Positions 1 to 64,000 of a DNA stretch of 64,000 nucleotides are shown piece after piece; within the stretch, counting starts at the first letter, position 1; each line of letters begins with the position of its first letter. A program made the position numbers and the translations under genes. The DNA lies in assembly GCA_018715805.1 (NCBI GenBank), contig DVKX01000018.1, positions 1 through 64,000 on the forward strand. Direction: 5' to 3'. This stretch comes from Candidatus Faecousia intestinigallinarum. GTDB lineage: Bacteria; Bacillota; Clostridia; Oscillospirales; Oscillospiraceae. A model generated the notes under the pieces. The model was not told the DNA's origin. It ran no database searches and was given only the letters and a program-made list of their open reading frames with translations.

Positions 1-90
1 GAGGAGGAGGCCAAGCTGCGGACATCAGAATATCAGAAGAAGCTCTGCTGTGTGATCGCAGCTTCCGTCAGCCAATTTCTTGACCCTTGA
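1..90 (+). CDS. C-terminal end of an unidentified protein (partial)
   Basis: Frame 1 is open from the window edge and stops with TGA at 88-90, giving 29 residues that are rich in charged residues at first (EEEAKLRTSEYQKK) and end in a short hydrophobic stretch (CCVIAASVSQFLDP). The stop overlaps the -35 box of the radA promoter, which is what one expects at a gene end. I do not recognise the family. Frame 3 is also open for 26 codons and briefly resembles a ClpP-like motif, but it stops too early to be one. The reading frame is therefore likely but not certain. Confidence 0.35.
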   Translation, partial: EEEAKLRTSEYQKKLCCVIAASVSQFLDP

Positions 91-115
91 CCACAGTTCC
101 TTGTGGTGATATACT
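87..115 (+). promoter_or_regulatory. SigA-type promoter of radA
   Basis: TTGACC at 87-92 and TATACT at 110-115 are separated by exactly 17 bases. The predicted transcript starts near 122, about 60 bases before the radA start. The spacer contains the short palindrome CCACAGTTCCTTGTGG. The -35 box overlaps the stop codon of the upstream gene. Confidence 0.7.
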
Positions 116-180
116 ATAAAAGTAGCAAATATTGAGCAGAAAGCAAAGATGCACAGGCGAAACGAAGGAGTTATATACGG

Positions 181-1548
181 ATGGCAAAGACAAAGACCAT
201 TTTTTATTGTACCGAATGTGGAAACGAAACGCCCAAATGGCAAGGGCGATGCCCTGCCTGCGGCGCATGGAATACGCTGGAAGAACATATTGAAAAGCCG
301 GCCGCTCCCGGACGCACTAAGACCGCCCCTGTAGGTGTGGGTCTGAGCCGGAAGCCCCAGCGCCTTAATCAAGTAGAGACAGAGGGAGAGCTCCGCTTTT
401 CTACCGGAATGGGGGAGTTGGATCGAGTGCTTGGCGGCGGTGCGGTAGCCGGAAGCCTGGTTCTGGTGGGCGGCGCGCCAGGTATCGGCAAGTCTACCTT
501 GCTTCTGCAAATCTGCAGCAGTCTATGCGCAGGGCGGAAGGTGCTCTATGTCTCCGGTGAGGAAAGCGAACGTCAGCTGAAGCTGCGGGCGCAGCGGCTC
601 GGCGTAGCGCCGGATTCCCTATATATTTTATCGGAGACACAGATGGCGGATATTCTGTCTGCTGTGGAGGAATTGCAGCCGGATGTACTCATTGCGGACT
701 CCATCCAGACACTGTACAGCGATGCCAATGAATCCCTGCCTGGCAGCGTATCTCAGGTAAAAGAATGCACCATGCGCCTGATGGGGCTGGCAAAGTCCCA
801 GGGTATTACGGTATTCGTGGTAGGGCATATCAATAAGGATGGCAATATTGCCGGCCCAAAGGTACTGGAGCACATGGTGGACTGCGTGCTCTACTTTGAA
901 GGCGACCCCAATACCTCCTACCGCCTGCTGCGTGCCGCCAAGAATCGTTTTGGTTCTACCAACGAGATCGGTGTCTTTGAAATGCGGGACAAAGGGCTGG
1001 AAGAGGTACCCAACCCCTCGCAAATGCTCCTGGAAGGCCGCCCCAGCGGCGAAAGCGGCACCTGCGTTGCCTGCGTGATGGAGGGAACGCGCCCCGTGCT
1101 GGCAGAAGTGCAGGCGCTGGTTGCGAAAACCTCCTTTCATGTGCCCCGACGGACGGCAGACGGCTTCGATTTTAACCGCGCCGCGCTGCTGCTGGCGGTT
1201 GCGGAAAAGCGGGGCGGTATGAAACTGAGCCTGTTTGACGCCTATATCAACGTGATCGGCGGATTGCAGCTGGACGAACCGGGGGCAGATCTGCCGGTGG
1301 TACTGGCGGTGGCCTCCTCTTACCGGGACAAGCCCATTGACGACAGCTTGGCGGCCATCGGCGAAGTGGGTCTGGCGGGAGAAATCCGCAGCGTCTCCCA
1401 CATGAACCAGCGGCTCTCAGAAGTGGCGCGTTTGGGCTTCAAAACATGTATTATCCCAAAAATAGGCAGTGGAAAGTTAGAAATTCCCGAAGATTTGACC
1501 GTGTACCGGGTGAGAAACCTACGGGAAGCCATTGCAGTGGCCCTGTAA
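181..1548 (+). CDS. radA: DNA repair protein RadA (Sms)
   Basis: RadA is a RecA-related, hexameric DNA-dependent ATPase that helps process recombination intermediates and branch migration. The 455-residue product has the full family layout: an N-terminal C4 zinc finger (C10, C13, C24, C27), a Walker A motif GAPGIGKST near residues 98-106, the RadA-specific KNRFG motif near residue 255, and a C-terminal Lon-protease-like domain. The length is typical. A strong AAGGAG site lies upstream of the chosen ATG and a good SigA promoter lies at 87-115. It converges on the XerC-type recombinase, with only 15 bases between the stop codons and no obvious terminator hairpin. Confidence 0.97.
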   Translation: MAKTKTIFYCTECGNETPKWQGRCPACGAWNTLEEHIEKPAAPGRTKTAPVGVGLSRKPQRLNQVETEGELRFSTGMGELDRVLGGGAVAGSLVLVGGAPGIGKSTLLLQICSSLCAGRKVLYVSGEESERQLKLRAQRLGVAPDSLYILSETQMADILSAVEELQPDVLIADSIQTLYSDANESLPGSVSQVKECTMRLMGLAKSQGITVFVVGHINKDGNIAGPKVLEHMVDCVLYFEGDPNTSYRLLRAAKNRFGSTNEIGVFEMRDKGLEEVPNPSQMLLEGRPSGESGTCVACVMEGTRPVLAEVQALVAKTSFHVPRRTADGFDFNRAALLLAVAEKRGGMKLSLFDAYINVIGGLQLDEPGADLPVVLAVASSYRDKPIDDSLAAIGEVGLAGEIRSVSHMNQRLSEVARLGFKTCIIPKIGSGKLEIPEDLTVYRVRNLREAIAVAL

Positions 1549-1563
1549 GGGCAGGGAAGGGGA

Positions 1564-2565
1564 TCACTCCTCCTGAAAATCCAGCTTGGACAGGGGATTT
1601 GCCTGGGAAGCGATTTTCAGTTCTGTGTTCTCAATATGGGTATAAATTTGGGTAGTGTTTAAGTTTTCGTGCCCTAAAACTTCCTGGACTGTCCGCACAT
1701 CTACACCGCCGGAGAGCATCATGGTGGCGGCGGTATGGCGCAGTTTATGGGCAGAAAACTGTTCCGCGTCCAGTCCGGCGGCCAGTAGATATTTTTTTAC
1801 CAGACGGTGTACCGCTGTCGTGCTGATGCGATTGCCGTCCCGGGAACCGAACAGCGCACGATTGTCGGTGAGCACTTTTTTGTTGCGTTCCACCAGGTAG
1901 GCGTCAATGGCTTTCCGGCAGGGGGTGCCGAAATAGACAATGCGCTCTTTGTTTCCCTTGCCCACCACCCGGATGCGGTCATCATAGACGTCTGTAAGAT
2001 TTAAGCCCACCAGTTCGCTGCGTCGGATACCACAGTTGAGAAAGAGCATCAGAATAGCATAGTCTCGCTTGGCGTTCTGACCGGATACCGCCTGCAGAAG
2101 CGCTGCAGACTGTTCCAGCGTCAAGTATTTCGGCAGGCTTTTGCGCAGCTTAGGATACTCCAAGTCGGCTACAGGGTTTTCTGCAAGCTGCTTGGTACGC
2201 ACTGTTAAATACTTGAAAAAGGACTTGACGGCGGAGAGCTTTCTGGCTCTGGACGCAGGGGAAATTCCGTATTCCGGCGTGGAGGATTCCGGATTCACCA
2301 CCCGATCGCTGGAGAGATAGGAAAGGAAATCGTAAATATCCGATGTTTCAATCCCGCGGATAAATTCCAGATCGATGTCCCGAATGTCGATTTCCTCCAA
2401 GGCCGCATGAATTGGCATATCGCTCCGCATGAGCTTCATAAACCGCAGGAACATCCGTAAGTCCAAATAATATTCGGAAATGGTAAGTTTGGATTGACCT
2501 TTAATGGTCTCATGATAAACAAGAAAGTCCCGCAGAATCTGAGGACAGTCGGCATAACGCTGCAT
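1564..2565 (-). CDS. xerC: Tyrosine recombinase, XerC type
   Basis: This is a site-specific tyrosine recombinase of 333 residues. The N-terminal SAM-like core-binding domain covers about residues 10-125 and the catalytic domain about 145-315. Visible catalytic residues are R181 (GIRRSEL), a lysine in the VGKGNKER beta-hairpin, H273 and R276 (HKLRH), H299 (LGH) and the nucleophile Y308 (IYTH). It is slightly longer than XerC/XerD (about 300), with an extra stretch near residues 45-100. XerD is encoded 2.6 kb away, so this is probably the XerC partner in chromosome-dimer resolution. A second Xer-like integrase role cannot be excluded. GGGAGG precedes the ATG. Confidence 0.85.
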   Translation of the reverse strand: MQRYADCPQILRDFLVYHETIKGQSKLTISEYYLDLRMFLRFMKLMRSDMPIHAALEEIDIRDIDLEFIRGIETSDIYDFLSYLSSDRVVNPESSTPEYGISPASRARKLSAVKSFFKYLTVRTKQLAENPVADLEYPKLRKSLPKYLTLEQSAALLQAVSGQNAKRDYAILMLFLNCGIRRSELVGLNLTDVYDDRIRVVGKGNKERIVYFGTPCRKAIDAYLVERNKKVLTDNRALFGSRDGNRISTTAVHRLVKKYLLAAGLDAEQFSAHKLRHTAATMMLSGGVDVRTVQEVLGHENLNTTQIYTHIENTELKIASQANPLSKLDFQEE

Positions 2566-2640
2566 ATATCATTGCCTCCCAATTACTTAATTTGCGGCCA
2601 ATCCACATCATATGGATGATAGACGGCCTCTGATGCCCTG

Positions 2641-2669
2641 ATTATAACATATATTCGCCTTTAACGCAA
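2641..2669 (-). promoter_or_regulatory. SigA-type promoter of the XerC-type gene
   Basis: On the minus strand TTGCGT (complement of 2664-2669) and a perfect TATAAT (complement of 2641-2646) are separated by 17 bases. The -35 box lies inside the long inverted repeat at 2663-2692, so a protein bound there would probably block transcription. Confidence 0.6.
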
Positions 2670-2692
2670 CAAAATTTTTATTTTGTTGCGTT
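2663..2692. repeat. 12-bp inverted repeat overlapping the xerC promoter
   Basis: AACGCAACAAAA at 2663-2674 and its exact complement at 2681-2692 surround a six-base centre, TTTTTA. The AT-rich arms lack a following T-tract, and the repeat lies at a -35 box rather than after a gene. This suggests an operator or a DNA-bending site more than a terminator. Confidence 0.6.
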
Positions 2693-2856
2693 CGTCAGGG
2701 TCAATTTTTACAGGGTCTTTGTGGACCCTGCTGAACCTCTGTGCTGTCCCCTCGCCACCTCCGGCGGCTTCGGGCTCGTGCTCGCTCGCATCAAAATAAT
2801 GGTTTTGTTTCGCTCGTCTTTTCAACCTTTTTACCACGACTATTGAGGAGAACGCA
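2693..2856. repeat. Repeat-rich intergenic stretch upstream of the endonuclease pair
   Basis: CAGGGTC occurs at 2696-2702 and again at 2711-2717, and its complement GACCCTG lies at 2724-2730, so either copy can form a 7-bp hairpin with the third. The remaining bases to 2840 are GC-rich and pyrimidine-rich and show no credible gene. A 68-codon minus-strand frame crosses the region but has no good start context. I see no strong SigA promoter for the plus-strand gene at 2857. Confidence 0.45.
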
Positions 2857-3288
2857 ATGACATACATAGTCTGTATAGATAACCGCTTTGGACTTTCCTT
2901 TCATAACCGCCGGCAAAGCCAGGATCGGCTGCTGCGGCAGCGAATTTTGTCATATGCTGCCGGAAAACTTTGGATGCGTCCCAATTCTGCAAAGCAATTT
3001 GCCGATTGCCCGCCGGATACATTCTTTACTGCGGACAGCCCCTATGCCGTTCCGCCGGATGGGTACTGGTTCTCCGAAGATCCAGAAACTTTGCCAGCTG
3101 TGAAGCTGATTCTCTACCGATGGAATCGGGTATATCCAGCGGATGCCCATTTTCACTTCCCCGGCGGACAGGATGCATGGCTTCCCGTTTCAATGCTGGA
3201 TTTCCCGGGGTATTCCCACGAACAAATTACCGAAATCATTTATATTCCCAAGGAGGATGCGTCATGCGCCGAAAAAATAAGCCTATAA
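2857..3288 (+). CDS. Conserved small protein upstream of a DNA/RNA endonuclease
   Basis: The 143-residue product starts with MTYIVCIDNRFGLSFHNRR, rich in aromatic and basic residues, and carries a central LILYRWNRVYPAD segment and a C-terminal SHEQITEIIYIPKE segment. I recall similar proteins beside this endonuclease in other Oscillospirales, sometimes labelled 'ribonuclease Z', but no metallo-beta-lactamase HxHxDH motif is visible, so that name is not supported. No signal peptide or membrane segment is present. GAGGAG precedes the ATG. Its 3' end overlaps the endonuclease start by 25 bases, which implies translational coupling and a shared role, perhaps as a cytosolic partner or inhibitor (inference). 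Confidence 0.7.
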   Translation: MTYIVCIDNRFGLSFHNRRQSQDRLLRQRILSYAAGKLWMRPNSAKQFADCPPDTFFTADSPYAVPPDGYWFSEDPETLPAVKLILYRWNRVYPADAHFHFPGGQDAWLPVSMLDFPGYSHEQITEIIYIPKEDASCAEKISL

Positions 3289-3971
3289 AATTCTCTAACA
3301 ATAAGAAATTGAATTTGATTCTTACTACAGTCGTTTTCGCCGTGTTCGCCGCTGCCTACCTCCTATCTCCAAAAGCGCCGTCGATTACACCAAACGAAAT
3401 TCCGGAATTTACCGGACAGGCCTATGTGGCAATTAACGGCAACATTCCCCGCTTTACGGAGGAAGACATGACCACGGATTCTTACGAATCCTATTCCCCG
3501 CTGGACAATCTGGGACGATGCGGCGAAGCGATAGCCTGCATCGGCGTGGATCTGATGCCCACGGAAGATCGCGGCTCTATCAGTTCTGTCCACCCTACCG
3601 GCTGGCAGTCCATACAGTATGATTTCATAGAGGGAAAGTCTCTTTATAATCGCTGTCATCTGATAGGCTTCCAACTCACCGGAGAAAAAGCCAACCGAGA
3701 AAATCTTATAACGGGAACGCGCTTTCTGAATACGGAAGGGATGCTTCCCTTCGAGGAAATGACCGCCGACTACATCCGCGAAACAGAAAATCACGTGCTC
3801 TATCGGGTGACGCCTGTATTTGAAGGAGACGATTTGGTAGCGCGGGGGGTGCTCATGGAGGGCTATTCCGTGGAAGACCAGGGCGAGGGGATCTGCTTCT
3901 ATGTATATTGCTATAATGTGCAGCCAGGCGTGATTCTGGACTACGCCACCGGTGAAAGCAAGCCTGCATGA
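3264..3971 (+). CDS. Membrane-anchored DNA/RNA non-specific endonuclease (EndA/NucA-like)
   Basis: I chose the ATG at 3264 because AGGAGG lies 7 bases upstream; the open frame extends further left but overlaps the partner gene. The 235-residue product has one N-terminal membrane segment (about residues 17-35) and an extracytoplasmic nuclease domain. The active-site loop reads YNRCHLIGF, a variant of the family DRGH motif with catalytic H132, followed by the metal-ligand region around N144-N147 and ITGTRFLN. In streptococci the homologue degrades DNA during uptake; here the substrate is unknown. A comEA-like gene lies 35 kb away in this window. Confidence 0.85.
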   Translation: MRRKNKPIKFSNNKKLNLILTTVVFAVFAAAYLLSPKAPSITPNEIPEFTGQAYVAINGNIPRFTEEDMTTDSYESYSPLDNLGRCGEAIACIGVDLMPTEDRGSISSVHPTGWQSIQYDFIEGKSLYNRCHLIGFQLTGEKANRENLITGTRFLNTEGMLPFEEMTADYIRETENHVLYRVTPVFEGDDLVARGVLMEGYSVEDQGEGICFYVYCYNVQPGVILDYATGESKPA

Positions 3972-3997
3972 TTTTGTAAATTTTTCATAATTTTTGC

Positions 3998-4026
3998 TTT
4001 ACTTTTTCGTCGTTTTCCGCTAAAAT
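3998..4026 (+). promoter_or_regulatory. SigA-type promoter of pfkA
   Basis: TTTACT at 3998-4003 and TAAAAT at 4021-4026 have a 17-base spacer. The promoter lies in an AT-rich stretch directly after the endonuclease gene and about 55 bases before the pfkA ATG. Confidence 0.65.
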
Positions 4027-4080
4027 AAATAGGTACAGAAAGCGCAATATCTCCAGATCAAGAATAGGAGGAATTATAAA

Positions 4081-5052
4081 ATGGCAATTAAACGAATCGG
4101 CGTACTTACCAGCGGCGGCGACGCTCCCGGAATGAATCCCTGTGTACGTTCTGTGGTGCGTACTGCTCTGTACCACGGCCTGGAGTGCTACGGCATCCGC
4201 CGGGGCTGGAACGGCTTGATCACAGGCGACGTGGTGCGTCTGGATGAGAAAAACATCGGACATATCATCAACCGGGGCGGCACGATCCTGTATACTGCCC
4301 GCAGCAAGGAATTTATGACCGAAGAAGGTCAGCTGCGCGCTACGGCCACCTGCAAATTCCTGGGTCTGGACGGCATCGTGGCCATCGGCGGCGACGGTAC
4401 TTTCCGCGGCGCACAGGCGCTTTCCCGGCATGGAGTAAACGTGGTGTGCATCCCCGGCACCATTGACAACGATATCGGCTGCACCAATTACTGCATTGGC
4501 TTTGATACCGCCGCCAACACGGCCATCGAATGCATCGATAAACTGCGGGATACCATGCAGTCCCACGAGCGCTGCTCCGTAGTAGAGGTCATGGGGCGGA
4601 ATGCCGGATACCTTGCTATGTATGTGGGTCTTGCGGTGGGCGCTACTGCCGTTTTGATTCCGGAAGAACCCATTGATTTCAACCGGGACGTGATTGAAAA
4701 AATCCGCCAGGCGCGTTTCAACGGCTTCACCCATTATATGATTGTGGTGGCGGAGGGAGCAGGCTCCGCTTCGGATATTGCCGCCCAGATTAAGGAAGCC
4801 ATTGGCCTGGATCCCCGGGTGACTGTTCTTGGACATATTCAGCGCGGCGGAACCCCCACTGGGCGCGACCGCGTGAACGCCACCAAGATGGGCTATCTTG
4901 CCGTAGAATTGCTAGTGGCTGGGAAGACCAATCGCATTGTCTGTACCAACGCCGGCAGCTTCACAGATGTGGATATTGAGGAAGGTCTGAATATGCACAA
5001 GGGTATTCAGCGAATGGAAGAGGACGTGCTAATGGCCATGACCGGCGTGTAA
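4081..5052 (+). CDS. pfkA: ATP-dependent 6-phosphofructokinase
   Basis: This enzyme phosphorylates fructose 6-phosphate to fructose 1,6-bisphosphate, the committing step of glycolysis, in the cytosol. The 323-residue length is standard. The ATP-site motif GGDGT at residues 103-107 has Gly rather than the Asp found in pyrophosphate-dependent enzymes. The substrate site PGTIDND has the expected catalytic aspartate (D129), followed by the family signature up to GFDTA. The N-terminal LTSGGDAPGMN loop is intact. The gene is monocistronic, with its own promoter (3998-4026), an AGGAGG site and a strong terminator directly downstream. Pyruvate kinase, often adjacent in Bacilli, is absent. Confidence 0.97.
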   Translation: MAIKRIGVLTSGGDAPGMNPCVRSVVRTALYHGLECYGIRRGWNGLITGDVVRLDEKNIGHIINRGGTILYTARSKEFMTEEGQLRATATCKFLGLDGIVAIGGDGTFRGAQALSRHGVNVVCIPGTIDNDIGCTNYCIGFDTAANTAIECIDKLRDTMQSHERCSVVEVMGRNAGYLAMYVGLAVGATAVLIPEEPIDFNRDVIEKIRQARFNGFTHYMIVVAEGAGSASDIAAQIKEAIGLDPRVTVLGHIQRGGTPTGRDRVNATKMGYLAVELLVAGKTNRIVCTNAGSFTDVDIEEGLNMHKGIQRMEEDVLMAMTGV

Positions 5053-5083
5053 ATGCCTCCCCTGCCCTCTTACTATAAACATA

Positions 5084-5120
5084 AATCCCGATATGGAGAA
5101 AACCCATATCGGGATTCTTT
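5084..5120 (+). terminator. Rho-independent terminator of pfkA
   Basis: A perfect 13-bp stem pairs AATCCCGATATGG (5084-5096) with CCATATCGGGATT (5104-5116) across a 7-base loop and is followed by CTTT. Confidence 0.85.
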
Positions 5121-5122
5121 AT

Positions 5123-5169
5123 GCATAAAAGCCGGCAGCATGGGGAAACCAATGCGCCGGCTTTTATGC
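5123..5169 (-). terminator. Terminator of xerD (symmetric)
   Basis: GCATAAAAGCCGGC (5123-5136) is exactly complementary to GCCGGCTTTTATGC (5156-5169). The T-rich outer arms act as a U-tract in either direction, and the right arm includes the xerD stop codon. It separates the convergent pfkA and xerD genes. Confidence 0.8.
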
Positions 5170-6048
5170 TTTGGGATGGCATTTTTCATATACGCTCTTT
5201 AGCTTCTGGTTGATCATATGCGTGTAGAGCTGTGTGGAGGAGATATCGCTATGCCCCATCAATTCCTGCAAGGAGGCGAGATCCGCGCCATTTTCCAGCA
5301 GATGCACCGCGAAGCTGTGGCGCAGCGTATGGGGGGTGATCTCCTTATCAATGTGGGCGGAATCCTGATAGTGCTTCAGAATCTTCCAGAATCCCTGCCG
5401 GCTCATGCGCGTACCGTTCACGTTCACGAACAGCGCGGTTTCATCCGGCTCCGCCAGCATACTCTCCCGATAGCTGCGCAGGTACAGCCCCAGTGCCTTC
5501 AGCGCTGCCGGATACAGTGGGATGGAGCGAACCTTTTTAGCGCTGGAGCATTTAATGATCCCCTGCTCCAGATTTACATCGGAAACATCCAGCTCGATAA
5601 GTTCCGTCACCCGCATACCGGTGGCATAAAGCACCTCCAGCATGGCCTTGTCCCGGCAGCCCTTGGCGTCTGTAGCGGCAGGCTGCGCCAGCAGCAGTTC
5701 AATCTCCCGGTTCGTCAGGATCTGGGGCAGTTTCTTCTCCCCCCGCGCCACCCGAATATCCGTCACCGGTGTGTGTTCCAGAAAACCGGATGTGACCAGA
5801 TAGGCATAGAAGTTCTTCAGACTGGCCAGATTGCGGGATTTCGTAGCGCTGGATCGACCCTCAGAGTCCAGCGCATCCAAATAGCCGCTGATATTCTGTT
5901 GTGTGGCGTCCACAACCTCTTTTTCCTCTGTCTGGCGAAGCCATGCGGCAAACTGCCGAATATCCCGCATATAGGAGGCAACTGTGTTGTGGGAGGCCTG
6001 CTTTACCTTCGTCAGGTAATTTTCATAGGCCGAAACCAAATCCAACAT
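5164..6048 (-). CDS. xerD: Site-specific tyrosine recombinase XerD
   Basis: The frame runs further upstream, but the internal ATG at 6048 with an AGAGGAAGGG site gives 294 residues, the normal XerD length, starting MLDLVSAYENYL. The N-terminal DNA-clasping domain is followed by the catalytic domain with the ATGMRVTEL arginine, a basic hairpin (SSAKKVRS), the box HTLRHSFAVHLL and the C-terminal LMGHSDISSTQLYTH containing the tyrosine nucleophile. XerD acts with XerC at dif sites to resolve chromosome dimers. It lies directly after a SpoIIM-like gene, matching the spoIIM-xerD neighbourhood known in Bacillus. Confidence 0.93.
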   Translation of the reverse strand: MLDLVSAYENYLTKVKQASHNTVASYMRDIRQFAAWLRQTEEKEVVDATQQNISGYLDALDSEGRSSATKSRNLASLKNFYAYLVTSGFLEHTPVTDIRVARGEKKLPQILTNREIELLLAQPAATDAKGCRDKAMLEVLYATGMRVTELIELDVSDVNLEQGIIKCSSAKKVRSIPLYPAALKALGLYLRSYRESMLAEPDETALFVNVNGTRMSRQGFWKILKHYQDSAHIDKEITPHTLRHSFAVHLLENGADLASLQELMGHSDISSTQLYTHMINQKLKSVYEKCHPKA

Positions 6049-6077
6049 GAACAAATACCCTTCCTCTTGTCTCTTGC

Positions 6078-6599
6078 TTACACAAAAATCCCCGCCAAAA
6101 AAGGCGCTATCACCGCGAAGTCCAATATCCCGATTCCCGCTGTAAGTCCCGCACAGATTGCAAAGTCCCGTCGAAATCCGCCGCTGCCTCTGGATAAACG
6201 CCGCAGCCAGAACCAGCACAGCAACGGGAATACCAGACAATCCGAAAACATCAGCAGTATCCGCAGCAGCCACCAGGCGCTATGGAATGCCCGGCTGAGC
6301 AGCCCCGCCGTATAGCCAAAGGAAAGCGCTTTCCCCAAGGCAATGGGATACAACAGCCAAAGCTGGGATAAAAAAACCGCACAAGCGGTGAGTAAGAATG
6401 GTAAAAAGAGCACAAACAGCAGATCAAAGATCGACACACGGCTGACAGCCGCCGCGCACATCAAAGCAAGGGAATCCGCTTCCGCCAGACTGGAAAGGAA
6501 CACGCCCAACAGTAATCCGGCACACCAGCACAAAGATAACCAAAAGGCGGGAGCATTGTTGATCCTGCGTTTGCAAGGAAGGCCAATAGATGATTTCAT
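6078..6599 (-). CDS. SpoIIM-like polytopic membrane protein
   Basis: The start at 6599 is chosen because the longer frame would begin inside the promoter at 6700-6728, while GGAAAGGAT lies about 12 bases before this ATG. The 173-residue product has four to five hydrophobic segments separated by short basic loops and a long central pair. Position immediately upstream of xerD is where spoIIM lies in Bacillus. SpoIIM is part of the SpoIIDMP peptidoglycan-hydrolysing engulfment machine and is usually a little longer (about 210 residues). The assignment rests mainly on synteny and topology, so it is tentative. Confidence 0.5.
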   Translation of the reverse strand: MKSSIGLPCKRRINNAPAFWLSLCWCAGLLLGVFLSSLAEADSLALMCAAAVSRVSIFDLLFVLFLPFLLTACAVFLSQLWLLYPIALGKALSFGYTAGLLSRAFHSAWWLLRILLMFSDCLVFPLLCWFWLRRLSRGSGGFRRDFAICAGLTAGIGILDFAVIAPFLAGIFV

Positions 6600-6699
6600 A
6601 AGTAAAGACGCATCCTTTCCGATTACCGGAAAAAACGGAGTCAGCGTCTGGTAGGCATAACGGCGCGAAAAGGCAGCGCCGTAAAACCATTGCACCAAT

Positions 6700-6728
6700 A
6701 CTATACTCCAAAAATCCCCGGATTTCAA
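6700..6728 (-). promoter_or_regulatory. SigA-type promoter of the SpoIIM-like gene
   Basis: On the minus strand TTGAAA (complement of 6723-6728) and TATAGT (complement of 6700-6705) are separated by 17 bases. The leader to the start at 6599 is about 95 bases and contains a 7-bp hairpin, ACGGCGC/GCGCCGT. Confidence 0.65.
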
Positions 6729-6914
6729 GTAGTTTTACCCATTTTAGCTTTTTTTGTCTATTATGCTGATTTCTTATGTCAACGCTTTTATGTAAACACA
6801 AGCAACCAGAAAGCTGCCGATTGGTACCATTTTCGATTATTTTTCTATATGTTGCCTTGCCGGAAACTGCGTCCCACTAAATATAGGTTTTGCAAGATTC
6901 CCTGCAAGGCGCTA

Positions 6915-6943
6915 CCTACAGGTAAATATTATTTACCTGTAGG
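6915..6943. repeat. 29-bp perfect palindrome in a non-coding gap
   Basis: CCTACAGGTAAATA (6915-6928) and TATTTACCTGTAGG (6930-6943) are exact complements around a single base. No T-tract follows in either direction. It lies 17 bases beyond the stop of the TIGR04086 gene. The rest of the gap 6729-6959 is AT-rich with no credible gene; I see nothing else there apart from an isolated TTGACA on the minus strand. Confidence 0.6.
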
Positions 6944-6959
6944 CTATATTTTGTACAAC

Positions 6960-7388
6960 TTAACGAGAGGCATATTTTCTCAGACGGCTCTTTTTTCTCC
7001 CCTCCCCTTTTAGACCCAGCAGTGCAGGAATTCCGCAGCCCAGCAGGATGGCCAGAGCGTTCCTTACCAGTCCCTGATACTGACCGCCAAAGAAGAGCGC
7101 TGTGCAGCTCAAGAGCAGCAGAAGAAACAACAGCCCGCTGCTCATGCAGACGATCAGCCTTTTTTCTTTTGTCTTTCCTGCTGCCAGCCAGGAGCCAAGC
7201 AGTGAGGCTGCCAGCAGCACAATGGCGGCGGCTATGCCCACATTTTCTTCCGGCAGGCGTTCCTGGTTCATGAGCCAGGCCAGCAGCGCGGCGCCCAGCA
7301 GCGCAAGCAGCAGGCTCGTCCCTGCGCCAAAAGCGATCCCAATGGGTAATGAAGCCTGCCTGCGGCCGCTTTTCTTTTTCACAACCAT
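6960..7388 (-). CDS. TIGR04086 family membrane protein
   Basis: The 142-residue product starts with a short basic cytosolic tail (MVVKKKSGRRQ) and has four hydrophobic segments arranged as two pairs, ending in a basic tail (GRKKSRLRKYASR). This size and topology match the TIGR04086/DUF3792 family of Firmicutes, whose function is unknown. GGGGAG precedes the ATG. It follows the phosphoglucomutase gene but is separated from it by a strong terminator, so it probably has its own promoter, which I could not locate with confidence. Confidence 0.75.
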   Translation of the reverse strand: MVVKKKSGRRQASLPIGIAFGAGTSLLLALLGAALLAWLMNQERLPEENVGIAAAIVLLAASLLGSWLAAGKTKEKRLIVCMSSGLLFLLLLLSCTALFFGGQYQGLVRNALAILLGCGIPALLGLKGEGRKKSRLRKYASR

Positions 7389-7428
7389 AGACCCTCTCCC
7401 CTTTCCCTACACCCTATGTCCCCGCAGC

Positions 7429-7468
7429 AAAAAAAGAACCGGGGCAGGCAAAATTGCCTGCCCCGGTT
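7429..7468 (-). terminator. Terminator of the phosphoglucomutase gene
   Basis: A 15-bp perfect stem (AACCGGGGCAGGCAA at 7437-7451 with its complement at 7454-7468) is followed on the minus strand by a seven-base T run (complement of 7429-7435). Confidence 0.9.
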
Positions 7469-7481
7469 GCGGAGCAAAAGT

Positions 7482-9176
7482 TTATTGCGCCATCTGCGCC
7501 TTCATCGCTTCCAGAAGGGCTTTGGCAGCTTCCTGTGTTTCACCCACGGCGGTATAGTAGAACTTCACCTTGGGTTCGGTACCGGAAGGACGGGCAATCA
7601 AGCTGCCGCTGCTGCCCAGCAGAAATTCCAGCACATTGGATTTGGGCAGATGGATCACCGTCTCCTGACCCGTGACCAAATCCTTTGCCACGCTGCTGCG
7701 GTAGTCCCGTACACCGGTGACTTTCGCGCCTCCAATGGTATCGGGAGCGGATTCCCGCAGCGAGGTCATCATAGCGGCAGCCTTCTCCATGGCGTCCGCA
7801 CCGGTCAGTTCGATGCTTTGCACATAAGCCAGATAATAGCCATAGGTTGCGTACAGTTCGTTAAGGGCGTCCAGAATGGTTTTTCCCTGCTTTTTCAGGG
7901 AAGCAGCCATCTCACACACCAGCATGGAAGCCACAACGGCGTCCTTGTCCCGGGCATAGGTACCCTTCAGGTATCCGCAGCTTTCCTCAAAGCCAAAAAT
8001 GAAACGGTTCTGCTGGCCGGCGTTCTCCAGCTCCAGGATCTCGCCGCCGATGTACTTAAAGCCGGTGAGCACCGCTTTCATCTCTACGCCATAGCGCTTG
8101 GCAATCTGGTCGGCAAGAGGAGAGGAAACGATGCTGCGTACCACCTCCGCGCCTTCAGGAAGATCGCCGCGGGCAGTACGTGCTTTCAGAATATACTCCA
8201 TGAGCATACAGCCCAGTTCATTTCCGGAGAGTTTCCGGAAACCGTCTCCATCAGGAACGGCAATGGCCACCCGGTCGGCGTCCGGGTCGGTACCCAGGAT
8301 CACATCGCAGGGCGCGGAGCGAGCCACCTTATAGCTTTCGTTCAGCGCTGCGTCCGTCTCAGGGTTGGGATATTCACAGGTCTTGAAATCGCCGTCCGGC
8401 TTTTCCTGACAGCCCACTACGGTGATATTTACACCAAGGCGACCCAACACCTCCCGCACCGGTTCATTGCCGGTACCGCACAGAGGCGTGTACACAATAT
8501 TCAGCCCGGCGCTGCGCAGCATCTCCGGTTCCACCGCCTCTGCAAGGACGGTCTGATAGTACTTCTCCCAAACTTCCTGGCCAATATAGGAGATCTTCCC
8601 CTCGGCCATAAACTCTGCAAAGGATTTGCTCTCAGGAATAAAGTAGGGGATCTCCGCAATCTTAGCGGTGACAATGGCAGCCGGCTCGTCCGTCATCTGG
8701 CAGCCATCCGGACCATAGCATTTCACACCGTTATAAGCGCCGGCGTTGTGGCTGGCGGAAATTACAATACCGCAGCCGCAGCCCAGTTCCCGCACGGCAA
8801 AGGAGAGCATCGGTGTAGGAGCAAGCCGGTCATAAAGCCAGGTGTGGATTCCTGCTTCCGCAAACGCAACCGCGCAGACCTCCGCAAAAAGCTGCGAGTT
8901 GTGCCGGGAATCATAACCGATGGCGGCGATCTGGGGCAGATCGGTGCCGGACAGCCAGGCGGCCATACCCTGGGCGGCGCGGCGGACAGTATACCGGTTC
9001 AGCCGGTTGCTGCCGGCGCCCATAATCCCCCGCATACCCGCAGTGCCAAACTGAAGATCACCGGAGAAGCGTCCCTTCAGTTCTTCTTCATTCTCCTGAA
9101 TCGCGTCCAATTCCCTATTGACATCCTCCGGAAGTCCGGCATTGCGCCAAAAAGCATAGCGATCCATGTAATCCAT
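7482..9176 (-). CDS. Phospho-sugar mutase (alpha-phosphoglucomutase, PgcA-like)
   Basis: The 564-residue protein belongs to the alpha-D-phosphohexomutase superfamily and probably interconverts glucose 1-phosphate and glucose 6-phosphate, feeding glycogen and cell-surface sugar synthesis. All four domains are represented: the phosphoserine loop ISASHNAGAYNG, the magnesium loop GTDPDADRVA, the sugar-recognition loop GFEESCGYLKGTYARDKD and the phosphate-binding loop RPSGTEPKVKFYY. Phosphomannomutase activity is an alternative, but length and the GFEES loop fit PgcA better. GGGAGG precedes the ATG. It is transcribed alone between two terminators. Confidence 0.93.
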   Translation of the reverse strand: MDYMDRYAFWRNAGLPEDVNRELDAIQENEEELKGRFSGDLQFGTAGMRGIMGAGSNRLNRYTVRRAAQGMAAWLSGTDLPQIAAIGYDSRHNSQLFAEVCAVAFAEAGIHTWLYDRLAPTPMLSFAVRELGCGCGIVISASHNAGAYNGVKCYGPDGCQMTDEPAAIVTAKIAEIPYFIPESKSFAEFMAEGKISYIGQEVWEKYYQTVLAEAVEPEMLRSAGLNIVYTPLCGTGNEPVREVLGRLGVNITVVGCQEKPDGDFKTCEYPNPETDAALNESYKVARSAPCDVILGTDPDADRVAIAVPDGDGFRKLSGNELGCMLMEYILKARTARGDLPEGAEVVRSIVSSPLADQIAKRYGVEMKAVLTGFKYIGGEILELENAGQQNRFIFGFEESCGYLKGTYARDKDAVVASMLVCEMAASLKKQGKTILDALNELYATYGYYLAYVQSIELTGADAMEKAAAMMTSLRESAPDTIGGAKVTGVRDYRSSVAKDLVTGQETVIHLPKSNVLEFLLGSSGSLIARPSGTEPKVKFYYTAVGETQEAAKALLEAMKAQMAQ

Positions 9177-9205
9177 AATGAAATCCTCCCTTATATTTTC
9201 CTTTC

Positions 9206-9242
9206 AAAAAAACAGCTCAAGAAATTACGCTTGAGCTGTTTT
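9206..9242 (-). terminator. Terminator after the coiled-coil gene
   Basis: AAAACAGCTCAAG (9209-9221) pairs with CTTGAGCTGTTTT (9230-9242) over 13 bp, and a T run follows on the minus strand. It ends the uvrC-rsmD-coaD-coiled-coil transcript. Confidence 0.85.
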
Positions 9243-9250
9243 CGACCTAC

Positions 9251-9757
9251 TTAGTCCTGGTCGTCGTCCACAGTGATGGAGGTACGCTTTTCCTGCGCCT
9301 CCGCCAACGCCTTGAACTTCACCCGGGTATCCCGCACTTCGGACAGAGAATTTTGGATAGCCTCTTCTGTACGACGCAGAGCATCATCCATATATTCGTT
9401 GCTTGCCTTTCGCAGCTGCGCCATGCGCTGCTGGGTCTGCATGGCCATTTCCTGGCATTTCGCCTTGGTTTGCTGATAGATAGACTCCTGGGTAATCAGC
9501 TTGGCGGCATTTTCCTGCGCTTCCCGCACAATGCGTTCCGCCTCCCGGCGAGCCTGACTGATCAAATCATTCCGAGAATCCACGATGGCGCGAGACTGCT
9601 TCAGTTCCCCGGGCAGCTTGCTCATCACCTCGTCCAGCATATCCAGGATCTTATCCCGCTCCAGAACGCACTTATCCGCGCTCAGAGGCATACTCCTGGC
9701 GTCCTGCACCATGTCGTACAGTGCATTCAAAATATCTTCCATAGTCTGTTCATTCAT
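9251..9757 (-). CDS. Coiled-coil protein downstream of coaD
   Basis: The ATG at 9757 is preferred, since the ATG at 9766 directly abuts the AAGGAGG ribosome site while 9757 has a 9-base spacing. The 168-residue product is almost entirely predicted helix with heptad-like charge patterns from about residue 55 to 155 (for example QARREAERIVREAQENAAKL), resembling V-type ATPase subunit H or DivIVA-like stalk proteins, and ends in an acidic tail TVDDDQD. Such proteins commonly follow coaD in Clostridia, but I know of no proven function. A scaffolding or septum-related role is conjecture. Confidence 0.8.
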   Translation of the reverse strand: MNEQTMEDILNALYDMVQDARSMPLSADKCVLERDKILDMLDEVMSKLPGELKQSRAIVDSRNDLISQARREAERIVREAQENAAKLITQESIYQQTKAKCQEMAMQTQQRMAQLRKASNEYMDDALRRTEEAIQNSLSEVRDTRVKFKALAEAQEKRTSITVDDDQD

Positions 9758-9771
9758 GTGTGTCATCCTCC

Positions 9772-10257
9772 TTAACGAATCGTTTGAATCCTTTGCTTAA
9801 AATCCGGGATGATCTGCTCCGGAAGGAAATCGCTCAGATCCACATCGTAACTTCCAAGTTCCTTAACGGTGCTGGAACTTAAATACATATATTGATGCTC
9901 CGCCGTCAGAAACATTGTATCCAGTCCCGGGTTGATTTTATGGTTGATTAAAGCCATCTGAAACTCATTTTCAAAATCCGATCCGGCGCGCAGTCCCTTG
10001 ACGATCACGCAGCTTCCCTTTTCACGGGCATACTCCGCCAGAAGCGCGTTGGAGCAGTCCACTTCCACATTTGGCAGATCCTCCGTGACCCGGCGAATCA
10101 TCTCCACTCGTTCTTCCTGAGTAAACATAGGATGCTTTCCGGCGTTCACCATCACGCATACGATCAGCCTGTCAAAAATTTTGGCTGCCCGGCGGATAAT
10201 ATTCAGATGTCCGCTGGTCACAGGGTCAAAGCTGCCGGGGTAAATTGCGATCTTCAT
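9772..10257 (-). CDS. coaD: Phosphopantetheine adenylyltransferase
   Basis: CoaD transfers AMP from ATP to 4'-phosphopantetheine, the penultimate step of coenzyme A synthesis. The 161-residue length is standard. The nucleotidyltransferase signature YPGSFDPVTSGHLNIIRRA, including the T/HxGH-type motif, opens the protein, and the C-terminal SSSTVKEL box binds the ATP phosphate. It overlaps rsmD by 4 bases, the usual rsmD-coaD arrangement, and both follow uvrC with another 4-base overlap, so the three are translationally coupled. Confidence 0.97.
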   Translation of the reverse strand: MKIAIYPGSFDPVTSGHLNIIRRAAKIFDRLIVCVMVNAGKHPMFTQEERVEMIRRVTEDLPNVEVDCSNALLAEYAREKGSCVIVKGLRAGSDFENEFQMALINHKINPGLDTMFLTAEHQYMYLSSSTVKELGSYDVDLSDFLPEQIIPDFKQRIQTIR

Positions 10258-10814
10258 AGTATCCTCTCCCCCTCACCTTTTTTATAGAAGGTAAGCAGGG
10301 TTTTTCCGTATTTATAGTCCCGGGAGCGGGAGAAGCCGGGAATCTCCTGAGGAAGCGCTTTCCCAAGAGGCCGCTCTATTGCTATTATACCACCGGATTG
10401 CAAAATGTCAATTTCTGTTATGATATTTATGGCATCTTCCAAAAAAACTTCCGCATAAGGGGGATCGAGAAAAATGATTCGGTACTGCTCCCGGCAGGTA
10501 CGCAGATATTGCCGATAATCTCCCCGAAGCACTCTGCCTTGAGACTCCAGCTTACTGCGGCGCAGATTCTCGCGGATCAGACGGCAGGCGCTCTCCTGTT
10601 CATCTAAAAATACGGCTCTGGCAGCCCCGCGGCTCAGCGCCTCAATTCCCAGCTGCCCCGTCCCGCCAAAAAGATCCAGCACAGCCGCGCCCGGCAGCTC
10701 AAACTGCAAAATGCTGAACAGCGCTTCCTTTACCCGATCCGCTGTGGGACGGGTCTTGCTTCCCTCCGGGGTTTTCAGTATTACGCCCCTGGCGCTTCCT
10801 GCAATTACTCTCAC
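10254..10814 (-). CDS. rsmD: 16S rRNA (guanine(966)-N(2))-methyltransferase RsmD
   Basis: RsmD methylates G966 of 16S rRNA using S-adenosylmethionine during small-subunit assembly. The 186-residue product has the N-terminal family signature MRVIAGSARGV with the following TRPTADRVKEALFSIL, SAM-binding motif I DLFGGTGQLGIEALSRGA and the catalytic motif IV LDPPYAE. It lies between uvrC and coaD with 4-base overlaps on both sides. Confidence 0.96.
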   Translation of the reverse strand: MRVIAGSARGVILKTPEGSKTRPTADRVKEALFSILQFELPGAAVLDLFGGTGQLGIEALSRGAARAVFLDEQESACRLIRENLRRSKLESQGRVLRGDYRQYLRTCREQYRIIFLDPPYAEVFLEDAINIITEIDILQSGGIIAIERPLGKALPQEIPGFSRSRDYKYGKTLLTFYKKGEGERIL

Positions 10815-12631
10815 ACTTCTTCCTCCTGATGAAAATGGCGGTAGACCGCCAAGGCGGCGTCTTTGGGAAGCAGACGCTCCAATTCCTCCAGCCTGGCTTG
10901 GCCGATGGCCGTCAGCGATTTGAACGCTTTCAGCAGTTCTTGTTTGCGCTTCGGGCCGATACCGGGGATGGCGTCCAACTCCGAATAGCGCAGACGTTTG
11001 CTGCGCAGCTGGCGGTGGTAAGTGACGGCAAAGCGGTGTGTCTCTTCCTGAATATTCCCAATGAAGGCAAATACCGCCTGCTGGGCATCAATGGCAATCT
11101 CCTGTCCCCGGGCGGTCACCAGGGCGCGGGTCCGGTGCCGGTCATCCTTTACCATGCCAAACACCGGGAAGGACAGGTTTAACTCCTGAAGCACTTCCTC
11201 CGCTGCGGCAGCATGGGTGACGCCACCGTCAATCAGCAGCACGTCCGGCGCGGAATCAAACCCCTTATCCCCGGCCAGGTAATGGGCAAACCGGCGGTGC
11301 AGGGTCTGACGCATGGAGGCGTAGTCATCCTGATTGGGAAGCGCCTGCATCTTGAAGCGCTTGTACTCGCTTTTCTTGGGCTTCCCATCCTCAAATACCA
11401 CCATACCTGCCACAATGTCCGTCCCGGAAATATTGGAAATATCATAGGATTCCAAGCGTCGAGGCGGATCCATACCCAGCATTTTTCCCAGCAGCACCAA
11501 TGTACCGGAAATCTTCTCCTCCCGGGAGGTCGCCCGCTGCGCCTCCTCATAGGCGTTGCGTTTGGCCAATTCTACCAAGCGCACGTTGTCACCTCGCTGC
11601 GGCACACGCAAATGGGTTTTACGGCCAAAGTTCTGCTCCAGCAGCTGGGCGAACAGCTCGCCGTCTTCCATGGCAAACGGCAGCAGCACAATCTTTGGGG
11701 TGATCCCCCGAGAGAGGTAATACTGCTTAATCAAGCTGGATACCGCTGCCTCTGGGTCATCCGGCACGGGAAAAATCTCATAATCCTTGTCCAGCAGATT
11801 TCCGCCAGAGAAATGCAGCACCGCAAAACAAGCCTTTGCCTCTGTTTGCCCGTAGCCCACGGCGTCCATATCTGCCAGGGACAGCGCGGTAACCAGCTGC
11901 TTCTGCCCCAGCGCCTCTACCGCGTTCAGCCGGTCGCGAAGGCTGGCCGCCAATTCAAATTCCAGATTCGCCGACGCTTCCTGCATTCGATTGCGGATGT
12001 CCTCAGCCACCTGCTTATAGTTGCCGGAAAGCAGCTGCCGCGCCTCTTCGATAACCGAACGGTAGCTCTGGGCAGGCAGCCCGGTCTGGCACCATCCGGC
12101 GCACTGATTCATGTGGTAATTCAGGCAGGGACGGCCTTTTCCAATATCCCTTGGAAATTGCTTGTGGCAGCCCGGCAGTTTCAGGGTGGTGCGAATAGCC
12201 TCCAAAATACTGTGGGTCACGCTGCGGCTGCCATAAGGGCCAAAATAGCTGGCGCCGTCATTGGAAATTTTGCTCACCAGAGTCATGGTAGGATAGGCGT
12301 CCTTCAGATTGATACGGATATAGGGGTATCCCTTATCGTCTTTCAGCAGGATATTGTATTTGGGCATATAGCGCTTGATCAGCGAACACTCCAGCACCAG
12401 CGCCTCAAATTCAGATGCCGCCACCAGCACATCAAAATGGTCGATGCGGCTGACCATCATGCGGGTCTTGGGGCTGTGGGAAGCAGTGTCCTGAAAATAC
12501 TGGCTGACCCGGTTTTTCAGCTTTTTCGCCTTTCCCACGTAAATCACTTTCCCGCTTTTGTCCCGCATGATGTACACACCGGGAGCATAGGGCAGGCTCA
12601 GCGCCTTTTCCTTCAATTCTTCAAACGTCAT
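10811..12631 (-). CDS. uvrC: UvrABC system protein C
   Basis: UvrC makes both incisions around bulky lesions in nucleotide-excision repair. The ATG at 12631 has AGGAGG about 7 bases upstream and gives 606 residues; the longer frame runs back into the preceding terminator. The GIY-YIG nuclease domain (GVYIMRDKSGKVIYVGKAKK) is N-terminal, a UVR motif follows near residues 200-240, the RNase H-like nuclease contains LLIDGGVTHA, and the C-terminus has tandem helix-hairpin-helix motifs (IPGIGPKRKQELL). The gene is read from beyond the HPr-like terminator, so it may depend on partial readthrough. Confidence 0.97.
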   Translation of the reverse strand: MTFEELKEKALSLPYAPGVYIMRDKSGKVIYVGKAKKLKNRVSQYFQDTASHSPKTRMMVSRIDHFDVLVAASEFEALVLECSLIKRYMPKYNILLKDDKGYPYIRINLKDAYPTMTLVSKISNDGASYFGPYGSRSVTHSILEAIRTTLKLPGCHKQFPRDIGKGRPCLNYHMNQCAGWCQTGLPAQSYRSVIEEARQLLSGNYKQVAEDIRNRMQEASANLEFELAASLRDRLNAVEALGQKQLVTALSLADMDAVGYGQTEAKACFAVLHFSGGNLLDKDYEIFPVPDDPEAAVSSLIKQYYLSRGITPKIVLLPFAMEDGELFAQLLEQNFGRKTHLRVPQRGDNVRLVELAKRNAYEEAQRATSREEKISGTLVLLGKMLGMDPPRRLESYDISNISGTDIVAGMVVFEDGKPKKSEYKRFKMQALPNQDDYASMRQTLHRRFAHYLAGDKGFDSAPDVLLIDGGVTHAAAAEEVLQELNLSFPVFGMVKDDRHRTRALVTARGQEIAIDAQQAVFAFIGNIQEETHRFAVTYHRQLRSKRLRYSELDAIPGIGPKRKQELLKAFKSLTAIGQARLEELERLLPKDAALAVYRHFHQEEEV

Positions 12632-12644
12632 ATGCCGCCCTCCT

Positions 12645-12677
12645 AAAAACCGCCTCAATGCCAGTGCATTGAGGCGG
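12645..12677 (-). terminator. Terminator between the HPr-like gene and uvrC
   Basis: CCGCCTCAATG (12650-12660) pairs with CATTGAGGCGG (12667-12677) over 11 bp. On the minus strand it is followed by TTTTT and then immediately by the uvrC AGGAGG site, so the terminator also forms the leader edge of uvrC. Confidence 0.8.
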
Positions 12678-12693
12678 CCGTGCAAATCAATAA

Positions 12694-12954
12694 TTAGTAA
12701 ATGTCCCGCTGCAGAAGCTGCTCCAGAGCATCCAGCGCCGCCTCTTCGTCTGTGCCGGCAGCCGTCAGGGTGACCGTAGTACCGGCAACAATGCCCAGAC
12801 TCATGATTCCCAGCAGGCTCTTGGCGTTCATCTTCCGATTTTCCGATTCCAGCCAGATGCTGCTTTCAAATTCATTTGCTTTCTGGACAAAGTATGTAGC
12901 CTGCTTATTATGCAAGCCGGATTCACAGCGTACCAAGACTTCTTTTTTGCACAT
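12694..12954 (-). CDS. HPr-family protein with altered active-site loop (Crh/HPr-like)
   Basis: The ATG at 12954 with an AAGGAG site gives 86 residues that align without gaps to HPr numbering. H15, the phospho-acceptor for enzyme I, is present in SGLHNKQATYF, but the usual A16-R17-P18 is replaced by N-K-Q, losing the arginine that stabilises phosphohistidine. The regulatory serine S46 is conserved in NAKSLLGIMSLGI. The protein may therefore be poor at sugar phosphotransfer and act mainly through HPr kinase and CcpA, like Bacillus Crh, although Crh itself has Gln15. No PTS genes are adjacent. It has its own promoter and terminator. Confidence 0.85.
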   Translation of the reverse strand: MCKKEVLVRCESGLHNKQATYFVQKANEFESSIWLESENRKMNAKSLLGIMSLGIVAGTTVTLTAAGTDEEAALDALEQLLQRDIY

Positions 12955-13008
12955 AGAACATACACTCCTTATGACCGTACCGGTACGTGCCGGTTTCACT
13001 GGGTATAT

Positions 13009-13036
13009 AATATAACAAATTCACAGAAAAAGTCAA
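13009..13036 (-). promoter_or_regulatory. SigA-type promoter of the HPr-like gene
   Basis: On the minus strand TTGACT (complement of 13031-13036) and TATATT (complement of 13009-13014) are separated by 16 bases. A 12-bp palindrome, CGTACCGGTACG (12976-12987), lies in the leader between promoter and ribosome site. Confidence 0.65.
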
Positions 13037-13113
13037 TGGTTTTCCTCCCGCGCACAACGTAACCGGCGGAATTACCAGCCTTTGGCGCAAATAACGGGAA
13101 TTTCTGGGGCATT

Positions 13114-15492
13114 TTACCGAAATTCCGCAATCGTCACGCCGTCCTCGCCTTCGCCGTAAACACCCAGGCGGAAGGACTTCACAAATTTGTTTTTTCGCAG
13201 CGCCTGCTGTACTGCCGCCCGCAGTACGCCGGTACCTTTGCCGTGAATAATACGCACGGTCTGCAGATTCCCCCGCATAGCCTCGTCCAGATATCGTTCC
13301 AATACGGAAACCGCCTCAATGCCGTCCATGCCCCGCAGATCGATCTCCGGGGAAACCGCCGCAGCCCGCATTTCCCGTCCGGAGTGCTCCGGGCGGCGTT
13401 TCTTCGCCGCGCCGGAGTCCTCGTTTTCCAGAAGATAAACTTCCTCCGGCTTTGCCGTCATCTTCAGGATTCCCGCTTGCAGCTGATAAGAGCCGTCTTT
13501 GCTGATGGCGATGACGCTGGCTTTGGTACCCAGCTTCAGCAGTTCTACCGTATCCCCTACCTGGATGCTCCGGGTGGGTTTGGGGCGCTCTTTCTTCTGC
13601 TCCGCCGCGCGGAGCTTGCTCTGCGCTTCGTTCAGGCTTCGGCGCAGTTCCGCCTGCCGCTGGTTGAGATTTGCCGTATCACCGGTTTCCTGGAGCTGTC
13701 TGCGCAAGGCTCGCATCTCCTCGGACGCGGCGTTTGCCGTGCGGCGGGCGTCCTCAATGATGGCTTCCGCCTCCCTGCGTGCCTGCTCCATGGCTTTGTC
13801 CCGCTCTTTTTGCAGCTGTGCGCTGTAGGCCTCGCTTTGCTCTTTGATTTTTGCTGTTTGGAGGCGCAGGCGCTCCGCCTCTTCCCGGGCGATCTCCATT
13901 TGCTGGCGCTGCTGCTCCAGCTGGGTAAGCACATCCTCAAAGTCCTTGTCGCTCTTCCCGACCAGGTCGTTGGCATCCTTCAGAATTTCTTCCGGAAGTC
14001 CAAGCCGGCGGGAAATGGCAAAAGCGTTGCTCTTTCCAGGGATACCGATAAGCAGCTTATAGGTGGGCTGCAAGGTCTGTACGTCAAATTCGCAGGAGGC
14101 GTTGATTACTCCCTGGGTGCGCATGGCATAGAGTTTTAATTCCGCATAATGGGTGGTTGCCATGACCCGGCTTCCCATTTTCCGGCAAAACTCTATCAGA
14201 GCAATGGCCAGCGCCGCGCCCTCCGCCGGATCCGTGCCTGCGCCCAGCTCATCAAAAAGCACCAGCGTGCGGTCATCACACTGGGACACCACATCTACAA
14301 TGGTACGCATATGACTGGAAAATGTGGACAAGCTCTGTGCAATCGACTGCTCATCGCCAATATCCGCCAGGACGGCGTCGAAAGTGGAGAGGCAGCTTCC
14401 ATCCCCGGCAGGGATATGGAGGCCGCACTGCGCCATCAGCGTCAGCAGCCCGACTGTTTTCAGAGTCACCGTCTTGCCGCCGGTATTGGGGCCGGTGATG
14501 ATCATTGTGTCAAACTCCCCGCCTAGGCGCATGGAAGTGGGCACCACTTTTTTAGGGTCGATGAGCGGATGACGGGCGTTGCGCAGTTCAATTTTGCCTT
14601 CATCATTCATCAAAGGCGCCCAGGCGCGCATCCGAAAAGCCAATTTTGCTTTGGCAAATATCACATCCAATTTCACCAGATAGTGAACATTGGCGGAGAT
14701 ATCGTCCCGGTGGGCGGCAGCTTCCGCAGAAAACTCCGCCAAAATGCGTTCAATTTCCTTTTTCTCTTTCAGTTCCAGCTCCCGCAGGGCGTTGTTGGCG
14801 TTCACTGCGGACATTGGCTCTACAAAAAAGGTGGAACCAGTGGCGGACACATCGTGCACAAGACCCGGCACATCGTTCCGACATTCACTCTTTACGGGCA
14901 CCACATACCGCCCCTGGCGAATAGTGATGATCGGCTCCCGCAGGAACTTTGCGTAGGCGGGAGAGGAAATGACCTTTTGCAGGCTGTCTCGGATTTTTCC
15001 TGCCTGGATCCGCATATGCCGGCGAATATCGGAGAGCGCCGGACTGGCGCTGTCCGCGATCTCCTCCTCAGAGAGAATTGCGCCGAAAATGCGGTCTTCC
15101 AAGTACTTGTTGGGAGTCAGTGCCAAAAACAGAGGGTTCAGCACAGTAGCCTTTTCCTCCTGGGATACATAGCCTTTTACCGTTCGGGCGCAGCGAAGCA
15201 CACCGGCAATGGCCAGCAGCTCCTGAGGCTGCAGCGTACCGCCCCGATCCGCCCGCTCCAGGCTGGCAGTAACGTCCTGCACATCCCCAAATCCGGGATT
15301 CCCCTTTTGGGTACTCAGATCGGAAGCCGCTGTGGTTTCCGCCAACAGGGTTCGTACATCCTCCAGATCACTGACGGGTCGCAGCGCCAGACAGGCTTTC
15401 TTCCCCTCCTGGGAACCAGCACATTCCGCCAGCATTTCCAGCACCTTGTCCAGTTCCAATTTGACAAGGGATTTTTCATATAGTTCCGACAT
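13114..15492 (-). CDS. mutS2: Endonuclease MutS2
   Basis: MutS2 is a MutS-related ATPase without the mismatch-recognition domain; it suppresses recombination between homeologous DNA and, in Bacillus, also acts on collided ribosomes. The 792-residue protein has the core and clamp helices in the first half, Walker A GPNTGGKTVTLKT, Walker B LVLFDELGAGTDP, a long charged coiled coil at about residues 510-640 and a C-terminal Smr nuclease domain (EIDLRGMDG, IIHGKGTG). The length is typical. It is the last gene of the yqfC-to-mutS2 cluster, 9 bases after recO. Confidence 0.96.
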   Translation of the reverse strand: MSELYEKSLVKLELDKVLEMLAECAGSQEGKKACLALRPVSDLEDVRTLLAETTAASDLSTQKGNPGFGDVQDVTASLERADRGGTLQPQELLAIAGVLRCARTVKGYVSQEEKATVLNPLFLALTPNKYLEDRIFGAILSEEEIADSASPALSDIRRHMRIQAGKIRDSLQKVISSPAYAKFLREPIITIRQGRYVVPVKSECRNDVPGLVHDVSATGSTFFVEPMSAVNANNALRELELKEKKEIERILAEFSAEAAAHRDDISANVHYLVKLDVIFAKAKLAFRMRAWAPLMNDEGKIELRNARHPLIDPKKVVPTSMRLGGEFDTMIITGPNTGGKTVTLKTVGLLTLMAQCGLHIPAGDGSCLSTFDAVLADIGDEQSIAQSLSTFSSHMRTIVDVVSQCDDRTLVLFDELGAGTDPAEGAALAIALIEFCRKMGSRVMATTHYAELKLYAMRTQGVINASCEFDVQTLQPTYKLLIGIPGKSNAFAISRRLGLPEEILKDANDLVGKSDKDFEDVLTQLEQQRQQMEIAREEAERLRLQTAKIKEQSEAYSAQLQKERDKAMEQARREAEAIIEDARRTANAASEEMRALRRQLQETGDTANLNQRQAELRRSLNEAQSKLRAAEQKKERPKPTRSIQVGDTVELLKLGTKASVIAISKDGSYQLQAGILKMTAKPEEVYLLENEDSGAAKKRRPEHSGREMRAAAVSPEIDLRGMDGIEAVSVLERYLDEAMRGNLQTVRIIHGKGTGVLRAAVQQALRKNKFVKSFRLGVYGEGEDGVTIAEFR

Positions 15493-15501
15493 GGTAAGCT
15501 C

Positions 15502-16245
15502 CTAAATAAGTAAAGATTTATAAAAATCCAGCGTAGAAAACCCGCGCTCCAGCTGCGTAGCCAGGTAGCTTTCCGTGACCTGTCCCAGCTGCTCCAGGGA
15601 TTCCCGACCGACTCGAAAGGAAAAGAGCCGCCTTGCGTCGCAAAAAACGATGAACCGCATAGCTTCCAGCGCCCCAGGGCTCAGCGGCATTCGGATGCCG
15701 CTGGAGTCTGGACTGCGGTGGATCGCACATTCCAAACGTCCGGCAGAGATATCAAAGCGTTCCGGATTTTGTGCGCCGCAAATACAGCACCCGGTGAGAT
15801 CCGGCGTATATCCCGCCAGGCAGGCCGCCCGCAGTTCAAACACTGCCTTGATCTGTGCCTCGGGGAGTCTCAGCTGGGATAATGCGTGCAGGCAGTTGAG
15901 GAGCAGGGACAGCAGTTCCGGGTTGGGCAGATCCTCTTGGGAAAGCGTCTCTGCCGCCTGGGCAAAGTAGGTGCCCAGCGCCAGTTTTTGAAGATCCCGA
16001 CGCAGATTCTGGAATAATTCCAGGGAGACGGCCTCGTTGATGGTATACATCCCCCGATACTCAAACAGTGTAAATTCCCCATAAGCCAAGAGCTGACACG
16101 GGGCGGTAAGGGGGCTGTTTTTTCGCCGCAGCCCCCGCGCCTTGATGGTCAGCTTCCCGTGCCGCCGGGTGAGTACGGTGAGCAGCGCGTCCCGGTCATT
16201 GTAGTCGGTCACCCGCAGCACCAGCGCCTGAATCGTCATATACAT
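15502..16245 (-). CDS. recO: DNA repair protein RecO
   Basis: RecO loads RecA onto SSB-coated single-stranded DNA with RecR. The 247-residue product has the N-terminal OB fold (MTIQALVLRVTDYNDRDALL, KARGLRR) and a helical C-terminal half with a zinc-ribbon-like CCICG motif and a distal cysteine (RLEC). The first ATG (16245) has GGGAGG 9 bases upstream; an alternative ATG lies two codons later. It overlaps the tiny yqzL gene by 50 bases in a different frame and follows era, the standard era-yqzL-recO order. Confidence 0.94.
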   Translation of the reverse strand: MYMTIQALVLRVTDYNDRDALLTVLTRRHGKLTIKARGLRRKNSPLTAPCQLLAYGEFTLFEYRGMYTINEAVSLELFQNLRRDLQKLALGTYFAQAAETLSQEDLPNPELLSLLLNCLHALSQLRLPEAQIKAVFELRAACLAGYTPDLTGCCICGAQNPERFDISAGRLECAIHRSPDSSGIRMPLSPGALEAMRFIVFCDARRLFSFRVGRESLEQLGQVTESYLATQLERGFSTLDFYKSLLI

Positions 16246-16342
16246 GGGACTGCGCCTCCCTTTGCATTGCCTCGTTATATAATAAATACGCCTCCGGCGA
16301 TCCGGTGGTCAGAAATAACTGCCAGTACATTTGCGCGTTCAT
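16196..16342 (-). CDS. yqzL: YqzL-like small protein
   Basis: A 48-residue protein begins at the ATG at 16342, with GGAGG 7 bases upstream, and reads MNAQMYWQLFLTTGSPEAYL followed by LYNEA. The W-x-x-F-x-x-T-G-S-x-E-A-Y-L pattern is that of the YqzL family, which lies between era and recO in many Firmicutes. The last third, rich in Gly, Ala and Asp, overlaps the recO start by 50 bases. Its function is unknown. Position and the conserved N-terminal block make it convincing despite its size. Confidence 0.8.
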   Translation of the reverse strand: MNAQMYWQLFLTTGSPEAYLLYNEAMQREAQSHVYDDSGAGAAGDRLQ

Positions 16343-16395
16343 ATGCATCCCTCCGGGAATAGGATTTACCCGCAGAGGGAATTTACCCCTGGAAA

Positions 16396-17283
16396 TTATT
16401 CGCTGTAGCCGAAGTTGCGCACCAAGAAGTCGCTGTCCCGCCAGTTTTCTTTCACTTTGACCCAAGTGGTGAGGAATACCTTGGTGCCCATGAATTTCTC
16501 GCAGTCTGCCCGCGCCATGGTAGAGATTTTTTTCAGCATATCCCCGTGCTTGCCGATGATGATTCCCTTATGACTGGCTTTTTCACAATAGATGGTGGCA
16601 TCAATGTCGATGATGCCGTTGTCCCGTTCGGAGAATTTTGTGATCTCCACAGCGGTTCCATGGGGGATTTCCCGATCCAAATTCCATAGGATCTTCTCCC
16701 GGATGATCTCCGCCATCACCTGCCGCTCCGGCTGATCGGTAGTGGAATCCTCCGGAAAAAGGAAAGGGCTGTCCACCGCATAGTGCCGGCATTCCGCCAG
16801 CAGTTCCTCCACCCCATCGCCAGTCTTGGCGGAAATGGGGATAATGGCGTCAAATTCCGCTGTCTGAGAATAAAGCGCAATGACTTCCAGCAGCCGATCC
16901 TTTTCCACGGTATCGATCTTATTAATGGCCAGAATGGCCGGGCATTTCCTGCCGGACAGCTGATCGATGAGTCCCTGCTCCTGAGGACCGATGGAAGCGA
17001 TGGGTTCCACTACCAGGATGGTGAGATCCACGTCCGCAATAGAGTCCCGGGTCACGTTCACCATATAATCGCCCAGTTTGGTACGGGGCTTATGGTATCC
17101 TGGAGTATCCACAAAAACGAACTGCGTGTCCCCCCGGGTCAGAATACCGCAGATGCGGTTCCGGGTGGTCTGGGGTTTATTGGACACAATGGCGATCTTC
17201 TCGCACACAAGATAGTTGGTCAAGGTGGACTTACCCACGTTGGGTCGTCCGGCAATGGTAATCATAGCGGTTTTTGTTGCCAT
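16396..17283 (-). CDS. era: GTPase Era
   Basis: Era binds the 3' end of 16S rRNA and assists 30S maturation. The 295-residue product has G1 GRPNVGKST, the switch region with G3 DTPGYHKP, G4 NKID and a C-terminal KH domain (GKHGDMLKKIS). An AGGAG site lies upstream of the ATG. A decayed gene lies between ybeY and era, in the place where cytidine deaminase or diacylglycerol kinase often lies in Bacilli. Confidence 0.98.
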   Translation of the reverse strand: MATKTAMITIAGRPNVGKSTLTNYLVCEKIAIVSNKPQTTRNRICGILTRGDTQFVFVDTPGYHKPRTKLGDYMVNVTRDSIADVDLTILVVEPIASIGPQEQGLIDQLSGRKCPAILAINKIDTVEKDRLLEVIALYSQTAEFDAIIPISAKTGDGVEELLAECRHYAVDSPFLFPEDSTTDQPERQVMAEIIREKILWNLDREIPHGTAVEITKFSERDNGIIDIDATIYCEKASHKGIIIGKHGDMLKKISTMARADCEKFMGTKVFLTTWVKVKENWRDSDFLVRNFGYSE

Positions 17284-17293
17284 GTTCTTCTCC

Positions 17294-17461
17294 TCAGCTG
17301 TGATAATTTATTAGGTCGTACGTAAAAGTAATGCTGTCTTCCCGGCGCCGGGGATTGCCTAGATCCTGACAGGTCACGGTAGGTAGCCGCCCAGCACTGC
17401 TGCCGGGTTTCATAATTTCCACGGCATCTGCCATTCGTGCTCTGCGGAATTCCAGTTCCAT
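17294..17461 (-). pseudogene. Probable remnant of a GNAT acetyltransferase gene
   Basis: Two bases after the ybeY stop, with an AAAGGAA ribosome site, an ATG opens a 55-codon frame. Its first 18 residues, MELEFRRARMADAVEIMK, look like the N-terminal strand and first helix of a GNAT N-acetyltransferase. The remaining 37 residues (GSSAGRLPTVTCQ onward) show no GNAT acetyl-CoA loop and no helix-strand pattern in this or the other two frames. I infer an internal deletion that left the translation start and a scrambled tail. A genuine short protein cannot be ruled out. Confidence 0.4.
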
Positions 17462-17463
17462 AA

Positions 17464-17964
17464 CTATTTCCTTTTCAAACCAGGAATTTTCGCAGCAATG
17501 GCCTCTTCCCTGCCGCGCATCTGCGCCTTCTGCGCTCCTTCGTCCAGGTGGTCGTATCCCAGCAGATGCAGCACAGAGTGGATCGTGAGATACCCCACCT
17601 CCCGCCGGGTGGAATGACCAAACTCTCTGGCCTGACGGACAGCCCGCTCCAGAGAGATACACATATCCCCCAAAGGCACCAGCCCAGTCTCGGGATCTAA
17701 GTATTCCCGCCAATCCTTCGGAGGCGCTCCGGGGACGAGGGAAAACATGGGAAAGCTGAGAACATCCGTAGGCTTGTCCAGATCCCGGGTAGCCTTGTTG
17801 ATGCCCTGAATCCCCTGGTCATTGGTGATGAGCACGTTGATTTCGCAGGGGACATGGATGTTTTCTTCCTCCAGCGCCGTTTGGATACACCGCCGGATAA
17901 TGCGGGCATACCACTCCTGCCCCAGGGAAAAACGGTCAAATGCAATGGTCACTTTATGTTTCAT
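17464..17964 (-). CDS. ybeY: Endoribonuclease YbeY
   Basis: YbeY is a zinc-dependent single-strand endoribonuclease involved in 16S rRNA 3'-end maturation and ribosome quality control. The 166-residue protein carries the zinc motif HSVLHLLGYDH (H-x3-H-x5-H) and the preceding conserved GDMCISLERA segment. It starts one base after the phoH stop, so the two are translationally coupled, the usual phoH-ybeY pairing. Confidence 0.96.
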   Translation of the reverse strand: MKHKVTIAFDRFSLGQEWYARIIRRCIQTALEEENIHVPCEINVLITNDQGIQGINKATRDLDKPTDVLSFPMFSLVPGAPPKDWREYLDPETGLVPLGDMCISLERAVRQAREFGHSTRREVGYLTIHSVLHLLGYDHLDEGAQKAQMRGREEAIAAKIPGLKRK

Positions 17965-17965
17965 G

Positions 17966-18982
17966 TTACTTTTTCCTCTGATATACGCTGCGGACGGGTT
18001 TTTCCGGCTTTTTCACGGTCTGCTTCTTTTCTGCTTTCTCGTAGGCGTTGATGATCTCCTGTACCAGGGAGTGCCGCACCACGTCCAGCGCCGTCAGGCG
18101 GCAGACGGCGATGTCTTTTACACCCTCCAAGACCCGCACAGCGTCCTTTAATCCGGATACCTTGTCCGCAGGCAGATCGATTTGGGTGGTGTCGCCGGTG
18201 ATGACGATTTTGGAGCCGAAGCCCAGCCGGGTAAGGAACATTTTCATCTGCTCCCGGGTGGTATTCTGGGCTTCGTCCAAAATGATAAAGCTGTCGTCCA
18301 GCGTTCGCCCGCGCATATAAGCCAGAGGCGCCACCTCGATGGAACCGCGCTCCTGATATTTTTGGAAAGTTTCCGGCCCAAGCATATCAAAGAGGGCATC
18401 ATAAAGGGGACGGAGATACGGATCTACTTTATTCTGCAAGTCCCCCGGCAGGAAGCCCAGCCGCTCCCCTGCCTCTACTGCGGGTCGAGTGAGAATAATG
18501 CGGTTTACCGTCCGCTCCCGGAAAGCGGCTACCGCAGCAGCCACCGCCAGGTAGGTTTTGCCGGTGCCTGCCGGCCCCACGCCAATGGTAACGGTATTTT
18601 TCTGGATCGCTTCCAAATAGCTTTGCTGCCCCACAGTTTTGGCTTTAATAGGCTTGCCTTTGGCGGTAATGCAGACGACCCCCTTGGTCATGCGAGCCAC
18701 CTGATCGTCGTTGCCTTCCCGCACCAGATTCAGGATATAGCGCACCCGCTGCTCGTCGATCTGCTCTCCTTTGGAAGCCAGGGTCAGCAATCCCTCCAGA
18801 GCACGGACGGCTTTATCCGCCGCTTCCTCGTCCCCATTTACCTTCAGTTCCGTTCCCCGGTTGACAATGCTTACCCGGAGTTCTTCCTCAATGCGCTTGA
18901 TATTCTCGTCGAAAGAGCCGAAAACGGAGATAATATCCTCCATTCTCTGGGCATCCACCGTTCTCTCAATCATTTTCCCCAT
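17966..18982 (-). CDS. PhoH family ATPase
   Basis: PhoH-like proteins are RNA-associated ATPases of the superfamily-1-like fold. The 338-residue product has an N-terminal KH-like segment (about residues 20-100), Walker A GPAGTGKTYLA, the TRPAVEAGERLGFLPGD block, Walker B IILDEAQN and the GDTTQIDLP sensor motif. The C-terminus is strongly basic. Its start overlaps the end of yqfD by 17 bases. The yqfC-yqfD-phoH-ybeY order is conserved widely in Clostridia and Bacilli. Confidence 0.93.
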   Translation of the reverse strand: MGKMIERTVDAQRMEDIISVFGSFDENIKRIEEELRVSIVNRGTELKVNGDEEAADKAVRALEGLLTLASKGEQIDEQRVRYILNLVREGNDDQVARMTKGVVCITAKGKPIKAKTVGQQSYLEAIQKNTVTIGVGPAGTGKTYLAVAAAVAAFRERTVNRIILTRPAVEAGERLGFLPGDLQNKVDPYLRPLYDALFDMLGPETFQKYQERGSIEVAPLAYMRGRTLDDSFIILDEAQNTTREQMKMFLTRLGFGSKIVITGDTTQIDLPADKVSGLKDAVRVLEGVKDIAVCRLTALDVVRHSLVQEIINAYEKAEKKQTVKKPEKPVRSVYQRKK

Positions 18983-20150
18983 TGCTTTGTATAATCTCCT
19001 CGCTCTGCACCCTGCCGATCATCTCCCGGCAGGCATATTCGCCATAGAGCCTTCCACCCTCGACGACTTCCGTCTGCTGTAAAATTTCGCCGGCTACCAT
19101 TTGTTCCGCCAGATATGCTTGTGAAAAGGCCTGCAGCGTCTGCGCCATCTCTGTTTCCTCTGCAGGCGTTTCCAGGACAGCCGCACATTCCCAGCGCTCC
19201 ACGATCAGCGCCAGCGGAAGCTGAAATCCCCCAGGCAGGGTACATATATATTCAGTATACATTTTATCACAACTGCCATCTATAAATCCACTGTTGTTCG
19301 TAAAAAATATTCGTTTTTTTCCGATGCGCAGAGAAATTCTCATGTGCTGGCAGGTACTTTCCTCCCGCAGGGCGTAGGAATCCGGCGTGACGGCCTGCAA
19401 AGTCCGATGGGTTTGGGCGAAAACCTCTCCCTCCGCCCGGGTGGCTTGAATGGAAATGCCGCAGTCGGTATACCCGGAGATCAGCACCTCCCCGGCCTTT
19501 ACAGCCTGACCTACTTTGCACAATCCGTTGCCGCGCAGCACTGTGATTTCCTGGATAATGCCGTCCCTGGAAGCCACCACGCTGCCCACGCCGTTGGGCT
19601 TCTCCGCCTGCTCCGCTGCGGAGCGTTCCCGTACGGAAATGGTCGCTACGCATCCCTGGGTATTTACGCCCGCCCACTGGAGCTGGGGAATCGCTTCCAG
19701 CAAGGCGTTCTTCATTTTTTCGCTGCGTACTTCTCGACGGGAAGCCCAAAATCCAATGCCGCAGCGCTCCGCCTGTTCCAGTATCCATTTCTCTGGAACC
19801 TGGACGTTTCCCTCCACTTTTACAAACAGTACTCTCGTCGGTATGAAACAGGCCAGCGCCAAGAGCAGCGCAAGCCCGCTCAGCAGCACAGGGCGGTGCA
19901 GAAGCGCCTTTCCCTGCCAATAAAGCCCGATTCTCCTTTGAAGCCGCAGTTTTTCGCCCCGCTTGCGGCAGAGCGCCTCCAGTCGCGGATAATCCCGACG
20001 GGAAACCGTCAGTTCCACCGTCAGATCTCCCGTCTGCCGGGTCTTTCCCAGGGGGATTCCCGCATTGTTCAGCACCTGCAAGAGGCGGGGAATATCTGCG
20101 CTGGTGACCTCCGCTACCATGGCTCCGGCGAAAGCATACAGAATATTCAT
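18966..20150 (-). CDS. yqfD: Sporulation protein YqfD
   Basis: YqfD is a mother-cell sporulation membrane protein of unclear biochemical role; in Bacillus the gene is SigE-dependent. The 394-residue product has a cytosolic N-terminal domain of about 95 residues, one membrane segment (VLLSGLALLLALACFIPTRV) and a large extracytoplasmic region with POTRA-like (KVEGNVQVPEKWILEQAER) and barrel-sandwich-like (GQAVKAGEVLISGY) parts. It overlaps yqfC by 4 bases. The conserved neighbourhood supports the call. Confidence 0.9.
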   Translation of the reverse strand: MNILYAFAGAMVAEVTSADIPRLLQVLNNAGIPLGKTRQTGDLTVELTVSRRDYPRLEALCRKRGEKLRLQRRIGLYWQGKALLHRPVLLSGLALLLALACFIPTRVLFVKVEGNVQVPEKWILEQAERCGIGFWASRREVRSEKMKNALLEAIPQLQWAGVNTQGCVATISVRERSAAEQAEKPNGVGSVVASRDGIIQEITVLRGNGLCKVGQAVKAGEVLISGYTDCGISIQATRAEGEVFAQTHRTLQAVTPDSYALREESTCQHMRISLRIGKKRIFFTNNSGFIDGSCDKMYTEYICTLPGGFQLPLALIVERWECAAVLETPAEETEMAQTLQAFSQAYLAEQMVAGEILQQTEVVEGGRLYGEYACREMIGRVQSEEIIQSNGEND

Positions 20151-20434
20151 TGGCCATTCCCCCGTATTAAGTGGACGCTTTCAATACGACCGCAGATTAC
20201 CAGCTGCTCCTTGGTCATCATGACCAGCTCCAACCCGGCGCCGCAGACGCAGACCTGCCCATAGCGCACCTGAATGCGGATTTGCTCCCGCCCGTATTCC
20301 GTCACGCCGCCATGGTTTTCCACCAGTACGCGCCGATCTCCGGCCACTTCCACCAGCGGCAGTCCCGGCAGAGGCTCCCCGGGCAGATCCGCTCCCTCTG
20401 TGATCCGCTGCAGCAGACCCCTTCCCCTCCTCAT
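20147..20434 (-). CDS. yqfC: Sporulation protein YqfC (YabP/YqfC family)
   Basis: The 95-residue product matches the YabP/YqfC family: a short basic N-terminus, then a beta-rich core with PLVEVAGDRRVLVENHGGV, REQIRIQVRYGQVCVCG and LVMMTKEQLVICGRIESV. Family members are mother-cell sporulation proteins. AAGGAGGT lies 7 bases upstream of the ATG. It is the first gene of the minus-strand cluster and faces a ylbJ-type gene across a 78-base divergent promoter region with an inverted repeat. Confidence 0.88.
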   Translation of the reverse strand: MRRGRGLLQRITEGADLPGEPLPGLPLVEVAGDRRVLVENHGGVTEYGREQIRIQVRYGQVCVCGAGLELVMMTKEQLVICGRIESVHLIRGNGQ

Positions 20435-20458
20435 AGCAGCACCTCCTTACGGCAAATC

Positions 20459-20501
20459 CTATGCGCCCGTTGGGATGAATTTGTCCGCAGGCGCATAGAT
20501 T
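20459..20501. promoter_or_regulatory. Symmetric divergent sporulation-type promoter, yqfC / ylbJ-like
   Basis: CTATGCGCC (20459-20467) and GGCGCATAG (20490-20498) form an inverted repeat. On each strand the outward reading is GCGCATAG followed by ATT (plus) or GATT (minus), resembling SigE/SigK -10 elements (CATA core). On the minus strand ACAAATT lies 14 bases before CATAGGAT, the usual SigE spacing; the plus-strand -35 is weaker. All three neighbouring genes belong to SigE-regulon families. Confidence 0.45.
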
Positions 20502-20518
20502 CTCTTGAGGTGATGCAA

Positions 20519-21535
20519 ATGAGCAGGAATCAAAGAACCGCCGTCGCCATTTTGGCGGCACTGGGGATGGGCGTGCTGATTCTGGATGCGCAAAGCGCCC
20601 TTGCGGGAGCCAGGGAGGGGGTGCAGCTATGTATTCAAACCGTGATCCCGGCTCTGTTTCCTTTCTTTGTGGTTTCGATACTGCTGACCGGTGCGCTTGC
20701 TGGACAGCGAATCCCCTTTTTCCGGCCAGTGGGAAAATTCTGTGGTCTGCCCACCGGTGGAGAAGCGCTGCTGCTGGTCGGGCTGCTGGGCGGATACCCA
20801 GTGGGCGCGCAGGTGGTGGCGCAGGCATACCGATCCGGCCGACTCTCACGGACAGATGCCAGGCGAATGCTGGGCTTTTGCAGCAACGCGGGTCCTGCGT
20901 TCCTATTTGGCATGCTTCTGCCCATGTTTGACAATAAAGAGGCCGTATGGGTATTGTGGCTGCTGCACCTTCTTTCCGCGCTGCTGACAGGCGCGCTGCT
21001 GCCGGGAAAAAGTCAGACCTCGGTCATCCTGCACGGCGAGAAGCAAATTTCTCTTCCCCAGGCTTTGGAACGCGCAGTGGGCGTAATGGGGATCGTCAGC
21101 GGATGGGTCGTTTTTTTTCGTATGCTCATTGCGGTTTTTCAACGCTGGTTTCTTTGGCTGCTGCCGGCGGCGGGACAGACGGCGCTGATTGGCCTTCTGG
21201 AGTTATCCAATGGCTGTCTGGAACTGAACGCTCTGCCCAGTCAAGGAATGCGGTTTATCCTATGCAGCGGTTTCTTAAGTATTGGGGGGCTGTGTGTGAC
21301 CATGCAGACGGCCTCCGTTACGCAGGGACTTGGTCTGGGAATGTATCTGCCCGGAAAGGCCATCCAAACGGTATTCAGCCTGCTGCTCAGCTACATCTGC
21401 CAAATGCTTCTATTTCCTGCCGAGCAGCAGCTGTATCTGTCCTGGAGCGCTGTGGTGCTTTTGGCCGTATGTGTGCTGCTGATTCTTGTTGTGTTGAAAA
21501 AAAGCAGTAGAAATTTTTTGAAAGCTGCGGTATAA
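20519..21535 (+). CDS. ylbJ: Sporulation integral membrane protein, YlbJ type
   Basis: The ATG at 20519 is 8 bases after GAGG; an ATG two codons earlier is too close to the ribosome site. The 338-residue product has about eight hydrophobic segments and the nucleoside-recognition (Gate) domain signature, with LGGYPVGAQVVAQAYRSG and FCSNAGPAFLFGM. YlbJ is needed for a fully stable spore cortex in Bacillus, and the related SpoVV transports dipicolinic acid across the outer forespore membrane, so a role in dipicolinate loading is plausible. The divergent partner yqfC is also a sporulation gene. Confidence 0.82.
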   Translation: MSRNQRTAVAILAALGMGVLILDAQSALAGAREGVQLCIQTVIPALFPFFVVSILLTGALAGQRIPFFRPVGKFCGLPTGGEALLLVGLLGGYPVGAQVVAQAYRSGRLSRTDARRMLGFCSNAGPAFLFGMLLPMFDNKEAVWVLWLLHLLSALLTGALLPGKSQTSVILHGEKQISLPQALERAVGVMGIVSGWVVFFRMLIAVFQRWFLWLLPAAGQTALIGLLELSNGCLELNALPSQGMRFILCSGFLSIGGLCVTMQTASVTQGLGLGMYLPGKAIQTVFSLLLSYICQMLLFPAEQQLYLSWSAVVLLAVCVLLILVVLKKSSRNFLKAAV

Positions 21536-21567
21536 TCATTTTATTCTATATAGAGGGAGCCTGTACC

Positions 21568-21777
21568 ATGCTGTTTCGGAAGAAGATAACAAAATCCTGC
21601 CATTATTGCGCCCATGGTACCGTGCTGGAGGGCAACGTAGTGCTGTGCACCAAGCGGGGAGTGGTAGAACGGGAGAATGGCTGCCGAAAATTCACCTATG
21701 ATCCCTGCAAGCGTATCCCTGTAAAACCCAAAGCGCTGGATTTTGAACGGTTTGCCGCGGATGATTTCTCCCTATAA
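21568..21777 (+). CDS. Cysteine-rich 69-residue protein, conserved and uncharacterised
   Basis: The protein begins MLFRKKITKSCHYCAHG and continues with VVLCTKRG, then ENGCRKFTYDPCKRIP, giving five well-spaced cysteines that could form a small zinc ribbon or an iron-sulfur site. The C-terminus is ALDFERFAADDFSL. I recall similar short proteins in other Oscillospirales but no function. GAGGGAG precedes the ATG, a TATAAT (21531-21536) lies upstream without a clear -35, and a strong terminator follows, so it is probably expressed as its own short unit. Confidence 0.8.
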   Translation: MLFRKKITKSCHYCAHGTVLEGNVVLCTKRGVVERENGCRKFTYDPCKRIPVKPKALDFERFAADDFSL

Positions 21778-21783
21778 TGGTTT

Positions 21784-21820
21784 CGCACCCTTTCCAAAAA
21801 CGGAAAGGGTGCGTTTATTT
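21784..21820 (+). terminator. Terminator of the 69-residue protein gene
   Basis: CGCACCCTTTCC (21784-21795) pairs with GGAAAGGGTGCG (21802-21813) over 12 bp and is followed by TTTATTT. Confidence 0.88.
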
Positions 21821-21845
21821 GCGGTCTGTGCTGCCGGATATGCGG

Positions 21846-24447
<2,602 letters not shown>

Positions 24448-24467
24448 GGCGATCCCTCCCTTTTGGA

Positions 24468-24495
24468 AGCATATGCCATGCCGCCCTGATTATGA
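24468..24495 (-). promoter_or_regulatory. SigE-like promoter of yunB
   Basis: On the minus strand TCATAAT (complement of 24489-24495) and CATATGCT (complement of 24468-24475) are separated by 13 bases. This matches 6 of 7 and 6 of 8 positions of the Bacillus SigE consensus as I remember it. It overlaps the pcrA stop codon. Confidence 0.4.
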
Positions 24496-26868
24496 CAGTT
24501 TTTTCATATGCCGGGACGCGGACTTTGCCAGCAATTTTTTCGTGCCGATGCTGTCGAAAGCGATCTCCAGCAAAGCGTCCCCGCCCATTTTCATAACCGA
24601 GAGCACCAAGCCCCGGCCAAAGGCCGTGTGCGTTACCATGTCTCCCTGGTGAAATTCCAAGGTTACGGTGTTCTCCCGGACGGTATAGATGGGAAGCTCC
24701 GCCTTTTTGCGGACATCCCGGGCGGCGCCTTCATACGCGGCGCGGGAAGCAGCTTGTCGATGACCGCCCTTACGCACCACCGCATCCTCCGGCAACTCCT
24801 TCAAAAAACGGGAGGGCAGGCTCACACTGGTACGGCCGTAGAGCATTCGCTGGCGGGCGCAGGAGATGGTCAGGGATTCCTTGGCACGGGTAATGGCCAC
24901 ATAACACAGCCGCCGTTCCTCCTCCATCTCCTCGCTGTCTCCAATAGCCCGCATCCCGGGAAACAGTCCGTCTTCAAACCCCACCAGAAACACATGGGGA
25001 AATTCCAGCCCCTTGGCGGAATGCATGGTCATCATCACCGCTGCATCGTCGCTGTCGTTGTATTGCTCGATGTCCGTATATAAGGCGATCTCCTCCAGGA
25101 AGCCCGCAAGAGTGGGCTGCGGGTCATTGTGCACATAGGTCTGGATGCTGGACTTCAATTCCTGAATGTTTTCCAGCCGGGTCTGGTTCTCCACAGTAGG
25201 TTTGCTTTGCAGCATAGCCGCGTAGCCGGTCTTTTCCATCAGGGTATCGTAAAAGTCCGGCAGACTCATCCCTGTTGCCAGCAGTGCCTTCAGCTCCTCG
25301 ATCATGTGGGTAAAAGCAAGGAATTTCCCGGCAGATTTGGCAATGGGTCCATTGTCCTCCGGGTGGGAGATCACGCTGTACAAGCTAACTTCCTGAGCAA
25401 GCGCCAGCCGCTGCGCCGATTCCAGCGTCTTTGCGCCGATTCCCCGGGGCGGATTATTGATAATACGGTTCAGCCGCAGATCATCGTTGGAATTATTGAT
25501 AACACACAGATAAGAAAGCATATCCTTGATTTCCGCCCGATCAAAAAAGCGGGTTCCGCCGATGACCCGGTAAGGGATTCCATTGCGCTTGAAGGCAAAT
25601 TCCAAAGCGTTGGATTGCGCATTGGTGCGGTAAAGCACTGCAAAATCCTTAAAGTTTTTCCCCTTGGAGCGGCGAATGATCTGCCCGGCCACATAGTTGC
25701 CTTCCTCGCTCTCATCCTGGGCTTCAAAGATAGTGACCGGCTCTCCCTGGCCGTTGGCAGTCCAAAGCCGCTTGCCTTTCCGCCCCAGGTTGTGCGCGAT
25801 CACCGCATTGGCGGCATTCAAAATACACTGGGTGGAGCGGTAATTCTGCTCCAGGCGGATGGTGCGGGCGCTGGGGTACTGGGTTTCAAAGCTCAGAATA
25901 TTTTCAATGCTCGCCCCGCGGAAGCGATAGATGCTCTGGTCATCATCGCCCACCACGCAGATATTTCCATGTCCGCCGGCCAACAGGCTGGTGAGCAGAT
26001 ACTGCATATGGTTGGTGTCCTGATATTCGTCCACCAGTACATACCGAAACTTCCGCTGATAGTATTCCCGCACCTCCGGATATTGCTGCAAAAGCTCCAC
26101 CGTGCGGAAGATAATATCGTCAAAATCCAGCGCGTCGTTTTCCAGCAGCCGGTTCTGGTAAGTATCGTAGGCACGCGCAATGTGCAGCGCTCGCAGATCC
26201 CCGCTTTTTTCCGCGTTCTCCAGCATTTCCGCCGGGGAGATCATACGATCCTTCTCCCGGCTGATGACCGAGAGGACCATCTTGGCGGGGAAAGTCTTTT
26301 CGTCAAGCCCCATATCCTTCAGAATTGCTTTCATCACACGCTCGGAGTCCGCACTGTCATAGATGGTAAAGCGCTTGGAATAACCCAACAGCGCAATATC
26401 CCGGCGCAGAATCCGGCAGCAGGCAGCGTGGAATGTCATTGCCCACACATCCCGGGCATCCTCGTCCAGAATGGCAGAAAGCCGATCTTTCAATTCATTG
26501 GCCGCTTTATTGGTAAACGTGATGGCGATAATATTCCAGGGGAGCACTGGATTTCGTGCGCACAGCCTGTCCGCACGGCGCTTTTCCTCTTCATCCGGCC
26601 ACTGGGAAAGGTTTTCCAAGAACGCCACGTCTTCCGCCTGCACGCCGTCCGGCACCCATTCCGTATCGCTGCCGGAACCAAAGCGGATGAGATTGGCAAT
26701 TCGGTTAATAAGCACTGTGGTTTTTCCGCTCCCCGCCCCGGCCAGCAGCAGCAATGGTCCTTCGGTGGTTATCACCGCCTGCCGCTGCATATCGTTTAGG
26801 TCTGGAAATTGGGAAGCAATATAGGCTCGCCTAGCTGCGAGGAAACGTTTCTGCATTGCATCTAGCAT
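24490..26868 (-). CDS. pcrA: ATP-dependent DNA helicase PcrA/UvrD
   Basis: PcrA is a superfamily-1A 3'-5' helicase acting in nucleotide-excision repair, plasmid rolling-circle replication and removal of RecA filaments. The 792-residue product has the Q-motif region (LNDMQRQAV), Walker A AGAGSGKTTVL, motif II VDEYQDTN, motif III GDDDQSIYRFRGA, motif IV LEQNYRS and motif VI VAITRAKESL. The C-terminal Tudor-like interaction region ends at KKLS. A short insertion of acidic and polar residues after motif Ia (near residues 65-95) is slightly unusual. It has its own promoter downstream of sigF. Confidence 0.96.
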   Translation of the reverse strand: MLDAMQKRFLAARRAYIASQFPDLNDMQRQAVITTEGPLLLLAGAGSGKTTVLINRIANLIRFGSGSDTEWVPDGVQAEDVAFLENLSQWPDEEEKRRADRLCARNPVLPWNIIAITFTNKAANELKDRLSAILDEDARDVWAMTFHAACCRILRRDIALLGYSKRFTIYDSADSERVMKAILKDMGLDEKTFPAKMVLSVISREKDRMISPAEMLENAEKSGDLRALHIARAYDTYQNRLLENDALDFDDIIFRTVELLQQYPEVREYYQRKFRYVLVDEYQDTNHMQYLLTSLLAGGHGNICVVGDDDQSIYRFRGASIENILSFETQYPSARTIRLEQNYRSTQCILNAANAVIAHNLGRKGKRLWTANGQGEPVTIFEAQDESEEGNYVAGQIIRRSKGKNFKDFAVLYRTNAQSNALEFAFKRNGIPYRVIGGTRFFDRAEIKDMLSYLCVINNSNDDLRLNRIINNPPRGIGAKTLESAQRLALAQEVSLYSVISHPEDNGPIAKSAGKFLAFTHMIEELKALLATGMSLPDFYDTLMEKTGYAAMLQSKPTVENQTRLENIQELKSSIQTYVHNDPQPTLAGFLEEIALYTDIEQYNDSDDAAVMMTMHSAKGLEFPHVFLVGFEDGLFPGMRAIGDSEEMEEERRLCYVAITRAKESLTISCARQRMLYGRTSVSLPSRFLKELPEDAVVRKGGHRQAASRAAYEGAARDVRKKAELPIYTVRENTVTLEFHQGDMVTHTAFGRGLVLSVMKMGGDALLEIAFDSIGTKKLLAKSASRHMKKLS

Positions 26869-26904
26869 AATGGCACCTGTCTGTTTCTTTAAGAATGCGC
26901 TATT

Positions 26905-26933
26905 ATTTTACCTTATTTTCCCCGAAAGGTAAA
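26905..26933 (-). promoter_or_regulatory. SigA-type promoter of pcrA
   Basis: On the minus strand TTTACC (complement of 26928-26933) and TAAAAT (complement of 26905-26910) are separated by 17 bases, between the sigF stop and the pcrA start. Confidence 0.65.
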
Positions 26934-26943
26934 GAGGGAAATT

Positions 26944-27648
26944 CTACTCCAGCAATTCCCGCAGATGCCCCAGCGCTCGCTTTTCAATACGGGATACCTG
27001 CACCTGACTGACCTTCAGCACCGCAGCCACCCGGCTTTGGGTAAGCCCATGGAAATACCGCAGCTTTATCACCATCGCCTCCCGCTCCTCCAATTTTTCT
27101 ATGGCCTGGCGCAGAGATATTTTTTCCACCATATCTTGTTCGGACTCCGTATCCGTCAGAACATTTTCCAGGGTAAAGCCGTCCTCCCCCGCTTCCCGCT
27201 GAATGGATTCGGTGGCGGCGGTGGCGGCCTCTGCTATAGCGATCTGCTCAGCGCTCAGCCCTGTTTCCTCGGCCACCTCCGTCAGCGTAGGATCGCGCCC
27301 CAGGGCGGCGGTCAGACTATTTCGGGCAGAGCGGATCAGCGCCGCCTGCTCTTTAATGCCCCGGGATACTTTTACGGCTCCATCGTCTCTGAGAAAGCGG
27401 CGGATTTCCCCGGCGATTTTCGGTACGGCATAAGTGGAAAACTGGGTCCCGAATTCCAGGTCAAAGCCAGCTACCGCTTTGAGAAAACCAAGGCACCCCA
27501 GCTGGTACAGGTCGTCCGCCTCTGTCCCCCGCCCCAAAAAACGCCTTGCCACAGACCATATCAGCCCGGAATTTTCTGTTACCAGATCCTCTCCCGCCGA
27601 TCGATCCCCGGCCTGACTCCGGGCAATGAGCTCCTCCGTCCGGGTCAT
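26944..27648 (-). CDS. sigF: Sporulation sigma factor SigF
   Basis: SigF is the first forespore-specific sigma factor. The 234-residue product has region 2 (ENSGLIWSVARRFLGRG, DDLYQLGCLGFLKAV, FSTYAVPKIAGEIRRFLRDDG), region 3 (SRGIKEQAALIR) and region 4 with a helix-turn-helix (GLTQSRVAAVLKVSQVQVS). It overlaps spoIIAB by 4 bases in the canonical spoIIAA-spoIIAB-sigF operon. SpoIIAB holds it inactive until SpoIIAA releases it after asymmetric division. Confidence 0.97.
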   Translation of the reverse strand: MTRTEELIARSQAGDRSAGEDLVTENSGLIWSVARRFLGRGTEADDLYQLGCLGFLKAVAGFDLEFGTQFSTYAVPKIAGEIRRFLRDDGAVKVSRGIKEQAALIRSARNSLTAALGRDPTLTEVAEETGLSAEQIAIAEAATAATESIQREAGEDGFTLENVLTDTESEQDMVEKISLRQAIEKLEEREAMVIKLRYFHGLTQSRVAAVLKVSQVQVSRIEKRALGHLRELLE

Positions 27649-28076
27649 TGCCGCCGCTGCAGCCTGCGGCGCATATGTACCGTCGTTCCCTTTCCAGGCG
27701 CGGAGGATACTTGCAGGCTGGTCATAAAGCTCTCCATAATGGTGAATCCCATACCGCTGCGCTCAGCGCCTCCTGTGGTAAACATAGGCCGCTTGGCTTC
27801 CTCTACATCGGGAATTCCCACGCCTTTGTCCTTGATGACTATGTCTAAAACATTGTCTTTCAGGATCCGGCAGCGCAGTGTGATGATCCCCAGCTCCTGG
27901 GGATAAGCATGTACAATGCAGTTGGTTACCGCCTCCGATACCGCCGTACGAATATCCCCAATTTCCTCCATGGTAGGATCCAGCTGCGCGGCGAAGCAGG
28001 CCACAGCCGAGCGGGCAAACGCCTCGTTGGTGGATCGGCTGGGAAACTCCAGAATCATATAGTTGTCAAATTTCAT
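27645..28076 (-). CDS. spoIIAB: Anti-sigma-F factor and serine kinase SpoIIAB
   Basis: SpoIIAB binds and inhibits SigF and phosphorylates SpoIIAA. The 143-residue GHKL ATPase shows the N box EAVTNCIVHAYP, the G1 box DKGVGIPDVEEAKRPMF and the G2 region RSGMGFTIMESFM. The length matches the family. It overlaps spoIIAA and sigF by 4 bases each, allowing coupled, near-stoichiometric translation. Confidence 0.96.
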   Translation of the reverse strand: MKFDNYMILEFPSRSTNEAFARSAVACFAAQLDPTMEEIGDIRTAVSEAVTNCIVHAYPQELGIITLRCRILKDNVLDIVIKDKGVGIPDVEEAKRPMFTTGGAERSGMGFTIMESFMTSLQVSSAPGKGTTVHMRRRLQRRQ

Positions 28077-28390
28077 GATACCCTCTCCTTAATTTCCACG
28101 AGTTTGTCGATTCCCGACGCCCGGAACACCTTCAGCGGCTGGGGCGCAAGACCCGTCAATATCAGCGTCCCTTCCAAGCGCGTCATGCAGCGCAGCGCGT
28201 TAATTACTACAGCGATGCCGGACGAATCCACAAACGTCACATCCTCAAAATCCAAAACGCATACTGTCGGGGAATAGGCTTCAATCTTGCCCTCAATGGC
28301 CTGAATATAGGTTTTGGCGCAGTGGTGGTCGATTTCCCCGGTGAGCGCCACCGTAAGCCTCCCGTCCTGCAAAAAACTGGTAAACTGCAA
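28073..28390 (-). CDS. spoIIAA: Anti-anti-sigma factor SpoIIAA (TTG start)
   Basis: SpoIIAA is the STAS-domain antagonist of SpoIIAB; when dephosphorylated by SpoIIE it releases SigF. I choose the TTG at 28390 because AAGGAGGA lies exactly 7 bases upstream and gives 105 residues; the longer frame from 28438 has no ribosome site and adds a non-homologous tail. The phosphoserine motif FVDSSGIAVVINALR is intact. I found no convincing SigH promoter in the roughly 75 bases between the start and the upstream terminator. Confidence 0.9.
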   Translation of the reverse strand: MQFTSFLQDGRLTVALTGEIDHHCAKTYIQAIEGKIEAYSPTVCVLDFEDVTFVDSSGIAVVINALRCMTRLEGTLILTGLAPQPLKVFRASGIDKLVEIKERVS

Positions 28391-28467
28391 AATATTTCCT
28401 CCTTTGTCTGTGGTGGAAATAGTATAGAAAATGCACAAATGGTTTTGCAGTCGGAATCCGTAGAAAT

Positions 28468-28511
28468 GAAAAAGCGGCGGAAAAAATCACATTTCCCGCC
28501 GGCCGCTTTTC
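28468..28511. terminator. Hairpin with T-tracts upstream of spoIIAA
   Basis: GAAAAAGCGGC (28468-28478) and GCCGCTTTTC (28502-28511) pair, with a partly paired GC-rich centre. T-rich arms on both sides make it act in either direction. It is the second of two terminators isolating the spoIIA operon from the GH3 gene. Confidence 0.6.
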
Positions 28512-28549
28512 TGTTTTTCTATGGGCGTTCTTCCGGGAAAGAAGCCCAT

Positions 28550-28583
28550 AAAAACGAAGAGGGCAAAATTTCTTCTGCCCTCT
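28550..28583 (-). terminator. Terminator of the GH3 gene
   Basis: AGAGGGCA (28558-28565) pairs with TGCCCTCT (28576-28583), followed on the minus strand by a T run (complement of 28550-28554). Confidence 0.75.
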
Positions 28584-28597
28584 GCGCAATTAATCAA

Positions 28598-30379
28598 TCA
28601 GAGTCTCGTGTCCCACAGGCCGCAAAAAGCGTCTACGGGGTCGATCCCCTGGAACGCCTCCTGCCCTGTCATCAGCTTTTCCACCAAGGCATCTAAAGTC
28701 TGGTCGGCAGCATCGTAGGTATTGATATATGTTCTGGCCTGGGGAATATCTGCCAGTACAAAGGGCTGCTGGGTGCCGATCACGATCACCGGCAGCTCGT
28801 GTACATACCAGGGAATCTCTCCGCCGCCCTTGCTCATGCTGAAGCCGGGCCGCGCAACGGGCTGGAAGCCTCCGGCAATATTGACCAAGGTGATGATGAG
28901 ATCCTGTCCCTCCACAAATTCCCGGATGGGGGTCTTCCCGGCGAAATAGAGATTCACGTCCACCTTTTCTCCAGCCGCCGCCTGCTTCTGCATTTTCGCT
29001 AAGGGACTTTCGTAAATGGAAACCGCAAAGCCCTTGGCCTCCAGCTTCTCCCGCAGGAGCTGCGCAGGATTTGTTCCGCTCCCGTGCACCATAGCGCCCA
29101 GATTAAATCCGCCGGCGCTGAGCCCCTCCACGGATACGATCATGATCCGTTTGTATCTCTCCGGACGCAGCGGCAAAACCTCCGCATCCTTGTACTTTAC
29201 CAGAGTAATCCCCTTATCCGAAATTTCCCGGGCAATCTGCTTATGCGCAGCGCATCCTACCGTGGCTTCCATAACTGCTTCCGGAGGAACCAGCGCTGTT
29301 TTTTCCTTTTTATGCAGACCCATATGCGCCTTTAAGGCAAGGATACGGTGCAGCGCCTCATCCAGACGCGCATCGGTAATCACGCCATTTTTGTAGCCCG
29401 CCAGCATACTTTCGTAGTCCTCATCCATATCGTTGAAGAACAAGAACATATCCACGCCAGCGGCAATGGTAGCAGGCAGCATATCCTGCCGCTTCATCCG
29501 ACAGGTGATGCCCACCATATGAGATGCATCCGTCAGCACCATGCCATTGAAGCCCAGCTTTCCGCGAAGCAGGCCGTTGATTAACTCCGGGGACAGAGTG
29601 GCAGGCTGAATATCCTCGTCCCGGATAGCGGGATTATAGCGCTTGGTATAAGCAGGCTGCATGATATGCCCCGCCATGATGGCTTCCAAACCGCCGTCAA
29701 TGAGATTTTGATATACCTTTCCGTAGGAAGCGTCCCATTCCTCACAGGTCATGTCGTTGATGCTGTTAGCCACGTGCTGATCCCGGAAGTCCCGGCCGTC
29801 GCCGGGAAAATGCTTGGCCGCGCAGCAAAAACCAGGGTTGCTGTGGGCGCCATCCATATATGCCCGGGTCATTTGGCATACCTGCTCTACATCGTTGCCG
29901 TAAGTCCGCAGGCCGATCACCGGGTTTTCCCAATTATACAGAATGTCGCTCACCGGAGAGAACGCCAGATTACACCCGATGGACGCTGCCTCCTTATTGC
30001 TGATCCGCCCCAGTTCATAAGCATAATGCACGTCTCCAGTGGCCGCAATTTTGGTCTGCTGCCCCAGCATGGTGCCGTCGGAACAGGCGCCATTGCCGCC
30101 GGCTTCTGTATTACAGGCAATAATCAAGGGAATTTTGCTGTTTTCCTGGAGAATCCGATTCTGCTCCCGTACCTCCCTGGCACTGGCCGGGTTATAGCGA
30201 ATACCGCCAATGTGGTACTTCTGGACAGTCATTTTCAAGTATTCCGGATCTCGGGATGAACCCATGTTGAAAAAGAGCTGACCGATCTTTTCCTCCACAC
30301 TCATTCCCGCGATGGTGTCCTCCACCCACCGGCAGGCTTCCTCGTCCAGATAAAAGGGATTCCCTCTCATATCCACCAT
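28598..30379 (-). CDS. Glycoside hydrolase family 3, NagZ-type beta-N-acetylglucosaminidase
   Basis: The 593-residue protein has the GH3 TIM barrel (residues about 20-345) and a second alpha/beta domain. The NagZ catalytic loop KHFPGDGRDFRDQH (residues 189-202) contains the Asp200-x-His202 dyad typical of N-acetylglucosaminidases/phosphorylases in this family, and the nucleophile is D284 in VLTDASHM. No signal peptide is visible, so it probably acts in the cytosol on muropeptide or mucin-derived GlcNAc sugars. Some relatives with two domains are phosphorylases, which is an alternative. AGGAGG precedes the ATG, and a GGCATATATGCC palindrome (30419-30430) lies upstream. Confidence 0.87.
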   Translation of the reverse strand: MVDMRGNPFYLDEEACRWVEDTIAGMSVEEKIGQLFFNMGSSRDPEYLKMTVQKYHIGGIRYNPASAREVREQNRILQENSKIPLIIACNTEAGGNGACSDGTMLGQQTKIAATGDVHYAYELGRISNKEAASIGCNLAFSPVSDILYNWENPVIGLRTYGNDVEQVCQMTRAYMDGAHSNPGFCCAAKHFPGDGRDFRDQHVANSINDMTCEEWDASYGKVYQNLIDGGLEAIMAGHIMQPAYTKRYNPAIRDEDIQPATLSPELINGLLRGKLGFNGMVLTDASHMVGITCRMKRQDMLPATIAAGVDMFLFFNDMDEDYESMLAGYKNGVITDARLDEALHRILALKAHMGLHKKEKTALVPPEAVMEATVGCAAHKQIAREISDKGITLVKYKDAEVLPLRPERYKRIMIVSVEGLSAGGFNLGAMVHGSGTNPAQLLREKLEAKGFAVSIYESPLAKMQKQAAAGEKVDVNLYFAGKTPIREFVEGQDLIITLVNIAGGFQPVARPGFSMSKGGGEIPWYVHELPVIVIGTQQPFVLADIPQARTYINTYDAADQTLDALVEKLMTGQEAFQGIDPVDAFCGLWDTRL

Positions 30380-30418
30380 ATGCTGTTCCTCCTGTTGTAG
30401 TATTCTTGGTTATATCAT

Positions 30419-30430
30419 GGCATATATGCC
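30419..30430. promoter_or_regulatory. Palindrome in the putative GH3 promoter region
   Basis: GGCATATATGCC is a perfect 12-bp palindrome about 40 bases before the GH3 start. It falls inside the spacer of a weak minus-strand promoter (TTTTCT, 17 bases, TATAAC), so it could be an operator for a sugar-responsive regulator. Confidence 0.35.
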
Positions 30431-30472
30431 CAGAAAATACAAGGCAGGATTTATGGATTATATGCAGAAATT

Positions 30473-30536
30473 ATAAAACCCGCCGGCGTTACCCGGCGGG
30501 TTGAGAATGCGGCCAACCCCGAAAGGATTGGCCGCA
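30473..30536 (-). terminator. Tandem hairpins downstream of valS
   Basis: Two GC-rich hairpins follow valS: TGCGGCCAA (30508-30516) with TTGGCCGCA (30528-30536), without a T-tract, and then AACCCGCCGG (30477-30486) with CCGGCGGGTT (30493-30502), which is followed on the minus strand by TTTTAT and is the likely terminator. Confidence 0.75.
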
Positions 30537-30588
30537 GGATATTCCCAATAAACGCACACGCGCTTCGGCGAAGAATTTTCCGCGCCTC

Positions 30589-33231
30589 TTACAGCTTCCT
30601 CAGCATTGCCTCGCTTTGTTCCAGCTGGGTAATCAGCGCCTCTGCTCGGGCGGCTTTTTCCCGCTCCGCGTTCACCACAGCTTCTGGCGCGCGGGCAGTG
30701 AACTTTTCGTTGGCGAGTTTTCCCTGGATGCCGGCCAGATTTTTCCGCGCCTTTTCCAGTTCCTTGCCAACCCGCTCCAGTTCCTTTGCCACGTCCACCA
30801 ATTGCCCCATGGGGATATACAACTTGGCGTCCGCAGTGGTGCAGCAAACCATGCCCTCCAGATTCTCCGGCTCTTTTTCCAGCAGCGTCACCTTGTTGGC
30901 ATAGGCCAGACGCTCCATAAAGCCCTCACCCTCGGCAAATACCTCCGGGCGATTGGCCAAAATGAGCAGCTCCGCCTTCTTGGAGGGGGGGACGTTCATA
31001 TCCGCCCGACGGTTTCGGATGGCACGGATCGCGTTCATCACAGACTCCATATGGGCTTCCTCCGTGGGGAACACCAGTTCTTGGGAGAAGGTTGGCCACG
31101 CGGCTACAATCAAAGCGTCTCCCTGATGGGGCAGGCTCTGCCAGATCTCCTCCGTAATAAAGGGCATGAACGGATGCAGCAGCCGCAGCGTTTGATCCAG
31201 CACGTATACCAGCACCTGCAGCGCCGTCTGCTTCTGCCCGGCGTCCTCGCTGTAGAGCCTGGATTTGGTCAGCTCAATATACCAGTCGCAGTAGGTATCC
31301 CATAGGAAATCGTATACCTTCTGGATGGCCACGCCCAGCTCATACTTTTCCAGGTTCTCAGTCACCTCGGCAATGAGGGTATTTAGTTTGGAAAGCACCC
31401 ACTTGTCCGTAATGGTCAGATCTTCCCGGGGAGGCAGCTCGTTTTTTGCGTCTTCCCCCAGGTTCATCAGCACATAGCGGCTGGCGTTCCACAGCTTATT
31501 GGCAAAGTTGCGCATGGCCTCGCACCGCTCCACATAGAAGCGCATATCATTTCCCGGGGAATTGCCGGAGATCATATTCATGCGCAGCGCATCACAGCCG
31601 TACTTCTCAATCATTTCCAGAGGATCGATGCCGTTTCCCAGAGATTTGGACATCTTCCGTCCCTTATCATCCCGCACCAATCCATGGATCAGCACCGTGT
31701 GGAAAGGCGTTTTCCCCATATGCTCGCAGCCGGAAAAGATCATCCGCGCCACCCAGAAAAAGATGATGTCATAGCCGGTGACCAGCACGTCCGTGGGATA
31801 GAATTTCTTCAGATCCTCGGTGTTCTCCGGCCAGCCAAGGGTTTCAAACGGCCACAAGGCGGAGGAGAACCAAGTATCCAGCACATCTTCATCCCTGGTG
31901 ATATTCCTGCTGCCGCAGTGGGCGCACACAGCGGCGTCTTCCCGGGAGACAGTCATTTTCCCGCAGTCGGCGCAGTACCAGGCAGGGATCTGGTGCCCCC
32001 ACCACAGCTGGCGGGAAATGCACCAATCCCGCACATTCTCCATCCAGTTCAGGTAGGTCTTTGTGAACCGCTCGGGGACGAACTTCGTCTCCCCCTCTTT
32101 CACCACCCGAATGGCTTCCTCCGCCAAAGGCTTCATCTTCACAAACCATTGGGCAGAGATGATTGGCTCCACATCGTTGTGGCAGCGGTAGCAGGTGCCC
32201 ACATTGTGGGAATAGTCTTCCACCTTCACCAGATATCCCTGGGTCTCCAGATCAGCGACGATTCGCTTGCGGGCTTCATAGCGATCCAGCCCCTGATATT
32301 TTCCGCCCAGCTCGTTGACTACGCCGTGGTCATCCAAGACCCGTATGACCTCCAAATTATGCCGCAGACCCACCTCGAAATCGTTAGGGTCGTGGGCAGG
32401 GGTCATTTTTACGCAGCCGGTGCCGAAATCCATTTCCGCGTAGTCGTCCGCCACCACGGGGATCTCCTTATTCATCAGCGGCAGGATCACATGCTTGCCA
32501 ACAATGGCTTTATAGCGTTCATCGTTGGGGTTCACGCACACGCCGGTATCGCCCAGCATGGTTTCCGGACGAGTCGTGGCGACGATCACTTCCCCGCTGC
32601 CATCCGCCAGCGGATAACGGATATGCCACAGGTGACCGGGCTTGTCCACATACTCTACCTCCGCGTCGGAGAGGGCGGTAATGCAGTGGGGGCACCAATT
32701 GATGATCCGGCTGCCCTTATAGATAAGTCCCTTTTCATACAGGGAAACAAACACCTCCCGCACGGCCTTGGAGCAGCCCTCGTCCATGGTAAACCGGGAG
32801 CGGCTCCAGTCGCAGGAAGCGCCCAGCTTCTTTTGCTGCTCCACAATGCGGTTGCCGAACCGGTGCTTCCAATCCCAGACCCGCTCCAGGAATTTCTCCC
32901 GACCCAAGTCATAACGGCTGATCCCTTCTTTGCGCAGTTCTTCCTCCACTTTGATCTGGGTAGCGATGCCGGCGTGATCCACGCCTGGCACCCACAATGC
33001 GTCATATCCCTGCATCCGCTTGAAACGGATCAGCGTATCCTGCCAAGTGGCGTCCATGGCGTGGCCCATGTGCAGCTGCCCTGTCACGTTGGGGGGCGGC
33101 ATAACGATGGTAAAGGGCTTTGCTCCCTCCTTGCCGGCAGGACGGAAATACCCTCCGTCCTCCCACATTTTATAGATCCTCGCTTCCACCTGCTGTGGCT
33201 CATACACTTTCGGCAGTTCTTCTCTTGCCAT
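30589..33231 (-). CDS. valS: Valine-tRNA ligase
   Basis: ValS charges tRNA-Val and edits misacylated threonine. The 880-residue class Ia synthetase has the HIGH box [16 protein letters not shown], the CP1 editing domain ([27 protein letters not shown]), the KMSKS box [14 protein letters not shown], the anticodon-binding domain and the ValRS-specific C-terminal coiled coil (about residues 805-880). GGAG precedes the ATG. Expression is controlled by the T-box leader directly upstream. The folC gene that often follows valS is absent. Confidence 0.98.
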
Positions 33232-33248
33232 ATTTTACACTCCTTTAT

Positions 33249-33490
33249 AAAAAAACGCCCCGAACCAAACGGTTCAGGGCGAAATACATAACTTCCGCGG
33301 TACCACCTGAATTCCCGGACGTACCGGGCGCTCCAAATGCTGTAACGGGCGAACCCGGCCTCCCCTACTGGCGGTTCAGGAAAGCAGCTCCAGGGCGACC
33401 ATCCGTACGCTTCCCCGCGCATTTTCACCAGCCATGCGCTCTCTGAAACGGCGAGCCATACGGAACTTCCCTTTCTTCGCAATTCTCTTT
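33249..33490 (-). promoter_or_regulatory. T-box riboswitch leader of valS (specifier GTC)
   Basis: The minus-strand leader ends with the T-box sequence AGGTGGTACCGCGG (complement of 33295-33308) and a terminator (complement of 33256-33281) with a seven-base T run (33249-33255). Stem I carries AGAGAGC and GGAGCTGC; by its fixed distance from the latter, the specifier codon is GTC (complement of 33397-33399), which reads Val and matches the downstream gene. Uncharged tRNA-Val should stabilise the antiterminator and allow valS transcription. Confidence 0.93.
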
Positions 33491-33492
33491 TT

Positions 33493-33521
33493 ATAGTATC
33501 CGAAAAAAATCTTTTTGTCAA
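33493..33521 (-). promoter_or_regulatory. SigA-type promoter of valS
   Basis: TTGACA (complement of 33516-33521) and TACTAT (complement of 33493-33498) are separated by 17 bases on the minus strand, just upstream of the T-box leader. Confidence 0.75.
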
Positions 33522-33562
33522 TAGATTTTTCTATTGACAAGTGCAGTGCAAAGTGCTATCTT
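33515..33562 (+). promoter_or_regulatory. MATE gene promoter and inverted repeat sharing the two -35 boxes
   Basis: On the plus strand TTGACA (33534-33539) and TATCTT (33557-33562) have a 17-base spacer. TTGTCAATAGA (33515-33525) and TCTATTGACAA (33530-33540) form an 11-bp inverted repeat whose arms contain the -35 boxes of both divergent genes, valS and the MATE exporter. Confidence 0.65.
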
Positions 33563-33597
33563 CTTGGCGACATTCAAACAGGAACGAGGTTCTTCCT

Positions 33598-34989
33598 ATG
33601 ATTCTGCAAAAAAACCTACCCCCCAGGCGGCTGGATGCCTGGCTGAACCGCTCTCTTTCCAGCAGTCAATTCACCTGGCGGGAAGTGGTCTCGCTGATTT
33701 TCCCCAGTGTGCTGGATTCCCTGTCCATTACTTTCATTGGGATGCTGATTACCGTCCTCATCAGCAAAAACGGTGAGATTTCCGTGGCGGCAGTCTCCCT
33801 GGTAGGACCCATCACCGGCCTGATTACCTGCCTATTTTCCGGCATCAGTGCCGGCGGTACAGTTGTGGTAGCCCAGTGCTGCGGAAAGGGGAATCCGGAG
33901 ATCCTAAAGCGGGCAGTGGGCATGACCCTGTGGCTGACCGTACTCATCGGCGTACTGGTGTGCCTGCCCTTCCTGCTCTTCCCGGAAGCCATTCTCCTGA
34001 CGCTGTACCCCGCGGCGGAAACGGCGGTGATGGAGAAGGCCGTTGTCTATCTCGCCGGCTGCGCCTGGTCCATAATGATCTTCTCCGTTTATACCGCCAT
34101 ATTCGCCATTTTGCGGGGACTGGGAAAATCCCAGCGCTGCCTGGTGTTGAGCATTGTCATCAACGTGGCTTATCTGCTCTTCAGCCTGCTGTTCCTGAAT
34201 GTGCTGTACATGGACATCCAGGGCAGCGTGCTGGCGCTGATTTTGGCGCGGCTCATCGGTGCGGCAGCGGCTTATTTGGAAATCTTTGGGTACCGGCCTC
34301 CTGTGCCCATGCGGTTCCGGGAAGTTTTCTCCTTTGATAAGTCAATCCTCAGGAACACCCTGAAGGTCAGTATCCCATTGGGCATGGAGCAGATTTGCGC
34401 CTCCTGCGGTGCAATCGTCTCTGAAATGTATATGATTCCGCTGGGCACCACTGCCCTGGCCGCCAATACCATTATCAATTCCCTGATCGGCGTGCTCTAT
34501 TCCCCTGCCAACGCCATGCCCAGTGTGACAGTAAGCATCGTTGGCCGGTGCTATGGCGCCGGCAAGCAGGATGAGGTACGGCGCTATGGCAAGCGCTGCG
34601 ACCAGATTTGCCGCCTGCTGATCCTGGCTGCTGCTGTGATCTTCTATCCCCTGCTGCCCTGCCTGCTGGGACTATATAATCCCAGCCCTGCATCTTACGC
34701 CACCGCGCAGCAGCTTATTGTGGCCAGCTTCCCATTCCTACTGCTGTTCTGGCCGGTATCCAGCACCATGCCCAATACTCTGCGGGCAGCCGGGGACACC
34801 GTGTTTCCCTCTGTTTTCTCTTTGGTCTTGCTGTGGGTGGTGAACATCGGCCTTGGCTATCTCCTGGCAATTCCTGCCGGGCTTGGTTTGCTGGGCGTTT
34901 GGATTGCCAGCTGGACTTCCTGGCTGGTGCGCTGCGTGGGATTTGGTGCGCGTTTTCATATTTTGTGCAGGCGTTCCCAGGCGAATTGA
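33598..34989 (+). CDS. MATE family multidrug/Na+ exporter
   Basis: The ATG at 33598 follows a CGAGG site by 8 bases. The 463-residue product has twelve hydrophobic segments in two six-helix halves, with MATE features such as the N-lobe ISVAAVSLVGPITGLITC and GISAGGTVVVAQCCGKGN, and the C-lobe repeat ANTIINSLIGVLYSPANAM with GRCYGAGK. It probably exports cationic drugs or metabolites in exchange for Na+ or H+; the substrate is unknown. It has its own promoter and is followed by a separately transcribed GT2 gene. Confidence 0.93.
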   Translation: MILQKNLPPRRLDAWLNRSLSSSQFTWREVVSLIFPSVLDSLSITFIGMLITVLISKNGEISVAAVSLVGPITGLITCLFSGISAGGTVVVAQCCGKGNPEILKRAVGMTLWLTVLIGVLVCLPFLLFPEAILLTLYPAAETAVMEKAVVYLAGCAWSIMIFSVYTAIFAILRGLGKSQRCLVLSIVINVAYLLFSLLFLNVLYMDIQGSVLALILARLIGAAAAYLEIFGYRPPVPMRFREVFSFDKSILRNTLKVSIPLGMEQICASCGAIVSEMYMIPLGTTALAANTIINSLIGVLYSPANAMPSVTVSIVGRCYGAGKQDEVRRYGKRCDQICRLLILAAAVIFYPLLPCLLGLYNPSPASYATAQQLIVASFPFLLLFWPVSSTMPNTLRAAGDTVFPSVFSLVLLWVVNIGLGYLLAIPAGLGLLGVWIASWTSWLVRCVGFGARFHILCRRSQAN

Positions 34990-35014
34990 CTTTCCTATAG
35001 AAAAGGCGTATAAT
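34986..35014 (+). promoter_or_regulatory. Near-consensus SigA promoter of the GT2 gene
   Basis: TTGACT (34986-34991), a 17-base spacer and a perfect TATAAT (35009-35014). The -35 box overlaps the MATE stop codon. Confidence 0.8.
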
Positions 35015-35035
35015 AATCTCTATCTTTTCTATAGG
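34994..35035. repeat. 12-bp inverted repeat bracketing the GT2 -10 box
   Basis: CCTATAGAAAAG (34994-35005) and CTTTTCTATAGG (35024-35035) are exact complements 18 bases apart. The left arm lies in the promoter spacer, and the right arm begins at the expected transcription start. The layout suits a repressor operator. Confidence 0.65.
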
Positions 35036-35047
35036 CTGGTGAATACC

Positions 35048-36025
35048 ATGAAGCTGTCCCTTGTGGTTCCCTGTTACAACGAAGCGGAAAATGTAGCGGC
35101 TTTTCAGCAAGCCGTGATCGATGCTTTTGCCGGCTGCGGATATGACTACGAGATTGTTTTTGTAGACGACGGCAGCCGGGATGCAACGCTTTTTAATTTG
35201 AAAAAACTCTTTGCCGTCCAGTCCTGCCCGGTAAAAGTCGTGAGCTTTTCCCGAAATTTTGGCAAAGAAGCGGGGCTTTACGCTGGTCTGCAGCACGCCT
35301 CCGGGGAGTATATATCCCTCATTGACGCCGACCTGCAGCAGCGCCCGGAGATCGTGCGGGATATGGTAAAGCTGCTGGACGAGCACGCGGAATACGATGT
35401 GGTAGCCGCCTACCAGGATCGCCGGAATGAGGGGAAGGTGCTTTCCTTCTTCAAAAAGAGCTTTTACAGCATCATCAATAAGATGTCCACGGTAAAGCTC
35501 CGCTCCGACGCCAGCGACTTTCGTACCTTCCGCCGCAGCGTGGCCGAGAGTATCCTGCATTTAGGGGAATATCATCGTTTCTCAAAAGGTATTTTTTCCT
35601 GGGTGGGTTATGAAACCTGCTTTATCCCCTATACCGCCTGCCAGCGGCTGGCAGGACAGACCAAGTGGAATTTCACCAAGCTATTGAACTATGCCATCGA
35701 AGGCATCATTGGTTATTCCACCGCTCCTCTGCGGCTGGCCACCTATCTGGGCGGCATCACCGCCGTGGCCGCAGTGGCATATCTGGTGGCGGAGATTATC
35801 AAGACGCTGGTATACGGCATCGAGGTGCCGGGATATGCTTCCCTTATTGTGCTGATCCTTTTTTTTGCCGCCATCCAGCTTATCTGTATCGGCATTATCG
35901 GGGAATATGTCGGCCGTATTTTTGAACAGAGCAAGCACAGACCGATTTATATTGCCAAAGAAGTGCTGGACTATCAAAGCAAAGCCGAGCAGGCTCCAGA
36001 AATGGACGATCTTAACAAAAAATAA
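35048..36025 (+). CDS. Family 2 glycosyltransferase, polyprenyl-phosphate type (GtrB/DPM-like)
   Basis: The ATG at 35048 begins the typical MKLSLVVPCYNEAENV nucleotide-binding strand; the frame upstream overlaps the MATE gene and is not used. The GT-A domain (about 220 residues) shows the DDGS motif and the metal-binding IDADLQQRPE. Two C-terminal membrane helices (residues about 235-300) place it with DPM1/GtrB enzymes that transfer a sugar from a nucleotide donor to undecaprenyl phosphate. It would supply a lipid-linked sugar for wall polymers or glycoproteins; no acceptor glycosyltransferase lies nearby. Confidence 0.9.
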   Translation: MKLSLVVPCYNEAENVAAFQQAVIDAFAGCGYDYEIVFVDDGSRDATLFNLKKLFAVQSCPVKVVSFSRNFGKEAGLYAGLQHASGEYISLIDADLQQRPEIVRDMVKLLDEHAEYDVVAAYQDRRNEGKVLSFFKKSFYSIINKMSTVKLRSDASDFRTFRRSVAESILHLGEYHRFSKGIFSWVGYETCFIPYTACQRLAGQTKWNFTKLLNYAIEGIIGYSTAPLRLATYLGGITAVAAVAYLVAEIIKTLVYGIEVPGYASLIVLILFFAAIQLICIGIIGEYVGRIFEQSKHRPIYIAKEVLDYQSKAEQAPEMDDLNKK

Positions 36026-36066
36026 GAAAGCGCCGCCGGCGGGAAATACCCGCCGGCGGCGCTTCG
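36021..36066. terminator. Bidirectional terminator between GT2 and udg
   Basis: A perfect 16-bp stem pairs 36028-36043 with 36049-36064 (core GCGCCGCCGGCGGG) over a 5-base loop. A long T run on the minus strand and TTCGTT on the plus strand serve both convergent genes. Confidence 0.88.
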
Positions 36067-36071
36067 TTCCT

Positions 36072-36629
36072 TCACACAATTCCCAGCTGACGCATTTTAT
36101 CCCGCAAGGACAGCAAATCCACAAAGGTCTCCGGGCGTTTCGTCACATCCCGCAGCAGCGCGGAGGGATGATAAATGGCCATGCGCCAAATGCCCTCCTG
36201 CTCTACCCACATACCATGCTCCCGGGTAATACGAAAATCCTCCCGAATCAGCTTCTTGGCAGCAATGCGCCCCAGACATACGATAATTTTCGGCTGCACC
36301 AGGGCAATCTGGTTCCATAGATAGCTGATACAAGCCTCCTGCTCCGTTTCCAGCGGGTCGCGGTTGCGCGGCGGACGGCACTTCACGATATTGGCAATAT
36401 AGCAGCTGCTTCTGTCCATGTCGATAATGGACAGCATATCGTCCAGCAGCTTTCCCGCAGGACCTACAAAGGGAATACCCTGCAAGTCCTCCTGCTCTCC
36501 CGGCCCTTCGCCGATGAACATGACTACGGCCTCTCGATTGCCTGCTTCCAATACCACGTTATGCCGAGTCCGGCAAAGCTCGCAAGCTCGACATTCCCGG
36601 CAGGTCTGTTCCAGCTCTCTCCATTCCAT
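36072..36629 (-). CDS. Uracil-DNA glycosylase, family 4 (4Fe-4S)
   Basis: The 185-residue enzyme removes uracil from DNA. It has the iron-sulfur cysteines of family 4: C16 and C19 in CELC, one in IVKCRPPRNRD and one in EACISYLWNQ. Motif A is GEGPGEQEDLQGIPFVG and motif B is HPSALLR. The size fits bacterial family 4 enzymes and lacks a polymerase-fusion tail. It follows the DacF-like gene with no gap and forms a two-gene minus-strand unit ended by a strong terminator. Confidence 0.93.
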   Translation of the reverse strand: MEWRELEQTCRECRACELCRTRHNVVLEAGNREAVVMFIGEGPGEQEDLQGIPFVGPAGKLLDDMLSIIDMDRSSCYIANIVKCRPPRNRDPLETEQEACISYLWNQIALVQPKIIVCLGRIAAKKLIREDFRITREHGMWVEQEGIWRMAIYHPSALLRDVTKRPETFVDLLSLRDKMRQLGIV

Positions 36630-36630
36630 T

Positions 36631-38139
36631 TTATCGACTCCTTCTGCGGCTATTCCGGCGCTTCCTGCGGCGGGAGCGCAGACGCGTAACGCGCACCCAG
36701 CGAATCAGGAACAGGATCAGGAAAACGCTCAGGCCAACGCCTGCAATAATGCCCACAATGCCCAACACTTTTCCAAATCCTTCCATGGAAAGGCCGCCGT
36801 CATCCTGGGTATTCGAACTTGCCTCGGCTACCCGGGAAGAGTTCATCGTCACCAGGTCAGACTGCGCGATGCACACGGAGCCATACCAAATTTGCAGCAC
36901 GTCCACCAGCGTTCCTTTCTCCACCGGGGCGGTCAATACGCCGTTGGTACGCAGATAGCGCATCGACAGGCTGGAGAGATCCGCCGTTGCCGGCAGGAGC
37001 GAGCGAACGGAATTGGTTGGACCGACGGCTACGGCGTTTGTGCCGTTGGTCACCGAGAAGCTGTCCAGAATCTGACCGTCAAAGAGAATCTGCATGGGCT
37101 GATAATTTTCAAACCCCAGATTCAGCAGACGATCCATCTCCACATATTCCATGTATTCCTTGATCTCCCAGCCGTCCCCATCATACTTGGGATCTGCATT
37201 GATCACGATGCCCACATAACGCAGATTGTTGCTCTCCGCTGTGATAGCCAGACTGCGCTGCCCCTGCTCATTGGTGGACACCTTGCCGCCGGTACAGCGA
37301 TCGTCCGCGTAGATCTCCAGGATCAACTGACCCAGCATATAGTTATCGGAATACATTCCTTCTCCTTCTTCCCGCACATCGTTGGAGTCCAGCCAGAAGA
37401 AGTCCGTGTCGATTATCTCTTGGAACAGCGTGTCCTGAATACCGTAAGCCATGATCCGCGCCAAATCCCGGGCAGTGGTATATTGGTTCTCGTGGTAGAT
37501 GCCGTGTACGTTGGTGAAATGGGTATTGGTGCAGCCCAATTCCGCCGCTTTGGCATTCATTTTTTCCACAAAAGCTTCTTCACTGCCGGAAACCGACACA
37601 GCTAGAGCAATGGCGGCATCGTTGGCAGAATCTACGATCAGGCAGTAGAGCAGATCCTCCATTGTCAGGCGCTCTCCCTCCATCAGGCCGCTCACGCCCG
37701 TAATGCTGGAACCCTCCGGCACCGCCTCCAACATCTCTGCCGTGACGGTGATTTCCTGCGCCGGATCTCCCATCTCCAACGCCAAAGCGGCAGTCATCAG
37801 CTTCACAAAGCTGCCCGGCGAGAATTTCAAGTCCATATTGGTGCCGTATACCAGCGTATCGCTCTCCAGTTCATAGAGAAAACTGGATTTTGCGGTGGTC
37901 AGCACCGGGTCGGAGCGCAGAGGTACTTGGGCGTCGAAGCTATGGCACCCATTGACGATCGACGCGTCCACATCGGGATCTGTACTCACCAGCGGCGCAG
38001 AAGGAGCCGTCGGCTCTGCAGGCGCGTCAGTGACGACGGGAGCTGTGGTGCCCGCCGCTTCCGAAGCAGACGCAGGATGTTGCAGCGTAAATACCATTGC
38101 CAGGCATAAGACCAGGCACAAATAACGGTTTTTTTTCAT
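36631..38139 (-). CDS. DacF-like D-alanyl-D-alanine carboxypeptidase with C282-T-G box
   Basis: The 502-residue S11-family protein has a signal peptide (MKKNRYLCLVLCLAMVFTL), a Pro/Thr/Asp-rich linker, the penicillin-binding fold and, at the C-terminus, a membrane helix (near residues 463-480) with a basic tail. The active site shows S110-F-V-K113 and S171-A-N173, but the KTG box reads C282-T-G, so the usual lysine is lost. It should trim pentapeptide side chains, though activity may be reduced. A C-terminal beta-rich region (residues about 330-440) resembles the PBP5 C-terminal domain. Its promoter overlaps that of the divergent comEA-like gene. Confidence 0.85.
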   Translation of the reverse strand: MKKNRYLCLVLCLAMVFTLQHPASASEAAGTTAPVVTDAPAEPTAPSAPLVSTDPDVDASIVNGCHSFDAQVPLRSDPVLTTAKSSFLYELESDTLVYGTNMDLKFSPGSFVKLMTAALALEMGDPAQEITVTAEMLEAVPEGSSITGVSGLMEGERLTMEDLLYCLIVDSANDAAIALAVSVSGSEEAFVEKMNAKAAELGCTNTHFTNVHGIYHENQYTTARDLARIMAYGIQDTLFQEIIDTDFFWLDSNDVREEGEGMYSDNYMLGQLILEIYADDRCTGGKVSTNEQGQRSLAITAESNNLRYVGIVINADPKYDGDGWEIKEYMEYVEMDRLLNLGFENYQPMQILFDGQILDSFSVTNGTNAVAVGPTNSVRSLLPATADLSSLSMRYLRTNGVLTAPVEKGTLVDVLQIWYGSVCIAQSDLVTMNSSRVAEASSNTQDDGGLSMEGFGKVLGIVGIIAGVGLSVFLILFLIRWVRVTRLRSRRRKRRNSRRRSR

Positions 38140-38167
38140 ATTTCTCCCTCAAAACGCAAAGCCGGGG

Positions 38168-38196
38168 TTGTCCGGCAGAAAAAAATCGTGTATAAT
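38168..38196 (+). promoter_or_regulatory. Promoter of the comEA-like operon
   Basis: TTGTCC (38168-38173), a 17-base spacer and a perfect TATAAT (38191-38196), about 65 bases before the comEA-like ATG. Confidence 0.6.
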
Positions 38197-38214
38197 GTTT
38201 TCACAATTACCGCT

Positions 38215-38243
38215 ATTATAGCAGTTATTTCCAGTGTAGTCAA
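38215..38243 (-). promoter_or_regulatory. Promoter of the DacF-like gene
   Basis: On the minus strand TTGACT (complement of 38238-38243) and a perfect TATAAT (complement of 38215-38220) have a 17-base spacer. Transcription proceeds leftwards through the divergent plus-strand promoter. Confidence 0.75.
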
Positions 38244-38261
38244 TGCGGGAGGTTCCCGGCC

Positions 38262-38672
38262 ATGAAAAAAGCAACATTTTTTCTGTTCCTGGCGTTTTTG
38301 CTGCTGGCATTCTTTTTGGCAGGCGCTGCCATTGGACGAAATTCCAGGGCAGACCGCGTGACGATTACTTATGCCGCGCCTGCGGCGGCGACGAATCCGG
38401 CACCCGCCGAGGAATCCGTTCATGCTACGCAGCCATCCCAATCGGATACCGCGCCGGTACACACGGCGGAAAAGATCAACATCAACACTGCTGGTGTAGA
38501 CGAGCTGGATCAACTTCCTGGAATTGGCGCCGTGCTGGCGCAGCGGATTGTGGAATATCGGGAGGCAAACGGGCCGTTTTCCTCCTTGGAAGCGCTGCTG
38601 AACGTCAGCGGAATCGGCGAGAAGAAGCTGGAGTCCCTGCGGGACTTCGCCAGTGTAGGAGGTGTACAATGA
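38262..38672 (+). CDS. ComEA-like helix-hairpin-helix DNA-binding protein
   Basis: The 136-residue product has an N-terminal membrane anchor (FFLFLAFLLLAFFLAGAA), an Ala/Pro/Thr-rich linker and a C-terminal domain of about 65 residues with tandem helix-hairpin-helix motifs (ININTAGVDELDQLPGIGAV and NVSGIGEKKLESL). In competent bacteria ComEA binds incoming double-stranded DNA outside the membrane. ComEC is not in the window, and here the gene heads a two-component operon, overlapping the regulator start by 4 bases. GGGAGG precedes the ATG. Confidence 0.88.
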   Translation: MKKATFFLFLAFLLLAFFLAGAAIGRNSRADRVTITYAAPAAATNPAPAEESVHATQPSQSDTAPVHTAEKININTAGVDELDQLPGIGAVLAQRIVEYREANGPFSSLEALLNVSGIGEKKLESLRDFASVGGVQ

Positions 38673-39346
38673 AAATCTGTGTGGTGGATGATGAAGAATT
38701 GCTGGTAAAAGGCATCCGTTTTAATCTAAAAAACGAGGGCTATGAGGTAATTACCGGCACCAACGGTCTGGAGGCGCTGCAAATCGCCAAAACGCAAAAA
38801 CCGGATTTGATGGTGCTGGATGTGATGATGCCGGAGATGGACGGGCTTACCGCCTGCTCTAAAATCCGGGAATTTTCCCAGGTGCCCATCATCCTGCTTA
38901 CCGCCAAGGCGGAGGATATGGACAAATTGATGGGTTTTGAAAACGGCGCGGATGATTACCTTACCAAGCCGTTCAACATTTTGGAACTGAAAGCCCGTAT
39001 CCGGGCGCTGCTACGGCGCAGCGGCGCCGGGGATGGGAAACACGCCAATCTTTTGAGCATAGGCGATATTACTTTAGACTTGGACTCCCGGGACGCTTAC
39101 AAAAGCGGAAAGCGGGCAGACCTGACCGCCAAGGAATTTGATGTCATCGAGTTCCTCATGCGCAATCCCAACCGGGTCTATTCCCGGGAAGCATTGCTGG
39201 ACACCATCTGGGCGCTGGAATACCGCAGCGACATCCGCACTGTGGACGTGCATATCCGCCGCCTGCGGGAAAAGCTGGAAGCAAACCCGGCAAAGCCCAA
39301 ATATATTATGACGAAGTGGGGCGTTGGCTATTACTTCCAAAAATGA
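38669..39346 (+). CDS. OmpR/PhoB-family response regulator
   Basis: The ATG at 38669 overlaps the comEA-like stop. The 225-residue protein has a receiver domain with the phospho-acceptor D51 (LMVLDVMMPEMDG), the acidic pair D7-D8, the conserved lysine in YLTKPF and a C-terminal winged helix (LTAKEFDVIEFLMRNPNRVYS, DVHIRRLREKLE). It resembles the WalR/PhoP type. The cognate kinase overlaps its 3' end. The co-transcribed GerMN lipoprotein suggests envelope sensing, although no target is known. Confidence 0.94.
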   Translation: MKICVVDDEELLVKGIRFNLKNEGYEVITGTNGLEALQIAKTQKPDLMVLDVMMPEMDGLTACSKIREFSQVPIILLTAKAEDMDKLMGFENGADDYLTKPFNILELKARIRALLRRSGAGDGKHANLLSIGDITLDLDSRDAYKSGKRADLTAKEFDVIEFLMRNPNRVYSREALLDTIWALEYRSDIRTVDVHIRRLREKLEANPAKPKYIMTKWGVGYYFQK

Positions 39347-40769
39347 CACTGCCCGTCCGTGGCGCTATGGCAGCACACAATTCCGCTATGCCATGACCTA
39401 TGTGTGTATTACTTTTTTCGTGCTGCTCTTTCTGAATTTCTATACCGCAGGCACCAGCCGCCAACTCTTTTGCAAGAGCAAGGAAACTGCTATGATTGAG
39501 CGCTGCCATCTGGCTGCCGGGGAGCTTGCCGATTTAGAGGTGTTCAGCACCTCCACAGTTTCAAACGCCTTTTCCAGAATGGGCAGCCAAAGCCTGAGCC
39601 GGATATTGGTTACAAATCAGTCCGGCCAGGTGATCTATGACTCCCAAGAAGAAAATTCCGCCGTTGGAAAAAATGCGCTGTTCCCGGTGATTGTCTACGC
39701 CCTCCGGGGCAACGATGTATTCTCCTGGCAGTTCCAAAACCGCGCCATGTACTCCCAGGCAGCAACGCCCATCTATGCCTACGGCACGCTTATCGGCGCG
39801 GTATATATGGCGGAATATAATTCCCAGCAGGGCGCGCTGATGCAGTCGCTGCAAGTCAACATCTTGAGTATCACGCTGGTTTTGGAGGCAGTGGTGATTG
39901 TTTTTTCCATGATCTATGCCGCTACCTTTTCCCGCCGACTCCGGAAGATCATGGAATCCATTCGGATCATTCGGGAAGGAGATTATTCCCATCAGGTGGC
40001 AATGGGCGGCAATGATGAGTTGACCGTACTGGGCAATGAGTTTAACGCCATGGCGCAGCGGCTGCAAACCTCAGAACAGAAGCGTCAGCAATTCGTATCG
40101 GATGCTTCCCATGAACTGAAAACACCGCTGGCTTCCATCAAGCTGCTCTCCGATTCCATTTTGCAGAATGATATGGATATGGAAACCGTACGGGAATTCG
40201 TGAGCGATATCGGAGAAGAAGCAGAACGGCTGAACCGTATGTCACAGAAGCTGCTCTCCCTTTCCTCCATCGACAGCCAGGTATCGGCGGACTGCGAGAT
40301 ACTGAATATCGCGCCTACAGTGATCCGCGTGGTGAAAATGCTGGAGGGCATCGCCAAGGCGGGAGACATCGCGGTAACGCTGGATGTACAGGACGTCTGC
40401 CCCGTTTTGATCGTGGAGGACGACCTTTATCAGATCGCTTTTAATCTGATAGAAAACGGCATCAAATACAATATTCCCGGCGGCACCCTCAGCGTCCGCG
40501 TGTACCGGGATGGCGAAAACGCTGTCCTGCAGGTGACGGACAGCGGCGTTGGCATCCCAGAGGAGGCAATGTCCCATCTGTTTGAGCGGTTTTACCGGGT
40601 AGACAAGGCGCGTTCCCGTTCCTCCGGCGGCAGCGGTCTGGGACTTGCCATCGTCTATAATCTGGTGCGGCGGCACCAGGGCGAGATCACGGTCAGCAGT
40701 TCCTTAGGCCATGGCTCGTCTTTCCGGGTGGTATTCCCCATTTTCGATACCGAGGAGGCGGAGTCATGA
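39324..40769 (+). CDS. Sensor histidine kinase
   Basis: The 481-residue kinase has two N-terminal membrane segments (near residues 28-42 and 175-200) around a PAS/Cache-like extracytoplasmic domain, a HAMP linker, the HisKA box DASHELKTPLASIK and the ATPase N, G1, F and G2 boxes (NLIENGIKYN, VTDSGVGIP, LFERFYRVDKARS, GGSGLGLAIV). The start is uncertain: TTG at 39324 overlaps the regulator by 23 bases, while the first in-frame ATG (39393) would cut into the first helix region. I prefer the TTG. It probably phosphorylates the preceding regulator. Confidence 0.92.
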   Translation: MAITSKNDTARPWRYGSTQFRYAMTYVCITFFVLLFLNFYTAGTSRQLFCKSKETAMIERCHLAAGELADLEVFSTSTVSNAFSRMGSQSLSRILVTNQSGQVIYDSQEENSAVGKNALFPVIVYALRGNDVFSWQFQNRAMYSQAATPIYAYGTLIGAVYMAEYNSQQGALMQSLQVNILSITLVLEAVVIVFSMIYAATFSRRLRKIMESIRIIREGDYSHQVAMGGNDELTVLGNEFNAMAQRLQTSEQKRQQFVSDASHELKTPLASIKLLSDSILQNDMDMETVREFVSDIGEEAERLNRMSQKLLSLSSIDSQVSADCEILNIAPTVIRVVKMLEGIAKAGDIAVTLDVQDVCPVLIVEDDLYQIAFNLIENGIKYNIPGGTLSVRVYRDGENAVLQVTDSGVGIPEEAMSHLFERFYRVDKARSRSSGGSGLGLAIVYNLVRRHQGEITVSSSLGHGSSFRVVFPIFDTEEAES

Positions 40770-41263
40770 TGCGGCTGCGCAATTGCATTTTCGGAATTCT
40801 GATGCTCCTGCTGCTGTGCGGATGCAGCAGCTACCAGGACAACACCAGCGTGACCTTTTACTATCCCTGCAGCGTCATCAGCAGCGGCGCGGATGCGGTG
40901 ATTGCCGGTGAACACCGCGTCATCAGCAGCAGCCGGGAAGATCTGCAATATGTTTTGTCTCTCTACCTTTCCGGTCCGGCAGACGCCACCCTTTACTCCC
41001 CTTTTCCCGCAGGCGTCCAGCTGAAAAGCTGCCGGCAGATCGAAAGCCAAGTGGAGATTCTGCTTTCTCCCGGCCTCGATAAGCTCACCTCCCTGGAGCA
41101 AACCATCGCCTGTACCTGTCTGGCGCAGACGGTGCTGGAGCTGACTGGCGCGGAAACGGTACGCATCGCCACGGAGCAAGGCAGCCTGGCGGAGGGCATT
41201 GTCCTCGACAGGGATAGCTTCCTGCTTTATGACGACGTACTGCAAGATCCCGATGAAACTTAG
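40766..41263 (+). CDS. GerMN-domain lipoprotein
   Basis: The 165-residue product has a lipoprotein signal (ILMLLLLCGC, lipidated C20) and a single GerMN domain with the pattern FYYPCSVIS, LQYVLSLYLSGP and SLEQTIACTCLAQTVLEL. GerMN domains occur in the spore germination protein GerM and in lipoproteins linked to two-component systems such as LpqB. The start overlaps the kinase stop (ATGA), so it could modulate the kinase from outside the membrane (inference). GAGGAGG precedes the tandem ATG codons. Confidence 0.85.
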   Translation: MMRLRNCIFGILMLLLLCGCSSYQDNTSVTFYYPCSVISSGADAVIAGEHRVISSSREDLQYVLSLYLSGPADATLYSPFPAGVQLKSCRQIESQVEILLSPGLDKLTSLEQTIACTCLAQTVLELTGAETVRIATEQGSLAEGIVLDRDSFLLYDDVLQDPDET

Positions 41264-41282
41264 TCTATAAGGAGCTGCAATT

Positions 41283-42038
41283 ATGAAATTTATTTCCTGG
41301 AACGTAAACGGCCTGCGCGCCTGCATGGGGAAAGGCTTCCTGAATACGTTTGCAGATCTGGATGCAGATTTTTTCTGCCTGCAGGAGACGAAACTCCAAG
41401 AGGGACAGATTTCCCTGGAACTGCCCGGTTACCATCAGTTCTGGAATTATGCGGAAAAGAAAGGCTATTCCGGCACGGCGATCTTTGCCAGGGAAGCGCC
41501 GCTGTCTGTGTCCCTGGGCTTGGGCGTCCCGGAATTGGATACAGAGGGGCGGCTCATTACCCTGGAGTACCCGGACTTTTTCCTGGTGACCTGCTATACC
41601 CCCAACGCGCAGCGGGAATTGGCGCGGATCGATCACCGTCTGGCCTGGGACGCAGCATTCCGGGAATATCTTTGCAAGCTGGATGCCTGCAAGCCTGTCG
41701 TTGTCAGCGGGGACATGAACGTTGCAGCTTCCGAAATAGATTTGAAGAATCCCAGCGCCAACCGGGGCAACGCCGGCTTCTCCGATCAGGAGCGAGAGAG
41801 CTTTGCCAGGCTGCTTTCCGCTGGGTTTACGGATACGTTCCGCTACCTATATCCCGATGCCACAGGCGCCTATAGCTGGTGGAGTTACATGTACAACGCG
41901 CGCAAAAATAACGCCGGTTGGCGCATTGACTATTTCCTCGTGTCCAACCGTCTGTCAGGCTATATCCAGGAGGCTGCCATCCACGCCGATATTCTTGGCT
42001 CGGATCACTGCCCTGTGGCGCTGGAGCTGAAACGCTGA
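41283..42038 (+). CDS. exoA: Exodeoxyribonuclease III
   Basis: This AP endonuclease / 3'-5' exonuclease processes abasic sites in base-excision repair. The 251-residue product shows the family motifs in order: FISWNVNGLRA, DFFCLQETKLQ with the metal-binding glutamate, CYTPNAQ, the catalytic SGDMNVAASEID, WWSYMYNARKNNAGWRIDYF and the final GSDHCPVALEL. An AGGAG site precedes the ATG. It may be co-transcribed with the upstream signalling operon, since no terminator lies in the 20-base gap. Confidence 0.97.
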   Translation: MKFISWNVNGLRACMGKGFLNTFADLDADFFCLQETKLQEGQISLELPGYHQFWNYAEKKGYSGTAIFAREAPLSVSLGLGVPELDTEGRLITLEYPDFFLVTCYTPNAQRELARIDHRLAWDAAFREYLCKLDACKPVVVSGDMNVAASEIDLKNPSANRGNAGFSDQERESFARLLSAGFTDTFRYLYPDATGAYSWWSYMYNARKNNAGWRIDYFLVSNRLSGYIQEAAIHADILGSDHCPVALELKR

Positions 42039-42079
42039 AAAGCGCGGCGCAGTCAATAAGACTGCGCCGCGCTTTTATT
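42038..42079. terminator. Bidirectional terminator between exoA and the VWA gene
   Basis: A perfect 17-bp stem pairs 42038-42054 with 42060-42076 (core GCGCGGCGCAGTC) over a five-base loop. A/T-rich outer arms give T-tracts both ways. Confidence 0.9.
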
Positions 42080-42081
42080 TT

Positions 42082-43359
42082 CTAGTCCTGCGCCAGACGC
42101 TTGCAGGCAGACGCCAGCGCCCCCAATGTATTGCACGCCACCATGGGACACAGTGCAGCCATGGTCTGGATGGAACGGACATAGCGCCATTTGCTCTCCG
42201 GGATGGGATTCAACCATAATACTCGCCCCGCCTGGCGCTTGGCCTCCAGCAAGGCTCGGATGGCTCTGGGCTGGTCAATGGTCTTCGTGTCTGAGAGGAT
42301 CAGCAGCGTAGTGGCCTCCCCCAGCACCACGGGCTTCCATCGGCACAGCTTTTCCAGCGCCGTACCCAGATCCGTTCCCTTTCCATACAGCCGCGAATCC
42401 CGCACATAATTGCGGAAGAGATCCATATTCTGCAGATGACTCCCATCCGCTTCCAGCAAATCCTCTGAAAAGAGAAATACACGGGAACTTTCACTCACCC
42501 GGTTCAGAGACTGGATCAGCCGCAGCGCAAACTCGGAAAACTGCATCATAGAGCCAGACACATCGCAAAGCACCACCAGGTATTTCCGCCGCTGGCGCTT
42601 TTTCTTATAGTGCAGGCGGTAGAATGTGCCGCCGGTGGACAGCACCTTGCGAATGGTGCGCCGGAAATCCAGCGCTCCGGTTCTGCCGGCGTGTTTCCGC
42701 TTGGCGGTCAGCTCCGCATTGATTTTTTCCGTCACCATTTGAATCATAGTGATGGCCTTGGGAATCTCCCTGTCGGAGAATTGGGTGATGTCTCGATACA
42801 GCAGACCCAATTCCGGATCTGCCTCCTGACAGCCTACGCCGGCATCCTCCAAACGCATCTGCTGCTCCAGCAGCGCCCTGGCAAACACCGAGTGGATAAA
42901 GTTTCCGTAAAGCTGTGGATTGCGTTCAGCGCTGTCCTGATAGCGCTCCATAAAATCCCGCAGTCTCTGGCGCTCCTCCTCGGGCATGGCGGCATAGGTT
43001 CTGCGCTGATCTTCGCTCAGTTCCATGGGTTGGCCGTTGATTTGCAGATCCTTTTCCGCCTGCGCCTGAATCTGCCGTATCTGCGCCTCCTGCTCCATGC
43101 GTTCCTTGGCCTGCCGGCGCATTTCTTCCTCGGAAACGAAAAAGCCGTCAAACACCCGGCGGAACAGATTCTGCTCCTCCCGGGACTTGGCAAATACCGT
43201 TTCCAGCGCGGCTTTCACTATGCTCCGGTCGGCAAACCCCAAGTCCGTCAGGACACGGCAGGCGTCTGCCGTCTCCTGAGGGCTTACCGCCAGTCCTTCC
43301 TGCCGCAGCATCCGGGAAAACAGCGATATTTTCTCCAAATATACTTGCGGCTCAGCCAT
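42082..43359 (-). CDS. VWA domain protein, CoxE-like, partner of MoxR ATPase
   Basis: The ATG at 43359 overlaps the MoxR stop by 8 bases and gives 425 residues starting MAEPQVYLEKISLF. The N-terminal half is helical and charged; the C-terminal half is a von Willebrand factor A domain with the metal site DVSGSMMQFSEFALR and a later ILSDTKTIDQPRAI segment. CoxE-type VWA proteins work with MoxR AAA+ ATPases as chaperones inserting metal centres or remodelling complexes. No CO dehydrogenase or other obvious client is adjacent. Confidence 0.88.
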   Translation of the reverse strand: MAEPQVYLEKISLFSRMLRQEGLAVSPQETADACRVLTDLGFADRSIVKAALETVFAKSREEQNLFRRVFDGFFVSEEEMRRQAKERMEQEAQIRQIQAQAEKDLQINGQPMELSEDQRRTYAAMPEEERQRLRDFMERYQDSAERNPQLYGNFIHSVFARALLEQQMRLEDAGVGCQEADPELGLLYRDITQFSDREIPKAITMIQMVTEKINAELTAKRKHAGRTGALDFRRTIRKVLSTGGTFYRLHYKKKRQRRKYLVVLCDVSGSMMQFSEFALRLIQSLNRVSESSRVFLFSEDLLEADGSHLQNMDLFRNYVRDSRLYGKGTDLGTALEKLCRWKPVVLGEATTLLILSDTKTIDQPRAIRALLEAKRQAGRVLWLNPIPESKWRYVRSIQTMAALCPMVACNTLGALASACKRLAQD

Positions 43360-44233
43360 GGCCGTGCGCTCCGCATTTCTGGCAATCCGTCTCCGCTTCT
43401 GCTTCCAGCAGCGCAAGATCCTCACTGTTCTTCAGTACAAAGCCGGCCGTCTTGCGCATAGCGTCCGGCGTCAGCTCCCGGACGCCCAAGGCTTCCAGGG
43501 CGGCCGCCCAATCCAGCGTCTCTGCAATGGACGGCTTCTTCAGAATGGCTTCATTGGAACGCAGCTTCTGCACCGCGACAGCCACCTGCGCCGCCAGCCT
43601 GTCGTCGATATGCGGCAGCTTCGCCCGCAGAATCGACAGTTCTTTCTCCAAATCCGGATACTCCATATAGAGATAGGCGCACCGGCGGCGCAGCGCCTCG
43701 GAAAGCGGCCGTGCCCGGTTGGAGGTCAATACTACAAAGGGTATGGTGCGCGCCTGGATGGTTCCTATCTCAGGAATGGATATCTGCATCTCCGAGAGCA
43801 GCTCCAGCAAAAATGCCTCAAACTCCTCGTCCGCCTTGTCAATTTCATCGATGAGCAGCACCACCGGCTTCTCTGCCCGGATGGCCTGGAGCAATGGCCG
43901 CTCCAGCAAGTATTCATCGCTGAACAGGGACTTTGTCAGAGCGTCCTCATCCCCACGGCTCTCATGCACCTGGATGCTGAGCAGCTGCTTCTGATAGTTC
44001 CATTCATACAGCGCTTTGCTCTCATCCAGACCCTCATAGCATTGCAGGCGCACCAGATCCCGGTCAAGCGCCGCCGCCATCACCTTGGCGATCTCCGTCT
44101 TGCCCACGCCTGCAGCACCTTCTACAAGCAGCGGCCGTCCCAGCTTCAGCGCCACCGCCAGCACAGTAACCAGGGTATCGTCATAAATGTAATGCGCCTG
44201 ATCCATTTTTTCCTTTAATATTGCCAGATCCAT
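43352..44233 (-). CDS. MoxR-family AAA+ ATPase
   Basis: The ATG at 44233 has GAAGGAGG upstream and gives 293 residues; the longer frame has no initiation signal. AAA+ motifs are complete: Walker A GAAGVGKTE, Walker B VVLLIDEIDKADEE, sensor 1 VLTSNRARPLSEALRRRC with the arginine finger. MoxR proteins act with VWA partners in metal-cofactor insertion or complex assembly, and the translationally coupled VWA gene follows. The client is unknown. Confidence 0.9.
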   Translation of the reverse strand: MDLAILKEKMDQAHYIYDDTLVTVLAVALKLGRPLLVEGAAGVGKTEIAKVMAAALDRDLVRLQCYEGLDESKALYEWNYQKQLLSIQVHESRGDEDALTKSLFSDEYLLERPLLQAIRAEKPVVLLIDEIDKADEEFEAFLLELLSEMQISIPEIGTIQARTIPFVVLTSNRARPLSEALRRRCAYLYMEYPDLEKELSILRAKLPHIDDRLAAQVAVAVQKLRSNEAILKKPSIAETLDWAAALEALGVRELTPDAMRKTAGFVLKNSEDLALLEAEAETDCQKCGAHGHG

Positions 44234-44293
44234 AGTGATCCTCCTTCTGTATTTGTTTTGATTATAGCAGGTTTTTGTTCCTAATTCAATTTC

Positions 44294-44331
44294 AAAAAAT
44301 ACCCCGAGGCGGCAAGCACGCCGCTTCGGGG
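44294..44331 (-). terminator. Terminator of the 200-residue acidic protein gene
   Basis: CCCCGAGGCGGC (44302-44313) pairs with GCCGCTTCGGGG (44320-44331) with one wobble, followed on the minus strand by a T run (complement of 44294-44299). Confidence 0.82.
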
Positions 44332-44346
44332 CAAATCTTTTGCTTC

Positions 44347-44949
44347 TTATGCTTCCGGAGGCAGGAGCAAGCCGGGGACGCCATCCCGCTCTTCGTATAC
44401 GGCTTCCATAACCCGTGCAAGCTGGGGAAACGGTTCGTCCTCTGCCACAGCTGCAAAGGTCGGTGCGCTTGGCGTTTCCGGTGCGTCTGCCGGAGCGGAG
44501 CATTCCGTATCCATTACGGTCTCCGGGAACTCCGCCGTTTTTAGGACTTCTTCTGCGGCATCCATAGTCTCCGCAGCTGCTTCCGAATTTTCCGGCGGGA
44601 GATCCATCTGCGCTGCAGCTTCCTCGGCTTCCTGTGGCGAAGGCATTGTTTCCATAGCAGGTTCTTCCGCAGGCGGCGCCGTCTCCTCCCGGCGCTTTCC
44701 CACCAAAAATTCCGGCTCGCCAGATGGCAGACGTTTGGCTACGATTCTGGTGTCCAGCCCAAACTCACCGGCCATCGGTACCAGTACGCCCAGGTCGGTC
44801 TCCCAGTCTCCGACGCACAGAGTGAGGCGCTGTACAGCGCTTTCCTCCAGACGGCAGCGGCAGCGAATCCGAAAATAGAGTCCCTGCCGCTGCAGAACCG
44901 CCACGCCGATCACCTTTCCGTCCCGAATAACATCATAATTTCCATCCAT
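44347..44949 (-). CDS. Acidic protein of unknown function
   Basis: The 200-residue product has a compact N-terminal domain of about 85 residues with alternating beta-type sequence (YDVIRDGKVIGVAVLQRQG, LYFRIRCRCRLEESA, LTLCVGDWETDLGVLVP), then a long, probably disordered Glu/Ala/Pro-rich region (residues about 88-180) and a hydrophobic C-terminal end (DGVPGLLLPPEA). No membrane segment or signal is present. I do not recognise a named family. It follows mazF and precedes moxR on the same strand, but a hairpin separates it from each. Confidence 0.75.
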   Translation of the reverse strand: MDGNYDVIRDGKVIGVAVLQRQGLYFRIRCRCRLEESAVQRLTLCVGDWETDLGVLVPMAGEFGLDTRIVAKRLPSGEPEFLVGKRREETAPPAEEPAMETMPSPQEAEEAAAQMDLPPENSEAAAETMDAAEEVLKTAEFPETVMDTECSAPADAPETPSAPTFAAVAEDEPFPQLARVMEAVYEERDGVPGLLLPPEA

Positions 44950-44985
44950 AAAAAATCCCCCCTAGGGACAATGTATGTCCCCAGG
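44950..44985 (-). terminator. Hairpin with T-tract abutting the acidic protein start codon
   Basis: CCTAGGGACA (44961-44970) and TGTCCCCAGG (44976-44985) pair with one mismatch. On the minus strand the hairpin is followed by GGGG and a run of six T ending at the ATG of the next gene, so terminator, ribosome site and start codon are merged. Confidence 0.5.
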
Positions 44986-44996
44986 AGGGCAGGTAT

Positions 44997-45362
44997 TCAT
45001 GTTCCTCTTCCGCCGCTCAGACCAAAGCTCACCGCAATGGCGTCATCCACCATAGACATTTGGTTTTCATCCAATCTGCCCATATGCTCCCGCAGCCGCC
45101 GCTTGTCGATGGTACGGATCTGTTCCAAAAGGATCACGGAGTCCTTGCTCAGACCCACGCTGCCTCCTGCGATATTGATATGGGTGGGCAGCCGCGCCTT
45201 TCCTGTTTGGCTGGTGATGGCCGCTGCGATAACGGTGGGAGAATGGCGGTTGCCGGTATCATTCTGAACAATGAGCACCGGACGGGTTCCGCCCTGCTCG
45301 CTGCCTACCACCGGCGACAAATCCGCATAATAAATGTCTCCGCGTTTGACCACGCTTTCCAT
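44997..45362 (-). CDS. MazF/PemK-family endoribonuclease (EndoA type), no adjacent antitoxin
   Basis: The ATG at 45362, behind GGAG with 10-base spacing, gives 121 residues with the MazF/EndoA signatures [31 protein letters not shown] and [16 protein letters not shown]. The length matches Bacillus EndoA (116 residues), an mRNA interferase. EndoA genes are normally preceded by a small RHH antitoxin gene after alr; here only 136 bases separate it from the upstream lipoprotein gene and no antitoxin frame is present. The antitoxin may be encoded elsewhere. Confidence 0.9.
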
Positions 45363-45498
45363 GTGCTTCACACTCCGCTGTAACATTGCCGGCGCTACCC
45401 ATATGTCCTATGTAACGCGGCTGACAATATTCTCCCACGCACATAGAAAAAATATACGGCTGGCCTGCAAATTATCCTATGCGCAGCCATACAAGATG

Positions 45499-46071
45499 CT
45501 ACAAAAAAGTGAAATTACTGACCTGCAGCGACAAGATTCTTCTCCCCGCCCAAACCACCTCCGCGCCGGTGGGTGCGCCGGCCTCATTCAGCCAGATATC
45601 CAAATGGAGGCTGTCCGCCTCATAGCTGTCGTCAATGGACAGGAGAAGCCCTTCCTCCGTTTGCGAATAGGAAGTGAGAAATCCTCCCCGAAGCGTATGC
45701 AGCAGCAACCACGGCGCGCTGGCTGGGCTTACCTGTCCGTCCGCCAGAAGGGAAAAGGCCAGCGCTTGGCCGTCGAAGACCAGGCTGCCCCCCTGGCCGC
45801 TTAAGGAGCCGGTAATTCCGGCTATGGAATCGGGGGCAGTCACGGAAAAGGCAACGTCTCCCATATCGTTTCCCTGGCAGTCCATGGAAAAGGTGTATAC
45901 CTTATCCCCGTAATCTGCGGTCACCTCAGCCTGAAATGTACAGCCCTGCGCAGCCAAGAACCGTTCCCGCGCCTCCATGGCGCGCTCCTCCTCCGAATGG
46001 CTCTCCCGGCAGCCTCCCAACAGCACCAGCGCCAGTATCAGCGTCAGCAGCACCGGCAAACCTCGTTTCAT
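45499..46071 (-). CDS. LolA-like lipoprotein (YdcC-like position)
   Basis: The 190-residue product has a lipoprotein signal with lipobox LLGGC (C21) and a beta-rich domain (TFQAEVTADYGDKVYTFSMD, GQGGSLVFDGQALAF, LDIWLNEAGAPTGAEVVW) resembling the LolA/DUF4367-type fold. It occupies the place of Bacillus ydcC, between the acpS/nnrD region and the endoA toxin. The alr gene usually found in that order is missing. Function is unknown. Confidence 0.75.
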   Translation of the reverse strand: MKRGLPVLLTLILALVLLGGCRESHSEEERAMEARERFLAAQGCTFQAEVTADYGDKVYTFSMDCQGNDMGDVAFSVTAPDSIAGITGSLSGQGGSLVFDGQALAFSLLADGQVSPASAPWLLLHTLRGGFLTSYSQTEEGLLLSIDDSYEADSLHLDIWLNEAGAPTGAEVVWAGRRILSLQVSNFTFL

Positions 46072-46083
46072 ACGCTTCCCGCC

Positions 46084-46941
46084 CTATTTCAGAAGTCGGG
46101 GAAGAACTGTCACCATATCGCTGGGGAGCATACCGTACTCCCCCATCTCTCTGGCGCACAAATCCCCGGCCGCGCCGTGAAGCCATGCTGCGCAGGCCGC
46201 CGCCTCCAGCGGCGCAAGCCCCTGCCCCAGCAGGCTTGCGATCATGCCCGAGAGTACGTCGCCGCTGCCCCCAACCGCCATGCCAGGGTTTCCGGTGGGA
46301 TTGCTATAGCCCGCGCTGCCGTCGGTGATTAGGGTATTCTGCCCTTTCAGCAGCACAATGCAGCCCAGCTCCCGCGCCATGGCGCAGGCTGCTCGCTCCC
46401 GTCCCAGGTGCAGATCCCCACCCAAGCGGGCAAATTCCCCGGCATGGGGTGTGAGAATGGTATGGCTCGTCCTTCCACGCAGTAAATCCATATGCCGCGG
46501 CAGGAGATTTATTCCATCCGCATCCACCACCACCGAGCCGGAAAAGCTGCCCAGTACACATTCCAGCATTTTTTGCGCCCCCGCGCCCTGCCCCATACCA
46601 GAGCCGATCAGTACCGCGTCCATATTTGCTAAAAGCCCCTCTACCTCCCTGACAGCGGCTCCAGCATATCCTGTGCCATCGTCCGGCAGTGGGAATACCA
46701 CAGGCTCCGTCAGCTTCACGGCCTCCACAGCGTAGATACAAGCCGGAACCCCCAGGTACACCAGGCCGGCCCCGCAGCGCAGAGCGCCCATGGCGGCCAG
46801 TGCCGCAGCACCGGTATAGCCCCGGCTGCCGCATAGAAGAAGGATCTTGCCAAAATCCCCCTTATGGGCGTCCCTTTTTCGCTCCGGGAGCAGCTTCAAA
46901 ACTCCTTGGTGATCCAGTTTTTTCCATGCAATCGTCTCCAT
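46084..46941 (-). CDS. nnrD: ADP-dependent NAD(P)H-hydrate dehydratase
   Basis: This ribokinase-like enzyme repairs hydrated NAD(P)H. The 285-residue product has the family blocks GKILLLCGSRGYTGAAALA, VLIGSGMGQG, VVDADGINLL, TPHAGEFARLGG and NPTGNPGMAVGGSGDVLSG. The epimerase domain (NnrE) fused in many Clostridia is absent, so this is the dehydratase alone. It has a strong SigA promoter and heads the nnrD-lipoprotein-mazF unit. Confidence 0.92.
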   Translation of the reverse strand: METIAWKKLDHQGVLKLLPERKRDAHKGDFGKILLLCGSRGYTGAAALAAMGALRCGAGLVYLGVPACIYAVEAVKLTEPVVFPLPDDGTGYAGAAVREVEGLLANMDAVLIGSGMGQGAGAQKMLECVLGSFSGSVVVDADGINLLPRHMDLLRGRTSHTILTPHAGEFARLGGDLHLGRERAACAMARELGCIVLLKGQNTLITDGSAGYSNPTGNPGMAVGGSGDVLSGMIASLLGQGLAPLEAAACAAWLHGAAGDLCAREMGEYGMLPSDMVTVLPRLLK

Positions 46942-46983
46942 GGGCCGAATCTCCTTTCAAATCAAAATATAAGATCTATTGAC

Positions 46984-47012
46984 ATTGTACTGAGCAGAAC
47001 GATCCTTGTCAA
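46984..47012 (-). promoter_or_regulatory. SigA-type promoter of nnrD
   Basis: On the minus strand a perfect TTGACA (complement of 47007-47012), a 17-base spacer and TACAAT (complement of 46984-46989). Confidence 0.75.
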
Positions 47013-47030
47013 TCTTTCCGGAAAAGGGGG

Positions 47031-47059
47031 TTGCATTTTTATAAAGTTTGTGGTATCAT
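47031..47059 (+). promoter_or_regulatory. SigA-type promoter of pheST
   Basis: TTGCAT (47031-47036), a 17-base spacer and TATCAT (47054-47059), directly upstream of the T-box leader. Confidence 0.65.
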
Positions 47060-47065
47060 GCTTAA

Positions 47066-47322
47066 GAATATAAAAAGCGTTGATCGGGTTGTCCTGTGCA
47101 GGATCGCGCATCTGCAGCGAGGCGGGAGGGTGTGAGCCGCCGGTGCGGTGTATAGGGCTTTCTCCCGGGAGCTGCTTGCCTGAAGCAGTCAGTAGGGTTT
47201 GTCGGGTGATGCCGTTATCCATCTATGGCGTGTCAGCGCCGGAGAGTGCGCCGAATGGCGAATTGCGGGTGGTACCGCGGAGGTCTTCCTTCGTCCCCTT
47301 TGTGGACGAGGGTTATTTTTTT
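47066..47322 (+). promoter_or_regulatory. T-box riboswitch leader of pheST (specifier TTC)
   Basis: The canonical T-box GGGTGGTACCGCGG lies at 47267-47280, and a 9-bp terminator hairpin (47288-47312) is followed by seven T (47316-47322). The conserved GGAGCTGC of stem I is at 47168-47175; at the same distance used in the valS leader, the specifier is TTC (47160-47162), a Phe codon, matching pheST. This leader fills most of the 410-base gap between nnrD and pheS. Confidence 0.93.
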
Positions 47323-47351
47323 GGAATTTTCCAGTTGGAAGGAGCAACAGT

Positions 47352-48395
47352 ATGAAAGAACAATTAGAGCAAATTCGCCGGAACGCTATGGAAAAGCTGG
47401 CAGTATCCCATACCCTGGCCTCACTGGAAGAGCTGCGGTTACAGTTCTTGGGCAAAAAAGGAGAGGTCACCGCCGTCCTGAAGCAGATGGGCAAGCTCTC
47501 CGCCGAGGAGCGCCCGGTGATGGGCCAGCTGGCCAACCAGGTGCGCGCCGATATTGAAAAGCTGCTGGAGGAACGCAGATCCGCGCTGGAAGCAGAAGCG
47601 CTGGAAAGAAAGCTGGAAGCGGAAGCGGTGGACGTCACCATCCCCGGCGACAGCGTTTCCTTTGGTCATCAGCACCCCATGAACCAGGTGCTGGAGGAAA
47701 TCAAGAATATTTTCATCGGCATGGGCTATCAGATCGTGGACGGCCCGGAGGTGGAGCTGGCCGACTATAACTTCACCCGCCTGAATATTGAGGAAGGGCA
47801 TCCCTCCCGGGATCGGAGCGATACCTTCTATTTCGACGACGAGGATTCCATCCTCCTGCGCACCCAGACCAGCCCCATGCAGATTCGGGTCATGGAACAC
47901 GCCAAGCCACCCATCTGCATTCTCGCCCCCGGCCGGGTCTACCGCAAAGATGAGGCCGACGCCACCCACTCGCCTATGTTCCATCAGATCGAGGGACTGG
48001 TGGTGGACGAGCACATCACCATGGGCGATCTGAAGGGCGCGCTGGTGATGCTGATGAAGCGGCTGTACGGCGAGGATGCGCAAATGCGCTTCCGCCCCCA
48101 CCACTTCCCCTTTACCGAACCCAGCTGTGAAATGGATATGCAGTGCCACAAATGCCACGGCACCGGCCAGGTGGACGGTCAGGTCTGCTCCACCTGCCAC
48201 GGCGAAGGGTGGATCGAGCTGCTGGGCGCAGGCATGGTGCATCCCAAAGTGCTGGAGGGCTGCGGCATCGACCCCGCCAAATACTCCGGTTTCGCTTTCG
48301 GCATGGGTCTGGAGCGTACTGCCATGGGGCGGATGCGCATTAACGACCTGCGGCTGATCTTCGACAACGATATTCGGTTCCTGAACCAGTTCTAA
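47352..48395 (+). CDS. pheS: Phenylalanine-tRNA ligase alpha subunit
   Basis: PheS is the catalytic subunit of the heterotetrameric class IIc synthetase. The ATG at 47352 has AAGGAG upstream; the frame extends left only into the leader. The 347-residue product has the N-terminal coiled coil (about residues 1-85), motif 2 (FHQIEGLVVDEHITMGDL), and motif 3 GFAFGMGLERTAMGRM. An insertion with four cysteines (CHKCHGTG and CSTCHGEGW, near residues 262-285) forms a probable zinc knuckle typical of some Firmicutes PheS. Confidence 0.97.
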   Translation: MKEQLEQIRRNAMEKLAVSHTLASLEELRLQFLGKKGEVTAVLKQMGKLSAEERPVMGQLANQVRADIEKLLEERRSALEAEALERKLEAEAVDVTIPGDSVSFGHQHPMNQVLEEIKNIFIGMGYQIVDGPEVELADYNFTRLNIEEGHPSRDRSDTFYFDDEDSILLRTQTSPMQIRVMEHAKPPICILAPGRVYRKDEADATHSPMFHQIEGLVVDEHITMGDLKGALVMLMKRLYGEDAQMRFRPHHFPFTEPSCEMDMQCHKCHGTGQVDGQVCSTCHGEGWIELLGAGMVHPKVLEGCGIDPAKYSGFAFGMGLERTAMGRMRINDLRLIFDNDIRFLNQF

Positions 48396-48407
48396 GGAGG
48401 CAAAGAC

Positions 48408-50792
48408 ATGAAACTCAATCGGAAATGGATCAATGAGGAATTTGTAGATCTCTCCCATATCTCGGATAAGGAATTTGTGGAAACCCTCACGGTGTTTGGC
48501 CAGAAAGTGGAGACCTATGAGCGGCTGGACAGCGACATTCGCAATGTGGTAGTCGGCAAGGTAGTTTCCATGGAGCGGCATCCCAATTCCGACCATATGT
48601 GGATCTGCCAGGTGGACGTAGGGCAGGACGCTCCCATCCAGATCGTTACCGGCGCGCAGAATGTCCGGGCGGGTGATCTGGTGCCTGCGGCGCTGCACAA
48701 TTCCTGGCTGCCCGGCGGCGTCCACATCACCAAGGGGAAGCTGCGGGGAGAAATCTCCAATGGTATGCTCTGCTCCTTGAAGGAACTGGGGCTCACTCTG
48801 GGAGATTTTCCCTATGCCATTGAGGACGGTATTTGGATTCTGCAAGAGGATTGCCAGCCCGGCGACGACATCAACGCGGTCATCGGTAACGACGACACTG
48901 TGGTGGATTTTGAGATCACCAATAACCGCCCCGACTGCTATTCCATCATCGGCCTTGCGCGGGAGGCTGCTGCGGCTTTTGGCAAGCAGATGAAACACCA
49001 CGAGCCGGTGGTGCATGGCAGCGACGCCGGTTCTATTTTCACAGAACTGGATGTAGAAGTCCCCGCCATCCACCTGTGCAGCCGCTATACCGCCCGGATG
49101 GTGGCCAATGTGAAGATCGGCCCCTCTCCCAAATGGCTGCGCCAGCGGCTTCGTGCCAACGGCATCCGCGCCATCAACAATATTGTAGACATTACCAACT
49201 ATGTGATGCTGGAATACGGCCAGCCCATGCATGCTTTTGACTACCGTTATGTAAGCTCCGGCAAAATCATCGTCCGGGAAAGCACGGAGGGTGAAACCCT
49301 CACCACCTTGGACGGCAATGTGCGCAGCCTAAAACCGGGGATGCTGGTGATTGCCGACGAAGAAAAGCCCATCGGTCTGGCAGGTATTATGGGCGGTGAA
49401 AACTCCGAAATTCTGCCGGACACCACCAAGGTAGTCTTTGAGTCCGCCAACTTCAACGGCACATCCATTCGCCAGACCGCCTTGGCGCTGGGTATGCGGA
49501 CCGAGTCCTCCGGAAAATTTGAGAAGAATCTTGACCCTATGATGACGCTGCCTGCTATTCAGCGCGCCTGCGAGCTGGTGGAGCTGCTTCAGTGCGGCGA
49601 TGTACTGGACGGTGTCATCGATATTCTGAACCATATCCCCGCGCCCAAGGAGCTTCCACTGGATGTGGACGCCATCAACGCCCTGCTGGGCACGCAGATT
49701 CCTCAGGAAACCATGGAGGAATACCTTCGTCTGCTGGAAATCCCTGTGGAGAATGGGAAAATTCAGGTTCCCAGCTGGCGGCCTGACCTAAACCTGACAG
49801 CCGATATTGCCGAGGAGGTGGGACGTTCTTATGGCTACAATGAAATCCCCACCACCGCCTTCAAGACCTCCACCCAGGGTGGATATACCCCGGTTATGCT
49901 GTTTGAAAACCAGGCTGGCAGCCTCTGCCGGGGATTGGGCTACAGCGAGATCATCACCTATTCTTTCGTCTCCCCAAGCGTATTTGACCAGATCCGGCTG
50001 CCGGAGAACGCGCCGGAGCGCAATGCCCTGCGCATCCAGAATCCATTGGGAGAGGATACCTCCATCATGCGCACCATTGCCCTGCCCTCCATGCTGGACA
50101 TCCTGGCGCGAAACTATGTTTATCATAATAAGGCTGCGAAGCTCTATGAACTGGCCAAGATTTACCTGCCGCAGACGGATCAGGCACTGCCGGAGGAGCC
50201 AAAAATGCTGCTGCTGGGCAGCTACGGCGCCGGGGAAACCTTTTTCCGCATGAAAGGAGAGCTGGACGCGATTTTTTCCGCTTTGAACCTGCCAAGAGCC
50301 AGTTATACCGCCGTTCAGAACAATCCCTCCTATCATCCAGGCCGCTGTGCCAGCGTTTCCATCAACGGCATAGCGCTGGGCTATCTGGGTCAGGTGCATC
50401 CCCTGGTGGTGAAAAACTACGGAATGGACGGCGAGGTCTTCTGCGCGGAGATCAACTTTACCAAACTCTTTGCTCTGCGCCTTCCGGACGCCACCTATAT
50501 TCCCCTGCCCAAGTACCCTGGCGTGAACCGGGATCTGTCCGTCGTCTGCGCGGAAAACGTCACAGTAGCGCAGGCGGAGGAAGTGATTCAGGCGGCCGGC
50601 GGTAAGCTGCTCCAGTCTATCCGCCTCTTCGATATTTATCGGGGCGCCGGCGTGCCCGCCGGGAAAAAGAGCATGGCATTTTCCCTGGAGCTGCGGGCAA
50701 ACGACCGTACTCTCACCGACAGCGATTCGGAGCAGGTCATGCGCAACGTTCTTTCCGCCCTGGAGGAAAAGCTGGGCGCCAGCCTGCGTTGA
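48408..50792 (+). CDS. pheT: Phenylalanine-tRNA ligase beta subunit
   Basis: The 794-residue beta subunit has the N-terminal tRNA-binding OB domain (about residues 40-155), the B3/B4 editing region, the B5 DNA-binding-like domain, the catalytic-like core with [12 protein letters not shown] and the C-terminal ferredoxin-fold anticodon-binding domain ([28 protein letters not shown]). It forms the tetramer with PheS and hydrolyses Tyr-tRNA-Phe. AGGAGG lies 7 bases before the ATG, and the gene is 12 bases behind pheS under the same T-box control. Confidence 0.97.
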
Positions 50793-50824
50793 ACATCCGT
50801 TCACAAAAAATTTATCCCAAGGAC

Positions 50825-50853
50825 TTTACAGTACGGCGGAAATCGGCTATAAT
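50825..50853 (+). promoter_or_regulatory. SigA-type promoter of ireB
   Basis: TTTACA (50825-50830), a 17-base spacer and a perfect TATAAT (50848-50853). Confidence 0.75.
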
Positions 50854-50883
50854 AAAAGCAGTTTTTTCCAGGAGGTGGAACCC

Positions 50884-51135
50884 ATGACGGATAGTACCAT
50901 TAAATTCACAGTCCCCAGCGATGACAAGGAAAATATGCGCCGCATTTTGCGGGGCGTATTCGACGCCCTCAATGAAAAAGGCTACAACCCCATCAACCAG
51001 ATCGTGGGTTATCTGCTGACAGAGGATCCCACCTATATCACCAATTACAACAGCGCCCGCAGCATGATCTGCAAGCTGGATCGGGACGAACTGCTGCAAG
51101 AGTTGGTTCGATGCTATTTGTTTGAGAAACCCTAG
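50884..51135 (+). CDS. ireB: IreB family regulatory phosphoprotein (UPF0297)
   Basis: The ATG at 50884 lies 8 bases after GGAGG; an upstream GTG is inside the ribosome site. The 83-residue product matches the IreB/YrzL family ([48 protein letters not shown]). In Enterococcus IreB is phosphorylated on N-terminal threonines by the IreK kinase and tunes cephalosporin resistance; T2, T5 and T9 here are candidate sites. The usual downstream ruvX is replaced by an unknown small gene. In many Firmicutes it follows alaS; here it follows pheT. Confidence 0.93.
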
Positions 51136-51141
51136 TGCTGC

Positions 51142-51173
51142 CGGGAGGCTTTTGCCACCACAAAAGCCTCCCG
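51142..51173. repeat. 13-bp hairpin between ireB and the next gene
   Basis: CGGGAGGCTTTTG (51142-51154) and CAAAAGCCTCCCG (51161-51173) are exact complements. No T-tract follows, and the next ribosome site is only 16 bases away, so it may protect or attenuate the transcript rather than end it. Confidence 0.6.
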
Positions 51174-51199
51174 CAAATTCTGAATTTTGGAGGTAAATT

Positions 51200-51490
51200 A
51201 TGGCTGAGGAAAAGAACGGCCTGATCTACAAGGGCCACCCGCTTATGCGCAAAGACAACTTGGTCTACTATGGCTCTATGGCCGATACGCATATCGTGAT
51301 GCTCCAGATTCTGGAGACAAAAACCGTCAACGGCGAGGAAATCGCTACAAAAGTATCCGTCCAGCTTCAGCTTACCGATCCCAACGCCAGAGGGCGGGAT
51401 CGTATCGTCAAAAAAGGCGAAAAGGCAGGGTTATACACCGCCCTGGACTTCGGCTGTGTCTGGCTGGAGCGCGCCTTGGCCGGCAAATAA
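51200..51490 (+). CDS. Conserved small protein of unknown function after ireB
   Basis: The 96-residue product begins MAEEKNGLIYKGHPLMRKD and shows a beta-rich core (NLVYYGSMADTHIVMLQILE, IATKVSVQLQLTDPN) with a C-terminal helix (GLYTALDFGCVWLERALA). I recall close relatives in Oscillospirales, always as hypothetical proteins. It is acidic-basic balanced, with no signal peptide. TTGGAGG precedes the ATG. It shares a transcript with ireB unless the hairpin at 51142-51173 blocks it. Function unknown. Confidence 0.82.
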   Translation: MAEEKNGLIYKGHPLMRKDNLVYYGSMADTHIVMLQILETKTVNGEEIATKVSVQLQLTDPNARGRDRIVKKGEKAGLYTALDFGCVWLERALAGK

Positions 51491-51496
51491 AAAATT

Positions 51497-51528
51497 GCAG
51501 CTGCCGCTTATGCGGCGGCTGCTTTTTT
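51497..51528 (+). terminator. Terminator of the ireB unit
   Basis: GCAGCTGCCGC (51497-51507) pairs with GCGGCGGCTGC (51512-51522) with one wobble, followed by six T (51523-51528). Confidence 0.88.
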
Positions 51529-51533
51529 GATCT

Positions 51534-51579
51534 CGCACGCCGTCTGGCTTGAGAAACCAGGCGGCGCGTAATTTTTTTC
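51534..51579 (+). terminator. Second tandem terminator upstream of spoVAD
   Basis: CGCACGCCGTCTGG (51534-51547) pairs imperfectly with CCAGGCGGCGCG (51557-51568), followed by AATTTTTTT. It further shields the spoVAD promoter from vegetative readthrough. Confidence 0.6.
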
Positions 51580-51594
51580 TTTTCGCGCATACTA
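51566..51594 (+). promoter_or_regulatory. SigG-like promoter of spoVAD
   Basis: CATACTA (51588-51594) fits the forespore SigG -10 pattern. GCGTA (51566-51570), 17 bases upstream, matches the -35 pattern at four of five positions. spoVA operons are SigG-dependent in Bacillus. The -35 overlaps the second terminator's T-tract. Confidence 0.45.
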
Positions 51595-51618
51595 TCCAAA
51601 ACGTTGGGAGGAATACGC

Positions 51619-52638
51619 ATGGCGACAAACAAACGCGGCCGGCAAAGCTTTATTCTGCCGCAGCCGCCGGTAATTACCCATTGGGCCAGCATTGCCGGAA
51701 AAAAAGAATCGGAAGGGCCATTGGCTCATGCCTTTGACCACTGCTGCCGGGATACCTTTTTCGGGCAAAAAACCTGGGAGCAAGGAGAAAAACGAATGCA
51801 GCAAATGGCGCTGGAAACCTTGATGGAAAAAGCCAAGCTGCAAAAAGAGGACATTGACCTGGTGTATTCCGGCGATTTGCTGAATCAGTGCATCGGCTCC
51901 TCTTTTACCCTGCGCAATACCGGCATCCCCCACCTGGGGCTATACGGGGCGTGCTCTACCATGGCGGAAAGCCTGCTGCTGTCGGCGCTGACCGTAGGCG
52001 GCGGCTTTGCACAGCGGACAGTGGCTATGACATCATCGCACTTTGCTTCCTCAGAACGGCAGTACCGTTTTCCGCTGGGATACGGGGGGCAGCGCACCCC
52101 CACCGCGCAGTGGACAGTAACAGGCTCCGGAGCGGTTCTGGTAGCATCCTCCGGCAAAGGCCCCAGGATCACATCGGGCACCATCGGTACGGTAACAGAT
52201 CTGGGGGTGAAGGACGCCAATAATATGGGGGCAGCCATGGCGCCCGCTGCTCTGGCCACCATCAAGGCTCACTTCCTCGACCTGAAGCGTTCTGAGGCGG
52301 ATTATGACCGAATTGTCACCGGCGATCTGGGACAGGTAGGCAAGGAAGCCCTGCTGGCGCTGGCACGGCAGGAGGGGCTGAACCTTGGGGGAAAACTTAT
52401 CGATTGCGGCTGTCTGGTATTCGACCGGGAAAAGCAGGATGTCCACGCCGGCGGCTCCGGCTGCGGCTGCAGCGCCATCGTTCTATGCGGCGAGCTGCTG
52501 GGGAAACTGTACAGCGGGGCATGGAAACGCATCCTTTTCTGCGGAACAGGGGCGCTCCTCTCCCCCACCTCCACCCAGCAGGGGCTGCCCATCCCAGGCG
52601 TATGTCACGGCATTGTAATAGAAGGAGGCAGCGATTAA
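51619..52638 (+). CDS. spoVAD: Stage V sporulation protein AD
   Basis: SpoVAD binds dipicolinic acid and is part of the SpoVA channel that loads it into the forespore. The ATG at 51619 has GGGAGG upstream; the frame's TTG at 51604 lies before it. The 339-residue product has the thiolase-like fold characteristic of the family (GNTGIPHLGLYGACSTMAES, MTSSHFASSERQYRFPL, GTITDLG-type segment TVTDLGVKDANNMGAAMAP). SpoVAC, normally encoded immediately upstream, is absent; the stop codon abuts the spoVAE start. Confidence 0.95.
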   Translation: MATNKRGRQSFILPQPPVITHWASIAGKKESEGPLAHAFDHCCRDTFFGQKTWEQGEKRMQQMALETLMEKAKLQKEDIDLVYSGDLLNQCIGSSFTLRNTGIPHLGLYGACSTMAESLLLSALTVGGGFAQRTVAMTSSHFASSERQYRFPLGYGGQRTPTAQWTVTGSGAVLVASSGKGPRITSGTIGTVTDLGVKDANNMGAAMAPAALATIKAHFLDLKRSEADYDRIVTGDLGQVGKEALLALARQEGLNLGGKLIDCGCLVFDREKQDVHAGGSGCGCSAIVLCGELLGKLYSGAWKRILFCGTGALLSPTSTQQGLPIPGVCHGIVIEGGSD

Positions 52639-52995
52639 ATGGAATTTATCAAAGCGTTTATTATCGGCGGTCTGCTGTGTGTGATTGGGCAAATCCTCAT
52701 TGACAAGACCCAGCTGACCCCAGCTCGGATATTGGTGAGCTATGTTGTCCTTGGCGTTATGCTGGGCGCCCTGGGCGTCTATCAGCCATTTGCAGATTTT
52801 GCAGGTGCCGGCGCCACCGTACCCCTCACAGGCTTTGGCAATACCCTTGCCAAAGGCGTGCGGGAAGCGGTGGATAAAGACGGCTTCCTGGGTATTTTCA
52901 CAGGCGGATTTACAGCCGCAGCCGGCGGCATTGCCGCAGCCATTGGTGCGGGTCTGCTGGCCAGTCTGATTTTCAAAGCGAAGGATAAATCCTGA
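52639..52995 (+). CDS. spoVAE: Stage V sporulation protein AE (SpoVAEb type)
   Basis: SpoVAEb is an integral membrane component of the dipicolinate channel. The 118-residue product has three to four hydrophobic segments (FIIGGLLCVIGQILIDKT, VLGVMLGALGVYQPFADF, AAGGIAAAIGAGLLASLIF) and the family's FAGAGATVPLTGFGNTLAKG block. It starts at the base after the spoVAD stop, using the GGAGG-containing end of spoVAD as its ribosome site. Confidence 0.94.
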   Translation: MEFIKAFIIGGLLCVIGQILIDKTQLTPARILVSYVVLGVMLGALGVYQPFADFAGAGATVPLTGFGNTLAKGVREAVDKDGFLGIFTGGFTAAAGGIAAAIGAGLLASLIFKAKDKS

Positions 52996-53052
52996 TTTTC
53001 GGGGTAAGCTACCACTGCGGCAAAGCCGTGAAAAAGAAAGGGAGGTACTATC

Positions 53053-53187
53053 ATGAATAATCAGAACAAGAATCAGAACCAGAATAACCAGAATCAGAAC
53101 CAGAACAATCAGCAGAACCGGAGCCAGAATCAGAATCAGAACCAGAACCAGAACAAAAACGAACAGCAGAATAAGAACTGCCGTTGA
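53053..53187 (+). CDS. 44-residue Asn/Gln-rich microprotein
   Basis: An ATG at 53053, behind GGGAGGT with about 7-base spacing, opens a 44-codon frame with 20 Asn and 15 Gln (35 of 44 residues), almost wholly alternating N and Q with a few K, R, S and E, and ending NKNCR. It lies 57 bases after spoVAE and before a strong terminator, so it is probably co-transcribed with the SigG-type spoVAD-E unit and made in the forespore. The composition resembles low-complexity, prion-like or coat-type proteins. Codons AAY and CAG are used non-uniformly, which argues against a simple trinucleotide expansion. Function unknown. Confidence 0.75.
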   Translation: MNNQNKNQNQNNQNQNQNNQQNRSQNQNQNQNQNKNEQQNKNCR

Positions 53188-53192
53188 CCGGC

Positions 53193-53230
53193 AGCAGCCC
53201 TCCCGGACCACCCGGGAGGGCTGCTTTTTT
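53193..53230 (+). terminator. Terminator of the spoVAD-spoVAE-microprotein unit
   Basis: AGCAGCCCTCCCGG (53193-53206) pairs with CCGGGAGGGCTGCT (53212-53225) over 14 bp, followed by a T run to 53230. Confidence 0.92.
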
Positions 53231-56200
53231 ATAACGCCGCAAAAGTATTCCTATGGAAAAAGTATAAGTACGCCGCTTTTACCTGTTTTTCAAAAATCCG
53301 GCTGAGCGCCTTTCCATAGGCGGCAACCTGGGGACGATACCGTTCCACCACCAGCGGAAGCGCAGCCTCCGTCACCATATCGGTTTTGAAGTCGATGATC
53401 ACCAGTCCGTCTGATTCTACCAGCGCGCAGTCCACCACGCCCTGCAGCAGTATCTGTTCCCCCGCAAGTTCCGCTCCATAATCCGAAGCGTCCTGCAAAA
53501 TGGAAAACTTAAATTCCCGCAGGATTTCTCCGCCGCTGCGCAGTTTTTCTCCCAATGGACTTGCAAAAAAAGCGGCTATTTGCCTGCTGTTTACCATTGC
53601 AGACTGCTCCTGCGTAAGAAAGCGTTCCCTGGCCAGCCATGCAATCTCCGCTTCCACACCGGCCAGATCTCCGCAATTCTCATAACGGATATATTGCATG
53701 GCTGCGTGCATGGCGCTGCCATAGTCCTTTCCCCCGGCGCTTTTCTCACCCAGAAACGCCGGTTTGCGCCAAGGCCGTACAGCTTCATTCTGCACGCGGG
53801 CGTTCTCCGCTGCCTCCTGATCCTTAGGACGACCCTTCAGCTGGGTAGCCGTTAACTTGCTGGGCGCCTTGGTGGCCGGAAGATGCGCATAGTGAAATGC
53901 CAACCCACTGCGAATGGCCTCCACCTCTTCTTCCCCAACGGCCGCAGCCGCTGCCATCGGCGCCGCTGACTGAGCAGCTACCGCAGGCGCGTTGACCAGA
54001 CGGATAGCCCACGGCGCCTGGGAGCTGCTGGTTTCCTGCGGTCTGCCGACCAGCGCAAACAATTCCCCGGCCTCTGTGCGGCGCAGCGCCGCCAGCAAAA
54101 CCCATTCCCCTGGACACACCGCAGAAGCGGTCAGCAATTCCCGCTGTCCCAAGTCCATACGCAGCACCAGATCCCGCAGCGTTTTCTCCAGGTATTTTTC
54201 CGCATAGGTCATAATCAAGCGATCTCTGGCACGGGTCATCGCCACATACAATACCCGCATTTCTTCGGATAAACTCTCCTCCCCAGCTTTTACACCAATT
54301 GCCCGTTTGGAGATCGCCGGGTAACGGACGCGATGCTCGCTGTCCACACAGGACAGCCCCAGTCCCAATTCCTGATGGCAAAGTACCTGCGCACGCAGGC
54401 TTTCCCGATTGAACTCCCGGGACAATCCGCACAGGAACACCACTGGAAATTCCAGCCCCTTGGACTTGTGGATGCTCATGATCTGTACGCCCGTACTTTC
54501 CCGCTCACCCACCGGAATCAATCCCTGCTCCCCAAGAATTTGCAGATGGGTCAAAAATTGTTCCAAATCCCGCTGCCCTCCGGCGGCATAGTCCAATGCG
54601 TACTGGTGGAACGCCTGCACATTTCGCAGCCGTTCGCCCCCATCCGGCTGGGCGGCAAAAATACTGTCCAGTCTTGTGAGGAGCAGAACCTTTTGCAGCA
54701 GTTCCGGCAGACCGGAGGTACGTTCTTCCCGTCGCAGGGATTCCAGCACCTCCAAAAAATGCAGCGTCTTGGGTCTATCGTCCAGCTGCAGGGCATCATA
54801 AAAACCGCCGCTGCGGTTTTTTGTCCGGACGGCGGCCAAGTCCTCGGCGGTAAAGCCAAATACCGGACTTGCCAAAACCGCGATCAGGGGGATGTCCTGC
54901 CGGGGATTACTGATGACCTGCAGGAGCGCGTGGAACGCGCCCACTTCCGGCGTCCGCAGCAAATCCCCGCCTCCTCCAGCATTGCACGGGATACCGCGCC
55001 GCTGAAGCGCTGCCCGAAACTGCGCCCCCACACTGCCGGGAGATCGCAGCAAAATCACAATGTCCTCGGCTTTGATGGGACGCAGACCTTCTTCTCCCCG
55101 AATCATGTGGCTGCCGTCCAGCAATGCAGCGATCCGCTCCGCTGCAAAGGCAGCTTCCTCGGCATAAGTATCCCGCTCCACAGGGATGGCGTGAAGCTCC
55201 ACCTCTGCTTCCCCCAAAGGGATATGCGGGATCCCCTCCTGCAACGCCTCTCCGTCGCCATAGTCCAAGCCGCCTACCCGCGCCGTCATACAGGTGCGGA
55301 ACACATGGTTCGCAGCCTCCAATATTGCGCCGCCGGAGCGAAAATTCCGGGAAAGAAGCACTTTTCTCCCCTGCCCTGCCTCCGCCTGACCCGCTGGTGC
55401 AAAAGCGGCATATTTTTTTAAGAAAATGCCCGGATCCGCCAGACGAAACTGATAAACGGATTGCTTCACATCTCCCACCAGAAAGAGGTTGCTCCGCTCC
55501 CGCGTCAACGCCGCGAAAATGGCGTCCTGCACCGTATTGGAATCCTGGTATTCATCCACCATGATCTCCCGGAATCGCGCCGATACCTCCCGCGCCGCCG
55601 CAGTAAGACCTGTGCGTCCTTTTCCCAGCAGCAGATCCAGTGTTCTGTGCTCCAAATCGCCGAAATCCACAATCCGCCGCCGTTTTTTTGCCTCCGCATA
55701 TCCCTGAGAAAACTGTTCCACCAGGGAAACCAGTCCCTGGGCAGCCAGCGCTGTCTGCCGCAGATCCGCAAGCACCTGCTCTCCATCATCCGAGAAAGCG
55801 GCCAGCTTTTTCCCCAGACCCTTTTTGCAGGCGTCCCGCACGGCCTTGATCCGTTCCGCCGTGTCCGGATCTCCTGCCTTTTTAGAAAAGGTCAGGCGGC
55901 CGTAATCCACATCCTTCCATCTGTGCACTTCCTGCCAAGTGCCGCTTTCCCGCAGCCTTTTCAGCTGCGTCACAGTGGCCTGGAGCACATCTGCCGCCTT
56001 CTCCCATCCTGTCACCGCCCCCGCCTGGGACGCGCACACGGATAGCGCGGCAATCTGCTGCTCCAAATACACCTGCAAATCTTCTATTAGAAACCGCCCC
56101 CAAATGGTTTCCTCCGGGGCGGAAATCCCCTGGCAGGCGCAATCCTCCCGGCACTTTTTCAGCCACGCGGCAGGGTCTAAGTGGCAGCGTGCACTGTCGT

Positions 56201-56741
56201 ATACCTTTTGAATGATCTCCGGCACCAGGCTGTCGGTACGTCCCAGTCCCTGACTGTCCACAAACGCGCGGAAGCCGGCGTTCTCTCCTGCCTGGGCATA
56301 TTGCTCGTCCAGCAGACCCTGCAATACCTGTTCCCGCAGTTCCTTACATTCGTTTTCATCCGCTACCCGGAAATCCCCCGGTAAATCCAGCCGGTAGACA
56401 TACTCTCGGAGAAGATCACCGCAAAAGCTATGTACGGTAGAAATCTTCGCCAAGTAAAGCCGCTGCATCTGGCGCTGCAAATGCCGGTTTTCCGGATTGG
56501 CGGCAATCTCCCGGGATAGTCTATCGGCGATTTTGCCCCGCAGTTCTGTTGCTGCGGCTTTGGTATAAGTAATGATGAGAAACTCATCCATATTTGCAGG
56601 GGACTGTGCATCCGTCAGATAGCCCATAAGCCGGTCTACCAGCACCTTGGTTTTACCCGAGCCGGCGGCGGCGGAAACCAATAGATCTCCGCCCCGTTCT
56701 ACAACGGCCTGCCGCTGTTCCGGAGTTAGTTGTTCAGCCAT
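53229..56741 (-). CDS. addA: Helicase-nuclease subunit AddA
   Basis: AddA with AddB resects double-strand breaks and loads RecA. The ATG at 56741 has AAAGGAGG upstream, giving 1170 residues and an 8-base overlap with addB. It has Walker A SAAAGSGKTKVL, motif II VDEYQDSNTVQ, GDVKQSVYQFR, LSRNFRS, YVAMTRARDRL and a C-terminal RecB-type nuclease domain with GKDYGSAMHAAM and the metal site LVIIDFKTD. The length is close to Bacillus AddA (1232). It supplies the motor and one nuclease of the complex. Confidence 0.96.
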   Translation of the reverse strand: MAEQLTPEQRQAVVERGGDLLVSAAAGSGKTKVLVDRLMGYLTDAQSPANMDEFLIITYTKAAATELRGKIADRLSREIAANPENRHLQRQMQRLYLAKISTVHSFCGDLLREYVYRLDLPGDFRVADENECKELREQVLQGLLDEQYAQAGENAGFRAFVDSQGLGRTDSLVPEIIQKVYDSARCHLDPAAWLKKCREDCACQGISAPEETIWGRFLIEDLQVYLEQQIAALSVCASQAGAVTGWEKAADVLQATVTQLKRLRESGTWQEVHRWKDVDYGRLTFSKKAGDPDTAERIKAVRDACKKGLGKKLAAFSDDGEQVLADLRQTALAAQGLVSLVEQFSQGYAEAKKRRRIVDFGDLEHRTLDLLLGKGRTGLTAAAREVSARFREIMVDEYQDSNTVQDAIFAALTRERSNLFLVGDVKQSVYQFRLADPGIFLKKYAAFAPAGQAEAGQGRKVLLSRNFRSGGAILEAANHVFRTCMTARVGGLDYGDGEALQEGIPHIPLGEAEVELHAIPVERDTYAEEAAFAAERIAALLDGSHMIRGEEGLRPIKAEDIVILLRSPGSVGAQFRAALQRRGIPCNAGGGGDLLRTPEVGAFHALLQVISNPRQDIPLIAVLASPVFGFTAEDLAAVRTKNRSGGFYDALQLDDRPKTLHFLEVLESLRREERTSGLPELLQKVLLLTRLDSIFAAQPDGGERLRNVQAFHQYALDYAAGGQRDLEQFLTHLQILGEQGLIPVGERESTGVQIMSIHKSKGLEFPVVFLCGLSREFNRESLRAQVLCHQELGLGLSCVDSEHRVRYPAISKRAIGVKAGEESLSEEMRVLYVAMTRARDRLIMTYAEKYLEKTLRDLVLRMDLGQRELLTASAVCPGEWVLLAALRRTEAGELFALVGRPQETSSSQAPWAIRLVNAPAVAAQSAAPMAAAAAVGEEEVEAIRSGLAFHYAHLPATKAPSKLTATQLKGRPKDQEAAENARVQNEAVRPWRKPAFLGEKSAGGKDYGSAMHAAMQYIRYENCGDLAGVEAEIAWLARERFLTQEQSAMVNSRQIAAFFASPLGEKLRSGGEILREFKFSILQDASDYGAELAGEQILLQGVVDCALVESDGLVIIDFKTDMVTEAALPLVVERYRPQVAAYGKALSRIFEKQVKAAYLYFFHRNTFAAL

Positions 56742-59700
56742 GGGTATCCTCCTTTTCCAGCCGATCCCAGAATTCCTGGGCGGTGATCTTTTGATAATTT
56801 CTCCTGCCGGGAACGCTGTCCGGGTAGCAGACAGCGCCATAGGGGCAGTAGGTACAAGCATTGAAGCTGGCGCCGCGGGTATAAGGATTTGCTTCTACCA
56901 TGCCGGAGGCGATCTCGTCCGCCATTTTGCCCAGTACATGATAAACATAGCGTTCCAGCAGCTTCAGCTGTTCCCGGGTAGCAATGTCTCCCGTCAGAGA
57001 ACCGTCCTTCTTCCAGGTGCAGCAAAGCCGTTTTCGATCCTCCGGTTCCATGGCGCGGAGCACCGCTTCATCGGCCAGAAGCAAGCCGCTGCGCCTCCAT
57101 AGGCTCTGTCGTTCCTTTTCCGCCTCCTCCGGTGTAAGTCTGCCGTCGGCTGCCAGATAGTTCGCCCGCGCCGGAAAATACTGCACTCCTGCAGGTCTGG
57201 CGGATTTGCCAAGGAGTTTTTCCCCATGATCCGCCAGCGCAAAGAGATAGAGCACCATTTGCAGACCCAGACCATAATACAGATCGCAGTAGTCCAATTC
57301 CTTTTTGCCCGTTTTATAATCCACCACACGGAAGTATTTCTGACCCGACGCCATCCAGACGTCCACCCGATCCACAAATCCCCGCAATAGGGCGTCCGTT
57401 TCCTGACCGTGAACGGCAATGTATGGGGCTTCTCCCTGCGGCTCGCCAAACGCCACTTCAAAGCCCACAGGTTCAAACTCCGAGCGGGACAGTTCCTCCC
57501 ACAGTTCACCCGCCACCATGGTAAGCTCCTGGTCGTTCCGCGCCAGCAAATAGCGCAGACGTTGTGAATCCAGCTGTCCAAAGCGCTCTGCGGCATACGC
57601 CGCCGCATAGGACAAGGCGATGGACAGTGTCTCATCTTTGCCGATCTGGTGGAATCCGCCCCGGGTCATCACCGTTTTTCCCGTTGCCTCCAGCACCGCG
57701 TGGATGTAGGTGCCGAACTCCATGGGATCCACGGACGCTTCCTTCCGTTCCTGCGCGCGGAGGCCATATTGAAGAAAATAACTCAGGCGGCACTGCGCCT
57801 GCCTGTCCACCTGTGACGCAGACAGACGCAGCACATCTCCATAGAGTTCTCGTGCCGTTGCCCGGGAGATTCTGCCCAGGCTGTGGGTCGCGCGTCTTTC
57901 CATCTCTTGGTATTCCCGGGAAATTCCCAGCCGCTCCGCCTGCTCTGCCGCCTGAAAGCGGGCAAGATAAGCGCCCGCTTCCCTGGGATCTGCCAAAACG
58001 CTTCCCAAGGGAGCGTCCAACTTTTTCTCGCCGCCAGCCATCTGCGCAAGGCGTCGGAATACATAGGACGGCTGTCCTGCGGGGCAAAACACCCGAATAC
58101 TCCGGCGGCTTCCCGAAAACACCTCATAGATCTCCGCAAACTCCGCCTGCAACCCCTCCAGATTGCCGCCGGTAAGGGGAACCCCCAGCTGCCGCACCGC
58201 CACCCGTTCCTGATCGGTAAGTACGCCGGAAGCGCCGCTGTAGCCCGGAAGCTGCCCCTCCAACGCCCCCAATACCAGCAAATGCTCTACCTGCTGGCAG
58301 CGCATGGCAGATACCGACCCTGCCGTCACCGCATCCAGCACCGGCGGGATCGTCCCTACGTCATACTGCCGCAGCAGCAGACTCAGCAACCTTGGAAACA
58401 CATCCCGATCCATGGAGGATTCGCCCAGGACGCCGTACATCTGTTCCAGCGCCCCGCACAGAATGTCCCAAAGCTGATTCGCCACCTGCGCGCCGCGAAG
58501 ATCTCCTGCGGCTTCCCGCTGGGCTGCCAGGGCTTCCAGCCCCTGACGAAGCTGGATTTCCTCCAAAAAATTGGTCAGTGCCAACACCTGTCCCGCCAAA
58601 TCCTTTGCCTCCCGGAATGCCGATGCCAAGCGAGTCAGCGGTTCTATATGGAACTGCCGGGCGTTATTTAGTTCCTGAAGGAGCGCTCTGTCTGCCTGGC
58701 TCCATTCCTGGCCAAGACCACGGGGATGGTTGTTCCATTCCTTCTGCCACCGGCTGCCGCTGACCCCCCACAGAATCGCATAATTTTCAATTTTGTCAAA
58801 AATATCTTCCTCCCATTGCAGCAACGATTTTAGATACCGCAGGACATCCTGCTGCGCCAATCCCCCCAGGGCGGCCTCCAACGCGCTGACCACCGAACGA
58901 ATTCCTGGCTTGTGAAGAATGTCCTCCGTACCCGATTGGTATAAAGGAATCCCCATCCGGTCAAAGGCCAGACGAAGCGGATATTCATACTCCGCCATAT
59001 CTCCGCAGGCGATGCCGATATCCCGATAGCGCGCACCTTGGGTCGCCAGGCGCAGCACCTGCTCCGCCGCAGCCTGACATTCCTGATAGACTGTATCCGT
59101 TCGGTATGCCCTCAGAACCTCCTGCCCCTCTGGCAAGCGGGGGATGCTCCCCTGGAACAACGCCTCCCGTACTGGCAGCAGCGGGGTATCCGTTTCCACT
59201 ATCCATTCCTTTTTTACCGTCACGCCTGCTTTTTGGGCGTATTGCAGCAGCTGCCGAGCCGTTTGCCCTGCCTTTTCAAAGGCCATGCGGGCAGAACCGG
59301 GGCAATCGCAGGTCAAGGCCACTGTGACCTCGGCGCTATTCTGGATCATATGCTCTAAAATGGATAAATGCTGGCGGGTAAAGTCTGGAAAGCCCACTAT
59401 GTAGAAGATCTGCTCCCGGGCAAAATCGCTGTCCTCCAGCTGCTCCAGAAGCCAGTTCATTTGATCCCTGGGATCCTTTTTCCCGCGCTGGCAAATACCA
59501 TCGTAGGCTTCCAGGAGCAGGGATAACTCCTCTAATTTCTGCGCCAGCATCCCATCCGTCCGCTGGGACGCCAAACGCAGATCTTCCCCAGAAATGCCGC
59601 AGCGCTTAAACTCATCCACGCCGTTGACCAGTTCCGTCAGAAATTCCGGCTTTGTCTCCACGGCGGCGTAGGCCTTCAGTCGGCTGTGCAGCTGGCGGGC

Positions 59701-59988
59701 AGCCGCCGCCATTGCCACCACGCGGCCGCCATTGTCCAGACATTCCTCAGCGGCCGCGCCCACGCTGTCCGCCACCCGTCGGGCAAGTCGAGTAAAGGAC
59801 AGCACCTGGGCATACCGGCTGGCGGTATCTCCCGCCCAGGCGCACAACCGCCGCTCCATATCATGGCTGATTAGCTCCGGCACCAGCAAAATACGCTTGC
59901 CCCGTCGGTTCTTTACGTCTTCTGCGATCCGCTTCAGCAGCGTGTCGCGGTTCGCAACCCAATCCTTTCCCATCACCAAATGCAGCAC
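56734..59988 (-). CDS. addB: Helicase-nuclease subunit AddB, without a recognisable Walker A
   Basis: I choose the GTG at 59988, behind GGGGGAG, giving 1084 residues that start LHLVMGKDWVANRDTLL. At the place of the usual GxxGxGK[ST] loop stands GKDWVANRD, so ATP binding is probably lost. The inactivated helicase fold continues (RILLVPELISHDMERRLC), and the C-terminal nuclease keeps VDRVDVW and VVDYKTG. Iron-sulfur cysteines are present (QCRLSYF and ACTYCPYGAVC). It therefore seems to act as a DNA-scanning and nuclease partner, as proposed for AddB generally. A promoter lies at 60015-60043. Confidence 0.9.
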   Translation of the reverse strand: MLHLVMGKDWVANRDTLLKRIAEDVKNRRGKRILLVPELISHDMERRLCAWAGDTASRYAQVLSFTRLARRVADSVGAAAEECLDNGGRVVAMAAAARQLHSRLKAYAAVETKPEFLTELVNGVDEFKRCGISGEDLRLASQRTDGMLAQKLEELSLLLEAYDGICQRGKKDPRDQMNWLLEQLEDSDFAREQIFYIVGFPDFTRQHLSILEHMIQNSAEVTVALTCDCPGSARMAFEKAGQTARQLLQYAQKAGVTVKKEWIVETDTPLLPVREALFQGSIPRLPEGQEVLRAYRTDTVYQECQAAAEQVLRLATQGARYRDIGIACGDMAEYEYPLRLAFDRMGIPLYQSGTEDILHKPGIRSVVSALEAALGGLAQQDVLRYLKSLLQWEEDIFDKIENYAILWGVSGSRWQKEWNNHPRGLGQEWSQADRALLQELNNARQFHIEPLTRLASAFREAKDLAGQVLALTNFLEEIQLRQGLEALAAQREAAGDLRGAQVANQLWDILCGALEQMYGVLGESSMDRDVFPRLLSLLLRQYDVGTIPPVLDAVTAGSVSAMRCQQVEHLLVLGALEGQLPGYSGASGVLTDQERVAVRQLGVPLTGGNLEGLQAEFAEIYEVFSGSRRSIRVFCPAGQPSYVFRRLAQMAGGEKKLDAPLGSVLADPREAGAYLARFQAAEQAERLGISREYQEMERRATHSLGRISRATARELYGDVLRLSASQVDRQAQCRLSYFLQYGLRAQERKEASVDPMEFGTYIHAVLEATGKTVMTRGGFHQIGKDETLSIALSYAAAYAAERFGQLDSQRLRYLLARNDQELTMVAGELWEELSRSEFEPVGFEVAFGEPQGEAPYIAVHGQETDALLRGFVDRVDVWMASGQKYFRVVDYKTGKKELDYCDLYYGLGLQMVLYLFALADHGEKLLGKSARPAGVQYFPARANYLAADGRLTPEEAEKERQSLWRRSGLLLADEAVLRAMEPEDRKRLCCTWKKDGSLTGDIATREQLKLLERYVYHVLGKMADEIASGMVEANPYTRGASFNACTYCPYGAVCYPDSVPGRRNYQKITAQEFWDRLEKEDTHG

Positions 59989-60014
59989 GGGTACTCCCCC
60001 TCTCTCTTTTCTCC

Positions 60015-60043
60015 ATTGTATCACAGGTTTTGTCCAATAAACA
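60015..60043 (-). promoter_or_regulatory. Extended -10 promoter of addBA
   Basis: On the minus strand TGATACAAT (complement of 60015-60023) is an extended -10 element, with a weak -35 TGTTTA (complement of 60038-60043) 17 bases upstream. It lies between the spoIIR stop and the addB start. Confidence 0.5.
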
Positions 60044-60048
60044 GGGCA

Positions 60049-60657
60049 TTATTTACCCAGACCAAAGAAATTTTCCAGCTTGCCCAGACAGTCCAGGAAG
60101 AAAAAGCGCACCTCATTCTCTCCCTGCAGCGCTTCGGCCAGATTCTCCGGCAGCCCGGAACCAACAGCCACTGCGTCAAACCCTTCCGCAGTCGCCGGCA
60201 GGCAGAACTGTGGAAAAACCACGCACCACCAGTTTTTCCCTTGCGCTTCTCCAATACGGATTCGCAGGGACTCGTAAATTCCGGCTGGCAGGGCGAATGT
60301 GTCATAGACGCGCTTTGGAAATTCCTCCAATCCCAGGGTAACGACAGCTTCATCCATGCTGCCCGCCAAACGCAGCGCATCATTGGCGATCTGCTGCAAA
60401 TCCTGAATATGCGCCTGCAAAAACGCCTGCGCCTCATCCCTGGTAGGAATATTTTCCAGCAGGGGGGTTAAGTATTCTGTGATTGCGTCTCGCACTTGCA
60501 GCTTCACCGCCTGATCCTCGGCGCTGTCGGAATTTGCCACCACGTGCAGCCGAATCAGGCTCTCCCGGAGCAAATCCTTTTGCCCACAGAGATCCCAAAT
60601 ATATATTCCGATCCAAACCACTGCGGCCAAAAGAAACAGTTTCCATGCTTTTCTCAT
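60049..60657 (-). CDS. spoIIR: Stage II sporulation protein R
   Basis: SpoIIR is made in the forespore under SigF and secreted into the intermembrane space, where it triggers SpoIIGA to process pro-SigE. The 202-residue product has a signal/anchor sequence (KLFLLAAVVWIGIYIWDL) and the family core: SLIRLHVVANSDSAEDQAVKL, IRIGEAQGKNWWCVVFPQF. The Shine-Dalgarno is weak (GGACGG, 9 bases before ATG) and forms part of a hairpin with the ispE end. A SigF/SigG-like promoter overlaps that hairpin. Confidence 0.94.
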   Translation of the reverse strand: MRKAWKLFLLAAVVWIGIYIWDLCGQKDLLRESLIRLHVVANSDSAEDQAVKLQVRDAITEYLTPLLENIPTRDEAQAFLQAHIQDLQQIANDALRLAGSMDEAVVTLGLEEFPKRVYDTFALPAGIYESLRIRIGEAQGKNWWCVVFPQFCLPATAEGFDAVAVGSGLPENLAEALQGENEVRFFFLDCLGKLENFFGLGK

Positions 60658-60699
60658 AAAAAATCACCGTCCATAGGGAAATACTTCCAGTATGGACGG
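60658..60699 (-). terminator. Hairpin with T run between ispE and spoIIR
   Basis: CCGTCCATA (60667-60675) and TATGGACGG (60691-60699) pair over 9 bp. On the minus strand the hairpin is followed by TGATTTTTT and then at once by the spoIIR ATG. In readthrough RNA the stem would also hide the GGACGG ribosome site. Confidence 0.65.
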
Positions 60700-60717
60700 C
60701 AATCGGGAAAATTATAC
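60688..60717 (-). promoter_or_regulatory. SigF/SigG-like promoter of spoIIR
   Basis: On the minus strand GTATA (complement of 60713-60717) and CATACTG (complement of 60688-60694) are separated by 18 bases. This matches the forespore sigma pattern except for the last base. spoIIR is SigF-dependent in Bacillus. The -10 lies inside the hairpin's first arm. Confidence 0.5.
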
Positions 60718-61578
60718 ATTGGATACAGGCATGGAGATGAATACCTGGGGATAATTGTCCTTGAGCATATTGCACACCACAGCGGCATATTCAAAACTGG
60801 GCATGATCGCGTACACTGCGGAACCGCTGCCCGTCATCTGCTGCCCTAGAGAGCCGTAGCTGTTGCAGATGGACTTGATATAGTTCAATTCCAGGTGCTC
60901 TGCCGTTACTACCGGGTCAAACACATTGCCGATCAAATCGGCGACGCGCCCCAGTTCCCCGGCAAGCAATGCCGATTCCATAGCGCCGTGATCCGGCCGC
61001 CTGGCAATGGCAGTTTTATCCAGCTTCTGATACAGTTCCGGGGTGGACACGGAAAAATCGGGCTTCACCACCACAAACACACATTCCGGCATATCCGCCA
61101 GCTTCCGCAGGCGCTCTCCCCTGCCGGTAACCTCCGCCGTACCGCCCACCACGCAGAACGGCACATCGCTTCCCACCAGGCTGCCCAATTCCGCCAACGC
61201 CAAAATGGACAGCGGGCTGTTATAGTGCCGGTTCAGCGCCCGCAGCACAGCTGCGGCATCCGCGCTGCCGCCTCCCAGACCTGCCTGGGCAGGTATGCGC
61301 TTATTGATGCAAATATTCAGCCCGTTGGGGTCTTTTTGAACGGTGTCGAAGAATACCTTTGCCGCTTTCCAGGCCAGATTTTCCTCATCCGTGGGAAATC
61401 CCTCCTGCTGGCACATAACGCTCCAAGGTTTTCCAGTATCCAGCTCCAGCGTCACATCATCCCGCAGGGAAATCGTCTGCATGACGCTTTTAATATCGTG
61501 ATAGCCATCCGGACGCTTGCCCAGCACATCCAGGGTCAGATTGATCTTCGCAAAGGCCGGTTCCAAAAGTGTGTTCAT
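60712..61578 (-). CDS. ispE: 4-(cytidine 5'-diphospho)-2-C-methyl-D-erythritol kinase
   Basis: IspE is the GHMP kinase of the non-mevalonate isoprenoid pathway. The 288-residue product has the N-terminal FAKINLTLDVLGKRPDGYHD block, the ATP-binding loop PAQAGLGGGSADAAAVLRAL and the C-terminal GSLGQQMTGSGSAVYAI motif. It overlaps the DUF1015 gene by 4 bases. Use of this pathway is usual for Clostridia. The spoIIR gene lies downstream behind a hairpin. Confidence 0.97.
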   Translation of the reverse strand: MNTLLEPAFAKINLTLDVLGKRPDGYHDIKSVMQTISLRDDVTLELDTGKPWSVMCQQEGFPTDEENLAWKAAKVFFDTVQKDPNGLNICINKRIPAQAGLGGGSADAAAVLRALNRHYNSPLSILALAELGSLVGSDVPFCVVGGTAEVTGRGERLRKLADMPECVFVVVKPDFSVSTPELYQKLDKTAIARRPDHGAMESALLAGELGRVADLIGNVFDPVVTAEHLELNYIKSICNSYGSLGQQMTGSGSAVYAIMPSFEYAAVVCNMLKDNYPQVFISMPVSNV

Positions 61579-62810
61579 TGAATTTTTCTTCCTTCCAAAT
61601 AATATCGCTTCTCCCGGGCATGCCCCATGGAAAAGGTTTTGCGGGGCAGCACGCCTCCGATGGTCACATTGCGGAAGAGCGCTTCTTTGCCCATGGGAGG
61701 CAGCAGCAGCCCCAGGCTGTTCTCCTGCGCTGCCAGCGCGGCTACCGTCTCCGCGCCGTGGATGTAGTCGATTCTCCCCGGATGCGCAGACAAAAAATCA
61801 TCCAGCACCGGCTGAAGCACTGCCGCCGCCAACGCGCCCTCTTCTCTGCTAAGATACAGCGTCCCTTGTTCCCCGCCGCAGAGCCATGTAACCGGGTATC
61901 CGCCCGGGGCGCAGTGAACTTCCAGTGCCTGGCGCACCGCCCGGGTATCCACATCCATCAGGATTCTGTGGATTGGCTCAAACACCTGGCTGTCATCATG
62001 GATATTTTCCAATTCCACCAGGGCAAACCGGGCAGGACTATGAGAAAGATCCCTGCCCGGGCACTTCCGCTTCAAAGCCTCATAGCAGTCCTTGGCCGCA
62101 GCCAGGGAATGGTTTCCATCCCCCACCGCCAGCAGCACCTGGCTGCCGGGATAATCCCGGTATTTTTCCATACAGCGGGCGCAGTACGCCGCCATCCGTT
62201 CATCAAAAGCCGCAGCGTCTTCCCCGGACACCAATCGTCCGGTGATCCGGCCTCCGCCCTCCATCAGTTCAAAATCATAAAGCAGCGGCAGTTCCTCCTG
62301 TTTTTCCCAAAGCGGATCCAGGAGAGAATGGGTTTCATCGTCGCAGAGCATAATTACATGGGGAAATTCCAGACTGGCACCGCTTCGTATCTCCATTCTG
62401 GGCGGTATCCGCTCCAGCACAGTCTTTTCCGTGGCTCGAATCGGAGAAGCGGAGCCAGCGCGGTAGTCGTATTGCTCCAGATCCACCATACCCACAATTC
62501 CCTGGCGAACCATGCCGTTTTGCAGCCTGCGGCGAACATACACATAGCTGTCCGCATATTCCTGAAAGCCGCCGTTTGCCAGCATATCGGCCATAACTGT
62601 GTAGATCGCCGTCCGATTCGGCTTCTTTCCTATCTCCAGTTCCGCCTCCGGCAGCACCATATGCAGTGTGGACGGCGCTTCTCCCACGCACGCCCGTACC
62701 CGCTGCCAATAGGATAGATCCGATGTAAATTGATCGCAGGCGATTACCGCCCATTTTTCCAGTTCTGCCTCTTTGGGAAGCAGAATCCGCGCGCTTTGAA
62801 ACAGTTTCAT
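61575..62810 (-). CDS. DUF1015 family protein
   Basis: The 411-residue protein shows the DUF1015 hallmarks: an N-terminal LLPKEAELEKWAVIACDQFTS block, the highly conserved VGDGNHSLAAAKDCYE motif and a C-terminal FSMGHAREKRYYLEGRK segment. The family is widespread and sometimes annotated as a SpoOJ/ParA/ParB/RepB-family protein, but no biochemical role is established to my knowledge. The HxxxAAK and DGNH residues suggest an enzyme active site. It is translationally coupled to ispE. Confidence 0.88.
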   Translation of the reverse strand: MKLFQSARILLPKEAELEKWAVIACDQFTSDLSYWQRVRACVGEAPSTLHMVLPEAELEIGKKPNRTAIYTVMADMLANGGFQEYADSYVYVRRRLQNGMVRQGIVGMVDLEQYDYRAGSASPIRATEKTVLERIPPRMEIRSGASLEFPHVIMLCDDETHSLLDPLWEKQEELPLLYDFELMEGGGRITGRLVSGEDAAAFDERMAAYCARCMEKYRDYPGSQVLLAVGDGNHSLAAAKDCYEALKRKCPGRDLSHSPARFALVELENIHDDSQVFEPIHRILMDVDTRAVRQALEVHCAPGGYPVTWLCGGEQGTLYLSREEGALAAAVLQPVLDDFLSAHPGRIDYIHGAETVAALAAQENSLGLLLPPMGKEALFRNVTIGGVLPRKTFSMGHAREKRYYLEGRKIQ

Positions 62811-62948
62811 GCTTTTCGCCGCCTTTCCTTTGCCATTATATCGAATATTGCAAAAATTTGCAATTCCCAGGAAGCCGCTTTCCTGAATTGTATATTTCTT
62901 TCCCAGCGGGAAACCCTATGGACAGCAAATAGGAAGGGAGTAATAGGT

Positions 62949-63152
62949 ATGGATACGCTTGCGCTGATCCTGTCGATCATCGGCTGCATCAACTGGGGGC
63001 TTGTGGGTATTTTCCAATTCGATCTGGTTGCCTGGCTCTGCGGCGGCCAGGGAGCCGTACTCAGCCGTATTATTTATACCATCGTCGGCCTGGCCGGTCT
63101 ATGGTGCATCAGTCTGCTGTTCCGCCGGCGAGACCGCATCGACGGGGAATAA
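62949..63152 (+). CDS. DUF378 small membrane protein
   Basis: The ATG at 62949 follows GGGAG by 9 bases. The 67-residue product has two membrane helices, LALILSIIGCINWGLVGIFQ and IIYTIVGLAGLWCISLLF, with the family's INWGLVG motif and a charged tail RRRDRIDGE. DUF378 (YuzA-like) proteins are small membrane proteins of unknown function. It is a lone plus-strand gene; the upstream stretch has GTATATT (a SigE-like -35) but no convincing -10. Confidence 0.88.
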   Translation: MDTLALILSIIGCINWGLVGIFQFDLVAWLCGGQGAVLSRIIYTIVGLAGLWCISLLFRRRDRIDGE

Positions 63153-63157
63153 CAGAT

Positions 63158-63193
63158 CAGGCGGCAGTACCCAAAAGCCGGTGCTGCCGCCTG
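63158..63193. terminator. Hairpin between convergent DUF378 and BIG2 genes
   Basis: CAGGCGGCAGTACC (63158-63171) pairs with GGTGCTGCCGCCTG (63180-63193) over 14 bp with one wobble. T-tracts are weak on both sides, so termination may be partial. Confidence 0.55.
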
Positions 63194-63199
63194 TATTCT

Positions 63200-64000
63200 T
63201 TAGAAATAGCAGCGGACGATGCAGCTGACCTTCTCCCCATTATACTCGCCATACACGGTGGTAGTACCAAAGCCCACTGCGGTGACCACACCCTTTTCAA
63301 TGGTGCATACATCCGTATCATCGCTGGTCCAGGTAATGAGGTCGGCGTGCTCCCAGTCGTCAAAGAGCTGCCACTGTTCTCCGTAGCTGCTCAGGGTAAA
63401 GTCCTCCCGGTTCAGCACCAGATCCAAATCCGGCAGCGTAGTGGCTTCCGTAGGAGGCTCGGTGGGTTCCGTCTCCGTCTGGATCTCGCAAATCACCAGA
63501 CATTCGCGGGACACGCTGCCACAGGTTACGGTAATGGTTGCCTGTCCGCCAGACACGGCGGTAATCATGCCATCCTCCGTCACCGTGGCAACGCTGGGAT
63601 CGGAGGAAGTGTAGACAATCTTATCCGTGGTATTCACAGGCGTGGGAGTCGCGCCCAAGCGCCAGTTATCCCCAACCGCATCCAGGATAACCTGGGTATC
63701 CGGCAGTACCAAATCTGTGCAGGAGAGATCCTGCTCTGTGGGCTGGGTCTGAGCCTGCGGCAGCGTCACTGTGGGTTTCGTATCCTGCTTGGCGAAGGGA
63801 TTCCAGCCGGCCGGGAGGAAGAAACGTACGCCGATATAAATAATTACCGCAATGATCGCCAGTACCAGTATCACGGCCACAGCGCTCAGCGCGCGATTGC
63901 TGCCGCCGCCCTTTTTCCGCTGCCTTTCCGGAGGAACCTCCTCCCGCCGCCCGACAGCGTTTTTATTGGCCTTATTCCGCTTGCGCACATTGGCTTTGGA
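63200..64000 (-). CDS. Membrane-anchored protein with bacterial Ig-like (BIG2) domains (5' end truncated)
   Basis: The frame is open to the right window edge. A GTG at 63988 exists, but the residues before it (SKAN) continue the same basic, Lys/Arg/Asn-rich pattern, so the gene probably starts outside. A basic cytosolic tail leads to one membrane helix (LSAVAVILVLAIIAVIIYIGV), a Thr/Gln-rich linker, one clear BIG2-type domain (KIVYTSSDPSVATVTEDGMI, GQATITVTC), a Pro/Thr/Glu linker and a second Ig-like domain (TWTSDDTDVCTIEKGVVTAV). It is probably a surface structural or adhesive protein; no catalytic motif is seen. Confidence 0.8.
   Translation of the reverse strand, partial: SKANVRKRNKANKNAVGRREEVPPERQRKKGGGSNRALSAVAVILVLAIIAVIIYIGVRFFLPAGWNPFAKQDTKPTVTLPQAQTQPTEQDLSCTDLVLPDTQVILDAVGDNWRLGATPTPVNTTDKIVYTSSDPSVATVTEDGMITAVSGGQATITVTCGSVSRECLVICEIQTETEPTEPPTEATTLPDLDLVLNREDFTLSSYGEQWQLFDDWEHADLITWTSDDTDVCTIEKGVVTAVGFGTTTVYGEYNGEKVSCIVRCYF

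Follow-up and report, generated by a model that had tools for sequence, protein, structure and literature searches.

A previously undescribed family of Asn/Gln-rich microprotein genes behind spoVAE in Candidatus Faecousia, with a putative sigma-G-type promoter

The window, a 64,000-nucleotide stretch of DNA from Candidatus Faecousia intestinigallinarum, includes a small gene on the + strand (nucleotides 53053 to 53187, ATG start and TGA stop codons) that belongs to a previously undescribed microprotein gene family found in Candidatus Faecousia and some of its relatives. Its translation is a 44-amino acids protein, MNNQNKNQNQNNQNQNQNNQQNRSQNQNQNQNQNKNEQQNKNCR, in which 35 of the 44 residues (80%) are Asn or Gln. 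Judged by its sequence, orthologs, codon bias and signs of selection, 53053-53187 is a real coding gene and not a chance frame. We lean, by a modest degree, toward the interpretation that its product belongs to a new family of forespore microproteins of the sigma-G class that would act as an amino-acid reserve like that of gamma-SASP in a clade that does not have SspE. The gene is a concrete candidate for an amino-acid stock in clostridial spores, which have been described as devoid of gamma-type SASP, and in this common gut genus, for which a cultured type strain, Faecousia intestinalis, has been reported (PMC12056005), it is apparently wired like the main SASP gene. It also illustrates that a tiny low-complexity gene, invisible to family libraries, can be found through its promoter and synteny.

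The microprotein ORF starts 57 nt downstream of spoVAE (52639-52995, +; TIGR02839, 144.8 bits), which follows spoVAD (51619-52638, +; PF07451, 466 bits), and is preceded by the ribosome-binding site GGGAGG (53040-53045, +), found as GGAGG in most relatives. The stop codon is located 5 nt upstream of an intrinsic terminator (53193-53225, +) that consists of a hairpin of 14 pairs, 11 of them G-C, followed by TTTTTT, and that separates the microgene from a convergent addA-like gene. The sequence-only reading of this DNA had described a frame with a strong ribosome site and 80% Asn plus Gln between spoVAE and a strong terminator, a description that was confirmed. Among 91 distinct loci a hairpin lies within 25 nt of the stop codon in 87, and in 49 the 8 nt that follow it include at least 4 T. 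A search of the whole genome revealed no further copy of the ORF. The minus-strand frames overlapping 53053-53187 are mirror translations of the repeat.

The microgene has a dedicated promoter (53011 being its last nucleotide and 52983 its first) with the structure GGATA-N17-TAAGCTA, which overlaps the 3' end of spoVAE. The -35 element, GGATA (52983-52987, +), is located within the last spoVAE codons (AAG GAT AAA TCC TGA), and the -10 region, GGGTAAGCTA (53002-53011, +), is conserved as GGG[CT]A[AT][AG]CTA in the spacer behind spoVAE, while distant genera have the perfect forespore -10, GGGCATACTA. Column counts over the 91 loci showed, in the -10 region, the GG, an invariant A and T, and the final A in 84. 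The -35 element conforms to G-N-A-T-R in all 91 loci, at a spacing from the -10 region of 17 nt in 89 and 18 nt in 2. Of the 90 deduplicated loci with the microORF, 85 carry a strict combined motif, which is absent from all 109 loci that lack the microORF (Fisher p 8e-51, a value that ignores shared ancestry); this association is not circular because the frames were called without using the promoter. At the expected 5' end of the transcript there is a hairpin, TGCGGC-AAA-GCCGTG (53016-53030, +), with a counterpart that begins 1 to 6 nt past the -10 region in 89 of 91 loci (mean score 8.2 vs 4.4 for shuffled sequences) and whose pairs vary between species (GCGG/CCGC, CGCAG/CTGCG, GTGG/CCAC, TTGGG/CCCAA).

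The promoter upstream of spoVAD is separate and more canonical, of the CATACTA type (GCGCATACTA in the window), and CATA.TA is found upstream of spoVAD in most relatives within the genus. Expression of the microORF in the forespore had been proposed earlier on the basis of this upstream promoter; the forespore-type promoter stands, but the microgene has a second one of its own at 52983-53011 and would not depend merely on read-through from spoVAD. Forespore expression is well supported by these promoter sequences, and we infer that the sigma factor is sigma-G, the -35/-10 spacing being one that speaks for sigma-G rather than sigma-F. In C. difficile, sigma-F and sigma-G promoters resemble each other and those of B. 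subtilis, and a G ahead of the -10 is characteristic of the sigma-F promoters of C. difficile (PMC3789822); therefore dual use of the microgene promoter by sigma-F and sigma-G is possible.

Judged by sequence, the same class of promoter precedes the alpha/beta-type SASP gene (PF00269), of which there is mostly one per genome and a single one in this genome, elsewhere (G000:C31). A weight matrix learned only from microgene promoters was applied to the sequences preceding 14 alpha/beta-SASP genes of the genus. In this genome it identified GCATA-N17-GGCCAAGCTA with a score of 19.2, a value that 0 of 200 shuffles attained, and the hairpin TTGCGG-AAAAAA-CCGCAG lies behind this site; over the 14 genes, comparison to shuffles gave p <=0.01 for 9, p 0.035-0.045 for 3, and no significance for 2. 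The two promoters of this genome are thus GCATA-N17-CAAGCTA for the SASP gene and GGATA-N17-TAAGCTA for the microgene, with a similar 5' hairpin and a short leader, the ATG being located 47 and 41 nt past the -10, respectively. The motif GNATR-N14-GGNNAAGMTA occurs three times in the genome, once each before the SASP gene and the microgene and once with no ORF recognisable behind it, against about one chance occurrence predicted by base counts alone; since the motif was written after both promoters had been seen, this count conveys rarity and not an independent discovery. The alpha/beta-SASP genes of Faecousia (L303; G000:C31:33175-33439) have a drifted -10, [C/T/A]AAGCTA instead of CATACTA, and in several of them a hairpin lies where the transcript is expected to begin; this may be a genus-specific strong form of sigma-G promoter.

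With SpoVAE as the anchor, orthologs were sought among 61 genomes of the genus, 120 genomes of the family and 80 named genome loci, the latter including Ca. F. faecavium (L205) and Ca. F. faecipullorum (L216). The microORF screen was based on composition and required a purine-rich ribosome site, so that diverged copies may escape it. In Candidatus Faecousia a short N/Q-rich ORF is present at the same position, about 50-75 nt downstream of spoVAE, in 51 of the 56 spoVAE loci with enough downstream sequence, and about 11 further genera of the family have an N/Q-rich frame at the same position. Among the named records, Ca. Avoscillospira (L231) and a strain that bears the name Pseudoflavonifractor sp. 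MSJ-30 (L232) also have one. Similar frames in related genomes, on which the proposal of a gene at this location depended, were thus found, and frame-breaking indels between close strains were looked for and did not occur. Most genomes of the family have spoVAE without the microORF. As a consequence of this patchy presence in the family and its absence from 5 of 56 loci in the genus, the gene is dispensable. At least 12 changes between presence and absence were counted on a tree of SpoVAE, a weak tree of 118 residues, which suggests that the gene was lost or gained repeatedly.

In the five genus loci that lack the microgene behind spoVAE (L027, L041, L045, L048, L058) the promoter is missing too, and four of them have GAC as the Asp codon, with which the -35 cannot form. 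Copies elsewhere were sought in four genus members of this kind: G028 gave no match, and G025, G043 and G045 gave only two-mismatch matches of the same kind as those obtained with a reversed control pattern. A family profile search missed known positives because of the low complexity of the proteins and is insensitive for distant copies. Pattern searches independent of location over the order returned ordinary proteins except for one unrelated N/Q-rich microORF of 41 amino acids (MNNKNQQNNQQNKQ...; L200:1390-1515, - strand). The latter is preceded by GGAGG, shows no clear forespore promoter, and belongs to an unrelated locus in a different Oscillospirales family, possibly with an independent origin. 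The Avoscillospira-type versions (L063 and L231) are longer, 62 and 81 amino acids, and contain repeats (for example NGMQKQSSTQ) and a common C-terminal [ND]CRDSK segment; these proteins are quite unlike the Faecousia form, yet the same promoter is found in front of them.

A typical member of the family starts with MNNQNKNQN and finishes with N[C/S]R, and the terminus is NSR or NCR in 47 of the 91 distinct loci. Over these loci the composition is 40% N and 27% Q, followed by S, K, R, T and E; hydrophobic residues are nearly absent and the net charge is between +1 and +7 in all 91. The content of N plus Q ranges from 25% to 92%, several orthologs being rich in K/E/T/S instead, and nearly all of the proteins are 23-62 amino acids long, mostly 25-60. 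Purifying selection acts on the microprotein in close pairs: 13 independent pairs include 58 synonymous vs 67 nonsynonymous differences, which with a transition-weighted site count corresponds to a pN/pS of about 0.31 (p 2.5e-10), a value that is approximate because low complexity makes the alignments uncertain. In the best pair (L007/L207), 11 differences are synonymous and 1 is nonsynonymous. The microORFs show a stronger codon bias (CAG 956/CAA 23, AAC 984/AAT 447) than spoVAE (CAG 158/CAA 29, AAC 34/AAT 44).

Comparison of the 44-amino acids protein to Pfam and NCBIfam produced no match, in agreement with the initial statement that no described family has this location, and the divergent, less repetitive relatives gave only meaningless weak matches. 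One of the closest known counterparts, similar in composition and promoter class, is the gamma-type SASP of Bacillales, SspE (PF04259), a short, hydrophilic, Gln/Asn-rich protein encoded by a forespore sigma-G gene. The microprotein shares with it a small, hydrophilic and Asn/Gln-rich nature and, as far as the DNA indicates, a sigma-G-type promoter and a monocistronic organization. Unlike SspE it has no PF04259 match, is about half as long, and does not include a GPR-type cleavage site: the sequence cleaved by the GPR protease contains F/I/V/M and A, and none of the 44 residues is F, I, V or A, nor is there an M past the start. The location of the gene also differs, behind spoVAE and in Oscillospiraceae, where SspE is absent. 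Because PF04259 does not match and there is no GPR-type site, the microprotein is, on its sequence, not a member of the gamma-SASP family, although it may work like one. No gamma-SASP was detected with PF04259 in this genome and 24 relatives, while the B. subtilis control was positive, and SspE has been found absent from clostridial genomes (PMC3533761). As for the alpha/beta-type SASP, the resemblance concerns the gene signals, whereas the protein has no sequence similarity to them, no conserved SASP DNA-binding sequence and no match to PF00269. The minor SASP (SspH, SspK, SspN, SspO, SspP and others) are, like the microprotein, tiny, and form a heterogeneous and lineage-restricted group that in clostridia is limited to SspH, SspI and Tlp (PMC3533761); the microprotein differs in matching none of their models.

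According to the reserve interpretation, the microgene would be transcribed on its own, as a monocistronic member of the late forespore regulon, which in C. difficile includes, under sigma-G, the spoVA and SASP genes (PMC3789822). RNA polymerase with sigma-G, possibly also with sigma-F, would start at GGATA-N17-TAAGCTA in the end of spoVAE and generate a short transcript, opened by a GC-rich hairpin with a possible protective effect on the 5' end, translated from the strong ribosome site and ended by the strong terminator. The product, a short polar protein expected to be soluble, unfolded and slightly cationic, would be stored in the spore core as a reserve of amide nitrogen and amino acids and hydrolysed at germination, acting as a small bulk spore protein like the gamma-type SASP of Bacillus. 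SASP supply amino acids at germination (PMC7649253), and a role as amino-acid reservoir has been hypothesised for gamma-SASP (PMC8452069). This interpretation fits best because of the SASP-type promoter and the polar, hydrophobic-free, amide-rich product, from which we infer both the abundance of the protein in the spore and its reserve function. Against it, 44 residues from one gene are a small store unless the protein is very abundant, and, as there is no GPR-type site, another protease would be needed; the dispensability of the gene, seen in its patchy presence, also counts against it.

A structural or protective role of a disordered forespore protein, in which the N/Q chain would, as the core dehydrates, condense, turn glassy or assemble through hydrogen bonds, functional amyloid included, agrees with the N plus Q content of 80% here and up to 92% in relatives, with the forespore-type promoter and with the high codon bias. 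We regard it as somewhat unlikely, as orthologs with only 25-50% N plus Q, rich in K/E/T/S, keep the promoter, the position and often the end motif, most members are only 25-60 residues long, and a net positive charge in every case disfavors tight packing. The usual definition of a prion-like domain, a conserved N/Q-rich, charge-poor region of about 60 residues or more, does not describe this protein of 44 amino acids from an always positively charged family. Given the wide span in N plus Q content and the K/E/T/S-rich orthologs, it is unlikely that selection maintains an amyloid function in the strict sense. It is doubtful, too, that such proteins evolved in gut Oscillospiraceae as replacements of the gamma-type SASP that aid dormancy by amyloid-like assembly or condensation in the dehydrating core. 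The constant positive charge and the SASP-type promoter could also indicate a small cationic protein that associates with DNA or RNA in the spore, similar to the minor SASP, most of which have no assigned role; this is unlikely, since the charge is low for a nucleic-acid binder and neither PF00269, PF04259 nor any other Pfam or NCBIfam model gave a notable match.

Adjacency to spoVAD-spoVAE is constant wherever the microgene is present, which could point to an accessory of the SpoVA channel in DPA uptake or release. However, the fixed place needs no functional link to SpoVA because the promoter, with its -35, lies within spoVAE; moreover, spoVAE occurs without the microgene in most genomes of the family and the protein has no hydrophobic or structured segment for membrane contact, all of which makes this role quite improbable. 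A forespore small RNA or leader element with an incidental frame would account for the compact transcript with its conserved 5' hairpin and terminator, but is very improbable considering the protein-level selection and codon bias. Nor does the locus resemble a leader peptide or attenuator, as the terminator is followed by the convergent addA and there is no co-directional gene directly downstream. Rfam searches of the locus gave no family above the gathering score, only sub-threshold chance matches, and together with the protein-level selection this led us to reject an RNA-only element. Finally, a 6-nt repeat keeps the frame by itself upon expansion, and a functionless frame made by chance or slippage could arise in this way; since the frame, the promoter and the ends are all conserved across about 12 genera, this has hardly any probability, and the chance ORF was rejected on the basis of the orthologs and of selection.

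The region upstream of spoVAD includes a 96-amino acids ORF (51200-51490, +), located between the IreB gene and spoVAD and followed by its own terminator (51497-51522), that showed no Pfam or NCBIfam match. The spoVAC gene is not adjacent to spoVAD-spoVAE (51604-52995 in the window); a SpoVAC/SpoVAE homolog, 38% identical, is found on another contig (G000:C23:26717-27064) and is probably spoVAC.
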